From the NCBI GenBank assembly GCA_905250025.1, contig CAJNOJ010000028.1, positions 1 through 64,000 on the forward strand: 64,000 nucleotides of DNA. The letters are read 5' to 3'. Numbering within the stretch: the first letter of the stretch is position 1; each line of letters opens with the position of its first letter. The DNA is from Adineta ricciae (taxonomy: Eukaryota > Rotifera > Eurotatoria > Adinetida > Adinetidae). Shown piece by piece: positions 1-64,000 of this stretch. The position numbers and the translations under genes were made by a program. The notes under the pieces were generated by a model that was not told the DNA's origin, searched no databases, and saw only the letters and a list, made by a program, of their open reading frames with translations.

Positions 1-137
1 ATGTCTAGAATGGATAGAGTTTATTTGGATAGCGCAGAGAAAAGATTATTTTATTTTATTTTATTTTACCATGAAAAGTGTAGGAGTGAATGTGAAGAAT
101 CGTTTAGGCGCGTTTTCTTTAAATCTCACAAGTTTAA
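1..137 (-). repeat. Repeat R, copy 1 (inverted relative to the copies near 18.4 kb)
   Basis: The first ~137 bases are the reverse complement of 18281-18417, with essentially one mismatch over the matched core. Beyond ~137 the match continues only weakly: a shared 'tgatgtgttcatt' and a CA/GACA-rich stretch, interrupted by an insertion of about 20 bases. The segment carries an ATTTT/TTTTA run. It has no convincing coding function; the short open frame through it is also present at the other copies only because the DNA is shared. It may be a dispersed repeat, a degraded transposon end or a duplicated flank. The copy is cut by the window edge. Confidence 0.75.
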
Positions 138-692
138 AGAAGAGAGACAGATTATTATGATGTGTTCATTTAATAGACAGACAGACAGACAGATTACTTT
201 ATGCTATTCCTCCTTTTTCTCTTTGAAAAAATTCACTCATTTATAACTGAATAAGGGAGGAAGCGCTTCGCCGTATTGAGTTTGTAACCTATAGAAAAGG
301 CGTAATGATCTCGACAAGATTATTTCAAATTTTGAATTTTTGTCATTTATTTTCGGATTCTAAAATACTTTTAATAGAAAGGGATCTTTTATTTCGTGGT
401 ATTTCTATAGATTTGAATCAATCATTAATTTCGTGACTTAAGAAAAAACGGAAAAAGTCTTTCCTTCATACATATACAAGTATGATTTGTTCATGTTCTA
501 TGCAAAACGAGACTATGCAGTGAAATAACGATAGGTAAAGTGCGGAACGCATTCTGATTGGTTCATAAACGCTCGAATAAGATATTTATTTTTTTGAATT
601 TGGCATGTGAATGTAAACTGATCTCGACTATGATGCTTCTGTTTCTACTATGTATTTGTTATCGATCATTTACTTCTAGAAATACTCAAGCG

Positions 693-1974
693 ATGGTTAC
701 GTTAGATGATCGTTTACTCGGAGAAAAACTACAAAATTATTGTAGTAGTTCATCCGACGATGAAGATGAAGGAGGTAAAACAGCAGAAATGCAATGAAAA
801 AAGTTTCACGATAATGTTGATCTTTTTTTTTCTTTTATCAAGGTAACGAATCTGATGATGGCAAACGCACAAAATCATCGACGAAATTTATTCCCGAAGC
901 AGAATTGAATGCTCCGAGTTCATCAAGTGGTTTTACTGATAAAGTAATTCGTTGCTTACGGCAATAGTTTCGATGTATTACAAAGCTTTTATTCTAGACT
1001 GGACCAAAAGGAGTCATTGCGGATTGGCGACGGTTCAAACAATTAGAGACTGAAAAACGTGATGAACAAGACAAGGAGAGAAAAGCTTTGGTGAAAAAGT
1101 TAGCAATGACATGTAGATCTTACGTAAGTTCGACTTTTCTATCGTTTCAAATTTGAAAACTTTCTCGTTCGCATGCAGTTAGACGATGAAGAAGCGAAGA
1201 AAAAAGAGCAGGAAGCACAAGAGAAACTCGAAGAAGAGTTTTTTGACACTGAAGATGAATTTTTCAAAGAATATCGAGCAAAACTAATGTATCAAATGCA
1301 ACAACGTCTACTCAACGTGTACGTATTCGAATACCTTCTACTCCATCCTCTTATTTCTTTGCTACTACAGACCTCGATTCGGTAAACAATTTGACTTAGA
1401 CCGTGAGAATTTTACCAACGCTATTGATGGTGAAAACAAAAACGTTACAATCGTTGTTCATGTCTATGAACAGGTTTGTACTTATCTTGCGAAATCTTCA
1501 AATTCGCATTGGTTTCCTTTGATTTACAGGCCGTCGAAGGTTGCAAACTTATGAACAATTGTTTTCAAATTCTCGCTGAACAATACCCGTATGTAAAATT
1601 CTGTCGGATTCAAGCCTCCGAGGCGCAAATGAGCCATAACTTCGTGAGAAAACTCCTAAAAAATCCTTGATCATGCGTTGAATCTTTTCCTTTAGATTCG
1701 AAATGGCTGTCCAGCCATATTAGTTTATCGTGCTGGTGAATTGCTGTCATCTTTCATTTCGGTAACCAATAAACTTGGCGATGATTTTGTTGTCAGTGAT
1801 GTTGAAAGTCTTTTACAAGAGTACGTTAGAAAATAACTTCAAGTTTCGATTATTTATTCGATATTTATTTACAGATCAGGTTATCTCTCAGCAGCCGAAT
1901 GCGAGAAAAGCAACACTGTTCGAGACAGTCAGGTACAACAGCAACTTGATCAATCGGATACAGATGACGATTGA
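693..1974 (+). CDS. PDCL: Phosducin-like protein (PDCL/PhLP1), CCT chaperonin co-factor for G-beta assembly
   Basis: Eight exons: 693-774, 843-943, 998-1123, 1179-1318, 1371-1473, 1530-1643, 1696-1820 and 1875-1974, all with GT-AG introns and consistent phases. The start codon gives MVTLDDRLLGEKLQ, matching the family N-terminus, followed by an acidic Ser/Asp patch. The landmark TGPKGVIADWRRFKQLE lies near residue 60. The C-terminal half is a thioredoxin-like fold (VKFCRIQASE, NGCPAILVYRAGELL, NKLGDDFVVSDVESLL), and the chain ends in an Asp-rich tail. In animals PhLP1 binds the CCT chaperonin and folds G-beta-gamma in the cytosol. An open frame extends upstream of the chosen Met, but its residues are not family-like. 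Identification is firm; expression control is not visible. Confidence 0.93.
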
Positions 1975-2096
1975 ACTCATATATCACATTTCGACTAGTC
2001 ATTGTTGTATTAGTGCGTGCGTTTTTCTTTAAATTGAATGTGAATCTTCGTCTTATCTATTGTATCTGCTAAAATTAACATATCCTATTCTCAAAA

Positions 2097-3903
2097 TCAC
2101 CAAAACGCGTCAAGTCGATCGACTGCGGCTTTGAGAAAGTCTTTATGACAAGCATAGAGTTCTAAAGTTCGGTCAACAGTACACCAAACAGCTTTTTCCG
2201 CATCGTCACCTACGAACAACAATCAATGAAAATCACCATTTCTGATAGAGAAATGTACATACCAGCATTCAGATCAATCTTGGCTGTTAATTGTCCCGTT
2301 TCGTCATGAAAATGCCTGAACAATTGTCAATAATACATAATCAACGAGACTACGATATTCACACTTACATAGCGATGGATTCCATCCAAGCATTATCTGT
2401 GTTTCGAGGATCGTCCACATATGATTCAAATAGTTTATGCCCATTGGAGAATAATCGTTTGATATAGGCTTCATCAATACCTTCACGTAATGCTTCTTCT
2501 TGAAATTCACGTTTCACTGTTTCCGATACATTTTCACCAGGATCAACCATACCCTTAAGAAAGGAATTGAACATGGGATTTCATCTAGAAAAATTACTTA
2601 CTCCTGGTAATGCCCATTGTTTGTTATCGCGCCGTTGAATAGCGACGAATTCTAGAACTGGTTTCAACCGGTCGAATTCGTCTCGACGACGGCAAATCAC
2701 TAGACCATTGCCATCGCGTTTCCAACTGAGAATAAAAATGAATTTATGAGAGTCAGAAAAAAATATGTCAATTTATACCGTGTGACAACTGGATCACCAG
2801 CATGGTTAGGTCCCCAATGGTACAAACGACCACGACCAGTCACTAGAAGAAGAAACAAAGTCGCACATATTTATTAATCTTTCTTATACAGTCGAGCACT
2901 CGTCTTACTTCCTGTTCTGCCAATTGGATTTAATGGCCGATTAGTTAGTGGATCAATAGCATAGAGGCCAGTGAAACTTCGTCGATCAATTTTATTATCG
3001 ATTTGATTGTACTTCGTAATCTTCGATCTAAACTATAGCAAATGAGTCTAACTTGTCTCGAAACTAGAAGAAGGAATCGTTTGAAACGTACGGGTCAGGT
3101 GAATCGGCTTTCGGATTGCGTAAAATTTTGCTAGTTGTATATTCCACAGGTTTGTAATCTGGATAGTCGACATCCCATGGCACTTTGTCATCGGAAATTT
3201 GAGAACGCTAAATGTAAGCAATCGAGCTGCATCATTGATTAGATTGATCGTATTGACTTACTTGAGCTTCGGAATCATAGGTTAACGATCGACATTTCGT
3301 ATGAATTTTAAATCGTGGACGAATTTGAGACACAGATCTTCTTCGCAGAGACTAAAAATACAAAATAATCAGTCTTCACTTGAATTCAGAAAAGCGTTCA
3401 ACTCACGTAAGAGTCTCGGTATCTTGAATATTCATTCTCACTTCGTCGAGCCCCTGTCAAATAGCAACACGCATTCGAATGATGATACTGAGGAAGTGAT
3501 GTCTAAGATAACAATCATGGTTCATATCCGAAAGATTTTGATGAATGGTACCTACTTTTCTCGATGAATGTGACTGAGCATCACGATAACGACGATACTC
3601 CTGAACGTTGGGTTGATTATTCATACTTGATTTATCACGTGAATAAAATAGCCCTGGATAGGAAGCCAAAATAGTTGGTTGTTTTTTAATGAATTTAAAT
3701 GGTGCGTTAGAAAAATCGTTTACCCGTTGATATGTCGCACAACGGTAAGGAAAATAATTCTGGATTTTCTGTGGTGGTTGCTGGGAAGAAGGGTAAACGT
3801 TGTTCATTGGTGATGGGGAGTGATGACGGTTGCCGACGTTTCTTGCTGTGGTGAAAGTGTTGCTTTCTACGATGGAAGAAGGAAAAAAGAGAAATGTCGA
3901 CAA
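2097..3903 (-). CDS. NUDT9: ADP-ribose pyrophosphatase, NUDT9 type (Nudix hydrolase)
   Basis: Ten exons read on the minus strand: 3552-3903, 3407-3453, 3262-3351, 3092-3207, 2909-3027, 2779-2842, 2602-2725, 2369-2553, 2263-2315 and 2097-2209. Phases agree throughout. The family hydrolyses ADP-ribose to AMP and ribose 5-phosphate. Visible landmarks are [36 protein letters not shown], the Nudix box [20 protein letters not shown] (key Glu and Arg present) and [14 protein letters not shown]. The C-terminus [12 protein letters not shown] is NUDT9-like. The first three exons encode about 160 residues of Ser/Arg/Tyr-rich sequence that I do not align to NUDT9. The N-terminus [10 protein letters not shown] could be an organelle signal, but a start at a later Met is possible. 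Core identification is firm; the 5' end is uncertain. Confidence 0.85.
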
Positions 3904-4478
3904 TGCAATAAGTTGTACGACACGTTAACGTTATTTTTTTGTTATTCGTGTTCTTTTAGAAAAGAAATAAGCTTCGTTCTTTTTTGCCTTTCTTGAATAA
4001 AATAACTCTAATGACAACAGAAGAAGAAAAAAAAACTATCAAGGACGTGTAAGAAGTGTCAATTTATTTTCTTTGTCAAGGATGCATGAAAATGACTATT
4101 TTCTACTTTTATATGAACTCGATCAAATAAGACATACCTCCATTCGCGTAATCGATTTCTACTGTTACTATCATAGATGCAATGCATTTTCCACTGAATA
4201 ATATTTGATACATATTGTTTATTAACTGTGCATACATATATATATATACATCTTGTGTTTGAAAAATACCGAAAGAGAAAAAAAACCATAATGCGTGAAT
4301 AAGGTGGGTGAGAGAATCGATGACGACAAAAATATCAACATTTTATGCAGATAGGATTTTGATATATGAGTCGTGTGCACTTCAATGACGTGTATATCAT
4401 AAACGAAACAATCGAATGGTAAACTTTCTCTCTCACTCTATATTTGTAGTCATTCAAAGAAAAACGAAAACATCACTG
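3904..4478. other. Intergenic, no gene seen
   Basis: AT-rich spacer between the 5' end of the NUDT9-type gene and the 3' end of the Cys-rich secreted protein gene. It contains a TA dinucleotide run near 4236-4251. The short open frames in it lack splice context or family likeness. Confidence 0.6.
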
Positions 4479-5361
4479 TCAATAGACAGATATTTTTAAC
4501 ATGAGCAAAGATAGAATAAGAAATACGCAGAAATCATGTAACAAGGGTACATGTGCTATGGCAGTATGGTTTGCTAATGCGTTCTTCTCGAGAAAGTAAC
4601 TGACACGATCTTGACAATGCGTATCGTTCGTGGATTTATCAGCGCACCCGTAAAGACCACCTGGACATTCACGATTGGCAGATTTTTCGATATAATCAAG
4701 AAAAACGTTTAGCTGAGCCACGTCAGCTGCGACAGGTCCTATAGTACAATTGATGACATAGTTCGTCGCACATGTGTGATACTCATAGGTGTCTCTACAC
4801 CATTTTGCTTTTTCTTGGGCAGACCATCGACGGTTAAATCGAACGCGGTTTTCGATTAATGGACTACATCTCTCTCCAGCCTATTAAATTGAAAATGAAA
4901 AAAATTTCTCTTTTGCTTTAACTTTCGTATTGTCATCTCACCTTTTCGATGTTACAAACCGGCGTTGCCGTTGTCGTTCGACGATGTCTTCTACCTGGAA
5001 TTGTCTGTATCGTAGTTCGACATTTGTATTGAATAGGATTGCTTTCATTGACATCCGGACAGTATCTTCCAACGCGTAATGCATTTCGTTTCAATTGAAC
5101 ATCAAGGGAAGCTAAGGCTGCTGCATACTCTGAGCGCATATCACAACAGAGTAAATGTTCGTTCACACAACTAGCATAGGTTCTTCCCGAATCACAATAT
5201 GCTAGTAGTTGCTCTTCAGTGTATAAATGAGATTTCATTAAATCATCGTCATCTTTCGACGGACCTGGCGGACATTCAGCTGCCTTCCATATATCACATG
5301 AATAACTTGTATAAATAAGAGTTACAGTGAAAATGAATAGATAGCAGAAGTGATCGACCAT
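4479..5361 (-). CDS. Secreted Cys-rich protein, probably GPI-anchored, unrecognised family
   Basis: Two exons, 5361-4942 and 4880-4479, joined in phase 0 after a GT-AG intron of about 61 nt. The product is about 274 residues. It starts with a clear hydrophobic signal peptide (CYLFIFTVTLIYTSYSC). The mature part has many spaced cysteines (for example LLAYCDSGRTYASCVNEHLLCC and CRDTYEYHTCATNYVINC) and possible N-glycosylation sites (NES, NCT, NHT). It ends in a hydrophobic tail (FCVFLILSLLMLKISVY) without a cytoplasmic extension, typical of a GPI-attachment signal. I do not recognise the family; the pattern resembles rotifer or insect extracellular proteins with conserved disulphides. Function is unknown. 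It diverges from a small ORF 197 bp upstream on the other strand. Confidence 0.75.
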
Positions 5362-5557
5362 TGAGGACGTATAACCATTTGATTATAGTAAATAAAATTG
5401 AATGAATCTAATTCTATATGAAAAAAAGGTAGGATTAGATGTAAAGTCAACAATCGATCGGTTAGTTGTACATGGCGCTAAATCGAATGATGTAATACTT
5501 CTCTCTCTCTCTTACTTATCGGCGAATAAACGCTAACGTGTTGTTTACATAATCATC

Positions 5558-5734
5558 ATGAATCAATTTGTGCCGTTATCAACTATCGAAATTCTTCTTT
5601 CTTTTGTTCAATATATCGTGATCATATCATTTTTTGTCCTGATCTGTCAGATCACTTGGACATTCTACTCCATTCATCGAGAAAATCAAACAAAGTATTA
5701 CAAATCTGACGTTCATTCGGACGCTTTTCGTTGA
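5558..5734 (+). CDS. Small single-pass membrane protein (58 aa), unrecognised
   Basis: An uninterrupted 58-codon ORF starts at ATG 5558. It begins MNQFVPLSTIEILLSFVQ, continues into one strongly hydrophobic stretch (YIVIISFFVLICQITWTF) and ends with a charged, polar C-terminus (HRENQTKYYKSDVHSDAFR). This N-out or N-in single-helix layout is that of many micropeptides. It sits head to head with the secreted Cys-rich gene (start codons 197 bp apart), so the two could share a promoter. I have no family match. A chance ORF of this length with such a clean helix is possible but less likely. No intron is needed. Confidence 0.45.
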   Translation: MNQFVPLSTIEILLSFVQYIVIISFFVLICQITWTFYSIHRENQTKYYKSDVHSDAFR

Positions 5735-6018
5735 TTGAAGATTTTCAATAACGGTATTGTCAAACACATTTATTTTTCTTCTTTTTATACAAAAGAAAAC
5801 TGTAAGATGATCGGGCCAAAGAGAAAAAGAAGAAAAACAAACCTGTACGTATGGTTGTTTATGCTTAACTGTCCAGCACGTCCAGTTTTGAAAAATGAAC
5901 GTCTTTACCGATCAGACGAGAAACAAAAGATAGAGCGAGTATATAAAGACCAGGAAGAATAAAGCATAGAAGAGAAAAAGAAAAAGAGAAGCGACTGAAA
6001 ATCATCTGGATTGAACGT

Positions 6019-6893
6019 CTACAAATATTGTGATAACCATCGAAATGCTTCACCGTAACCCTCACGTCTCAGTACACTACACATAAATAATTCCATCGGA
6101 CGGCCGGCGATGTCCGCACGTGCTACATTTCCTTTGCCAGTCGTTGCTGTAGAAATTCCAAGTACATAGCGAAGTTCTTGTTCGCTAACAGCTCCCGGTA
6201 AATCTATTTTGTTTCCAAGGACAACAACAGGTGCATTAGCGACTTGTTCGTCTGTTAATAAACTCTAAAAAAATAAGGAACAAAACAAGATTTTCTTTAA
6301 ACTTGAAACATCAACGAATTTACGAACATCAAGTTCAGCTTTCGCCTCAGCAAAACGCGTTCGATCAACAGCATCAACAAGAAACACGATTGAGTCAACA
6401 GCAGGAAAATAATCTTTCCAAACACGACGCGCTACAAGCAAACCCTCAGCTTCATCTACTCATATTCCAATCGAATCTCTTACCTTGAGCATGACCACCT
6501 AAATCAAATGTTGTAAATTTCATATTTCCCATCACTAATTCTTCTGAGGCTATACATAGCAAACAGAAATGATATACAAATATTCATCATAAAGATCAAC
6601 TCGTTTTCATACTTGGATGTAGAGTAGGTACGTGCTGTGCAAGTCGATCATCTTTGAGCATATGCAACAGAGTAGTCTAATAGAAAGAACAGTGCGATAG
6701 CAAGGTTTCGCTCGAAAGTTTGTTTTACTTTGCCAGCATTATCAAGACCAAGAAAGACAAGTTTACCACTCTTTTTATGCAAACCTAAATGCGAAACACA
6801 ATCGAAATCATTGGCAAGTTCAAGGTTGTATTGAATGGCAAACTTACCCAGTGAAGAGAGAATACTTGTGAACCAATCCCATAGAAAACTCAT
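6019..6893 (-). CDS. SAR1: Small GTPase SAR1, COPII coat initiator
   Basis: Six exons: 6848-6893, 6729-6784, 6613-6676, 6484-6549, 6328-6431 and 6019-6264. The N-terminal amphipathic stretch [16 protein letters not shown] is Sar1-like and would insert into the ER membrane. GTP-binding motifs are present: GLDNAGKTT (P-loop), DLGGHAQ (switch II) and NKID. The C-terminus [15 protein letters not shown] matches Sar1. Sar1-GTP recruits Sec23/24 and Sec13/31 to bud vesicles from ER exit sites. The donor of intron 5 is GTTCGT, weaker than its neighbours, but frame and homology require it. All length and motif features are those of an intact gene of about 190 residues. Confidence 0.93.
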
Positions 6894-7319
6894 TCTAATT
6901 ATCTTGATTAAATGATTGGCTTTCTTTTATTTGAAATATATCTGAATAATAATAAATATCAATTATTTTTGTTATGTATAATAAGAAAAATAACTCATTT
7001 GTTTCTTTTAGGGCCACGTGTTTCAAGGAGATTTCTGGTCTATTTCTTCACCAATCCGCAACTAACGATAAACCCTCAGCGGTGTTCTGATGAACATACA
7101 TAAGCGACATCTATTATTCTCACATCGCAAAATTGTCTTGACTCATTTCTTCTCATCAGTGTCTTTATCAAACATTGCAGTCGAATAGAATGGTATAGTA
7201 TTTTATTTCACGTATAAAATATACAATGCTCCATACATTCTATTCTATACACGTGCAAACCGTTACCGGTGAAATAATTACATATTTTCTTATAGTTTTT
7301 AAAAGAATGATTCAGCACA
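6894..7319. other. Intergenic, no gene seen
   Basis: Spacer between the SAR1 start and the 3' end of the ART-TPR gene. AT-rich with poly-T tracts; only short unconvincing open frames. Confidence 0.6.
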
Positions 7320-9367
7320 TCAAACACATCTCATTTTCGATTGCACTCGTTGAATGAACTGATCGGTTTTGATTGTATTCGGGTGTTTTGGAGACAGTGC
7401 TTGTCGATAGATCAGCGCTGCTTTTTCATAATATTCTAGTGCTTCACGATATTCTCCTCTGTCTTCGTAAACCAGTCCGACATTCGTCAATGTCGATGCT
7501 ATCGATGGATGTTGTGGTGGAAGTGATTTCTTATGAATATTTAGCGATTGATTATGATGCTCAATTGCAGAATCATACTGCTGAAGGCATCGGTAAATAA
7601 TTCCAATATTGCTATACGATGCTCCTAGATCAGGGTGGTCAGCCGGGAGGTGTTTGCTTCGAATTTTCAATGCTTCCTGGTTACATTTCAATGCTTCAGT
7701 GTACTTTTTCTCTGATTGGTATATTCCAGCGATATTATTCAAACAAGTTGCGACTTTCGGGTGATCATCTCCTAGTTCTTGTTGAAGAATCAGTAACGAT
7801 TGATGAAATGATTGTAAAGCTTGTGAATAGTCTTTTTTCCTTTCATAAATTGTTCCAATACTGTTGTAACTATTTGCTAAATGAAGATCGTTCGATTTTA
7901 ATGAATGCAGTTTAATATTCAAAGAATATCGATGATATTCCAAACTCGCGTCATAGTTTCCCTTTTCGTATTGAATTATTCCAAGTGCATGGTAACATCG
8001 ACTTCGCTCGTGTAAATCAGTCGGTAGTGGATCAAGTGCTCGACGATAATAAGCTTCGGCTTGATCGTATTTGCCCATGTCACGTAAAACGTGACCTAAC
8101 AGAAGAAGATTATTCGTTTCATGACTATATTGATTTTTCATGTGTTCAAATATTCGTTTTAACTCATGATCTTTTTCATTGGATAAGATCATGTGAATCA
8201 GCCATAAACCATCGCTGTCGCGCGAAACGTCCATGACTCGAAATACTGAACCACACATGAATAAGACTTCAGATTCAGCAGGAAAATTGCTATACGAGCT
8301 AATATCTGCAAATGGCTTTTCATCTTCCGATTGTGGTGTTGCATCAATTTCGAATAGAACCCTTTCGTAGTCATTCTCTTCGCGAGAGAAAAACAACGCT
8401 AAATTGCGATTGAGACTAGTTGAAAAGAAGGAATTTATTGAAATGTACTTCCCAACCGAATCTTTCAGTATTTGAAGCTCATCATTTATCATTAATTGAC
8501 CCCGATAGACACTAATTGGTGCCAAGCATCGCCTTTCCGATAATTGCTGATGTAAATCGCGAATAAAGAAGCGAAATTGATAGATCAAATCAATATTTTG
8601 TACCCGTAATGCCTTATTCAACAAACGATAGAGAAATAATGGTCGTGTGTACCACCAAATAGCTTGCTGATGTACATAATTTTTTTCAAAGTCTTCGACA
8701 TTGGATAGTTCGTGTGAATTCTCTCGATATTCTTCTTTACATACGGAAACTAATTCTTCTTTTTCGCCGACAACCGGTATCATTCTTAATAAACAATCGA
8801 TCAACAACTGTGAATGCACAAATTGTCCGTTGAGACCTGTTGTTGACTGACCGTGATTGGCATGAAAAATATTGATCGAAAGTGTTTCATCCGCCTTTTT
8901 CTGCAAACGTTGACTATGATCGGACCGAATTTGATTAATCAGATCTTCAGATTTGACAATAACAGCTCGGACCTAGATGAAAATCTCGTATAAAACCGTT
9001 TTTCCCATTAAGGATGGATCGGTACCTTAGTAAAATCTTTCGTCCATTTCTCATTGGTTTTTCTTTGCATACAGTAAACATAAATTGAACAAACTTGTGG
9101 AAGGTTATGTATACGTGGAATCAATTGTCGACCTGATACACCACTAACAATAATAATAGTTCGATCATCATGCGGTATCGATCGAATATATTCCTCACAA
9201 TCCGAGCTATTTTCAAAAGTTCGTAAATGGTTTATCACACTGCGTAGTTCTTGTTGAGTATGAAGATTTTCTTCGGAGTTATTAATGGTAATATCCAGCC
9301 AAACAAGTGAGAATGTTTCCAAATTAATCTTATGCAATGCCGAGGTTGTACTTGTATTCAACGACAT
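7320..9367 (-). CDS. NAD:arginine mono-ADP-ribosyltransferase fused to TPR repeats
   Basis: Two exons, 9367-9026 and 8972-7320 (phase 0), giving about 664 residues. Residues ~1-130 form an unrecognised N-terminal domain with alternating strands and helices (for example TIIIVSGVSGRQLIP). An ART domain follows: VYRGQLM carries the first-strand Arg, SINSFFSTSLN the Ser-Thr-Ser motif, and PAESEVLF the E-x-E pair. The full R-S-ExE triad is therefore present, and ExE usually signals arginine as acceptor. The C-terminal ~270 residues are at least five TPR repeats of the 42-residue kinesin-light-chain-like kind (YDQAEAYYRRAL, YSQALQSFHQSL, YTEALKCNQEAL, REALEYYEKAALIY). No signal peptide is seen, so it is probably intracellular. 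ART-TPR proteins are, to my knowledge, numerous in bdelloid rotifers; substrate unknown. Confidence 0.88.
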
Positions 9368-9958
9368 CAGAGAGGTACCACGTCATGAAATTGTGTGTAA
9401 TTATTCGTCGTGTACTTTATTGAGAATGTTGCTACCAAGTATGCACGTTGGGGTCGAGGAAACATAAAACGAGAAGGAATAAATAGCTTTAACTGGAAAT
9501 TTCCAACTGGGAATTTTTCTGCATAGCAAATGATGTAAATATGAATTCTAAGCTTTTTTAAAAGTTATTTTGGAATATGAGATTTATTTTCATTGACGAA
9601 AACCTTTTCAAAAGATTCTGTAAATAGTTCATGTTTTCACGAATAGCCAATCAAAACACGATTGCTTCTCAGATGTATTACTCATACTCGTTGGAAGTTT
9701 CTCTTGATTCATCATCAGTTAACTTTTACGTTGAGACGTAATATCGACAAAACTTGATTTGATTTTGTTCTACAAAAGATTCCATATTGAGTAGGAAGGA
9801 CATTTATATGTGCTTAATCTTGTCATATTGATTTGATTTTAAATCAGGAGATTAGCATTTATTAATTAAAAAAAACACTTATTTGAAAGAATTCACAGCA
9901 CACATTGTGGATGAAAAAGAAAACAGCACCTCATTCCATAAGGTAAGAGTAGGAAAAA
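9368..9958. other. Intergenic, no gene seen
   Basis: About 590 bp upstream of the ART-TPR gene and downstream of the arrestin-like gene. AT-rich, without coding signal on either strand. Confidence 0.6.
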
Positions 9959-10915
9959 TCAGGAAACTATTTTGTTTGTTATATTAGCATCATTTGAGAT
10001 TGTTTCCTTTGATTCCACTGGCATTTCATTATCTCGTGGTTGTATTGTTTCATTGCATAAAATAATAGGAATGTCCACTTGCCACATGGTGTGTTCATTA
10101 CCGAAATAGATTCGAAATTGTATCTTATAATCAATCGTCAGATTAAACGATGAGCGTTCACCGTCACGTCCGTATTGAAATTTATACGTTGGAGGTAAAT
10201 AGATCTTCTCGGGAATATTCAACAGAGCTTTATTTCGTATCAATTTGTTGTCCAATGCTGTATTTTCAAAGCTCTCAAAGCCAATGCAAATATCCTCTTG
10301 TGAGACATTCGATTCAATTGTATAGTAAATCCCGAGACTGATTTCTGTTTTGTGTATAAACTCTTGGTTGGGATTTTGAAGTTCGTAGAAGATTTGGATG
10401 ATGTCGTCGAATGTAAATATGGCACGATTGACTTTAACGTCAAGTTTAATGCCCGTTTGATGATTCTCGATGGGACCGAAAAAAAGCGGTGTTAGAAGTA
10501 AAGGTCGATCGATTTGTACGTGAGGACAAACGCGTATCGGAATCGACGAATGAATTTGTTCTTTCGCTTTCTTATAGACGAGTCTCACTGTATACGAAAT
10601 GCTTGGATAAGTTTCGGGCTCATTGAATGACGGCGGAAGTCGATCGTCCAGTTGTAATTGAAACTGTTGGCTTTTCGAATGATTCGGTTTGAGAGGATAT
10701 TCGACGGTGAAAAATGTCACTTCACATTTTTCCAGGCCCGCCTTTTTTCGTTTTTTAAAATAAATTACGCCAGTTAAGACAACAAACGCTTCGGCATGTT
10801 TTAAATAACTAACTGTACCCGTCAGAGTTTCATTTGGAACATAAATTGCATCTTTACGATTCAATTCAAGTTCAGTAGTTCCAGTTCCGCGACACTGCTG
10901 TTGTAAATTGCCCAT
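9959..10915 (-). CDS. Arrestin-fold protein (alpha-arrestin/ARRDC-like)
   Basis: Single-exon ORF of 318 residues. The N-terminal arrestin domain shows ELELNRKDAIYVPNETLTGTV, a typical first-strand pattern, and RLPPSFNEPE followed by ISYTVRLVYKK, the conserved Pro-Pro-Ser-Phe turn and strand. A second beta-sandwich region follows (LDVKVNRAIFTFDDIIQI, YKFQYGRDGE, YKIQFRIYFGN). The C-terminal tail is acidic and polar; I see no clear PPxY motif, which alpha-arrestins use to bind NEDD4-type ligases. The family acts as trafficking adaptors at membranes. Identification of the fold is good, but exact orthology is not possible. The neighbouring genes give no functional hint. Confidence 0.8.
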   Translation of the reverse strand: MGNLQQQCRGTGTTELELNRKDAIYVPNETLTGTVSYLKHAEAFVVLTGVIYFKKRKKAGLEKCEVTFFTVEYPLKPNHSKSQQFQLQLDDRLPPSFNEPETYPSISYTVRLVYKKAKEQIHSSIPIRVCPHVQIDRPLLLTPLFFGPIENHQTGIKLDVKVNRAIFTFDDIIQIFYELQNPNQEFIHKTEISLGIYYTIESNVSQEDICIGFESFENTALDNKLIRNKALLNIPEKIYLPPTYKFQYGRDGERSSFNLTIDYKIQFRIYFGNEHTMWQVDIPIILCNETIQPRDNEMPVESKETISNDANITNKIVS

Positions 10916-11519
10916 TGGGAGAAGAACGAAAAAGAAAGAACACGCTGATCGATGGATGTGGTGTGCTTTTTATGTAAAGACAAATCCAATGAAAAAATAC
11001 GTCAATCTACCATTGCAAAAGAAGCAAAAAAAGTGAGGAATGTGTTTGAGTTTTACACTCACCGAACTTGCCGATGAAGAAATAAAACCAGTTCTGTGTC
11101 ACGAAAGAGTTATTGATTCTTAGACAAGAGATTCGTTGTGCACATTGCTCGATGAATCTAATCTAGAACGAAATATGTGCGCGTTCGTCGATGTATGTGT
11201 ATCATAATACATACTCACAAACGTACGATTACGTCATAGGTGATAGAAAACGAGTACAATAATCTTCAAGGATACTCTTCGATGTGTTCTAGAAGAAGAA
11301 ATTGACAAATAGTTTATCGAATGTTGCCTATTGGTTTTCACTCGAAAGATTTGCTCGTTTATAAAATAGAAGTTTTCATTGCGCGTTCAATGAAATCATT
11401 TGTTTTTTTTTTAAATAGACACAAACTACTAAAAGGGAATACATTAAATATAGAATGAAAAAGAATCGTATGTTGACTGTCTTCTTATTATTGTGAACGT
11501 TGCTAAGATATATTGACAA
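10916..11519. other. Intergenic, no gene seen
   Basis: About 600 bp between the arrestin-like start and the aminotransferase stop. No supported gene. Confidence 0.6.
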
Positions 11520-13407
<1,888 letters not shown>

Positions 13408-13664
13408 TGTTCTTAATGTGCGATAAGTTAATTTAACGTGGTTGAATATCTGTTTTAAAGTGAACAGAAATAAAATACCATTAGAATTTTCAATTACTTT
13501 CTTATATCTTAAACAAATTGGTTTATAATCTTTCTATTTCTTTTTTCGCTTACAAACATGTGTTTGAGGAGAGAAAGAAAGACGAAAAACGAGAAAACAG
13601 ATCAGAATTAGTTGATATGAGAACTACAAACACACTCAGGAGAAAACATAAAACTCGTTGCAAA

Positions 13665-16204
13665 TCACAGTTTCAATGTTGGATAATGGGCGTGTAAAGT
13701 AAAATCAAAATCAATTTTCATTTCAGGTTTATGACCACTCAGTAACAATTTCAAAACAACACAATTCGTTTTCGCGATACGAATATACGATTCGACATCT
13801 GCTAAAGACGTGAAGTTTGTTGTGAACGTTCGGTTCAGTGTTTGTTGTTTGGATGCTGTTAGTCGATTGAGATAACTTTCGAAATATGTTTTCGCTTGAG
13901 AGAAATTATTAATCGCATCTTGATAGAGTTCCTTTGGGGTGTAACGATTATCACTTAAATTTTGAATATGAAGAAAATCAGCGTGAGGCATATAGGGTGG
14001 TGCACAAAGGTTTGCAAATGGAAGAAAACGATGACGATAACGGATTTCATCGCGAAGAAAATAATTGGCATCGGTACTGAAAAGTGCAAGCTGGATTGTG
14101 TGAGAACTTACGAAGAAAAGATATTTACCTGCTGAATCTTAATCGCCGTTCGAGTTCCAAAGCTTTCAAACATCGATGCATCGCTGTACTCATCGCAAAA
14201 TGTCCGTGAATGAGTGCTACTTCTTGTTCATGATGATCCGTGTTGGTAGATAACAACCCGTTGAGATTTTTCCGTTTATTTTTCTTTTGTCCCGGATTAC
14301 TGTCATTCGCAGAATCCATCAAAGGATCGTCATTGCTATGCTGTTGAACGAGTGAACTGAATTGCTGGACAAAAATATTACTGGTTTGATTTTTGCTGAT
14401 TTGCTGATGTTTTTGATTGGTTTGAATTAACATCGGTATAGTCGTGTTGAGAAGATTCGTTGATGTTTTGTAAACATTGATATGTGTAAATAGAATGATT
14501 TGGGCGAAGTAAAAGTACACATCGTAGAGTTCACGCTTCGAATAAAGTGATAAATCGAAGCCCATTAGAAGATAGTATTCCATGATTAACAGCGTCCAAT
14601 GAAGAATAAATTGAAAGAAATACGAAGTCTTCTCGATTAATAACAACGTCTGAGCATTCAACGTTGATAAATTCGCTTGCAGAATATGTTGAAGGAAATA
14701 TTTGTGTAACCATTGATCTAACTTCTCACTTTCATCTTGTAGAACACTAAATTCATCTAATAGATTCGATAGTTTCTCTCTTGTACGCGCACGATTGTTA
14801 CACAACGAATAGAATAGATTCGAAAACGGTACACAAGCACGTTGAAAGAAATTCTCGCCGTAGTTGATCGTTTCCTGGTCGATTGCTATGTATTTCAATG
14901 TTAACAATGGTGGAACGATGAACAATCGCATTTCATACTTGACTTGTTCAGCAAACGAAATCTGGCCGAAGATTTTTCTTGAACTTAATAGGCAACCCTG
15001 TACCGACGGTAAATATGAAAGAAGAAGAAGAGAACGAATGAACAACGATGGCTTTTCATTCGTTGAATATTCCAGAAAAAATTCGAAAGCTTGTTTCAAT
15101 GTTCGTTTGTCGTTGACTTCTAGCATTCGCCGCAGTTGCTGACAAATGCTTCCTAAGAATGTGTAAACACATGACGGTAAAATCAGTTGACGGATGAAAC
15201 GATTGAATGCTGGCGGCAATTGTCGGTAATTATAATAGGGGTCAAATGAACGTGCGATATCGGCGAGTGAAGAGATTGGTATGATCATTTCCGCATTGTC
15301 GGGTGATGTTGTCTAAACGGAAGAGAAGAATATGAGAGGAGGAAAGTCAGAAACGATATTGACGTACAGTTTCGTCTTCTACAACATGTGATGGTCGGAT
15401 AAGAAGAAGTAATTCGTCGATTTGTTTGAGATTTTTCAGAATTTCTTCACTATTTAAGTATGTTTGTTCGTTAGTTTTCTCATTCGCTTCATTGAATCTC
15501 AGTGTCACACCGAAAAATAAGCGTAAAAACCGTATTCGATGTATCAGTTGTTGAGTTGCATTGATCTCTGATTGATTTAACTCACTTTCATGCTTTAACG
15601 AACGTAGGCGTTTATTTAATTCATCCTCACATTTCTTCAGATCACTCAAACATGTTTGATCCTTGATCGTATCGCGATAGAATGGAAAATTGTACGTCAA
15701 TGTGCCACTAAAATCTTCTTCTTCAAAAAGACCGGCTTTCAACAAGATTCTTTCACGAATATAATCAATCAACTTCACAAATGTATAACATATTGTTCGT
15801 AAAGGATAATCCTCAATGATTGGAATATCATGTACATAAACACAAGTGTATAAAGTCAATGCTAAACTGTGCCCGTCAAGCCACATATGAAATGTTGATA
15901 GTAATTGATCGAATAAATGTATGAGTTCAGTTGGTGTCAATGAAGATGTCTTAACAAGTTTCTTTTCGATTAATTGTGGTAATGTTAAGGTTCGATTACC
16001 ATGCTTTTGCTCATGGAAATGATTTTTGATTGACATTCCACCGTCCATCTTCGGATCCATCAATTCTAAAGCTGTCATCGCTTCGAACAAGGTGAAATCC
16101 TCATCGCGAAGGACTTCACCCACAGGTAAGTTTCGACATAAATCGGCAAATTCAGTTGTGACATCTGTCCAATTGTATGTCGTATCTCCTATTGTCTCTT
16201 GCAT
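13665..16204 (-). CDS. NAA35: NAA35 (Mak10), auxiliary subunit of the NatC N-terminal acetyltransferase
   Basis: Three exons: 15368-16204, 14129-15312 and 13665-14076, giving about 810 residues, somewhat longer than the human protein (725). The N-terminal block DFTLFEAMTALELMDPKMDG is the diagnostic Mak10 signature. HMWLDGHSLALTLYTCVY and FVKLIDYIRERILLKAGLFE follow as in NAA35. The middle is mainly helical, with a basic insertion near 14250-14290 (KNKRKNLNG), and the C-terminus ends TLHAHYPTLKL. NAA35 positions the NatC catalytic subunit NAA30 on ribosomes to acetylate Met-hydrophobic N-termini. The first intron uses donor GTACGT, chosen because it keeps phase 0. No sign of damage. Confidence 0.93.
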
Positions 16205-16337
16205 TTAGCACCGAATAATGATCTGAAAGCAAAAGATGGACGTACGACTAAAAAATATTTTCTTTTTTCGAAAAATAGTTTGTTAAATATAAAAGAAAAA
16301 TCAAAGTGAATTTTGTTGTTTAGAGAGGAAAAGAGTT

Positions 16338-18056
16338 TTATATGTTCCATTTATTTTCTTGTAAACCACGAAGACCAATACGGGCTGCAACAGCCAACGC
16401 GAGAGCAGCAAATGCCCAGAACCAAAATCCTAATCGTGGTAATAAACGCCAGCGACGGCGCACTTTACTCAGATTTTCAATAAAAGCCGTTTTCTTCGCA
16501 GTATATGGGGGATTTCGTTGGACTAGTAGTACTTCTGTCCAATTCGGCGCGTAAACCACAGTACGGCGATGACTGAAAGCATCAAAGGAGTATTTGCCAT
16601 GATATGCACCTAAACCACTGGCTCCCACACCGCCGAAAGGTAAGGAAGGCGGTGCTATTTGAAAGATAACATCATTTACACAGGTTGAACCGGCACTTGT
16701 CGCATTAATAACTCGTTTTGCTAAATCCTTATTTGATGAGAACACGTAGAGTGCCAATGGTTTGTCGCGACTATTGATAAAACGAATGGCTTCTTGCTCA
16801 TCCCGAACTGTAATAAACGGAAGAAGAGGTCCAAAGATTTCTTCTTGCATGACATTGTCATCCGCTGTGACGTCGCTCCTGTCAAAGACGAATAATCAGA
16901 TTCAAATGCGAACTTTTTTGCTTACATGATAGTTGGGGCAATGAAATTTTGATTGGAATCAGTTTGACCACCGTGTACGACTTTGTCTTGGTTGATTAAT
17001 CTTTTAACACGATCGAAATGGCGACTGTTAACAATATGACAATATGAATCTGAATTAGCAGGATTGGTAGTGTAAAATTCTTGCCAAGCTTTAGTTACAT
17101 ATGGAATTAAGCGACTTTCAGTAGCTTTTGAACATAAGACATAATCAGGTGCTAAACTGTAAATTGTAAAACAAAACATATGAAATCATCAATGAACAGA
17201 AACCAATGAGAGCTAGAGCGATTTACCATGTTTGTCCACAGTTGATTGTTTTGCCCCAAGCAAGACGTCTTCCACAAATTTCCAAGTTTGCGTCATCGGC
17301 GACGAACACGGGGCTTTTGCCACCACACTCAAGTGTAACTGGAATCATTTTGTCTGCAGCTGCCTTCATTACTATTTTTCCGACTGCTGTTGAACCTGTA
17401 TAAAATACTTTATCAATATCGCCTTTGAGTAACGCTTGTGTTTGATCAACACCGCCAAGTACTACCCGAAAACAACTCGGATCAAGATAACGTGCGACCA
17501 TTGTTGCCATGATTGCTGCCGAGTGTGGCGCTAATTCAGAAGGCTTGAGAATAGCACAATTACCAGCAGCAATGGCACCAATCAGCGGTGTTAGTGTGAC
17601 TAAAAACGGATAGTTCCATGCACCGATAATCAATGCGATACCAAGTGGTTCTGGATGAACATATTTATCCAACGTTGCATAGGCTAGCGCATCGGAAATC
17701 TTTTCATCACTAGCCCACTCATCGAGATGATTGAGTGCATGTGTGCATTCGTTACGAATCTAAATGAACAAAAAGTATACCCTTGGAAGGAATAGTTTTT
17801 CTTTCTCTCGACGACTTACTGAGCCACAATCGAAGATAAGTGTCTCCGAATTCGGTCGATGAAAATCGGTGTTTGCGGCTGCTCCAAACGCGTCTTTTTC
17901 CTTATCACACATTTCATACAAGCGTTCAAGTTGTTGCCGACGCCATGTCAATGGTTTGGTTTTACCAGAGTTAAACGTTTGGCGGAGATCTTTGAAAATA
18001 GATTCTATCGCATCGAGCGGAGTCTCCGTGGTGGCAGATGTTGTTGACATATCCAA
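16338..18056 (-). CDS. ALDH3A2: Membrane-anchored class 3 aldehyde dehydrogenase (fatty aldehyde dehydrogenase type)
   Basis: Exons 17820-18056, 17227-17759, 16926-17156 and 16338-16878. Landmarks: GAWNYPFLVTLTPLIGAIAAG, KPSELAP, FYTGSTAVGKIV, TLECGGKSPVFV (general-base Glu) and INCGQTCLAPDY with the catalytic Cys; the Cys codon is split by the second intron. EEIFGPLLP and LPFGGVGASGLGAYHGKYSF follow. The C-terminus has a basic stretch and a single hydrophobic helix (FWFWAFAALALAVAARIGL), as in ALDH3A2, which is tail-anchored in ER or peroxisome membranes and oxidises long-chain aldehydes using NAD. The start could be the Met at 18056 or the one two codons later. Gene intact; the symbol is given by architecture, not by a search. 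Confidence 0.9.
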
Positions 18057-18296
18057 AATTTGTTCGAACTGAAGTTCGAGTTATCTTTTTTTGATAAAAT
18101 GAGAAGTGTTTGACCTAAATCTTTAGCGAACAGATATCATGAGTAACTGTCGGCATTCGTTGATTCTCTCATTGGTGGCAATGACAATGATCAACGACGA
18201 CGAATACTGCAGATGTCGTACGGTACTCATCACATGTTACCAATAATCTGCTGGCTGTGTGTGTGTTCAATGAACACATCAAAAACTTGTGAGATA

Positions 18297-18739
18297 TAAA
18301 GAAAACGCGCCTAAACGATTCTTCACATTCACTCCTACACTTTTCATGGTAAAATAAAATAAAATAAAATAATCTTTTCTCTGCGCTATCCAAATAAACT
18401 CTATCCATTCTAGACATATCAAACATTTCGTGAAGCATTGACAAAATATGTATGTGAACCAACCGATCAGATCATTAATAAATTCCATTCGTTTCTAGCT
18501 TAACAGTCAAAAAGCAGNTAAAGAAAACGCGCCTAAACGATTCTTCACATTCACTCCTACACTTTTCATGGTAAAATAAAATAAAATAAAATAATCTTTT
18601 CTCTGCGCTATCCAAATAAACTCTATCCATTCTAGACATATCAAACATTTCGTGAAGCATTGACAAAATATGTATGTGAACCAACCGATCAGATCATTAA
18701 TAAATTCCATTCGTTTCTAGCTTAACAGTCAAAAAGCAG
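18297..18739. repeat. Direct duplication of a 221-bp block around a single N (repeat R copies 2 and 3)
   Basis: Bases 18297-18517 and 18519-18739 read the same, with N at 18518 between them. An exact 221-bp copy flush against a gap character is the usual trace of two contig ends that overlap but were not merged. The block includes the core that is found inverted at 1-137. The second copy ends at the splice acceptor of the first visible DNAL1 exon. So the real locus may contain only one copy, or an unrelated contig was joined here through a dispersed repeat. Confidence 0.85.
18518..18518. other. Assembly gap (single N)
   Basis: Single ambiguous base at the junction of the duplicated blocks. 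The true distance between the flanking contigs is unknown. Confidence 0.95.
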
Positions 18740-19398
18740 AAGATCTCAAAGAATGTTACTTATACGGACAAATACCACCGATCGAAAAACTGGATAATTC
18801 AGTGTCATCCTTAGTTAATTGCGAGTACGAACTATTCAAACAGACTGATCATTATGTATCTCTAGACGATCGTTTTCTCGACAGATATGTTGATATTCTC
18901 GTTGAAATGTATATGTTTTTCAGGCGATTAGCTTTGTCATCGAACACGATCGAACGAATTGGTTATATGAATGGTCTACGCCGTTTGAAAATTCTTTCTC
19001 TCTCAAGAAACAACATTAAGAATCTCACTGGTCTAGAAGTTCTTGGTAGTACACTTGAACAGTTGTGGATATCTTATAATCAGATCGAGAAGTTCAAAGG
19101 AATAAACACATTAAAACAGTTGCGTGTGTTCTATTTTGCGTACAATCAGATTAAAGATTGGGCTGAGATCAGTAAACTAAACGATCTGAATCTATTGGAA
19201 GAAGTGAACGCTTACGGTAATCCGATTCATGAGCGCATCGTAGGTGAGAATTTTCCACCTGAACCAAGTCAACCGATGACACCCTTGGAAAAGGAATATC
19301 GTCGTGAATTTCGCAATCGTGTGGTACACTTGAAGAAACTAGACGGACGAGTGTTTCTTGAGAGAGACGATGATGACGATGAAAATGAGAATAATTAA
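18740..19398 (+). CDS. DNAL1: Axonemal dynein light chain 1 (LRR protein), 5' end missing
   Basis: Two exons are visible: 18740-18824 and 18924-19398. The first continues a codon from an exon I cannot find. The sequence QIPPIEKLDNSVSSLVNCE joins ERLALSSNTIERI and then leucine-rich repeats (LRRLKILSLSRNNIKNLTG, LEQLWISYNQIEKFKG, LRVFYFAYNQIKDWAE), followed by NAYGNPIHE and KKLDGRVFLERDD with an acidic tail. This is the DNAL1 (LC1) layout; LC1 binds the motor domain of the outer-arm dynein gamma heavy chain in cilia. The expected ~25 N-terminal residues are absent between here and the ALDH3 gene. Since the exon starts exactly where the duplicated block ends, the loss is probably an assembly effect. 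Confidence 0.88.
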
Positions 19399-19592
19399 TG
19401 AAAATTGTAGAATAATTTTTTATTTATGTAGAAAAAAAGAGAAAAGGAAAAAAGCATGAGAATGAACAAATATTATTGCTAAAAGTTTCGCTAAAGAAAT
19501 GAAGGAAAAAAAGAAGAAAAAATCATTCGAAGCAAAAGATATAGGAGAGGAATTACAATTGAATTAGAAGATTATTTTCGTTTACGTTCGTT

Positions 19593-20018
19593 TTAAACTT
19601 CATCTCTCCACTGCTGTTGGGCTTGACGATAGGCATTTTGCTCATGTAAAAATCGGTCCAATTCTTCTTGTCGTTCAAAGATATGAGTGTGAAATGGTGA
19701 ACCGTAAACATGTTCATCACTCCATTTAACTGAGATGAGATAATCGCCGGGTTCAGTTGGATTATATCGACAAATAATGGTACGATCTTGTAAATGTTCA
19801 CGTTGCATTTCGACACGAAACGCACCTTTGGGACCGCGGATCTTAACAGTCAGTTGTCCAGCACCTGAACAAGTTCCTTATAAATACATAGTTGTCGTTG
19901 GAAGCAAACATCTTACCTGCGCCTTTCGTATCACAGATGAAATGTGATTGAAATGTTGAGAGAACACCATGTTCAATACCCGGACCAGAGACACGTACTT
20001 TACCTACACACAGAGACN
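19593..20018 (-). CDS. Filamin C-terminal fragment, truncated at an assembly gap
   Basis: Two exons, 20003-19917 and 19864-19593, with one more certainly expected upstream. The residues VRVSGPGIEHGVLSTFQSHF, GAGQLTVKIRGPKGAF and RYNPTEPGDYLISVKWSDEH are a filamin-type immunoglobulin repeat, ending VYGSPFHTHIF. After the repeat there is a short charged, helical tail to the stop. Filamins cross-link actin and have an N-terminal actin-binding domain plus many such repeats; none of that is in this window. The exon begins 15 bases from the N at 20018, so the rest of the gene lies on another contig. Exact family member undetermined. Confidence 0.82.
20018..20018. other. Assembly gap (single N)
   Basis: Second N of the window. 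It cuts the filamin gene just upstream of its penultimate exon. Confidence 0.95.
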
Positions 20019-22169
20019 AAATGTCAAGCTACTTATCTGATAAAGCTCAATATCCATATTGATCGAGCATGAAACGGACACGGGACGTGCGACATATACA
20101 TGAGACAAATAAATACAAATAAAGAACATTTGAGTGCTCCACATACATTCACTTTGTCAAGAAAAAGAAGAAGAAAAGGCAAAATGAAGAATACTTCAAT
20201 TTACTTGGTAAATGTCATCTTCCAATACTGTCACTCAAATCGAAAGCTAGCGAGTGAGCGCGCGCGCGCGAGAGAGAGAGAAACATCAAAACAATAACAA
20301 TACACTCATTGCATTCGGATTATTAGGAGTATGCATACGCGTACTCCATCAAAGTAACAGTTTTGATTGTTTGATGATGTTAGTAACTGTAGACAAGAGC
20401 TTTGATGAATCAATCAATGTATACACATACACTAGATTTTATGTATATATAAACAAGATAGTGTATAAACAATATTACGATAACAAATTCAAACATAATA
20501 GCACTCGATATCCGTTCATATTAATGACTATGGGAAATAGAAGAACTTGTTCGATGTGGATGACAATCGCTTATTGATAAACCTATCTTAATATTGAACT
20601 AATAAGGAATTTTTGTCTGTCGAAGAAGAGAACACAGTCTTCGACATATGAGGAAATTCTTATTGAATTAGAGAACGAGACGAGCGTCTCGTCTTGTCGA
20701 CGCTCAACCCTTGAATCTGTGACGACATCCCAAGTGTTACATCGTTCATATTGATGTAGTCTATTACCTTGTCATTTTTCTTCCCTGACACATACACATC
20801 TACATCAAGAATTACCATTTTATAATTAGAACGCTGAATTCAATCTTCTCAGCATCTTATCATTTCCTTCATAAATATCGGTAATTTTCTAAGTTTAAAC
20901 TTATACAACGGTGGTATTCATTGGAAGGGCTCTCGTCAATACGATCGGATGCGCGACTCTTATATCATAAAACTTATTCAATTGTATGTTGTTGTTTTTT
21001 TTCGAGAATATTAACTAATACTAACAATAAGAGGTGCATAACTGATCCTAGTTCTATCAGTATTCATTTCTTCCAGTCTTACACTGTTATAGAGCATTTA
21101 CTCATATGTTGCTTATTTTCTTCTTAGTAGATTTGTTTATATTGCGAGTTCTACTGATGCATATAATAAAAGTATCAGTACATTGTGATTTAATGTTATT
21201 TTCGTTCTTATCGATGCGAAGAATTTTGTCTGAGCGTCTTATAAGGCACATGCACCAATTGTGGAAATTTCCGGTCTGGAAGAAATAGCAAACTTCTCTT
21301 AGACTTTTGTAAATAGCATACGAGTGGAAAAAATAAGTCATTTCCGAACTTCTAAAATATGCTATTCAACCTTGATATAGACGTCAATCATTTCATCCGT
21401 TTTGACAAAAGGAATAGTTTATACAAAAAGAGAATCATGAAAGGCGACTTTGACTGATGCCAGCAATCGAAATTGATCATATGAACTAGTTTGGAATTTG
21501 TTCACCTTATGCGTCATACTCTCGTGTGTTTAGTCAGCAGAAAATCTGTTCCTTCCCTGATAATATATTTTTGGCAGTATGTTTTGTCAATTGGAGTACA
21601 AGTACTTTCTCGTTCGTTAGTTTTACAAATATAATAGTTTTTTGTGATAAATGGTAAAATCATGTAGTATAAAACTAAGTTTATCCACGTGTAAGAATTG
21701 TTAAGTCAAACGAAAAGTCTTTCGTTTAGAGAGTATATGTCAATATAAGAATGAAATCATTTGTCGACTAAAATCAACATCGTAATAATAAAACCTACAA
21801 GTGACTTTGAAGTAAATGACGTCGCTCTCTCTTTTTAGTATACCGAAGGATTTTGACTCCTACGGTCTGCTAAAGAATAAGATCGGGTCTCGTCCAATTG
21901 TGCATAATATTGATTTCGGCTTTTGTATGTCTGATGACGTGTTTCTGAGACGAAAATATGTGGTCTCACAGCAGGAGAATTGCATTTGACGTCAATCTTC
22001 TTACAAACTTTTTTCCCAACATCTTTATCATGTGTTTATATGTATGGCCTTAAGAAAATCACGCACATCGGCGGCCATATATATATATATATAAGATACG
22101 ATTGTTCGAATATACATAATCATTTCATCTAACTGAACGAAATACATCTCAACGATTTACAATACAACG
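20019..22169. other. Gene-poor region with simple repeats and a hairpin
   Basis: No supported gene in about 2.1 kb. It holds a GC/GA dinucleotide run at about 20258-20280 and an inverted repeat at about 20668-20704 (acgaga/tctcgt and gagcgtc/gacgctc arms). A TA run at 22077-22094 is treated as the promoter of the next gene. Confidence 0.6.
22077..22094 (+). promoter_or_regulatory. TATA-rich element upstream of small gene 1
   Basis: A TATATA run ending TATAAG lies 76-93 bases upstream of the ATG at 22170. The second paralogue has TATAAATA at nearly the same distance from its ATG. Position and sequence fit a TATA box, but TA runs are common in this AT-rich DNA. Confidence 0.4.
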
Positions 22170-22419
22170 ATGGTTGACTTTGGAGAAATCGATAGTAAGT
22201 ACTATTATTCAATTGTACTATTTACTAATGACAATCACTTTGAATCTTTAGAAGAAGCTGCATGGATGCTAATAACTGGTAATACTCAAGTGAGTTATTT
22301 CACTTTTACTTCATCCATTTTATTTATCATTCTGGCATTTTTAGAGCAGTTCCCCGGCAGTTCTGACTTTCTCTAAATATGACAACGACATCGGTCATAT
22401 GGAAAGTAGTTGCACGTAA
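22170..22419 (+). CDS. Tiny three-exon gene 1 of a new-looking family (45 aa)
   Basis: Exons 22170-22194 (25 nt), 22252-22289 (38 nt) and 22345-22419, with GT-AG introns of 57 and 55 nt in phases 1 and 0. The product starts MVDFGEID, continues KEAAWMLITGNTQ and ends with a short polar tail (SSSPAVLTFSKYDND...). It has no signal peptide, membrane helix or known motif. Support comes from comparison: the gene at 23633 has exon 1 and exon 2 of exactly the same lengths and phases, and the same AA-x-M-x-I-x-GNTQ pattern at the end of exon 2, although the DNA has diverged. I do not recognise the family and assign no function. Confidence 0.6.
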
Positions 22420-23632
22420 TCATTCATTGGATAAATGGAAGAGATCGGCGATTTAAATGACAGCATTTAAACTTTTAAAAAAAAATTCATGATATGGCAA
22501 AAAATCAAAAGATATCCATACAAGATGCTATCTCATTTTCTTACGAAATGGCTGCTTATTTATACTTTTGTTTCGTTTTTTCTTTTGAAAATCTTTTCAT
22601 ATTTATGTTCGACTTCCAATTATCGACATGCAATAAATATATATATATGTGCATACACTATGTTTTGTCCGCACGTACCACACATCCGATGAATTCTCTG
22701 GCAGACAAAACTTCTCGGAAAACGCGTTGAAATTTCGTTAAAACCTTGACATTTTTACGTGTTTGTTTTCGTTCTAGTTTTTGTCTGCCTGGGTAGTTGG
22801 GTGCAAAGTGTGACTGGAGTGGTGATTTACTATGGCTACTGCTTATTAAAAGAGGCAATCAAGGTAAACCATGGAACATGAATCGCGACGTTGGTTTAAC
22901 ACGCGTATTAGTGACGAAAAGTTTTGTTATGATATTTACTTTCAAAAAGAAATAATAATAAGTAAATGTGAGTTAGACGTCATTACCTATGAAAATGTCT
23001 GTGTTACGATGAATTGCTTGTGATGATTATTATCTAGTAAGATTGTACGTATACAGCTGTTGCAAGCGAAGATTATATGAAGAAGTGGATCATTTGAAGA
23101 CATTTCAACCATAGTTAAGAAAAAAAAACAGTAATAAAGATGATAATTGATGATGTGACATTATGTGGAGTCAGTTCCTGTACTTCAGAAATCTATAATA
23201 TTGTGCACGGCCAAAAGGGATCTAAGTTTTGAAAGAAGTATTGAGACGATTCGAAATATTTTTCTGTCTTAGAGCGTAAAATCAAGATTCGTTATTGACG
23301 TCTGTTCTATGAAATTGAGTACAGCAAATTGATTTCGCTTTTGATATTTTGGTCAATGTAACAGAGCGAATCAAATTGATTACTCATCATACCTTGGCAA
23401 ACTCCAACTAATTATCACGTCATACCGTGATTTGTATTCTTTAGCGTATCGTACACCTCATTTCCGAAATCATGGAAGAGTGTGGGAATACTATTTCATT
23501 CGTTCTTCCTTTCTTTGAGTCTATCAAAATCACGACAGTAAGCTCATATAAATATGGCCGTAGTATAATGCCTCTAATATTATCAAATTAAACTATAAAC
23601 GTCTAGGCAGGTACACTTCAGTGTCGAAAACC
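22420..23632. other. Spacer between the two tiny paralogues
   Basis: About 1.2 kb. A stretch at 22776-22864 reads as a hydrophobic open frame between AG and GT, but without a partner exon. Nothing else is supported. Confidence 0.5.
23547..23554 (+). promoter_or_regulatory. TATA box-like element upstream of small gene 2
   Basis: TATAAATA lies about 80 bases upstream of the ATG at 23633, the same spacing as the TATA run before small gene 1. Confidence 0.45.
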
Positions 23633-23917
23633 ATGTTCAATCCATCAGACTGTGACAGTGAGTAGAATGCTTCTTTTGTCTTCTATTTCAATTTCTGTTT
23701 GTCAAACTTTAGGTGCTGCTGCTGTTATGTACATAAATGGAAACACACAGGTACGTTGAATTTTTTTCTCAAATCTCGTTCGAGATTATGTTTTTTTGTT
23801 TAGATAGATAACACTATCGGTCTTGAATATACAACCAATGACAACCAAAATACAAAGGTGCAATCCAAGTGCCAAACTGAATTGATTTCGTTATCAACCT
23901 TATCGATCAAAGAATAA
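23633..23917 (+). CDS. Tiny three-exon gene 2, paralogue of the gene at 22170 (58 aa)
   Basis: Exons 23633-23657 (25 nt), 23713-23750 (38 nt) and 23804-23917, with introns of 55 and 53 nt. The product begins MFNPSDCD, then SAAAVMYINGNTQ, then a polar, Asn/Thr-rich tail (IDNTIGLEYTTNDNQ...) that contains one Cys and ends in KE. Exon lengths and intron phases equal those of the gene 1.2 kb upstream. The shared core is D-x-x-A-A-x-M-x-I-x-G-N-T-Q. The exon 3 parts hardly align. The TAA stop overlaps an AATAAA signal (23913-23918), so the transcript would be very short. Function unknown. Confidence 0.6.
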
Positions 23918-24049
23918 AATTTACCTTGACATAATAACGGCTAGTCAATATTCTTGATTATTGGTTGAAACGGGCAACATCGGCTAGTGCAAGAGAAGCG
24001 CAGTACACGTCATAAACATGTTTTTCTTACGATTGATTCGAACCTATAT

Positions 24050-24065
24050 GCACATGCGCATGTGC
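24050..24065. repeat. Perfect 16-bp palindrome
   Basis: gcacatgcgcatgtgc is exactly self-complementary. It lies 130 bp downstream of small gene 2. It could be a binding site for a dimeric factor or chance alternating purine-pyrimidine sequence. Confidence 0.5.
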
Positions 24066-24403
24066 GTTTTTATATCGTTTGTCAATTTATTGTAAGAATG
24101 AAAGAAAAAAATTGATTCCAAGCTAAATAACTAAATGATTTCATGTAAAAGCAGGATTTGGTTAGCATAAAGCAAAATAGCGTATGAACTGATATTAAAA
24201 AGCAACAAAAAATAAGAATCACTGGGTGTAAAGAAGAAAAACACGGTTGAAATACTACTGTTAAGGAAAGATTAGAATGGGTGAGTTGTTCATTGGAGAT
24301 GTGTTGTTAGAATATGTTATTCGAAAGCCAATCGACATTGAATGAATGAATTTGTTCAGTTCGTTCATTGTCCGAGAGAAAAAGCGAACTTGTTTCATTG
24401 ACA

Positions 24404-27400
24404 TTAGCTAAAGACATGTCTAATTCTAAACAAATGAAGATAAATGCACGAAAATGATCTTCTCGCAGCGCAGGCAAATTCTTTACCGTCGAGTGTCCAT
24501 GGCGATGAATTATCCGTATTTTTTTCTCGCGTTTCGTTTAATTTATTGATAACTTCATCGACATGCTGAATTTGTAATAAACGAAGTAAATGGCCAAGTC
24601 TATGTCAGAAAAGATGAGCGACATACATAACTGAAGAGAGCAATTTTGAAGTATTTTACTGTTCTCGTGTAAGAGCTACATTTTGATTGACATCGAGAAT
24701 GTTAAACCATCGTTTGAGATCGTCCGCTGTATAACATCCATTGTCGATAATCGGTAAGAATGTATCGCGAAATTCAGTCCAATCAATCAAAGGATCTAAA
24801 TAAATCGAATTAGTAAAACGAATACTTCGCATAATTTTCTATCCAACCATTTTGTTGTTGTTTTTTATCGAGAAACGATTGAATGAATTGTTGTAAATCA
24901 CTGTTGGAGATATTGATATGATGATTAAGAAATTCATTTGCCATGTTCATGGATAGGTATTCATTGGTACTATTCAATTGTTTCTTATCCGAACTAGCAC
25001 CGAGACGTTTGAAAATTTCACCAAGTGCTGTTGTGTTTAAAGAGAATTAATCGAACTTTGTGAAGGAAATTTCGTCTTTGGTCAGTACTTACTAGTTATT
25101 CTTTGACTGAATTTCTCATCGGGTTTCTTTGGGAAGTTAATCACGGGTACTTCTAATGTTATCGTCTGGTTTTCGGTTGGTGATTGATTGAACCATTGCT
25201 GATTTTCGGTTTCTGTTGCTAAAACATGTTCATTCACGTCGTCAGTCTTTTTGATTGCTTCAATCAATTCTATTGAAAGGAAAGATAGCATAGAAACACG
25301 AAATCCTCGTTTTCACGATTCAATTACCATCAGCACTTAGTTTACCATCATGATCGGTGTCGTATTTGTCGATAATATTCTGTGCAAGATGAACTGTGTC
25401 GTTAGCTTGAAGGACTTCAAGTAATTCTGAAAGCAAGTACTGTCATTTTCATGGGATATAACCAAAAACTTGGATTTTTACCGGCAATTTCTTGCACGGA
25501 GAGATGACCGCCTCCGCTAAGATCGAACAGGTTGAATAATTTGCGAATGTGTTGTTCGGTATACCGTCCAGATACCATTGGAAAAAGAATATCACGAAAT
25601 TCAACCCAGTCGAGTGTGGAAGAACGATCTTTGCAAGACATAGTATGTTTAATATAAGAAAAGAAGAATTAGGGATATTTACTTCCTTGTGCAGCTGCCT
25701 GTACAAGGTATTTTCGAAGTAAACCGTCGAATAATGTTCGTAGAAGCTGATCGCGAAATTCAAGACGATCAAATAACTTATCTGGTAGAGCATTATCTAT
25801 TTCGACTAGATCTTCATTGTTAGCTAATTCATGGAATACATAACGAAGTTCTAGAAGAGATTTGAGACGGAAAGAGTGATCGAAAACGAAGTATTTTTAT
25901 TTTCAACTGACCTTGAACTATGACGGCTAATTTCGGATCATCATCATCTTCATTTGGTCGACTTTCCGGCTTGTCAAGAGTGGCTACATTTGTTACAAAG
26001 ATAGAAATATAGACTTCAATATGAATCGTATCTTACTTTCAACATCGGTTAATGAAGAATCGCGAGATGATCGTTTGCTTGTATCTTGTAAAGTAAAATA
26101 TTGAGCGTCAGGTAATTGAGCATCGCTAACTTTAGTTGAGGAATCATAATCGATGAGATTACCCTCCTCTTTCTTATCAACAAGAGAAGAACTACTTTCT
26201 TCTTCTTCTCTTTTCGTTTCATCGCACGAGTAAGTCTGTTGTGACGATTGAGGTTCATTGTCCTGAGTAGTTAATGGAATATTTGTGTTCGGTTGAGAAA
26301 GACTTGCTTCTCTTTCTTCTTGCGGCATAGTTTTTGAGTCAAATGATGGGGTACGTGATCCTTTCATGTCAGCATCAAGAGAAACTTCATATTCTTCCGT
26401 TAAGGAATGTTCGGTAGCAGGTGTAGACAGACGACGTTCACCAGGATTCGAATGGTGAACTGATTGTTCGTCAATCGCGGATAATGTTTTTTCTTCATGA
26501 TTAGTTTTGTCACCTATTTCGTTGTCTGCTTTTGGAAGGTGCTGTGCAATATTTCCTAATTCGTCTCCTAGAGCAAGCAAAGAATAAAAAGCAGTGCTAG
26601 TGCGTAAACAATTCATAACTACCTTCAGTAGTTGAAGGTTCGTTTGATTGTAGTAAGTCCGAAGATGTTGTTGGATCGACTGAAGCCTTCCGAGACGCGG
26701 ACTGATGTTCAGATGTGGGAGTTGCAGAGTGTTGTTGTAGCTCTGGCTGCACGGTAGTATCTCCTGTCGACGAACGTCTATGGTCATCAGATGTTGCTAC
26801 TGAACTTCTCGAGGACGTGCGTGATCGCGACTGGTGTTCGAGAATCATTGATGATTTACGTGATGAAGATGGAGATTCATGTGAAGAAGATAAAGGTTGT
26901 TTTCCTTCTTCGACGTGGAATTGAGCTGTAGCTGTCGTAGAAGCACTCTGAAGATCGAATGGTATGTTCTCACCATCTGATGATTTGCGTGATGGTAACT
27001 GCTGTCCCACAACTGCTGACGTGTTCGTTTCAGATGGGTGCCTTGTAGTATCTGATGGGACTGCTGAGCTGATTGAGGAAGTACGCAATGAATGTTGGGG
27101 TTCATTGAGTGAGATTACTGACTGCTGCTCGGCAACTTCTGAAGTAGCGCTTGTAGAAGTACGTCTTTGACTATCAGATTCCGCTGCTGAGAGTACCGAT
27201 GACTTGCGGGATGATGGTTGCTGTTCAACGATTGTTTGTTCAGCTGCATTAGCGAAGAGTTCTGGCGCTGTAGATGATGCTCGTGATGTGAGTTGATCTT
27301 CCTGTGAAGGAGACGATGGCGACTGACTCACACTAGATGCAGTTGGCTGTTCTGGAACTGCCGCGACACCAGACGCTGACGTTCTTCTTTGGTCACTGGA

Positions 27401-28579
27401 TGGCATGCCCGAGCTTACTGATGATGTACGCGATGCTGGTTGGTATTCAGAAGTTGTCGAAATGTTAGCAGTAGACAAACGTCGTTGCGTTTCAGGCGGT
27501 ACAGTTGAAATTGATGAAGATCTCCGTACTGAGGTTGGCTGTTCCTCATTCGGTGAGATATCTATTGTAGAAGGACGTTTCTGATCGTTGGGTGCCGCTG
27601 TTGAATCAACTGAAGATTTGCGAGATGATGATTGAGCAACATCTACGATCGGCGAGTTGCCAATTATGAAAGTACGCTCTTGAACATCGGGCCATATTCC
27701 TGAACCTGTCGATGCTGAACGCGATGATGGTTGATGTTCTTCGGCCGACGATAGATTTCCTGGTTGTTCCTCTGCCGTAATCAGAACGCCAGTTGCTGCC
27801 GACGAGCGACGTGATGACTGCTGCTCTACGACAGGTGAAGTAGTGACGGTTGAAGATTTACGTGATGGTAGTTGTTGTTCATTGGGAGGCGTTGCGGATA
27901 CTTGATAAGTATTGGACGGCACTATGTCTTGATCTAGAGTTGCTGTGATACTGGCAATAGATAAATGCTTTGGAACATCCGACAGAACCGCGCCTGAACT
28001 TATCGAAGACGTACGTGCCGGTGATGATGGCGGCGGCTGTTCTTGAACTGCTGGAAAATGTATGTGACTATCAGATATTTGTTCTTCCGGTGTCGGAATA
28101 AATGGTAAACTTGTTGGTGATGATTGAAGTTGAGAAGTTTCCAACCGTTCTTCTCGTGATATCGGAAGCGGTATTGATGAAGTAGGCGATTGTTGTAATG
28201 CAGCGCTTGTCGAAGAAGTTCGTGACGATGATAATTTTCGTCCTTCAGAAGACACTGAAGTTGATGAATCTTCTTCTGAGGTCTGCTTGCCATAAGAAAG
28301 ATCAACTGTAGTTGTGACATTCTGCGATGGTTCGTGTACACGAATTTCCGCAGTAGGCGATGATTCATTTGACTTAGAAGGGCTCGTTCGAGTAGTACTG
28401 TCTTGACGAAGTGAATCATAATCGGATAAAACTCTTTGTCGACTTGTCAGAATCTTTTCATAGAAAACGAAAGAAATTAATTGTATACGTTTCATTATTG
28501 ACTCTTTGTCATACCTCAACTTGCTGTTGATCATTCAATTTACTCTGATTTGTACGACTTGTTAACCACACCGTTCTAT
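24404..28579 (-). CDS. Ser-rich protein with C-terminal EF-hand modules, unrecognised
   Basis: Eleven exons are readable: 28515-28579, 26623-28453, 26037-26567, 25912-25983, 25683-25850, 25482-25628, 25328-25426, 25093-25269, 24848-25027, 24660-24795 and 24404-24599, with consistent phases (about 1,200 residues). The first ~800 residues are disordered and built from repeated S-S-R-K-S-S / R-T-S-S-x-S-S motifs spaced about 25-30 residues apart. The C-terminal ~370 residues are folded: DWVEFRDILFPMVSGRYT, a degenerate loop DLSGGGHLSVQE and a canonical EF-hand loop DTDHDGKLSADE. A second, degenerate copy of the module follows (DWTEFRDTFLPIIDNGCYT, DVNQNVALTREQ). The gene may bind calcium through the one good loop. 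The 5' end is unresolved: the 28579 acceptor joins in frame either to the rod gene upstream (donor at 28955) or to a short ATG exon at 28648-28666. Confidence 0.72.
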
Positions 28580-28884
28580 CTGTATAAATCAATATTTTTT
28601 TGTTTGAAGAAAAGAAATAGCCAAAACTTCAACTCGATTTATTGTACTATAAACCACATTCATCATCTAATTGGCGTTCTTCTTCACTTTCTAACCTTCA
28701 CTTCGAACACATACAGAAGTCTCACACATATGTCTACATTAAATTGCATTTCAATGCAAATAAGAAATGTCTTCTATACAGATGCACACAACACAAACAC
28801 ATGTAGGAGTTGAAATGAAAAAAGCAAATATAGTATACAAAATCACGCAATGATGGTTGTTACAAAGCTTGTCAAACTCAACTA

Positions 28885-28890
28885 TTTATT
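28885..28890 (-). terminator. Polyadenylation signal AATAAA after the rod gene stop
   Basis: AATAAA on the minus strand about 40 nt beyond the TAA at 28929-28931. It supports ending the intermediate-filament-like transcript here, at least in one isoform. Confidence 0.5.
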
Positions 28891-28928
28891 CAAATAATGA
28901 AAGTTAATTGTGTTGAGTGCTTCTGTAT

Positions 28929-30294
28929 TTACTCAGTCAGATTTTTGCTCTCACCTGTTAATGCATTATTATTGCTTCGTAATGATGTCGGCCTCATTAA
29001 CTGACTTGTACTAATTCCCGATTGTTTTCGTCGATATTCACTTTCGAGAACACCGCGATAGAGTGTTAATTCAAATTGTAAATTTTGATCATATTCAGCC
29101 AGATGGTTCAACTTTTCTTTCAACGTATGCAACTCCAGCTTGCTACGTTCTACTTCATTGTCTTTCGATGCTATCTGCTGTCGACGTTCATCGCGTAACA
29201 GATAAAAGTCCGCTTCCTATTAAAAAAGTCAAGCGAGTTTTTTCGAGCGAAGAAAAACCTACGACGAGTTCATACCATTGCTAAAACACGTTCAGTTAAT
29301 GTTTGGTTATGATCGCTGAGTGTGTTTAGTTCTTGTAGAACAGTTTGATGTTCATCTTGAAGTTGTGCATAGCCACCTTGATTTGCACTTTGTTGTAGTG
29401 TGTTGGTTTCATCTGCTGTTTGATTAGTTTGCAAACTTTCTTCAAGAATCTGAAGCATTTGTTTGTATTCGTTTTCCGTTTGTCTCAGCTGAGTTCGATT
29501 CAGTTCATCGAAATCTTCTCGAATACGATGGATGGACTCGCTCAAGCGAGAAAGGAGATATTCATTTGCTTCGGTTTGTGTAGCGAGCATTGTCTCACGT
29601 TCATCGTCGAGAAATTCTTTCGTTGTTTGCATTAATTTCACTTCTTCTTTCAACGTCTGAATTTCAAACTAAAGTAAACGGATCAAAGAGAACATACAAT
29701 TAACCTATTCGCTTGAATTACTTCAGTTTTCGAACGTTCAATGGAGATCCGTTCCAAATTTATTTGCAAACTGTCGACTCTGTCCATCGCTTGTTGATAA
29801 TTTTGCTTTTCATTTTCGACATATGCCGATAAACTTTGGATTTGTTGATTCAACTTATTAAATTCATTTCGAACGGTCCGTTCTTGTTTTTGGAGAACAC
29901 TCAACCGTTTCGTTTGTTCTTTTTCATTGCTAGCAACGAAACTAATTCGTCGTTTCAATTCATCGCGTTCTTTCAGATAACGCTTAGCACGCGTTTTCGA
30001 TCGGTAGCGTTCGAGATGAGCTTCGTTCAATGTTTGACTCTGCTTTCGGAAATCATTGGGTAAAAGTTTGAGATGTGTTTCTAATGCTACAATATATTCT
30101 TTACGAATTTGTTCAATACTTTCTTGCAATTGTCGATTTTCATCGTCGATAGTTTTCATCTCGTTGAGATATGTTTGAAGATTGGTATTAAGAGTCCGAA
30201 ATTCTTCTGTTTGAATGTTATATGATACACGAGATTGTTCAGCACGAGTAACAACATTATCAATGGATTGATCATTGTCAAATAATGTGAACAT
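28929..30294 (-). CDS. Intermediate-filament-type rod protein
   Basis: Exons 29698-30294, 29276-29668 and 28955-29216 (continuing to TAA at 28929 if unspliced). Almost the whole product is heptad-patterned coiled coil. The rod start TEEFRTLNTNLQTYLNEM corresponds to the usual ELxxLNxRFAxYIxKV. The rod end LAEYDQNLQFELTLYRGVLE corresponds to the helix-termination motif (ExxTYRxLLExEE). A short tail follows (SGISTSQLMRPTS...). The product is about 450 residues and divergent from the clear IF gene at 44139-47108; it has no lamin-tail domain of its own. IF proteins assemble into cytoplasmic filaments. The last exon has a good donor at 28955 that would splice it in frame to the Ser-rich EF-hand gene downstream, so this may be the 5' half of a larger gene. 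Confidence 0.75.
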
Positions 30295-31876
30295 TGTTGC
30301 AGATATTGATGCTAAAAGTCGTCGTAGATATTAACGAAATCTAAAAATAACTTGTCCGAAGAATTAGTTTGCTCTTCTTTTCGGTACATAATCATCAATT
30401 GAAAATTAACACAGACTCTTTCTAAATTGTAAGTTTTCTCTCTCTTTACTTTACTAAACACAAAAAATGGCTGAGGAGAGAATAATAACAGCATCTCTTT
30501 CTTCCCTCCCTCCCTCTCTCTCTCTCTTTAATATATGAACTCAAATACAGGACAGTCAACTGATCGATAAAGCTCTACCATGCATATATCATTGATTATT
30601 TTCTTACTGACAAACACAACAAGACATATTTGACACTTGCTACATAATTTATCTTAAATGTTATTTTTCTGCAAGTTGACAGAAATAAACCTTTATGTCA
30701 ATTTAATTATATAGTTTTTCAAGAACAAAATAAAAAGAAAATATTGACGATGATAAAATGTTAGAATCTGTTACGGATCAAGTTCATTACTTATTCAAAC
30801 AAGAAAAAGCAACAGATCAATTGTAATATGTCACTCCGCAAGCACGATAATCAGATAAAAGTCGACCGGTACAATTTCAGTTTATGTTTTTACGCGTATC
30901 TCATCGTCACAAGGTTTTTGATTAGTATGTAAATCTCATTTCTCACATGAAAAACAACTTCAAGTAAAACTCAAATCTAATTGCTCGTGTCCAGCACTTC
31001 ACTGATGCGCCGTGTGACGTAGCGATCACTATACGTATATATAGAAAGGAACTACACACCTGAACATGTACGTCATCATTTGTTGTTAATGATGTTGATC
31101 ACAATAGAAATAACAGAATTATATATCTTAAAGAACTTTACATACACTTGTCGCTCTTTACATTACCTTTCACCTATGTTTTTTTTGCCGTTGAATATAT
31201 AAATATGTACATGCACTTACGCATCTATGTATTCCTGATGTCTTCATTTGAGAGACAAAATTTTGTAGAAAGAATATGCAGACAACTTCAAGCTGGAAGA
31301 ACAATATACATAACATTGATGTTTATCACAAAGAGGTTCACATTTATTTTCAATAGCTTTCACGATTATTAATGAGGGTAGTTGTGTTGCTTTTAATGAC
31401 ACACGTCATTTTGTTACGCGGATAAACATCCAATAGTAGAAGAAAGAATTGACGTCAACGTTGCGTGCGGAACAAGATCTTGTTATCAATATAAGCTCGT
31501 AAAAAATATTACAATGGGAAAGTACCTAATGCCTTTGATCATGTATTGAAATGGTCGAGTATTTTGTTATGGAAGAAAAATAAGAGATCGATGTTGTTTT
31601 ATTAAATGCGAACGGAGAGTCTTTAAAGAATGATGTTCGTACTGTTTCAACATCGATTTCGGATTGGATTGGAGAAAGCTTTCTCGTCTAGTTCGACATC
31701 GTACTGAACAAATTTCTAGTCTTAATGATAATTTTAAGAAGCAGATTCATCCTTTATTTTTGTTGACATGTAAATGCAAACAAAGAAAAAAGTTGAGAAG
31801 AAGAAAAGATAATTTTTAGGTTGATATAAAGTGTCTACTATTAAAAAATACTCTTCTCGAACTGTTAAACATTGAT
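30295..31876. other. Intergenic region, no gene supported
   Basis: About 1.6 kb between the rod gene start and the first E2 gene. CT-rich tracts at about 30499-30530 may be part of the rod gene promoter. A TATA-like stretch lies near 31035. No convincing coding sequence. Confidence 0.55.
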
Positions 31877-32457
31877 TTATTTTCGTGATAAGCCTTTTTC
31901 TTTTACTAAAGCCGAAGCTTTTCGATCAAATTCGGCTCTATTGTTTGTATATTCGTTGGCAATATCTAGAATAGAATTTGTTAACATCAGATCACATTTG
32001 ATTTGACGAGTTTCGACTTACCAGCATTCAATGCATGATCAATTTTCGGATGATCAATCAGATCCACAACAGCTTTGACGACATCGACTAAGGACGTGGT
32101 TGGTTTCCATGCGTCATTGGAGTTAAGGAGATCAACACAGATTTTGCCTTTGTCATCCACATTTGGATGATAGATATGCGTAACAAAAGCAACTTCAGGT
32201 GGCTTAAATGGAAATTCAGCTGGTAGTTTCATTTCAATTTGAAATGCAGCTTGGCTGTAAGGGCTAGAACTGGGTAATATACGTCCTAGAATAACATGTG
32301 GCGTTCCACTGCTTGCACCTGGACGTGATCCTGCTGCAGGATCATCTAGTGGAGATTTGTCGAGAAGAAACTTCACGGATGAATCAGGAGCTGCTAGTGC
32401 GCTAAGCTTAGTGATTTCAGTCATTAATCGTTTATTCGAACCGGATGATGCTGACAT
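31877..32457 (-). CDS. Ubiquitin-conjugating enzyme (E2), tandem family member A
   Basis: Two exons, 32022-32457 and 31877-31965, giving 174 residues. The UBC fold is complete: EMKLPAEFPFKPPEV, then THIYHPNVDDKGKICVDLL with the HPN tripeptide and the catalytic Cys, and AWKPTTSLVDVVKAVV with the usual Trp-Lys-Pro after the active site. The C-terminal helices follow the intron (DIANEYTNNRAEFDRKASALV). E2 enzymes carry ubiquitin or a relative as a thioester and pass it to substrates with an E3 ligase. This is the least derived copy of the local family, and it lacks the HPN-proximal intron that the other copies share. It diverges from neuroguidin, whose start is 346 bp away. Which modifier it carries cannot be told. 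Confidence 0.9.
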
Positions 32458-32803
32458 GTTGCGTGATTAAGTTTTAACTGATTAGAACGGTAAAATCTAA
32501 ACGAAAAATATTCTCTTCGATCTGATTATGTTCTCATCTCTGTAGAAATTCACGAGAAAAAACGAAGTTTTGTAATTACTATTCGGGACTACTTTTTCCC
32601 CATGTTTTTTTATGACGATTGTTTGTAAGTAAGGATAAAATGAAACAATCTGATTGGTCAATGCAAATACAAAATACCTATATTTGGATAAATGTAAGTC
32701 GCTACATTCGTTTCTCTTTTCTCAACGCATGTGGCGTCGTGAATTTACACGGAATACGAAAGTTTCTAATCGGATCGAACTTATTCAGTGATAATATAGC
32801 ACT

Positions 32804-33757
32804 ATGGCTGACCAAGAGACAATTCGATCACGAACATTGAAAAAATACCAGGAAATCAACGAACAACTACGCGAATTTCTCAAAGGTATCCTTCAATTGG
32901 AAAAAACATCATCATTCCATGATCAAGTCCAGTCGAACTCAACTGATAGTGGTGGAGTATCGTTATTATCGATAAAGAATGATTTACTTCTTCAATATTT
33001 GATAAATCTCGTAGCAGTCATGTCTCGCCGATCAACACCAGATCAAACATTAACATCGGCATCAACTCGTTCGACGATATTACGTCTTTGTGAAATACGC
33101 ACGTTTATCGAAAAGATTCGTCCGATTGAACAAAAATTACAATATCAATTGGATAAATTACTTAAAACGAATGTCGATCAACAACTAACCTTTCGTGCTA
33201 ATATGGAAAATTTCGATCAAGATGTCAATGGAAATCAAGAAGCAAACGAAAATAAAACCGAAGGAGAAGAAGAAGAAGAAGCGAAAGCGAAAATCTATCG
33301 TCCACCGAAACTTGTGCCAGTTGAATATAACGAAGATTTCGATGATAAGAAAGAAAAAGGAACTGTTAACAAGCGTCTTGAACATTTGAAACGACGCGCT
33401 TATCATTCTGATATCTTACAAGAATATAAAGAACGATACTCCGATGCGCCGGAAGAAGTTTACAATAGCGAACGAAGTCGTTTTACTCAACAGAATCGTG
33501 CTTATAAAGAGAAAATCGCGTATGAAGAAGAATATCTGAAACGTTTACCACAAACCAAACGCGAACGTTTACTATTGCAACGGTCGATGGCGAACAATGG
33601 CAATGACATCATGGATCATCTTCACGATGCGGACGTTCTATTCGATGATAATTTCAATGGTGGAACGAAGAAAAAGGGTAAAATGTCACGACAAACGAAG
33701 AAAAAAATGGAAAAGAAGAAAAATAAGTCAATGAAACGATTGAAATCACGGAAATGA
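32804..33757 (+). CDS. NGDN: Neuroguidin (Sas10/Utp3/C1D family)
   Basis: Single exon of 317 residues starting MADQETIRSRTLKKYQEI. The N-terminal helical Sas10/Utp3/C1D domain includes LSIKNDLLLQYLINLVAVM and RTFIEKIRPIEQKLQYQLDK. An acidic stretch and the conserved IYRPPKLVPVEYNED follow. The C-terminal part is very basic (GKMSRQTKKKMEKKKNKS), as expected for a nucleolar protein. The family takes part in small-subunit ribosome processome assembly (yeast Lcp5); vertebrate neuroguidin also binds CPEB and eIF4E. Its intronless state and full length look normal. Confidence 0.92.
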   Translation: MADQETIRSRTLKKYQEINEQLREFLKGILQLEKTSSFHDQVQSNSTDSGGVSLLSIKNDLLLQYLINLVAVMSRRSTPDQTLTSASTRSTILRLCEIRTFIEKIRPIEQKLQYQLDKLLKTNVDQQLTFRANMENFDQDVNGNQEANENKTEGEEEEEAKAKIYRPPKLVPVEYNEDFDDKKEKGTVNKRLEHLKRRAYHSDILQEYKERYSDAPEEVYNSERSRFTQQNRAYKEKIAYEEEYLKRLPQTKRERLLLQRSMANNGNDIMDHLHDADVLFDDNFNGGTKKKGKMSRQTKKKMEKKKNKSMKRLKSRK

Positions 33758-33926
33758 TCCGTTGTTTTGATACGCGAACGAAATTCTCTCGTTCTTTGTT
33801 TTTTGTTTTGAAAATTATTCAGAAAAATAAACAGTCATATTTGCTCCATGGCTATGAAATCACTGTAGTGCGCAAGCATTCAGATATCTTACTTTTCAGC
33901 ACTATTGACTTTGATATTAATCTTCT

Positions 33927-34262
33927 TTACTTCAGTGTGTTATCAGAATTACCACTCGTGACACTCATTTCATCACCTTCGGATTCGTTTTCCGCAGACA
34001 GAGATTTTTGTTCAATGGTCTTCAAGTCTTGATGATTCTTCAAGTAACGATAGTCACATCCTGATATACATATCGTAACGAGAATCAAGATAATCAGACT
34101 ACTAAAGATTCCCAGCGGATAACAATACCAAGGGCAAACAAACGACCGCTTCGTGCTCGTTTGCAATGGTAATGTTGATGAACTGTATTCATTCGTTTTT
34201 CCGACCGGAAAGGAGAATAGATTTTGAAAAAGTAAGAAAAGAACAAGTTCTGATTTATACAT
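33927..34262 (-). CDS. Small single-pass membrane protein, unrecognised
   Basis: An uninterrupted ORF of 111 residues. A hydrophobic N-terminus (LVLFLLFQNLFSFPVG) could be a signal peptide. A Ser/Thr-rich ectodomain of about 25 residues follows, then Cys-containing flanks and a strong helix (PLGIFSSLIILILVTICI). The cytoplasmic tail is acidic and Ser-rich (SAENESEGDEMSVTSGNSDN). This is a plausible type I membrane protein. I know no family. It lies between neuroguidin (convergent) and E2 copy B (same strand). Confidence 0.5.
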   Translation of the reverse strand: MYKSELVLFLLFQNLFSFPVGKTNEYSSSTLPLQTSTKRSFVCPWYCYPLGIFSSLIILILVTICISGCDYRYLKNHQDLKTIEQKSLSAENESEGDEMSVTSGNSDNTLK

Positions 34263-34332
34263 TTGCCTTCAAATTCATAATATAGTTGCATTTCGCGCAT
34301 TGATTTTTATTTTTACAGACACAAAACAATTT

Positions 34333-34959
34333 TCAACGAGGAATAAAATTCTTTTGATATAATTCTGTTGCGGTTTTAATGTATTCTTCTCGGTTGTACA
34401 ACCACGCAGCAGCTGCCTCTATAAGCATGCGAGGATGTAAACTAATATGAAATATATTCGTTACTAACCAGTATGCTGGAAGAGATCACTGCTGGGTTCA
34501 TCGATAACTTTGGATACTTCTTCTAAAATTGCATATAAAGGTATTACGGCTTGGTACACTGTTGAAGTAGGCGATAACAGACTAGTGCAGATCTCGCCTA
34601 AAAAAGTCGTTTGACGAGCCTGATCGAAATAAAACAAATACTTTTTTACCGTTTTCACACACATTGGGATGATAGATTTTTGTTCTTATATAGACTTTCG
34701 GTGCTTTCATTGGATAAGTTGGGTGCAATTCAAATTCTACACGGAGGGCTCCTGTTTTATAGATATCCGATTTAGGATAGATCAGGCCAGTCATTATGCA
34801 CGTGTCGGAAGATTTGAGCGACTCATCCTTTTCTTCGAGTATATCCAGAGTTGACTTTTCGTATCCAAATTTGCACGGTGAATCGCTTGTTAATCCAATA
34901 TTTTTGAAGTGCATGACTTCGTGATGAATACGTCTTGGTCGGGCATTAGGTGCTGCCAT
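34333..34959 (-). CDS. Ubiquitin-conjugating enzyme-like, tandem family member B
   Basis: Three exons with both introns in phase 1. The first ends after HPNVCENG, the second runs from GEICTSLLSPTSTVYQ to DLFQHT, and the third encodes EAAAAWLYNREEYIKTATELYQ to the stop at 34333. The UBC core is recognisable (TYPMKAPKVYIRTKIYHPNV) and the catalytic Cys (GEICTSLL) is kept, but the Trp that normally follows the active site is missing and the segment is shortened. The start is taken at the Met four codons inside the longest frame, to match the siblings. It is the most diverged intact copy. It could be an active E2 with unusual specificity or a regulatory variant. Confidence 0.82.
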
Positions 34960-35266
34960 ATCTAATGGCAATGTTAATGCGAAAACAAGTGTAGTCTAGA
35001 AGAAAAAGATGTCCTGCGTGGAAAAAGCACATTTTATAGATATACGAAAATATAAGCATGAAGAGAGTTTAGCTGCAACAAGGACAATGGACTTTTTTTG
35101 GTTAACTTATCACTAAATTGCTCAATGAACGGAATCTTATAGAGTATTTTTTTGATAAATCGAATGAATTTTGTATGTTGTTAGAATTCGAAAGTAGACG
35201 ATTAGGAAAAGCTCATGAAAAAGAAAATACAACGTTTTTTAATGCGCACACTGGAGAAAACGCAAT

Positions 35267-35916
35267 TCAAGATCGGGATATAGCATGTTGTTTGACAAAT
35301 TCCAATGCTTTGCGCTCAAATTCAGAGCGATTTTGCATATATTCACGACCAAGATCTACAAACGGCACGAATGGAGATCAGATATTTGTTTCAGCACATG
35401 AAAATCATTACTCACCAAGACTAAGTGAATAATCGATATCCGGATGGTCGATATGTGCTGTAACAGCTCGGACAACATCTACTAAAGTCGTTGTAGCGGT
35501 CCATTTAGCTTTCTTCTTCAACAGCTCATGACAAAATTTTCCTAAATGCTCGTACAATGGAAGATTTAAATGTTATCAATTTCTGACTTGCCTTCTTTAT
35601 CAACGTTCGGATGGTAAATTTTAGTAAGGAAACGTACTTCTGGTGCGTCGAATGGAAATGTCGCTATTGTTTTGATTTCGATTCGAAATGCGCCTGTTTC
35701 GTAAATTTTCGAATTTGGGTAGATAAGACCCTCAATGGTTGGTTCGGTAGATTTCGGAGTGGCTGTTTTGGAATTACCATCAGCGTCGTCGTCATCATCG
35801 TCGTCGGGGAATGGTGATCTTTCCAACTTGAATGGCGGATCCGAAGTTGGACTTAATAGTTTTAGTCTAGTGACTTCTGTGTGAATTCTTTTTAATTTTT
35901 CGGATTGGGAAGACAT
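35267..35916 (-). CDS. Ubiquitin-conjugating enzyme-like, tandem family member C
   Basis: Three exons. Exon 1 starts MSSQSEKLKRIHTEVTRLKL, includes an Asp-rich insertion (DDDDDDDADG) in the first loop and ends after HPNVDKEG. Exon 2 has GKFCHELLKKKAKW with the catalytic Cys and a following Trp, then TTTLVDVVRAVTAHIDHPD. Exon 3 is DLGREYMQNRSEFERKALEFV to the stop at 35267. The first intron appears to use a GC donor (GAAG|GCAAGT), since only that joins the frame; the second is GT-AG. Otherwise it is an intact E2 of usual length. The poly-Asp loop is a family trait here (also in D and E). Confidence 0.86.
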
Positions 35917-36688
35917 TCTGTGAAAAACAAAAATGCGTAATTGCAACGATAGTGAAACTAAAAGAACAATTTTCTCTTCTATGAAAAGAAAAAAGACCCA
36001 CTACAAAGAAAAAGAACACGTGGTACTGAAATATGCAACAATGATTTGTTTTTGTATAAAAAGTAGTCATAAACAACGATAAGGCTCTGTTGAAAACGCA
36101 AACAAACTTGTCATATCTCCCTTAGGTTAACATACGAACCCCGGAAAGGTATTTACTCAATGCAGGCCCGATGTATGAAGCGAAAGAATATTTTAACACT
36201 GAAGGGAGATGGAGGGAGAACAAAAAAGTGCCGTACAGAACATGAGTCATCCACTTGCCATTAGATGCAACTTCCTTGGATTTTTCCAACTTACTTTAAA
36301 GTTTCTTTCGCAATCATAGTAAAGTGCTTCCATCTGTTAACAAAAGATTTTCAACACGGAATTGAAGTTGTAAAGATACCTTTTGTCTTAGTTTCGCTAA
36401 TTATTTTACCATATGGTTTTCGATAGACAAACTTTTGTTTAGACAAAAACTTGGTTTATAAATGAGAATATTTAAGCCAACAAATGAAATTTTAGTTGAC
36501 AAAAAAGTATTTCAGACGCCCTCGAGAATCTTCCGATTTCGATTAAAATCTACAGATCATAGAAAAAAAGCTATCTAGTTCACAAGACCTGAAGTACAGA
36601 ATTATGAACAGTTTGAAACAAAAGTATTAGTGATATTCAAGAATGCGTCTGTTCAGAGCATGAACGTTCATTGTTGATAATAATAGTA
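35917..36688. other. Spacer between E2 copies C and D
   Basis: About 770 bp, AT-rich, without coding signal. A small inverted repeat (gacaaactttt/aaaacttg-like) lies near 36425-36450. Confidence 0.55.
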
Positions 36689-37316
36689 TTAGTCACGAGG
36701 CACAAGATTTGCCTTAATGTTTTCTGCTACTTTACGTTCAAATTCTGCTCTCCTGTTAATGTATTCATCACCAATATCTACAGGAGAAACAATCAACACG
36801 TATCTGCATCAAACAGACTCCTACCGTAATTAACAGCATAATCTGGATTGGGGTTATCGATATGTTCGACAACCACACGCACAACTTCTGCTAAAGTTGT
36901 TAAGCCTTTTTTGTGCCATTTTGCAGCGTTATTCAACAAATCATGACAGAAGGTGCCTAAGAAAACGAGCATATCAACATGTTGCTTCTACAAATTCGCT
37001 TACCATCCTCCTCCACGTTTGGATGATATACACGAGTAAGAATTCGTACTACAGGTGGCTCCTCGGGATACTCTCCTATGAGTTTCATCTCTATCCGAAG
37101 TGCCGTTTTTTTATAAACTTCAGAATTGGGAAAGATCCGCCCAGTAATCACGATTTCATTCGGTTCTGTGGGTATGGTGTCATTGTCATCATCATCGACA
37201 TATCCAAAAGGATTAAAGTCGAATACAAATCGATTAGGATGATTCGGTTGCGCTAACAACTTAAGTCTAACGATATTATTCCACAGGTGCTTGTTCATTT
37301 TGCTTGCACTCGCCAT
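36689..37316 (-). CDS. Ubiquitin-conjugating enzyme-like, tandem family member D
   Basis: Three exons. Exon 1 (37004-37316) starts MASASKMNKHLWNNIVRLKL, has an Asp-rich loop (YVDDDDNDT) and ends after HPNVEEDG. Exon 2 carries GTFCHDLLNNAAKWHKKG with the catalytic Cys and the following Trp, then TTLAEVVRVVVEHIDNPN. Exon 3 is DIGDEYINRRAEFERKVAENI to the stop at 36689. All introns are GT-AG, phase 1, at the same protein positions as in B, C and E. Full-length E2 fold; the specific modifier is unknown. Confidence 0.88.
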
Positions 37317-38646
37317 AAGAAATATCTACAGTATTAGTTCGTGAAATAAAACACAATGTAGGTCATTTTTTAAGGACAATATGCAAGTCGATAAATGTTT
37401 TAGCACGTCCTCTAACAAGTCAGGTCATTTTTCATGTGCGAGAGAAAAACATCTTATGTAAGACTGTGTTTCAAACTAAGTTCTAGAGCCGCAAATAATC
37501 TTAAGGAGAATACTCATTACGTTGTGCGATGTGATATTGACGTCCAGTATGATCCTATTTTGAATGCGGAGTGAAGGAACAAAAGTATTGAGACGTACTT
37601 TTACATTTTACATTTGACACACATTACAAACCAATGAGTGTTGCCCATAGCTAGTCTTATATCAATACATGAGGTAAAAGCTAATGCTTTCAAACAGCGT
37701 AGAGGCCGCCACATTCCACACGATCGACAGTTCCGTCGATTCTATATTTATCATGTCTTTCGGCACACGATTTACGATGTTTCACATCGTTTCATGTCGT
37801 ATCACGTATTGGAAAGAATGTCAATCCCTAAATAAGGTTTTTTAGCGGTCACTGTATTTTCACTTCATATTACGTTTTCGTATTTTGGCGTTTATTACCA
37901 AGTAGAGAAAGAAGAGAGGAACTTTTCCTTTTGTCGCCGTGGAGCGCGTGAAAAGCGCTACAAAATGTAAGATTTACAGGAAATTGAGGATTAATTACGA
38001 GAACTCTTATTTGACGAGTCGTTGTTGTAACATCAATACGCTTGGAGAAGCCGTATATGTCTCTAAAGTGTGCCTTTTTAGTATTGATTATAAAAGCTTT
38101 TTGTGAAAATATACGAATTTTTTCCGAAAGACATAGACGAACGACAGCCACTGAAATAGGAAAATGAAATCCTCCTTTACCTTGTGAACCAATCGATCTG
38201 ATTAGGTTCTACTCATAATGTAAATCTATTCTCATCGTTCCCTATATATTCATTTAGTTCATTATTAGAGAATTGCACATTATATGCGTATACGATCGAA
38301 ATGGCGTTCTTCACAGGTCATAGGTGTGATTCTGTAGAGAAAAAATCAACCTGCGGTGTTTTCGAGCCTAGACAAAAGTGCACCAATTTAATAACAGTAC
38401 CTTTCGAACGTTGGAAAAACATGATTCGACTTCATAAACATTATGACTAGAATATTTGTTTGCGCTCTTTTTATGGCGAAAGGAAGTAAAGGAAAAAGCA
38501 TCCAAGTTGAAAGAGAACAATGCGAAAACAAAATTATACCTTAAATGTTTTCATCAATTGCTAAAGATTGAAGTGATCCATTAAACCAACTTCATTGGAC
38601 ATATCTGCTCAAGAAATAGCTATTTTTTTCTATCAAAGTAATCCAA
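37317..38646. other. Spacer with short inverted repeats, no gene supported
   Basis: About 1.3 kb. Near 37700-37800 there are clustered small palindromes (cgac/gtcg and cgatg/catcg arms) around repeated 'catgtc/cacatcg' words. A 93-codon minus-strand frame at 37870-38151 has no family likeness and is not called. Confidence 0.5.
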
Positions 38647-39240
38647 CTATATAAATCTGACATTATCTGACAGTATAAATTTTTTCACATATTCTATTGC
38701 TTTGGAATCAAACAAATGTGTATGTTCCATATAGTGTTTGAGAATGGCTGGTAAAATACGAAAGAGTACTTGTCTAATAATATGCCTGTCCGCATCGATA
38801 ACACATTGAGTATCAGATCTATGAAATAGTTCGAACAATGTGTTAGTGGCGAGCGACACACCTAACTTGAAACTTTTTGTGAGCGTCTTATAGCAAAATC
38901 TACCTGTTAGTTACGATATAATATAGCATTTATATATCTAAATATATTCTCACGTCCGTTTGAAATGTTTGAATGATAGATCCGAGTAAGAAAACGTACT
39001 TTGGATGGGCACTGCGGATACTCTGATGTTCATGTAGTTTCAATATCGTACGTGCTTTATCTACAAATGTAAAAGTATGGATACTACCGATCAATAATAC
39101 TAAGAGCTACTCGGCTACTGACTACCTTCTGATTTTGTTTATCAATACTATCATCGTTTACTACATGACTTCCCTCGCCTTATCGACATAGAACATATTC
39201 CGAGAAAGCAAGTGTGTGCGTGAAGATCAGACATGCTGAT
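38647..39240 (-). pseudogene. E2 pseudogene, tandem family member F
   Basis: Degenerate copy of the neighbouring E2 genes. Translating 38950-39060 (minus) gives a block like TSEYPQCPSKVRFLTRIYHSN, the family's YP-PP-VRFLT-IYHPN region, but with in-frame stops before it and HPN changed to HSN. A donor at the usual place (GGAC|GTGAG) leads across ~50 nt to GTAGATTTTGC, giving RRFCYKTLTKSF: the active-site Cys position is still readable. After it the sequence drifts (LATNTLFELFHR...) and runs to a stop at 38647 without the last E2 helices. The 5' part of exon 1 is frameshifted beyond easy reading, so the upper boundary is approximate. Confidence 0.7.
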
Positions 39241-39431
39241 AAGATATATCTTTTTCGACTAGAACTTATTTTTCAATAAACAAGCTTGGAAACTTCAGCG
39301 AAAAGTTCTATAAGTAGACTGTCTTTACAAATCAATCAGATGTACATCAGTTCAGCAAATATTTATTAATAAATAGTTTTTAAAAGCATAATTTCCATTG
39401 AAAAAGAATTCATTTTATACAAAAAGAGACT

Positions 39432-40069
39432 TTAGTTTCGTGGCAGCGCGTGTTTTTTGGCCATCTCCATTGCTTTGTTCTTAAATTCCTCTCTATTCTT
39501 TAAGTATTCTTCACTTCGATCTAAAAGACAACAAAATAAAAACATTTTTGATCAAATTTACGTCAACGGTGCTTACCATAACTAATAGCATAGTCCGCAT
39601 CAGGCTCATCAAGAAGTCTAGCAATGAGTTTCATCAGATCTTCTAATGTGGTTTCACGGTTTAGTTTCCATCGCGAAGCATTACTCAATAAATGACTACA
39701 GAATGTACCTAAAACGGACAGTCAAAGTCTCACGCCGAAACTTTCTTTTTTTGTATTCTTACCATTAGGATGAACATTCGGGTGATATATAGGCGTCAGG
39801 AAACGAACCTCTGGGGGTTCGCTGGGATATTTAGATGTTAATTTTAGCTGAATGCGATAGGCTCCTTCTTTGTAAATGTCGGAGTTTGGATAAATTCGAC
39901 CAACGATGCAATATTCGTCTCTTTCAAGCGGTAGTGGTTCTTCGTCATCATCTTCATTAAATGGAGATTTTTCCAACACGAATTTGATAGCAGCATCTGG
40001 TTTGGTTAGCAATTTCAATCGGGTTAGATTTGTCCATAGGGCTTTATTCAATCGACTTGAACCAGACAT
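39432..40069 (-). CDS. Ubiquitin-conjugating enzyme-like, tandem family member E
   Basis: Three exons. The Met used is the one giving MSGSSRLNKALWTNLTRLKL, aligned with member D; an open frame extends further upstream. An acidic loop (NEDDDEEPLPLE) precedes IVGRIYPNSDIYKEGAYRIQ, and exon 1 ends after HPNVHPNG. Exon 2 has GTFCSHLLSNASRWKLN with catalytic Cys and Trp, then TTLEDLMKLIARLLDEPDAD. Exon 3 is DRSEEYLKNREEFKNKAMEM to the stop at 39432. D and E are the closest pair by N-terminus and active site. Intact. Confidence 0.88.
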
Positions 40070-40643
40070 AATAAATGACGTATATAATGAGGAAGTGGAT
40101 GATAAAAAAAATGCATACATGATGCGCAGCATACATCTACCTTTTATATGCTGCTGTTAGTGACGCACAACCAGGGGCATCTCATAGGTAAAATGACGCG
40201 TTTCTTACACAAAGTTGGAAAAGTTGCATTTCATATATAGGAAATTCCCAACTTTGAACAATAGAACTGCTATCGCCTACCGTTGGTTTATACCTACTAT
40301 ATGTTTGCCTTTCTTCCATCATATGACTCATAAGACAAAGTGCACTTCAGCGAAGCAAACAAACCTTTTTTCTCTAAATATTCGCCGAATTTCTTTTCAA
40401 AGTGTTTAATACAAAAACAACTTGGAATATTTCTTCCGAATGAATTATTTCGGTGAACGAACGGCTAAACCAGATCCCTTCAAAATGCAATCATTCTTTG
40501 ATTATTAGTTCAATGTACATTATGATGCAATATAATATCTACCAGGCGCCTTTTCTGTTTTACTATAAATACATATTAGTTAGTTCAATTCATTCCTCTC
40601 TTCAGTCATCTTAATATTTCCTCATTTGTTCATATCTGTTGCC
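40070..40643. other. Intergenic, no gene seen
   Basis: About 570 bp between the divergent E2 copy E and the C-type lectin gene, probably holding both promoters. A TATAAATA-like word lies near 40564. Confidence 0.5.
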
Positions 40644-41938
40644 ATGAATCATCATCATCTTCTTCTTTCGTTTATTTGGTTCCACACTTTCCGATATTCT
40701 GAACCCAGTACCATTGGTAAAGCCTGCACATCAGGTGATTCCACATGTGACACAGATCAAACATGTGTGCACGGACGATGTGAATGTGATCCTTATCATC
40801 GACGTTATTGGACAGGAGATAAATTTAAATGTCGTGTTTGTCCGTCCGACTTTCATCGCGAACGTTAGTTTAGAAACAGTCAGTTTTCGTTCGACTTCCG
40901 TGTACACATTGTATTTTAGCCACTCGATGTTACCGATTTTATCAAGAATCAAGAAATCATAGCGAAGCCCGTGCTAATTGTCGTAAATTTCAAGCTGATC
41001 TATATTCTTGGCGGGATAATACTGATGAAAACGAATTATTAACAGCATCGACCTCATGGAATTATGTTTATCAACCAAATAAACATCAGTTTTACACTTG
41101 GAATGGGGGTATAGTCCATCATGGTCAAGGTAGTTTGAATCATCTCCGATTCGAGTGTCGATAATGTTGGTCGCGTTCCTTTCTCATGGCTAGGCTCAAG
41201 AGCCGAATACAAAATCACTTGGGTTGATCCAAGAGGTCCGACCATTCGTCATCCGGAGACAAAGGATCCTCTAACAGCGCGATATTGTAATCAGATGATG
41301 GTAGCAAATTACGAAGGAGAACCGGAGCCCACACGTCAAACAAAAGATGGTGAAAAAGAAAACTGTGCTACTACTGTTTTTATTCCTGAGCCAAATGGCC
41401 GTGGACACATCTGCATGGCAGATGATTATTGCTCAACAAGAATGAGTTACATATGTGAATTTAGTAAGGATCCCTTTTCGCAGAATAGCTGATTTGAAGC
41501 AATAATATATCTTTCATTTTCTCGTAGCTGAAGCAACTCTATCAGGTGAATTTGCTACGTGTAAGTACGACAGTCATTTCCGCTAAAAATGCTTTTTCTC
41601 ACACGGAACTGAAATGCCTTCTAGTACCATCACCAGTTATAACAACTAGAAGGCCAGTCGTACAAATTCCGAACGACGACAATGAACAACAACAATCGCA
41701 CAATAGCGAAGAAATTAATAATTCTGTACCCTCGGCTCTAGGAAAATCAAATGATTCACTATTATCGAACCCCTTAGTAATTGTCATTGGCATAGTTGTA
41801 GTCGCTGTGATTGTAGGTGCAGTCGCGTTCTATATTATTCGAAAACAAAAACAAGCGGGTGCAAATCCCAATGTATCACCAACGAATAGTGTCGCTAGTT
41901 CGAACATGTCTGGCGCAGATATGTACGGAAACGCTTGA
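40644..41938 (+). CDS. Type I membrane protein with EGF-like segment and C-type lectin-like domain
   Basis: Five exons: 40644-40863, 40920-41129, 41194-41463, 41528-41560 and 41625-41938 (about 348 residues). A signal-like hydrophobic start (HHLLLSFIWFHTF) precedes a Cys-rich segment (CTSGDSTCDTDQTC, GRCECDPYHRRYW). A C-type lectin-like domain follows: CYRFYQESRNHSEARANCRK, WVDPRGP, ENCATTVF and YICEF, with the conserved outer cysteines. A canonical EPN/QPD sugar motif is not clear, so calcium-dependent sugar binding is uncertain. Then comes a polar stalk, one membrane helix (VIVIGIVVVAVIVGAVAFYI) and a basic, Ser/Asn-rich tail. It is probably a cell-surface recognition protein. The 64-nt third-exon acceptor resolves an apparent frameshift near 41150. 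Confidence 0.78.
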
Positions 41939-42087
41939 TAACAACTATAATTCAGTTCATTTCAATTCAATTTATCATTTGGATATGTTCCGCTTCTATT
42001 TGATAATAAAATTAATAGATTTGAGAAAACGATGGTCTCCTATGGTTAATTTTAGCGCGTGACCGTTCTATCTTATCTTTCAATTAT

Positions 42088-43633
42088 ATGCTTATATTAA
42101 TCACGTTTCTCTGTATTATATTTATGGATAGATCAAGTTTACAAAGGGAAAATGCCCGGAGTGGTTATAATTGTGGAAGATCATTACAGATGAACTCGAA
42201 TGTAAAGGTCGGTAGGACAACGGCTCACGTGGAAGCATGGCCATGGGTAGCAGTACGTTTCAGTATCACAAGATATTATCCATATAGATACGTGTAGAGT
42301 CTTCGACAGAAAATAGTTGGCGGTGATGCAAGACACTTTTGGTAGTATATTTTCTACGCAAGACAACTAACTTTTCACGCGTACTTCAACTCTAGTGGTG
42401 GATCTATCATTGCTCCTCGGCTTGTTCTGACTGCGGCACATTGTTTTCATAATGTAACGCTACCTTCAGATCTAAACTATGTCCGACGAATCGGAGAAGT
42501 CCACATTGGTCAACTGGGATCGACTGAGCCGGGCAAGCGAGTGGCTCAATGGATCAAAGTCATTATTCCTCAACAATACCGCCTGCTTCGGGCACATGAT
42601 TATTCGTAAGAATTACTTCCTACAAAATACCTATCATGCATCATGATATCTAGTTATGACATTGCTCTACTGGTTCTTAACGAAACTATTGTCGACGAGC
42701 AGTACCCACCTATATGCCTTCCATGGAATGGTCTCACTAGTCATATCGATGATCTCAGAAGTAGATGAATCGAATATTCACGAACTAAATGTAACGAAAA
42801 TGTATTTTAGCGATTGTGGGATGGGGTACCAACAGCGACAATGATACAGAAATATCGAAATACATGACACAAGTCACAGTGCCAGTGCTTGATCCGGCAC
42901 TAGAAGTTTGTCACCCATCACAATTATCTAAGAAAAACTTTTCGATGACAATATGCGCTGGTATTCTCACCGGTGGTATAGATGCTTGCCAAGTATGACG
43001 AAATAAAGAACTCAAACCTATAAGTTTAATCCTCTGAATACAGCAATACGTCATCTAGGGTAGTTCAGGTGCAGCATTTACGCAGCAGCTTGATGATCGA
43101 TGGTACAGTATAGGGTGAGTGCAATCTTCTATATTTTGACGGTAATAAACAAATTACAGGCTATAGTCAAACTGTGAAAGAGTTTAATTGTACCTTAGTA
43201 TAACATATTTCCTTCGTGCGTCTAATGCGCTCCTGTATATTTAGCTTGAAATGAGAAACATATTACAACTCATGCAGAAACTCATAAATAAGATCATTAT
43301 TTCTATACAGTGCCGCTCTATCCTGAAATTAGGATATTTCATTAGTAAACGATGCGAAACAACATTTAACACAAATAAATAACCTACGATCAGCAAATTA
43401 TTCAATTTTTCTCTTTCAGTATTCTTTCTCATGGTCTTGGATGCGCTCGAAGAGATAGTCCAGGCTTCTACACACGTGTTCAAGCTCATCTCGGCTGGAT
43501 ATGTCAAACAGCTGAGAATGAAAATCAAATACTGCCGGCTTGTGCTCACTCCGCTTCACATTCGAATGATCTTCAGTGGATATCTTACTCTATTTTCTCT
43601 TTATTTCCTATCTTATCTTTAATTTTAAATTAA
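42088..43633 (+). CDS. Trypsin-like serine protease, possibly GPI-anchored, with altered GDSGG motif
   Basis: Six exons: 42088-42252, 42346-42605, 42654-42730, 42811-42992, 43059-43114 and 43420-43633. Signal peptide MLILITFLCIIFMDRSS, then a short pro-region and KVGRTTAHVEAWPWVA in place of the IVGG-type start. The catalytic His (VLTAAHCF) and Asp (SYDIALLVLN) are present. The Ser region reads DACQGSSGAAFTQQ: the Ser is retained but the preceding Asp and following Gly-Pro of GDSGGP are replaced. SHGLGCARRDSPGFYTRVQ and a chymotrypsin-fold C-terminus follow. It ends in a hydrophobic tail (SIFSLFPILSLILN) that could be a GPI signal. The mature N-terminus begins Lys-Val instead of Ile-Val, which, with the missing Asp, questions normal zymogen activation. 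It may be an inactive homologue. Confidence 0.82.
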
Positions 43634-44138
43634 TACAACAAAAAATAATAAACAAACACACATACATAAACGCACGCGATACGTAGAGAACTGGTCCATA
43701 TACAAAAACGTTCCTATTGCTATTCATTTATGCGTGTTTGATTTATTAGCAGAATACGAGAAATAGATGACAAAAAAAAGCAATTGAATCTAAAAAGATA
43801 TATGAAGAAAAAGAAGAAAGAAAAAAAAAACGACGAACTTATCATGTGTTCGATGGCGGAGATAAAAGTTCGAAGAAACAGAAATTGGAAGAACGATATG
43901 AAAAGCAGGCGATTTGAATAATGCAATTAGTTAACAGGTAAAGACAGAGACTTAAGTCTAGATACTGTAAACAGAAAATGAAAACACACACACAGTTTTC
44001 TAGAGCTAGAAAGAACGAAAGAGAGGAGAACATGTTTCATTTCTAAATTTGAATAATTGAAAAGACGAAGAAGAGGAAAATGAACGACAAATATGAGCCG
44101 GTGTTGTCTTGATCGTCATCGAGAATGTATGTCATCTT
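43634..44138. other. Intergenic, no gene seen
   Basis: About 500 bp between converging genes, purine-rich with A-runs. No gene. Confidence 0.6.
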
Positions 44139-47108
44139 TTATTGGAATTTTTGATTGAACAGAGCTTTTTCTTCGCCATTGGCATCAACAAGTCGTGTGA
44201 CCATCGTTGTACCTGTGCCCCAGGTCAGAACACCTTCAGCGACTAAGGTTTCTTTTTCATTGATCGAACCTTTACTGGCATTGCGACTTAAAATACGCAC
44301 ACGTGAACGAGGCTTAAGTACGAAATTATCCGGAAATTTATAAACAATATCTTCTTTGGAATCGATTTTACGTCGTAATGTCCAGCCTTTCATATCTTGA
44401 TCTTTGCCTGGTGAACCATTATTCTCGATGACGATGAAGTTACCTTGCGGATCTACTTGATCGATAGCAACAGGACCTAGATAAACAAGAAAATGATTAA
44501 TATTTACGTTAATTGCAAATATATCGGATTGTCAACTACGAAAAAATAACAAAAAGTGTTTTAAATGAGTACACACACACACACACGCTGAAATCAATCG
44601 ATGTATTTGTTGTTTTCGTTCGATTGCGTGATATAAAAGTAATTAAAAGCAGAAAAAACAATACGTAAGTCAACTAAACACACAAATTTGAACAGCATCA
44701 ACGTCGATTATTTTCAAATTAAATAAGCAAACCAAGTATCAACACGCCAATAGCAAATTAATTACTAATTACAAGTAAAATGAAAATGTTCACACTTATA
44801 CTTCATACGGGAAAGGAAAGAGTAGTTGAATACATGTGTGTGTATGCGTCTTTTCTGTTACTAGTCTAAATGAAAGAGTGAAAACATGCGGTCATGATTA
44901 GCCTGAAAAGAATTGAATCGGAGGAAAAACATGAGAATGAATTTGTGTCAGAAATCAATATTGAATTTTAATTGCTCGAAAAGAGTTATTAATTTTCATT
45001 TATATTTCTTTCTTTGAAATTGATTTGAATAGATACAATTTCTAATCATCAAACCAACGAAATAAGATGTGAGGCTTCGATATATAGTGTATGCTAAAAC
45101 ATATGTTGTAATTATAACCGCCCATCTGTGACTAATCGTGTGTAATGAGAGAGATAGATAGATGCTTGTCATAGCTAAGAAAAACGGGCAATTGGCCGGT
45201 GGGATCGATGAGAAGGAACAAACAAAATGTCTCATCATCATCATTATTATTATTATTATGGTGATGATTGTTATTCTTGTTGAACGAATGGGAGAACAGA
45301 CAGTCAACGAAACCGAAAAGAAAAGAAAAGGACAGTCAAATGAAGAACATTTGTCTCACATACTGCTGTATTATATACCAAAGGAAAATCAAAGGAACAT
45401 GCTGTTCGGTATGTTTGTTATGATTGCTCTGATTACTTACAGCAACAATGATAGAATTAAAGGTTTATCAAAGAAAATAGAAGAAGAACAAACAAAATGA
45501 AAGAGCTGTTCGTTTCTTTTCGATTTCATTCTCGATCAAAAATGATATTCTATATAAGATGAGAAAGATGTTTGATGAAAAATCGAGGCAAAAATCTCGA
45601 ATACTAACCTCGTGCTGATTTTTGTACGGTCATCTTTTTCGTTGAAACATCTGAAGCTGCTGGATCGAATCGACCGCTGTTGTTTCCAGTAACTGATGAT
45701 CCCGATTGAAAATGATATGCTGGCGCACCTTTGCCGCTTGTCACTAAACCTTCTCCGCTTTCGATTCTTTGCAAATGGCCTTCTTCAACTTCCAATAAGC
45801 GTCTGTATGTGTTAATTTCAAATCGAAGAGAAACATTGTTTTCTAAGACGGCTGCAATTGCTTGTTCACGTTGTTCGGCTTGAGCACGGAGTTCAGCTAA
45901 TTCTCGGTCGCGTTCATTTTGTGCTCGATTGTGTTCGCCAGAAATTCGTTCAAAATTTTCTTCTAATTCTCGAAGCTCATTGGCCAAATCTGAATGTTCT
46001 TTCTGTAATTTGTCGAAGTTACCACGATTTTCCGATAACAAAGATTTTAATGCCGATAGATCCATAATTTCCACAGCACCTGTACGGCGCGCTTCTTCAA
46101 TCTTGCGTTTTTGTTCGGCTGCTTGTTCGCGAATTTCTTCAGTTTTAATTCGATAATATTCTACAAACGAAACGAAAACAATTCAAAATATTTCTCTCGA
46201 ATAGCTCTTGTCTTTCGTACCTTCTAATTCCCGTCGTTGTGCTTGTGAAAGTGCTTCGAAATCATTCTTTATATCAGCTATTGCACGTGTCAATTCAGTG
46301 CGATAGAATTGACTAACATCGATTGGTAATGTGCCAAGAGAAGCTAATTCATTACGTTCTTCTTCGTGAACAGCCTTCATGAAAGCTAGTTGTTCTTCTA
46401 ATGTTTGAAGTTCATTTTGAATCATAACACGTTGCATTGATTCTTGATCGAATTCGTTTTTCAAGTCTTCTAGCTGAGCTAAGAGACGTCGAACCTCATC
46501 TTTACTGCGATCGATTTCTTGTTTCTTATCTTCATATCGATTACGTAAAGAATCCAACTCCGATCCACTGCCCTCGAGTTGTTGTTTGAGCATTGTAAAA
46601 CGATTACGATCAAGATTCACTAATTCATTGGCGAAATCTGTCTGATGTTTGATTAATGATGCATCATATTCAGCACGTTTAGCACGTAGTTCTGCCAAAG
46701 CTTTATCACGTGTAACATCATCGATCTGTTTACGTAAAGCAACTAAGCCTTGATCATATTGATCTTTGACTTTACCAGAATCAAAACCTGCAAAAACAAG
46801 GAAACAACGAATGATTGTCTACGAGAAAGAAAACAAGTTTTTCATGTACCCCATTTTTGTTTGAGAGAATCGAGTTCAGTTTGCAATTTACGATTTTGAG
46901 TTTCAAGGAATTTAACCCGATCGAGATAGGCGCCAAATTTGGTGTTAAGTTCTTGCATTTCAAGTCGTTCGCCTTCATGTTGATTTGCTAATTTACGCAC
47001 GGCTTCGAGACCACCAGCGCGACCACCAGCCGGACCTTCACTAGTACGAATTCCACGTTCAATTATTGTTCGACGAATAACAGTTTGATCACCACGTTCT
47101 GTAGCCAT
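44139..47108 (-). CDS. Cytoplasmic intermediate filament protein with lamin-tail domain
   Basis: Four exons, 46850-47108, 46221-46787, 45609-46160 and 44139-44476, giving 571 residues. A short head (RTIIERGIRTSEGPAGGRAG) leads into the rod, which starts EMQELNTKFGAYLDRVKFLE. Coil 1B has the long protostome/lamin-type length, and the rod ends LRFEINTYRRLLEVEEGHL. A Ser/Gly linker follows, then a lamin-tail Ig-like domain (GNFIVIENNGSPGKDQDMKG, WTLRRKID, FVLKPRSRVRILS, LTWGTGTTMVTRL). No nuclear-localisation signal or CaaX box is seen, so it is the cytoplasmic protostome type rather than a lamin. The last intron (44477-45608) is unusually long for this genome. Intact. Confidence 0.93.
45232..45260. 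repeat. ATC/ATT trinucleotide microsatellite in the last intron of the IF gene
   Basis: Run of TCA then TTA triplets. A CA repeat (about 44571-44587) lies in the same 1.1 kb intron. No coding role. Confidence 0.8.
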
Positions 47109-50100
47109 AATTTGTTTTCTTTTATTTCGATTTAATGATCAGAAGACAATGTCGAAATATAAATATCGAGAAAGGCCAGAAGAATAAATGTTGATAGAAA
47201 TCAATGAATATGTCTAAATGTTCAAAAGAGGTCAACTCAAGGTTCTTTAAATATACTTTATCTTCTTCATTTTTTTCTTCTTCTCCTACTTTTCTCTTAC
47301 TATACAACTCTCGCTTGATACACATGAGTGAATTCGTATGATATTCGACTATGTTTGTCTCGCGATCTCTTTGTAACATGTATATAGATGTGATCGATGC
47401 GAAAAACGAGACTCTTTATACTCTTTCGCTCTCTTGTTCGTCTCATTCATTTATAAGGTCTTATTTTTCAAAAATGAGAGAGAAAGAGAAGCAGAGAGAG
47501 AGACAAACAGAGAGAGAAAAGCATGAATAATCAGTCGACGCTTCTTTTCTTCCTTTCCTTCTTTGGCTCGTCATACATCTAATTGTATTCTTCTTCTTCT
47601 CCTCTTGGTCTCTGGCTCTCACCCCTCGTTGATATGACGATTGCTACACACTCGTATACACGAAATGAAGAGTGCACACGTCCATATAAATATATGCATA
47701 AACGCATCTACTGCATGATGAGATGGACGAGGTAGAAGAAAGAGAAAGGAAAAAAGGTAGAAAGGTATGCGATGGATATTTGTAATGGTTAGTAATTAGA
47801 TTTTACATAGTCATTTTATCATCTTTGTGGCTACAATGATGAGAAAGAACAAAACACTAAATTGTGCACATGTCGTTTTATGTTGTCTTATTATTGCAAC
47901 GAAAGAGCGTACATTTCGAGGCTGATGAGAATGTGATGGAAAAATGTATTTTTCGACTGATTTACATATTCACGTATCTAGCGTGCTTACGTCAAGCTTT
48001 TCCCTTGCAGTCTTTGAGTGAAAACTCAAATAACGATATTCATACAGCATTCTCAACGTATTCTGACAGAAGTGATGAGAAAAGGAAAGAGATAGGGGCA
48101 GAACTATTTACAGCAAAAGACAAAAGCGAAGAAGTAATAGATTTATAATCTAATCGTATCCTCTTCTTGCTTTTTCTGTGGTAGTGCGGTTATTTTTTTC
48201 TCTCTCTCTCCCTCTCTCGCTTTTTCTTTTGAATAGTTGAAATTATTTGTGCAAGCGTAATAAAAAACGACGAGATAGATCCTGATAATAAAAAGAAAAG
48301 AAAACAAAGATATCTTTGCAAGTATTAGAGCCATTTGACGAATAAATCTTCTGAGTCTTCGAAAGACAAGATGTTATGTCATGTCGAGATAATAATTTTA
48401 CTCTTAGACAAACGATCGTCCTTGACAAGATAGTTAATAATGCAAAAAATTCAATATTTGTAGACTTCTTTACTGCTGCGACAGTTCTTTCATGACATAT
48501 ATATTGTTTATTTGAACTAACTGATACACGATCTCCGAATGAGGTGATCATAACTGGATTTGATGCCTGTTACGCTCTTTTCTCTCATAACTCTATTGTA
48601 ACAGTAAGCTACTTAACTTTTGGCCGAGTGTCCTCTTTTCTCGCTTTCTTCCTACTTGAGAAAAAAAGTGTACCTACAGGTATTTGTAACGATTGTATGA
48701 TCGAGACCTATGTTTGTCTTTGTATTACACCACTTCGTTTGTGTTTTGTCGAAATGGATTGTTGTTCCAGTTCAGGTAACATACATCTACACATTTATTT
48801 GTTCTACTTGGTCAATCACACATCAATAGAGATTCTTTCGTTCTCGATCGATCAACTACGAATGCTTCCAGTCAAGTAAATCTGACTTTTTTTCGTACGT
48901 TCATTATATTGGACACTTATCATAAAATCATCTCGGAAGGGGAAAGAGAGAGAGAGAAAAAAAGATACTAGAGCAAATGTGCGAGCCGAATGATAATGAT
49001 TATTATTCGTCATTATTTTACTGCTCCTATAGGTCTTTCCTTTGTCTTCTTTATCGGTTTCTTTTGACAATATAAGTGCGTGTTCATGTTCGTATACTTA
49101 TCATCAAGCACAACTCTGTATATATTCATTTGATGAACGACTTTTTTTTACATATGTGTGAATGATCATTATTCATTGCCGTCTTATATTAGATTTCATA
49201 GTGTCATTGACCATTCGGTCGATATTAATATTCATTCGTATATAATCAGAGGTAAAACAAGTAAAGTAGAGAACGCAAGAACGAATGACTAAACGTACCA
49301 GAAATAGTGAGTTAAAAGCACTTTGATATGCGAATCTAATTGCTAGAAATCAAGAAAAATCTTGATCATACATCAATCTGACAAAATTTTATTCTAAACA
49401 GAAACAATCACTCTCCTGTCAAAAGCCATATAAAAAAAAACTCTTATTCACCACTAGAGTATATATTTTCATTATTACTCGGCATGCCAAGAGGTAAAAA
49501 TAAAGACATCAAGTTTCATGTATAAGCATATCTATATGGTTGAGATTGTTTTATAGGGAGAGAATATGGACAAGCATCATAAATGATTAGGTGTATTTGT
49601 TTTGTTTCATATCTCAACACGTATAGCAATTTAAAATTTAGTTCAGTTAGGAGGGTTCAAGTCCTTTTTTCCCCTTGCTCGACAGTTAAATTGACCGATT
49701 GAAATGGTTAATAAAAAAAAGAAACGTTTGTTGGGAATGACTAGACAACATGAAATTGAAAAGAAAATGCGACGAGTTCATAGAATTCAATCAATAATAA
49801 CAAAATATATTTGTTCGAAATTATCGACATTGTATTGGTAGACTTTCATGTTCTTTCGACTAACAATCATATCAATATTTGACATACTTTTTTCGTGCTT
49901 TTTAACCAAATAATATGCACCGATCAAACGTTGGCTTCTTTAACAAGTTAATCAAGAAGACTGTCTACTTGTTATTGTCGATGTCTGTACATAAAATGAT
50001 GAAAATTGAAGACAATTGTTTGATGAACTCGGCTTTCTTCTCTTTTACTTACTCGACGCGCGTATTTTTTCAATGACAAACGACGCTATGTGCTATCTGC

Positions 50101-51002
50101 AATTGAAGGCGATGTCTAGTAGACAGATGGAAGAGAGAAAGTAACAAATGAATTATGCAATATAGCTATATGATTTGCTTATAACAACTAGTAACTTTCA
50201 CTCCGAGACACAAAGAAAGGGTAATTGGTACACAACGCTCGTTTTTCTACTCATACATATGTATGGCTTGTGTTATTGTTTCGTTTTTCTCTTTTGTTTT
50301 TGTATAATGTATTGTTCGATTATAACTAACAAGAAGCAAATGAATTGCAATTACACTTGCGACGAGGAACAAAATTAACATGTGTCTGTATCACACAAGC
50401 GATAAGTGATTGTTCAGTTCATCTGACGAAGATTCGCGTTTGTTGATATATGAAAGCGTTCATAAACAGCGTGTATATTCAAACATGAATTCTAATCATG
50501 TTATTATGCATAAATTAAGACAACAGGTGCTCAATTGTCAAGATGTCTTCACCTACTCAAAGTCATTCATCGCCAGAAAATGCACTTTGCTATTCATTGA
50601 AACATTTTAATCTCTCATCGTGTATATAAAAGATGAATCCAAGCTGCAACACTTTTCATCATCGTTCCGGACACCTTGAAAGCGCTTGTTTTATGCTTAC
50701 ATATGCATCTAATATATTCTAATGGATCGCTAGACGATTGAATATCTTATATGCGTAAATGTCGAGATGGCGAAAAGCAAAACGGTTTCAATCATCAAAT
50801 GAATAGATTGCATAAGCTGCAAACACTTTCATCGTGTATAATTTCAATTTATCTGCTTCATCTTTCGAATACATTAAAAAAAATATCAACTTGAACAAAT
50901 GAAATGGTGAATATAGAAATCAAAACATATGTACAGACAAAAGAATAATAAAAAACATTATGACACAATAAAATACACGTATAAAAAGACAATAAATTTT
51001 CT
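47109..51002. other. Long gene-poor region
   Basis: About 3.9 kb between the IF gene start and the next gene's 3' end. It holds polypurine and polypyrimidine stretches (47470-47520, 47590-47610, 48190-48225, 48940-48965), TA-rich islands and scattered short frames. Apart from the weak candidate at 47936-48148 nothing reads as a gene. Some of it may be the IF promoter. Confidence 0.5.
47936..48148 (+). CDS. Possible small secreted peptide (70 aa), weak
   Basis: From the internal ATG at 47936 the frame reads MEKCIFRLIYIFTYLACLRQ, a fair signal peptide. An acidic and Ser-rich part of about 50 residues follows (SENSNNDIHTAFSTYSDR, ending KSEEVIDL). No dibasic cleavage pattern is clear besides one KRK. 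A good splice acceptor (TTTTCCCTTGCAG) lies inside the frame at about 47999-48011, which argues that part of this could belong to a spliced transcript or be chance. No family recognised. Confidence 0.25.
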   Translation: MEKCIFRLIYIFTYLACLRQAFPLQSLSENSNNDIHTAFSTYSDRSDEKRKEIGAELFTAKDKSEEVIDL

Positions 51003-52379
51003 TTAAAACCACGAATCGATCGATGGATGAATATTTGTTAAGGAGTATATAGCTCGCTGACTTCGTGGCCATTTACTTATATCATGTTCATAACCACCAA
51101 AGCTATATTCACTTTGGTAGACATTCAATTCTTTGAAAAGCTCGAATGTTTCAGGTTCACCATCGACAAGTTGACTTTGATCGATCGAATTTGCGTGTCT
51201 CAGCGCTGTCCAAAGGTTATTTTGCATATGGGTTGGTTTCGTATTAAAATCGATGGTGAGGTTTTCCATAATATAAACCCAATTGCAATAGACAGTCTAG
51301 AAGAAAAGCTTTGATGAATGAAAAGGAATTGATTCAGGAAACGACTATACCTGAAGAACTTTCGTGTAGGTACTGCAAAGGTCACCAATTGTTACAAGCA
51401 TATGACCAATAGTAAGTGCCTGCTCTAAAACTTGTTTGAAATTCGGTATTTGCTTGGAAATCGTTGCTAATCTCTTCACTACATTTCGATCGATATTCTG
51501 GTTTTTTTCGAACATGGCTTGCGGCAATAAACCACGGAGAATTGTTACATAGCAAGCACCGATAATACGCATGATAGCCGAGAATCGTTCGCCATCATCG
51601 ATGCCACTGATTCCATCAGTATAAACAAGTAAAAGTGTTAAAACTTCAAGACGGCGAAATCCAAGGACGTAGTTAACTCGACTCGCTGGTTTTTCACTGA
51701 ATTTCATTCCACCTAATCCACGTTGTTGAGTAAGAAAAACAGATTTGATTAAATCGAATATACAATTTTCAACAACTTCTAATTCACCATATGCACTGAA
51801 ATCGTTATGAATATACATTCCAAAGAAATCAGGATTGCTGTTATCAACTGCTCTACGATATTTCTTATTCCAATAACGAGCTGTTTTCGAAACGATGAAT
51901 TGTTCTTTGTTCGGGCCCATATTTTCATAGACTACGTATTGTTTATTAGTTGGATGATCCTGACCATCATTATTAGTAGAAAAAGCTGCCGATTGATTTT
52001 GAAGTGATCCGACCTGCACTTCTTCCACATCGTCGTCATCAGAATCATTTAAATTGAAATCATCATCATCGTCGTCGTCGTCGCCATCATTCGCACTTGT
52101 ATCCAAATCATCGTTAACTACTGGTTCGATGACTGGCGCTGGTCGGGCAGGAGCCGGTGATCGTACTGGCTTGAATTGATTTGGTTTGCTATTGCTTGGA
52201 TGTGCTTGTGCCTTCGGTACATTTTCTTTATCAATGGTCTTCTTTTCGATTTTGGCCTTTTTCGCTGGAACTGTTTCATCTGTATTGGCACGTTTCGTCG
52301 ATGAGCGTGTATGAACACTTGTCGATAGTTGTTCATCGTCAATTTTTTTGTTTCGAACGCTAAGTGTTCGTTTTGGCAT
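51003..52379 (-). CDS. Unrecognised protein with basic/acidic N-terminus and helical C-terminal domain
   Basis: Two exons, 51351-52379 and 51003-51296 (phase 0), 440 residues. Residues ~1-75 are basic with possible nuclear-localisation clusters (MPKRTLSVRNKKI, AKKAKIEKK), then Pro/Ala-rich. A strongly acidic stretch follows at about 95-120 (a run of Asp, then DSDDDDVEEVQ). From residue ~145 the chain looks folded and mainly helical (KEQFIVSKTARYWNKKYRR, VNYVLGFRRLEVLTLLLVY, RIIGACYVTILRGLLPQAMF). The last exon is shorter and ends SLTNIHPSIDSWF. I cannot assign a family. The layout suggests a nuclear protein binding DNA, histones or RNA, but that is inference. Both exons have clean splice sites. 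Confidence 0.72.
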
Positions 52380-52983
52380 AATTGAGAAGGTAAAAACGAA
52401 CTGATTTGTAAAATAAAATAGGTCGAATTAACTTAAACATAGCTAACAGACGAAACGAAATTTGAACGAACAAAGAACGCAACGTTACCGACGACTATTG
52501 GATGGGAAAGGAAAAACAAATGTGCGGCAGAGGGCGAACATCCACGGATACATTTGCAAGTGAAAAATACTCAGCACTTTTAATACGAAGATGTAATAAC
52601 TTTACACCATCAGTATTTGATTTTTTTTCATCTAACTCTTTTGCGTCCACACGCATCTCTTGCATCATTGTAAACAAATGTAACATATTTGTAGAAGAAA
52701 CCATATATGATCTACTTAAAATAACATGGAATTTCATCCTGTTACATGTCAAATTGAATATAAATGTCATACACTTGACCACAGTTTACTATCAACATTT
52801 CTTTCCGATAGTTTATTAAATTATTATTTTATTTATTAAGAAAGAATAAAAAACGAAGAGACGAGATGAAAAATACGTTGAATAAGATCTAATTTCTATC
52901 TATCGTGAGTATAGGATTGATGAGATTAGATGATGGAATGAAAGGAAGAAAATGAAAACATATCTTTTTCCTTTGCTTCGAAT
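52380..52983. other. Intergenic, no gene supported
   Basis: About 600 bp. Overlapping open frames on both strands at 52495-52819 show no family likeness or splice partners. Confidence 0.5.
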
Positions 52984-55900
52984 TTAAACAGTAGCTAACA
53001 TGAGTTTCAACTGTCGACTAATATGTCTTGATAATGCTTGTGAATGATGTTGAACTTTTCTTGCTCGTTCATAAGCTTCATTCAATGCAGCCATATCGTA
53101 GCTATTGGAAATCTGAAAACAAACATATACTTTTCCTTTAAGTCTTCTGTTCGATAATTATTTATAACTTACTTCTTCGGATTCGCTGTCGGAAGATGTA
53201 ACACGATTGGCATACTGACGATGGCGATTCATTCTTCTACAAAACACTATCGATATGTCAAATCATGATAACGGAAAAGACGAATTACCTGTTTCCACTT
53301 TCATAACCAAGATCATCGATATCGTTCGCATTTTTTTTAACCGTTGAGGACAAATGGTGACTGAACAGAAAAAAAGCAATCTTTTCAAGTAGGAATATGC
53401 GATAGCACGAGAAACGATGTTTTCGAATTTTCTCTAGCACCTCGCACACTTCTGTTTGCATTTAAACATAATAAAAAAAGCTGTGTATCGTATATAATTA
53501 GAGATTACAAACCGGTGATGATATGTCGTCATACAGCCACAATCAGCACATTCATATAATTTTGTACATGGTTTCACTTGAGACGAAGTTGGTTGATAAA
53601 CTGATGTAGTCGAAGGTTGATTTTTGTTAGATATATATCGACTAAAGTGTCAGACAAGTATTTACTTCTGTTCAAAATCAATATTTTACTTACTATAAGA
53701 CACCAGTTTGTGTATCTAAGTATAGATTATTTGATTGTTTTCTTGTTGTCGCCGTTGTTGATGACGAGGAGGGTGGAAGTGGTGGAGCTGGTGTGTGTCT
53801 GTGACGTTGATCAAGTTTTTCTTGTGACCGTCGATGTGTATGTGGTTCATCGATGTAACAAGCACTTCGATACATTTTTTCTGAATTGTTCGCTAATGGT
53901 TTCGTTTGCCGGTGAACAATACCGCTTTGATATTTTCGACTCATTTTCGGATCTTGTCCGATCGTTGATGGATGGTGTGGAGCTGTTTGCGGTCGGTATG
54001 AACTATTTTGATAATGACGAAAATTGATACTGTCAGTAGACACACTTCGATTGTACGGTGTTAAACGTGTTTGTTGTGATTGAATGTTTGGATGACTTTG
54101 GCGAGGTTTTCTCTTGAACGGAGAAGTTTGCGGTGTACGATCGAATGAATCAGCTGCGAATGTTTCAATATCTGATGGATAGAGATCTATTGCAAAGTTG
54201 ATTGAAAAGAAAACATTGTAGATGGAAGAGTTTCATACCTGATCGTCCACTGTGTAGCCGTCGGTAACTTTCGTTCACTGATGATAAGGTGTCGAATCGT
54301 TTTGTATATTTACTTGAAAGAAAAATGTCCAAATGTAATCATAAAATTTGATGTAAAAGCGATTGAAGGACGAGAGAAGAAAAGAATTATTTTTCTTTCT
54401 CCTTTTCTGTCTCGTTCGCCTATCGATTGACTTTATTAGATATTATTTTTTCTAGTTGACACTCACGAGAAACTATAGTAATAGAAACAAAACTTACGTG
54501 TATGACATTGCAGGACTGGCTGTGTTAGGGGCACTTGAGCGAGATGATACACTAGACATTGTTTCTAATAGAATACAAACAAGAATTGATTTGTAGTGTA
54601 TGCATGCATGACATTGACTTACCTTGTTCTTCATCGGTATATCGCCGTCGATCATCGTCGAGTGATTGGTAATGACTTTCGTCAATCATACTTGTATTTA
54701 ATTTACTATAGAATAGAAGAAAAAAGGAAAGTTTCTTTGATTTTATTTGGGGTAATCAGATTACCTATCACGACTTAATTTAGTGGTATTATTTGTACCG
54801 ATTCCACTATCATAATCACTTGTACGTGTTCGCATTGAACGCGTTGAATAATGCACACCACCCGTACCATTCGAAAGAGATGGGGGACTCCTCTCATCCT
54901 CGGGCTGATAATGAGTGGTCGGTTTCTAAAATCAGTGATTAACTTTCATCAATCCAATTGGAGTTGCTTTCACTTACTCGATGCTTTCCCTGAGACTTCG
55001 CGATATTCTCTAGATTATCATAGTTTTGAATGTTTTGTTGGCTTGAGGATTTCTTTGTCTTCGCGGCAGTGGGTTCATGTCGATGAATTGGTTTTCGATC
55101 CGTCGGTGAACGACGGTGACTCGTTGGTGGTGAATGCAAATTAAGCTCAAATGATGTTGACTCAACCTCTTCTTTGAATTGAACAGGTGTCGTTCGCTTT
55201 GTTTGTTTTTGTTGATCATCGTCAGAATGCTTCTCAATGAAAATAGCAACAGTCATTTTTCAATTTTGTCGTCAACAAATTTCAAAATACCGCGGAATGA
55301 TGAACGTATGGTTTCTGATTTCTTGTTATTGGAGGTATGTGATTCGAAAGATCCAGCGTGGATGAACTACGGAATAGAAAAATCGAACGAATGATACTTT
55401 AAAAGAAAACAAATCGTTTCAAATTACTCTTTCTTTGTTTGTTCGACTTCGTTATCTAATCTTAGATTTGATAATCTTGCTTCATTCTGTTTTTCTAATA
55501 TTCCAGCATTGACTGCACTGAGTAGTTTCTGATATTGATCCATTAGATCAGTATGATTGCATAAGGACGATCGAGCGGAAGCCTGACTCTATGTTAAGAG
55601 CAAATGTCGAATGAAATCAAGAAGTAAAGTTGCTCTGATATTTACCGAATGTGTTTCGCTTTGTGTTCCACGACTTTGTCGATCTGTTTCTATGCCATTC
55701 GTTGATTTACCAAGTAGATTATCAGTGATTCGATTGACAATTTCTTTCAACAACTGCTTCATCATTTCCAATTCCGTATTCAAATCTCTACAAATACGAA
55801 TGCAAGAGAAGTCTATTAGAACAAAGACATAGAACATCGCATCATTACGCATCGAAATCGACATCACTAAAATCATTGCCTTGCTTCGACCGATCAAAGG

Positions 55901-58900
55901 CCTTTAATAATTTCTCATAATCATCCTTAATCGTGTCATATACTTGTTTCTGTTCCGCTAAACTTAATTGATTAGCATTCATCAGAGTAAGAAATGATTT
56001 CATCTAAAAATGAAAACGAAAAGTATTTGAATAGGAGTACTTCAGTATTCCATAGATAAATCATTTTACCTTTCCACCTAAAGTTTTAGTTTGTATGAGT
56101 AGATCGAGTTTAACTGTTTCAGGTGTGGTTAATTCTTGGATGGTGATTGTTTGAGGAACTGTTTCATCAAAAAATACAGATTCAGCAGCTGCTGAATTCG
56201 CTGGTGAGACACCTAAAATTCAAACCAGAAGTTTCATTCAAAGACTGTGTGATAGTTACAAGAAGAAAAGATTTCTTTGTACTTTAGGTTAAGAAATGTA
56301 TACAACTGAAAGGTATTTTAGTAGACATATGTCGTTCATGCGATAAAAAAACAATTTAAACAAAAAAGAACAATAAAGAAGGATGAAATACTCTTGTGCA
56401 TTTATCTGTTTATTTAACACTCATTAACATAGCAACCATTTTCAGGGTAACTATGAGCAACTATCTGTTCAGAGCCTGTAAACATTTTGAAATCTATCGG
56501 CTAGGCGAACTTACTTATCCCCTACGTACAAAGCGTCTCATTCCATCGGAACTCAAACGATGCATTACTCGTTATTTTATTGTATGGAGAAAGTCAACTC
56601 CGTCTCACGAGTACTGCTCGTCGAAGAAGTCTATATAAAACTGTACTGCCTTAATTTGTGAAACCTGTACCTAGTACTCTACCTGCTTCTTAGCAGTAGA
56701 TTTCAATCGTCTCTATATTGTAGTAAATCAAGGTTGTTTGACAAAAAATCTGTCCACTTTTTTTCTGTTTAAACATACGATTATAATTTAAAAAAGAAAG
56801 AAGAAAGCTCGATGCAACCGATGTGACTCTTGAGATTTGGTTATAGGGCAAGATCTCTACATATGAAAAAATAAATTTCGTTTTTTCTCCTCTCATACAC
56901 CATCATTGTCGACTTCTCATAGGCTTCATGACATGTGTTACGATTACAAACACTGTCAGGAGAAGAAAAAGAAAACGGCCGGTGGATGAAACACTACTTT
57001 TGCGCCAGTTTCGAGAAAAATGTGAAATCAAAACAAAATAGAAACATGAAACCATTTCTATTTACATTTCAATTCAATAATCCGGGGAAACAGAACAGGC
57101 TTTCCATGAATTTAAAGAATGCGATGTAAGCGAGTCCTGGAGAGTGTGAACAAGTTTAGAAGCACGCGCGAATGTATCCAAAGGCATTTTCTGAAATAGA
57201 CCATTACCTTTCATGGCCGGTGTACGGTTTGATTCAGTTGTTGATGATGAAGGCACTTGCATTATAGAAGAAAGTGGTGTTACCGTTGTGGAATGATAGA
57301 CGCCACTCGTTCTCACAGATGCCATATTAACTTTAGGCTGTTGAATGAAATGTACAATTCCCTATTGAAATGGAGATTGTTGTAGATTGATATGATGAAG
57401 AAAAAAGAATTTTCCCGTACTTCAGAGGCATTGGATGAAGGTGTACCATCGCCTATAATTTTCGGTTGAAATCGCAACTGATCGATTGTGTTCTCTGCTT
57501 GAGCATACTTTTCTAATAATTCCTCGTAATTTTCATGAAGTTTATTAAGCAATTCCCCTGTTTTCTTTCCGTGTCGTTTTTGTTCTTTTAGTTTCAACTT
57601 TAAATCATCTTCTTTTAAAAGATTTGTATCCGATTCTTCATCATCGTCACTAAGGGCTAATTGCGACTGTCGATGTTTTGCCGATGGTGTGTTCCCCGCC
57701 GAAGATGTAGCTTTTCGTGCTGGTGAAAATGTATTTCGATGTGTTATTGGAGCGAATGGTGACACTTGAGTATTGCCTTTAGTCGAAACTTGCGTAGAGG
57801 GCGTCGTCGAAGGGACTTGCGATGTTCCCGTACGATCTGCCGATGTAAAGAAACGAAACGCACCTTTGCTTGTTGTCGAAACTGGCACAGGTATTTTCGA
57901 GGAATTTGTTGGCGAATGCGTCGTACGTCTAGAAAACAAATTTGACAATAGAACTAAATTAGCGGACAGATTGTTTAATCTAACCGAGTTTTTGCTGCCG
58001 CTGCTAATGCAGCTTTCAGTGCTGGACTGCGCGATCGTGATTGTGATGATGAATTTGTTCGAACAGGAATTTTTGAGAGGGGACGTTGTGTCCCTTTAGT
58101 CACTAGCGATGTTCGAATCGAAGATGTACCCGTGTTCAGTTTGGCTTGAGTTCGCGGCACTATTGTTTTCTTCATATTGTCTTGTTCCGAATTAGAATGA
58201 AGTTGCTGTATAATAGGTGTAGTAAAATCACTTGTTAGTGGTGTATGAAGGCTTTGTGAGTGGTACTTCTTATCAACAATACCACCTGATTTACTTCTTT
58301 CGGAAGAAAACTATAAAGAGAACGAAAGAAGAACGAAGAAAAAAGAGGAATAAACGGATTGATTTATGTCGTAAAAGAAGGCAATGACTGAAAGTATTGA
58401 TTAAATCGACCTATACAATGAACAAAAAAGAATGTGACAATGAAGTGAGCTTAAAAATGTTAATGTTCGATAGAAAGAACCTTTTCTTCGGCACTTCACA
58501 TACTGACATGTTTGTTACAAGTATAACTGTTAGCTTTTAACGGCGATGGAAAAGAAAGAAATACACTTACTGGTCGATCGAAATTTGTATCTAGAAAGAG
58601 TTTCTCGTGATGTTTATTGTCCAAAATTGTTGCCTCGCCGTTAATTGACACTTTTCTCATTGGATTCTCATTCAAAGTACGTTTTTTCGGCCAATCATCA
58701 GCATACAATGTTGCTTGTCGAGTTAACAAAACTGATCGAGTATCGTTTGTTGAAGTTAAAAGATCGTTTTTCTCATCAGCATCGTCATTATTATCGGTAA
58801 CGTCACTTTGACTACAACTGTCATCATCATGATCTGAAGGTCGTTCTAACATATCGTTCTCATTCGGTATTGTTCGTTTTAGACGATACTCTTCATGGTG

Positions 58901-59020
58901 GTGGTGGTGATGGTGATCGCTGTCGTCGTCGTCACTTTGATCACTTTTTAAATCATGTTCCACTGATGAACTTGAACTATTAGTTCGACTATTTCGTAAA
59001 AATGAAAATGACGATGGCAT
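52984..59020 (-). CDS. AKNA-like coiled-coil/microtubule-organisation protein, long multi-exon gene
   Basis: About 17 exons from ATG at 59020 to TAA at 52984; frames link in phase almost throughout. The N-terminus is disordered (MPSSFSFLRNSRTNSS, a His run near 58900, Ser-rich exons). Exon 57.9-57.4 kb holds the core HENYEELLEKYAQAENTIDQ, the signature I associate with AKNA/AKNAD1; then FQPKIIGDG and GIVHFIQQPKVNMA. Helical exons near 56.0-55.5 kb follow (LAEQKQVYDTIKDDYEKLLK, LNTELEMMKQLLKEIVNRI, MDQYQKLLSAVNAGILEKQ). The rest is disordered, with a small Cys cluster (YECADCGCMTTYHH) and a conserved-looking last exon (MAALNEAYERARKVQHHSQA). AKNA organises centrosomal microtubules in vertebrates. 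The splice between 57.2 and 56.2 kb is unresolved: a strong donor at AAAG|GTAATG competes with read-through to more helix (KMPLDTFARASKLVHTLQD). Confidence 0.72.
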
Positions 59021-59520
59021 TAGGACTGTAAAAGTATTCTTTTATGTCGTATGGATTGATTCCATGTATTTATATCTTGAACAAAAGAAGAAGAACAAGA
59101 AAGAAAAGAAAGAATGTAAAAGTTCATTGTTCTTTCCCGTCATACGATTACATGTATGCATGATTTGTAATGAACAACAGGTGATGAGAACGAGAGGAAA
59201 GGTTGAAATGGGAGAGTAACAACACTTGATCTGTTCTGAGGTTTTTTCGTTATAGAAAAAGAACTTCGTTTGTTTGTTTGATTTTTTTTTCATCGGAGCG
59301 AAGAAACAAAAAAATCCAAAATGACATGTCTATCATGGAGTATCATTCCTGCGAACAAGAATTACTCGAGGTAGAAACTGTTTATTGAGAGTAAAACTTC
59401 AATCAATATGATACTTTGGAAAAGAGGAATATTTCGATCGCTATTTGTAATAGACGAGTCGAATGAAGAGAAAAAAAAAGAAAGAAAACATCTTTTCTCG
59501 AGTATAAAAATAATATTTAC
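59021..59520. other. Upstream region of the AKNA-like gene, no gene seen
   Basis: About 500 bp with A- and GAAA-rich tracts. A TATAAAAA word is at about 59503. Confidence 0.5.
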
Positions 59521-60145
59521 ATGCATGAAAATGCCGTTCGTTACACATACGAATGTAGATTTCGTCGCCATTTCGAGACTTGTTGTTATAGTAGCAACCT
59601 CAAATCTCCTTCTCAAAAAAGTTTAAAAGGTTTCAAGGAGTAGTTAATATCTGCTAATGTAATTTAGAGATATTCGTACTTGAAAGTGTCCCCGGTGAAG
59701 AGATCAGCATTCGACTTCATTTACCGCTTCGTTAACGTCAGAAGGTTACAAACAATCTGTGGAGAGGGAGAGTTTTTGACGAATTTTGAGAGTACGATAA
59801 GAAATGATCCATTCTCCACGCAAGCAATAAAAACTCGTTTAGATTTTATTTATGCAAATCTTCGAGAAGGAGAGATTTACTCAATGATATTCTTAGGTTT
59901 CGTAAGATAACATCGAATATGTTATGCATCTTTTCTTAACAAAGACTCTCGATCGATCGTTTCTTTTTCAAGTATCTTTTACTCTTGTGAAACTTGTCTA
60001 TGATATCAATCTTGTCTTACAATTGTTCTTACGGTGTTTTTGTTATTATATTTGCAGATGCAATAGGACTATTACGAGTAATTCGAAAGAAGACGTACAA
60101 ATCGATATTGCTCGTTCAGCTATTGAAGATCGAAGTTATTTTTAA
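59521..60145 (+). CDS. Candidate spliced gene or gene fragment, weak
   Basis: Pieces on the plus strand link in phase: 59521-59620 (MHENAVRYTYECRFRRHFE...), 59668-59730 (IFVLESVPGEEISIRLHLPL), a possible exon about 59771-59893 (FLTNFESTIRNDPFSTQAIK...), one from about 59971 (SFTLVKLVYDINLVLQLFL) and a last exon from about 60058 ending at TAA 60145 (TSNSKEDVQIDIARSAIED). AATAAA follows the stop by a few bases. The strand-like pattern of SVPGEEISIRLHLPL and LVKLVYDINLVLQL recalls the second domain of arrestin-fold proteins, but I cannot prove it. An N-terminal half is missing, so it may be a fragment or pseudogene. Confidence 0.3.
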
Positions 60146-60451
60146 TGAATAAAACTAAACTGTCTTCGAACATCGCATGATTTCCTAGGGTTGCATGTAA
60201 TGAATGAAGTACTAGATTGTCGTAAATACACTTTGCTCGAGTTATAAACACGTGAGAAAAAATCACCACAGACAATACTTACATGCAGAACACGTTACAG
60301 AGAATTTGTTTGTAGATTGAAAAGTGATTTCATTTGTTTTCTTCGTAAAGCACTTGGAAATGCACGATTGAATAAATATTTCATTTAGTTTTCTACATAT
60401 ATGTTTGATTTCTCAGGGAAAAGAAACAAAGCAAAGCAAAGAACATGTTCG

Positions 60452-60625
60452 TTAGCCCTGCATAGTTAATAGTGCAATTCGATGCCACACTTCATCCCAT
60501 TTTCGTACGTGAAGAGATCGAAATATTTGATTCATGGCGACATCTTCCTTCTTTCGTCGTAATTGGTGATGCAATTCTATATCTAAAATACGTTTCAATC
60601 CCATTTCTTTTTCAGTAGAAAGCAT
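60452..60625 (-). CDS. Short basic helical ORF (57 aa) diverging from AK6
   Basis: Uninterrupted 57-codon frame starting MLSTEKEMGLKRILDIELHH and continuing QLRRKKEDVAMNQIFRSLHV, then RKWDEVWHRIALLTMQG. It is helix-forming and Lys/Arg-rich, with low-complexity absent, unlike random AT-rich frames nearby. Its ATG lies only 14 bp from the AK6 ATG on the other strand, so the two would need overlapping leader sequences or a shared promoter core. It could also be the start of a longer spliced protein. No family recognised. Confidence 0.4.
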   Translation of the reverse strand: MLSTEKEMGLKRILDIELHHQLRRKKEDVAMNQIFRSLHVRKWDEVWHRIALLTMQG

Positions 60626-60639
60626 TGCCTACATCCCCA

Positions 60640-61258
60640 ATGAGTTCAAACCAACAACTTCCAAATATTGTTATCTGCGGCACACCAGGTACATTCACAT
60701 GATTCCTCTTCATTTGCAATTCTAAATCTCCGTTGTCTAGGTGTTGGTAAAACTCGTCTGTGTCAAGAACTATGTTCAGCAAATAAATCTTTAACTTATC
60801 TCAGCATCAACGATTTGGCTAAACAACACAAATTTCTTCTCGAATACGATGCCGAAAACGAGTGTCAAATATTAGATGACGATGCTGTTCATGATTATCT
60901 CGATGACGAATATTTCGCGAAAGAAACGCCACCATCTGGTTTAGTTATCGACTATCACAGTGCAGGAATCATTCCTGATAGTGACCACATTCATGGCGTA
61001 TTTGTTGTTCGTTGTAGTAATGATAAACTGTACGATCGATTGAAACAACGAGATTATTCCGATAAGAAAATCGAACAAAATATCCAATCGGAAATCTTTC
61101 AAGTTTGTCTTGACGAAGCGCAAGAAACATTCGATCAAGCTATTGTTCATGAAATAACTAACGAAACCGAGGAAGATTTCAAGAAGAATGTGGAAAATCT
61201 GACGAATTGGATTCAACAATGGTCAGCGAATAACAATTCTGCCAAGAAGAAGAAATAA
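60640..61258 (+). CDS. AK6: Adenylate kinase 6 (AK6/hCINAP/Fap7)
   Basis: Two exons, 60640-60688 and 60741-61258, joined in phase 1. The start MSSNQQLPNIVICGTPG completes a P-loop GTPGVGKTR across the intron. LSINDLAKQHKFLLEYD and CQILDDDAVHDYLDDE follow, then VIDYHSAGIIPDSDHIHGVF (the conserved VDYH) and VVRCSNDKLYDRLKQRDYSD, NIQSEIFQVCLDEAQETF. The C-terminus is WIQQWSANNNSAKKKK. AK6 is a nuclear/nucleolar NMP kinase with a role in 40S ribosome maturation (yeast Fap7). All catalytic landmarks are present and the length, about 188 residues, is normal. The basic tail may help nuclear import. Confidence 0.94.
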
Positions 61259-61402
61259 GGATATAGGAAAAGTTCTTAAATAACCAGTTTTTTGTTATTT
61301 ATAGTTATTTTTCAAACAAAACTGAAAGATCAGGAAATAATGAGTTTCGTTCGATCGTGCCGATCTGGCTGAAGATTTATTAGTTAAAATCATAGTTTGT
61401 GT

Positions 61403-64000
61403 TTATAATTCAACATCTTTCAGAGCTGAATGGAGAATTTCAGTTCCATGCTGTTTTCGAAATTCTTCTAAGAAGCTAAAAGCGAAACAAAACATCGTAG
61501 AAATCAATTCTTAAATAATTCATTTCCATACTTTTCATCGGCTCTCACTAACTTAGTGATGAAGATTGCCACATTTTTTCTTGCTACTTTACTCAACCAC
61601 GGCTCTTCAACTAATTTCAGCATTTGACCAATAGTCCCACCAACTTTAGAATGTTCTCGTAGGAACTTTCTCGCCGCTGAATGCGTAACAATGTTTCCAA
61701 AGACCAATGAAGCATTACCAATGAGTAATGAATGCTGGCTTTTCGAGAATTGAGTGTAGATAGTCGATAGGACTACAAGCAAGATCAATAGAAAGTTGGA
61801 AATCAAAAACAAAGCATACGTTTAGTGTCATTCGCTAGTGTTTGTTGTGCTTGCTCATTCGATTGAGTACACAATGCCAAGAGTCGAACACCGGCGCGAA
61901 TATTTTCTTCATTTTCATCCTACAGGAAAAACACGGATCGAAAATAAATAGCTTCAATTGGATAAAACCTGTTGGAATGCGTGATTGATGGAAGAAATGA
62001 TATTGAATTGAAGCAGAGTATTGATGCTTTGATCATAATGCATAGCAATGTTTCCCAATAGTGTAAATATTCGTTGATGGTGAGAAGACTTTTTGAGCGT
62101 CGTCAGAATTTTCTCGCACAACTAAAAAGATTTCTATTCGTCTGATATTGGCGAATGTTGAATTACTTGTTGAGAAATTCGTTCCAATGCAACACATTTT
62201 TCATTTGTTAAATTGATTAACAGACCGAGAAGATTCAATTGTCGGTCACTTTCGTCGCACTCGAAATCTTTCAAAAGAACTTGTAACAAGTCGGTTTGTT
62301 CAATCGCACATGAACGAATATTCTTTTCCGCACAAAGATTGGTCAGTAATGATAACATAACTGTTCGAGTTTGTTGACCAATTGTTGCGGATTTCTATAA
62401 CAAAGTCGCATTGGACTAGTTCTGAAATAAATACGAACTACTTACTAAAACTGTGATCAGTTGTAACAATTCATCTTTATTGGTAAAGTATTGTTTAATT
62501 CTAGAAACGAATCGATCGAATCGACGAACAATTGTCTAGTGAATAGATTTACTTGACTTCTACTGCTAAATTACTGAGCAGTTTTGCAGCATAGACTTGT
62601 GAAGATTTCTTGTCATTTATCAAATCCATTAAATATTGAATAAATCTAGAAGAAAATTCCTAGTTGGGAATAGACTTTCGTTTCTATTCGTACTTATTCA
62701 GATTGACTTTTTGTATCAGTATCAAACGTATGTTTGTTTGGAGTGACGTATCGACAAGAAATTTCAATGCAACTGATGAATATTTGTACTTCGCGAGATA
62801 ATTGTTCAGGAATTTACTTTGCAGACATAGTTTTGTATTCTCATCTAAATATCAAACAGTTTTCACAAATATCGAAGTTCGATTCCTACCATCATCTTGT
62901 GATATGATAGTCATTAGACGAAACAATGCTTCGGATAAATTCTCGTTTGTGCTCTCAACGATGATCGAATGTGAATTGAACAGATCAAACCCATGATTAA
63001 CTCGAAATGCCGTTCGAGTTGTTTCTAGAAAAGTCACATCTTCAAAGAATTCTCCTTTAGTTTTATTTATTTTTACCGTCCTTGATCAGTTCACATAGAA
63101 GATCGATTCCGCCAACATAGAAAATGATCGGTTGTTGATCGGTAGTTAATTTTTTCAATGTATTAGTTAAACTCATTGGTTCAGATGGATTTTCATTGGA
63201 GAGAAATACTCGAGCCGATTCTTCTCGTTGATGTTTTTCACGCTGTCGTTGAACATCTTGAATGCATTCTGAAATGAAAACAGGCGAATATCTCTTCAGC
63301 GTTTTCTTATCACTCACGAGCCTTCTATCATTCGTCGAGTAGCGATCGGTTCGAAATTTTTAACAGCAATTTTATCGGCTTCAAGAAACTGTTCATTTGC
63401 ACGATCGAATTCTTTCAGATTTATCAAACATTTGCCTTTTATTACATACGCTTTGATGTATGTCGGTGTTACCTACACAATAACTCTATAGAAGCACAGC
63501 ACCATCGTTAGAAATCGTTTACTTTCAATGCCCATTCACAATCATTTATTGCATCTTCATATCGACCTTGCTTCACATAGACTTGAGCTCGATTTGTGTA
63601 TAAAACATCATAATCTTTTTTTACTTTTAAACCCTGCGAATATGAAGAAGTGATGTTTGTCATCGATAGTCAGATTATTTCTTTCGTACGTACTTGCGTA
63701 TAGTACTCAATTGCTTGATCGTACAATTGTTGATGAAATGCATCATTTCCTTTTGCTTTGAAATCATCCGCTAGATTTTTATTTTTTCGACGATTTTCAG
63801 CACGTTCTTGGGCGTCTTGCTCCAATGCGCTCATAAATGCAGCTAGGTTTTGAAAATAAAACATGATTACGGCACGTCCATATAAACCACGAGCTCTTAC
63901 CTTGCGACATTTGATCTTGTGATGAGGGCTGAGAAGGCGATTTATTAATCACAGTACGATCAACACCTGTTCTAGTTATTTGTTTGAGCAAGGCGTCAGA
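61403..64000 (-). CDS. TTC12: TTC12, dynein-arm assembly factor (TPR plus armadillo/HEAT), 5' end outside window
   Basis: Many exons; the stop is at 61403-61405, and the most 5' piece in view runs off the right edge (from 63901). After [15 protein letters not shown] and [20 protein letters not shown] come three TPR units: [40 protein letters not shown] and [39 protein letters not shown] follows, then armadillo-like helices ([54 protein letters not shown]). The C-terminus [19 protein letters not shown] aligns with the end of TTC12. Human TTC12 acts in the cytoplasm in pre-assembly of ciliary dynein arms. About 100 N-terminal residues are expected beyond the window. Confidence 0.9.

Follow-up and report, generated by a model that had tools for sequence, protein, structure and literature searches.

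Two small three-exon genes on the forward strand of an Adineta ricciae contig, at 22170-22419 (gene 1, with a 45-aa product) and 23633-23917 (gene 2, with its ATG at 23633 and a 58-aa product), are probably real protein-coding members of a small family with four copies: gene 1, gene 2 and a third gene present on two other contigs, C51 and C78. We put the probability of this explanation, including the duplication history described below, at about 0.72 on the strength of the sequence comparisons. The stretch analyzed, referred to here as the window, is C28:1-64000, a 64,000-nt segment of a 130-Mb assembly of 1033 contigs. The initial annotation had regarded the pair as real, selected paralogues, a view that is now supported by a syntenic third member with the same 25/38-nt exon layout on C51 and C78 and by exons that are better conserved than introns. 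The family appears to be undescribed, and taxon-restricted (orphan) microprotein genes are a known kind of gene. The coordinates of the genes and of their neighbours are collected in Table 1.

Table 1. Positions of the family members, their component parts and the adjacent EF-hand genes. Positions without a contig name refer to the window.
Feature	Position	Strand	Remarks
Gene 1 TATA-like tract	22078-22093	+	TATAWA scan; overlapping TATATA from -92 to -82 of the ATG
Gene 1 exon 1	22170-22194	+	25 nt; MVDFGEID plus the first base of the next codon
Gene 1 intron 1	22195-22251	+	57 nt; phase 1; GTAAGT..TTTAG
Gene 1 exon 2	22252-22289	+	38 nt; (K)EAAWMLITGNTQ
Gene 1 intron 2	22290-22344	+	55 nt; phase 0; GTGAGT..TTTAG
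Gene 1 exon 3, including stop	22345-22419	+	SSSPAVLTFSKYDNDIGHMESSCT
Gene 2 TATA box	23547-23552	+	TATAWA scan; TATAAA at -86
Gene 2 exon 1	23633-23657	+	25 nt; MFNPSDCD plus the first base of the next codon
Gene 2 intron 1	23658-23712	+	55 nt; phase 1; contains an in-frame stop
Gene 2 exon 2	23713-23750	+	38 nt; (S)AAAVMYINGNTQ
Gene 2 intron 2	23751-23803	+	53 nt; phase 0
Gene 2 exon 3, with stop	23804-23917	+	IDNTIGLEYTTND...; 38 codons including the stop
Convergent EF-hand gene, matching frames	24659-25896	-	EF-hand matched in the frame 25417-25641
Third gene, C51 copy	C51:31395-31163	-	same three-exon layout
Third gene, C78 copy	C78:106486-106254	-	same three-exon layout
EF-hand gene copy flanking the third gene	C51:29372-30558		
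EF-hand gene copy flanking the third gene	C78:104464-105650		

The gene models put forward in the initial annotation were borne out with respect to layout and product size. Both genes have a first exon of 25 nt, a second exon of 38 nt, intron phases of 1 then 0, introns of 53-57 nt and proteins of 45 and 58 aa, and all four introns are of the GT-AG type. The TATA-like box expected about 80 nt before each ATG was found 82-92 nt upstream. All four family copies carry TATAWA between -79 and -92, whereas the motif is found at -95 to -65 of only 87 of 3092 ATGs (2.8%) on both strands of the surrounding 74 kb. Gene 2 has a second TATAAA at -39. The sequence AATAAA overlaps the stop codon of gene 2 and lies 212 nt past the stop codon of gene 1. 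Aligned over 34 codons without a gap, the two proteins have 12 residues in common. The claim that exon 3 has diverged held only in part, since the exon is not conserved as a whole (its length across the family is 57, 75 or 114 nt) but its first 13 codons align. T-I-G-L-x-Y-T is common to the gene 2, C51 and C78 copies, and its presence in the aligned start of exon 3 in gene 2 and C51 is part of the reason why we do not regard this exon as wholly diverged. In the alignment L28 and an aromatic residue at position 30 are kept in all four copies.

Two further features of the pair were observed. Intron 1 of gene 1, with its 57 nt, is a multiple of three and free of stops, so that its retention would leave the frame open, and the wholly unspliced frame of this gene (22170-22376) would encode 68 aa. 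CRE-like sites (TGACGT/ACGTCA) are denser around the pair, where nine are counted at 20-26 kb, between 21381 and 24007 and with one palindrome counted twice, versus 40 in 74 kb overall. Because no such density is seen near the C51 and C78 copies, these sites were not used in the interpretation.

The pair had been picked by eye and could have been a coincidence, and we therefore sought an independent, unseen copy. DNA searches with the flanks revealed a diverged duplicate region on C78 and C51, with 66-87% identity in the matching blocks. In a scan for exon-2-like peptides with flanking AG/GT, C78:106409(-) and C51:31318(-) ranked behind only the two genes themselves, sharing a score of 10.0 with a further place on C78. 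On both contigs the third gene is complete, with first and second exons of 25 and 38 nt, introns measuring 50 and 63 nt in phases 1 and 0, and TATAAA at position -79; it encodes 39 aa. The first 34 residues of the C51 product align with gene 2 without a gap and 14 of the 34 are identical. Gene 1 is more distant, sharing 6/34 residues with C51 and 7/34 with C78. An independent homologue with the same gene structure is thus present at the orthologous place. Upstream of the third gene, at a distance of 0.13 kb (C51:31526(-), C78:106616(-)), there is an ATG-starting stretch that by eye resembles exon 1 of gene 2 (R-P-S-D) and is frameshifted between the two contigs. It may be what remains of a counterpart of gene 1.

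Exon lengths of this kind are not rare. GT-AG models with 25/38-nt exons start at 26 ATGs in 244 kb, and random sequence contained 10,792 such models in 160 Mb, so that the weight of the pair comes from its residues and from the third copy. When scored against genes 1 and 2, the third gene reached 35 on C78 and 34.5 on C51, the best unrelated of the 26 models reaching -4.5. With the same profile, the 5321 models contained in 80 Mb of order-3 Markov sequence scored no higher than 20.5. None of 2000 column-shuffled profiles reached 34.5 (maximum 19.5) when applied to the 19 real models that lie on contigs other than C28, a test biased toward the real value by the choice of these models as the best under the unshuffled profile. 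Gene 1, scored against gene 2 and C51 only, reached 25.0, and the next unrelated real model scored -5.0. Among the 10,792 random models from 160 Mb, one also reached 25 under this profile, with a score of 37, and this null therefore has a tail. A re-scan of 58 loci (L002-L059, introns of 35-120 nt) with a three-member profile placed the family copies at 75-98 and the best unrelated model at 5.0, and found only the four family copies above 5.0.

These scores bear on the simplest alternative, namely that two look-alike models were assembled by chance from intergenic sequence. The commonness of such models (26 in 244 kb) and the free choices involved in picking a pair by eye would favour this explanation, but the syntenic third copy outscores each of the 5321 random models and the exons are constrained between C51 and C78. 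We consider a chance origin extremely unlikely and already largely refuted.

The comparison of C51 with C78 gave 3 substitutions in 120 exon positions, 13 in 113 intron positions, 89 in 778 upstream positions and 67 in 966 downstream positions, the downstream segment extending into the EF-hand gene. Between C51 and C78, the pair for which these regions were compared, the coding exons evolve more slowly than the introns and flanks (Fisher P = 0.008 versus introns and 0.001 versus upstream). The three exon differences fall in two codons, one at each codon position, and both codons change the residue. As none is synonymous, the C51-C78 pair alone shows exon constraint and not codon-level selection. 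The apparent evidence at the codon level comes from the deeper comparisons, in which third positions differ most. The differences at codon positions 1, 2 and 3 number 14/16/23 between genes 1 and 2 and 12/14/22 between gene 2 and C51, both being small numbers and counts by position only. Of the identical residues of genes 1 and 2, 10 are degenerate and 7 of these use different codons, and the same is true of 7 of the 13 degenerate residues shared by gene 2 and C51.

In principle, the loci could encode short spliced non-coding RNAs in which the open frames are incidental. Such an explanation would be in keeping with products that are tiny, diverged and without a recognized domain, and with the fact that the C51-C78 exon changes all alter a residue. 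It is, however, quite unlikely in light of the gapless frame kept over 34 codons at three loci, the predominance of third-position differences and the synonymous changes at conserved degenerate residues just described, and an Rfam search of the window without any hit at gathering scores.

A different explanation is that a formerly longer gene was copied in its 5′ portion, and that the present genes are decaying relics of this kind, selected partly or until recently. The unequal lengths of exon 3, the distance of gene 1 from C51 and the possibly broken exon-1-like stretch upstream of the C51/C78 gene could all be read in this manner. Nevertheless, frames, splice sites and TATA boxes are intact in all four copies, each of which has an AATAAA at the stop or at most 212 nt after it, and the exons of C51 and C78 are conserved above their introns. 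We therefore regard decay as unlikely and favour functional protein-coding genes.

The history of these genes can be approached through their neighbours. The match that identifies the EF-hand gene next to gene 2 is close to the threshold (PF13405 at 25.1 bits versus a cut-off of 25). The matching edge of the EF-hand gene lies 0.74 kb from gene 2 and 0.60 kb from the third gene on C51 as well as on C78, and it is because of this shared neighbour at a matching distance that gene 2 is taken to be the ohnologue of the C51/C78 gene. Beyond the EF-hand gene, blocks in the window at 29-57.6 kb match C51 from 27.6 down to 2.0 kb, and those at 29-53 kb match C78 from 102.8 down to 81.4 kb. On the other side, blocks at 4.5-20 kb match C78 at 121.7-131.3 and 147.9-157.5 kb. 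The positions on C78 of the blocks for both flanks imply a rearrangement between the flanks. The block matching 4.5-20 kb occurs twice on C78 (121697-131272 and 147915-157473), in direct orientation and about 26 kb apart, and reflects either a genuine tandem duplication or the joining of two haplotypes during assembly. A scan for 25/38-nt models detected no counterpart of gene 1 on 100 kb of C78 and 50 kb of C51, and DNA searches with the pair and its flanks brought up no other allele of this part of C28. As part of the overall explanation, gene 1 is probably a tandem paralogue, found on the C28 side only, and gene 2 and the C51/C78 gene are probably ohnologues from a genome duplication.

The GC content of the window is 36.2%. 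Excerpts from the A. ricciae genome study (PMC5916493) give a GC content of 35.6%, a homologue KS of about 0.14, an ohnologue KS of about 1.27, and a larger reference assembly of 174.5 Mb in 4,125 scaffolds. The GC content of the window and the divergence of about 11% between the introns and upstream regions of C51 and C78 at this locus, together with their deep divergence from C28, would fit the separately assembled homologues and the ohnologues of a bdelloid. Telomere-repeat matches, at 38 versus 44 for the control, were uninformative about the taxon. The ohnologue sets a minimum age for the family, at or before the duplication, and also allows a test of selection.

Relatives outside these loci were sought in several ways. 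In agreement with the initial annotation, which had recognized no domain, signal or membrane segment, no Pfam family exceeded its cut-off (one match, of gene 1, had an E value of 0.13 and 12.2 bits versus a cut-off of 25), and inspection of the sequences revealed neither a signal nor a membrane segment. NCBIfam and PDB chains gave no match up to E 10. Genome-wide, the exon-2 pattern with at most two mismatches occurred at 7 places. Two of these are the genes themselves, and by eye a GT donor follows at none of the other 5. The exon-1 pattern occurred at 5 places, namely gene 2, C51, C78 and 2 others, versus 3 for the reversed control, and the exon-1 pattern of gene 1 found gene 1 only. The exon-3 motif had 16 places versus 10 for the reversed control; three are gene 2, C51 and C78, and the remaining 13 are without a 25/38 model. 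At one of these 13, C143:241387(-) (L049), an exon-3-like LRTIGFVYTLSDN followed by a stop comes after a pyrimidine-rich tract and AG. It was rejected as a family member, there being no exon 1 or 2 upstream, and is probably due to chance.

A genome-wide DNA search with the C51 gene returned C51 and C78 only. The corresponding protein search with the C51 product found C51 and C78 and missed gene 2, and that with gene 2 found only itself and missed C51 and C78. Since neither was found from the other, the tie between gene 2 and C51 rests on the three-exon comparison, and since protein searches missed known relatives, they would also miss further diverged members. A pattern search of prokaryote genome contigs gave no support to a horizontal origin. 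Just one of 136 pattern matches passed, from Hallella bergensis, and was judged to be chance; it has MFNPSDCD in common and 46% identity over 28 residues, within a frame of at least 217 aa (open at its end) that otherwise has no visible likeness. Among viral contigs, none of 11 pattern matches was confirmed. These prokaryotic and viral pattern searches detect unspliced relatives only. Topic searches of the literature, a weak approach because they cannot query by sequence, did not find the family named.

A transposon origin was rejected too. When 22100-24000 was used as a DNA query, the only hits apart from the query itself were 3 short ones, and these all fell on a single intergenic stretch. 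That stretch, 22699-22793 between the genes, has inverted ends (GGCAGACAAAACTTC ... GTTTTTGTCTGCC), and parts of it match three other contigs with 82-89% identity over 44-57 nt. It may represent the decayed remains of a short inverted-repeat element. Elsewhere in the window, at 18169-18710, reading frames MVHIHILSMLHEMFDMSRMDRVYLD... recur 222 nt apart with an unread base at 18518, the result of either a tandem duplication or an assembly seam.

What the products might do can be addressed only tentatively. All four are acidic (pI 4.05-4.28), with GRAVY values of -0.22, -0.45, +0.20 and +0.36. Regulation is common among compact TATA-driven genes, and acidic proteins that are small and have a short conserved core often bind as ligands to larger partners. 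The combination of TATA-driven compactness with small acidic products that have such a core therefore leads us to favour an inducible intracellular peptide ligand among possible roles. Transcription of each gene would start from its TATA promoter, splicing would remove the two minimal introns, and translation would yield an acidic product of 39-58 aa. The protein, judging by composition and motif inspection only, would remain intracellular and play a regulatory role as a small ligand. Binding to the partner would be through a face made up of the first 34 residues, with D8, A11, the mostly hydrophobic positions 13-16, L28 and the aromatic residue at 30, and the tails beyond them differ in length. 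We consider this sequence of steps, from transcription to ligand role, possible but doubtful.

The proteins could instead be secreted, as peptides or as precursors of peptide hormones, if a 5′ exon bearing the signal had been missed. Short products and a small tandem family would be in keeping with secretion, but inspection showed no hydrophobic signal stretch at the N-termini and no dibasic sites. Moreover, the TATA box precedes the ATG by 79-92 nt in all four copies, which leaves little room for another 5′ exon. Secretion is highly unlikely in our view, and an intracellular product is preferred.

Resemblances to known systems are partial. Like the LEA and hydrophilin desiccation proteins, the products are small and without a recognized globular domain. 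Hydrophilins are, however, defined by a GRAVY below -1, and the four products, at only -0.45 to +0.36, lie above this value and have no LEA match in Pfam. The motif pYxN is a ligand of the Grb2 SH2 domain, and Y-I-N in gene 2 and Y-V-N in C51 and C78, located in the same columns, bear a suggestive resemblance to such ligands; Y-x-N is absent from gene 1, however, so that the motif is not conserved throughout the family. Another parallel may be the lineage-restricted orphan genes of bdelloids, which are similarly without a recognized domain. Excerpts of a study of Adineta vaga describe bdelloid-specific genes without known function that are induced by desiccation and radiation (PMC10809525). 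Those genes were defined by expression, in contrast to the present family, which is known from its sequence and has products of less than 60 aa.

Taken together, the genes can be described, with less than even confidence, as undescribed and possibly bdelloid-restricted TATA-driven acidic microproteins with two micro-exons. Such a family would predate the bdelloid genome duplication, would diverge rapidly while its exon lengths and short core are held, and would serve a lineage-specific inducible response. The same excerpts on the bdelloid stress response indicate that genes of unknown function, some of them bdelloid-specific, are prominent in it (PMC10809525). Three-exon genes coding for less than 60 residues are easily overlooked by annotation and, if expressed, this family would add a traceable, old microprotein family to the bdelloids.
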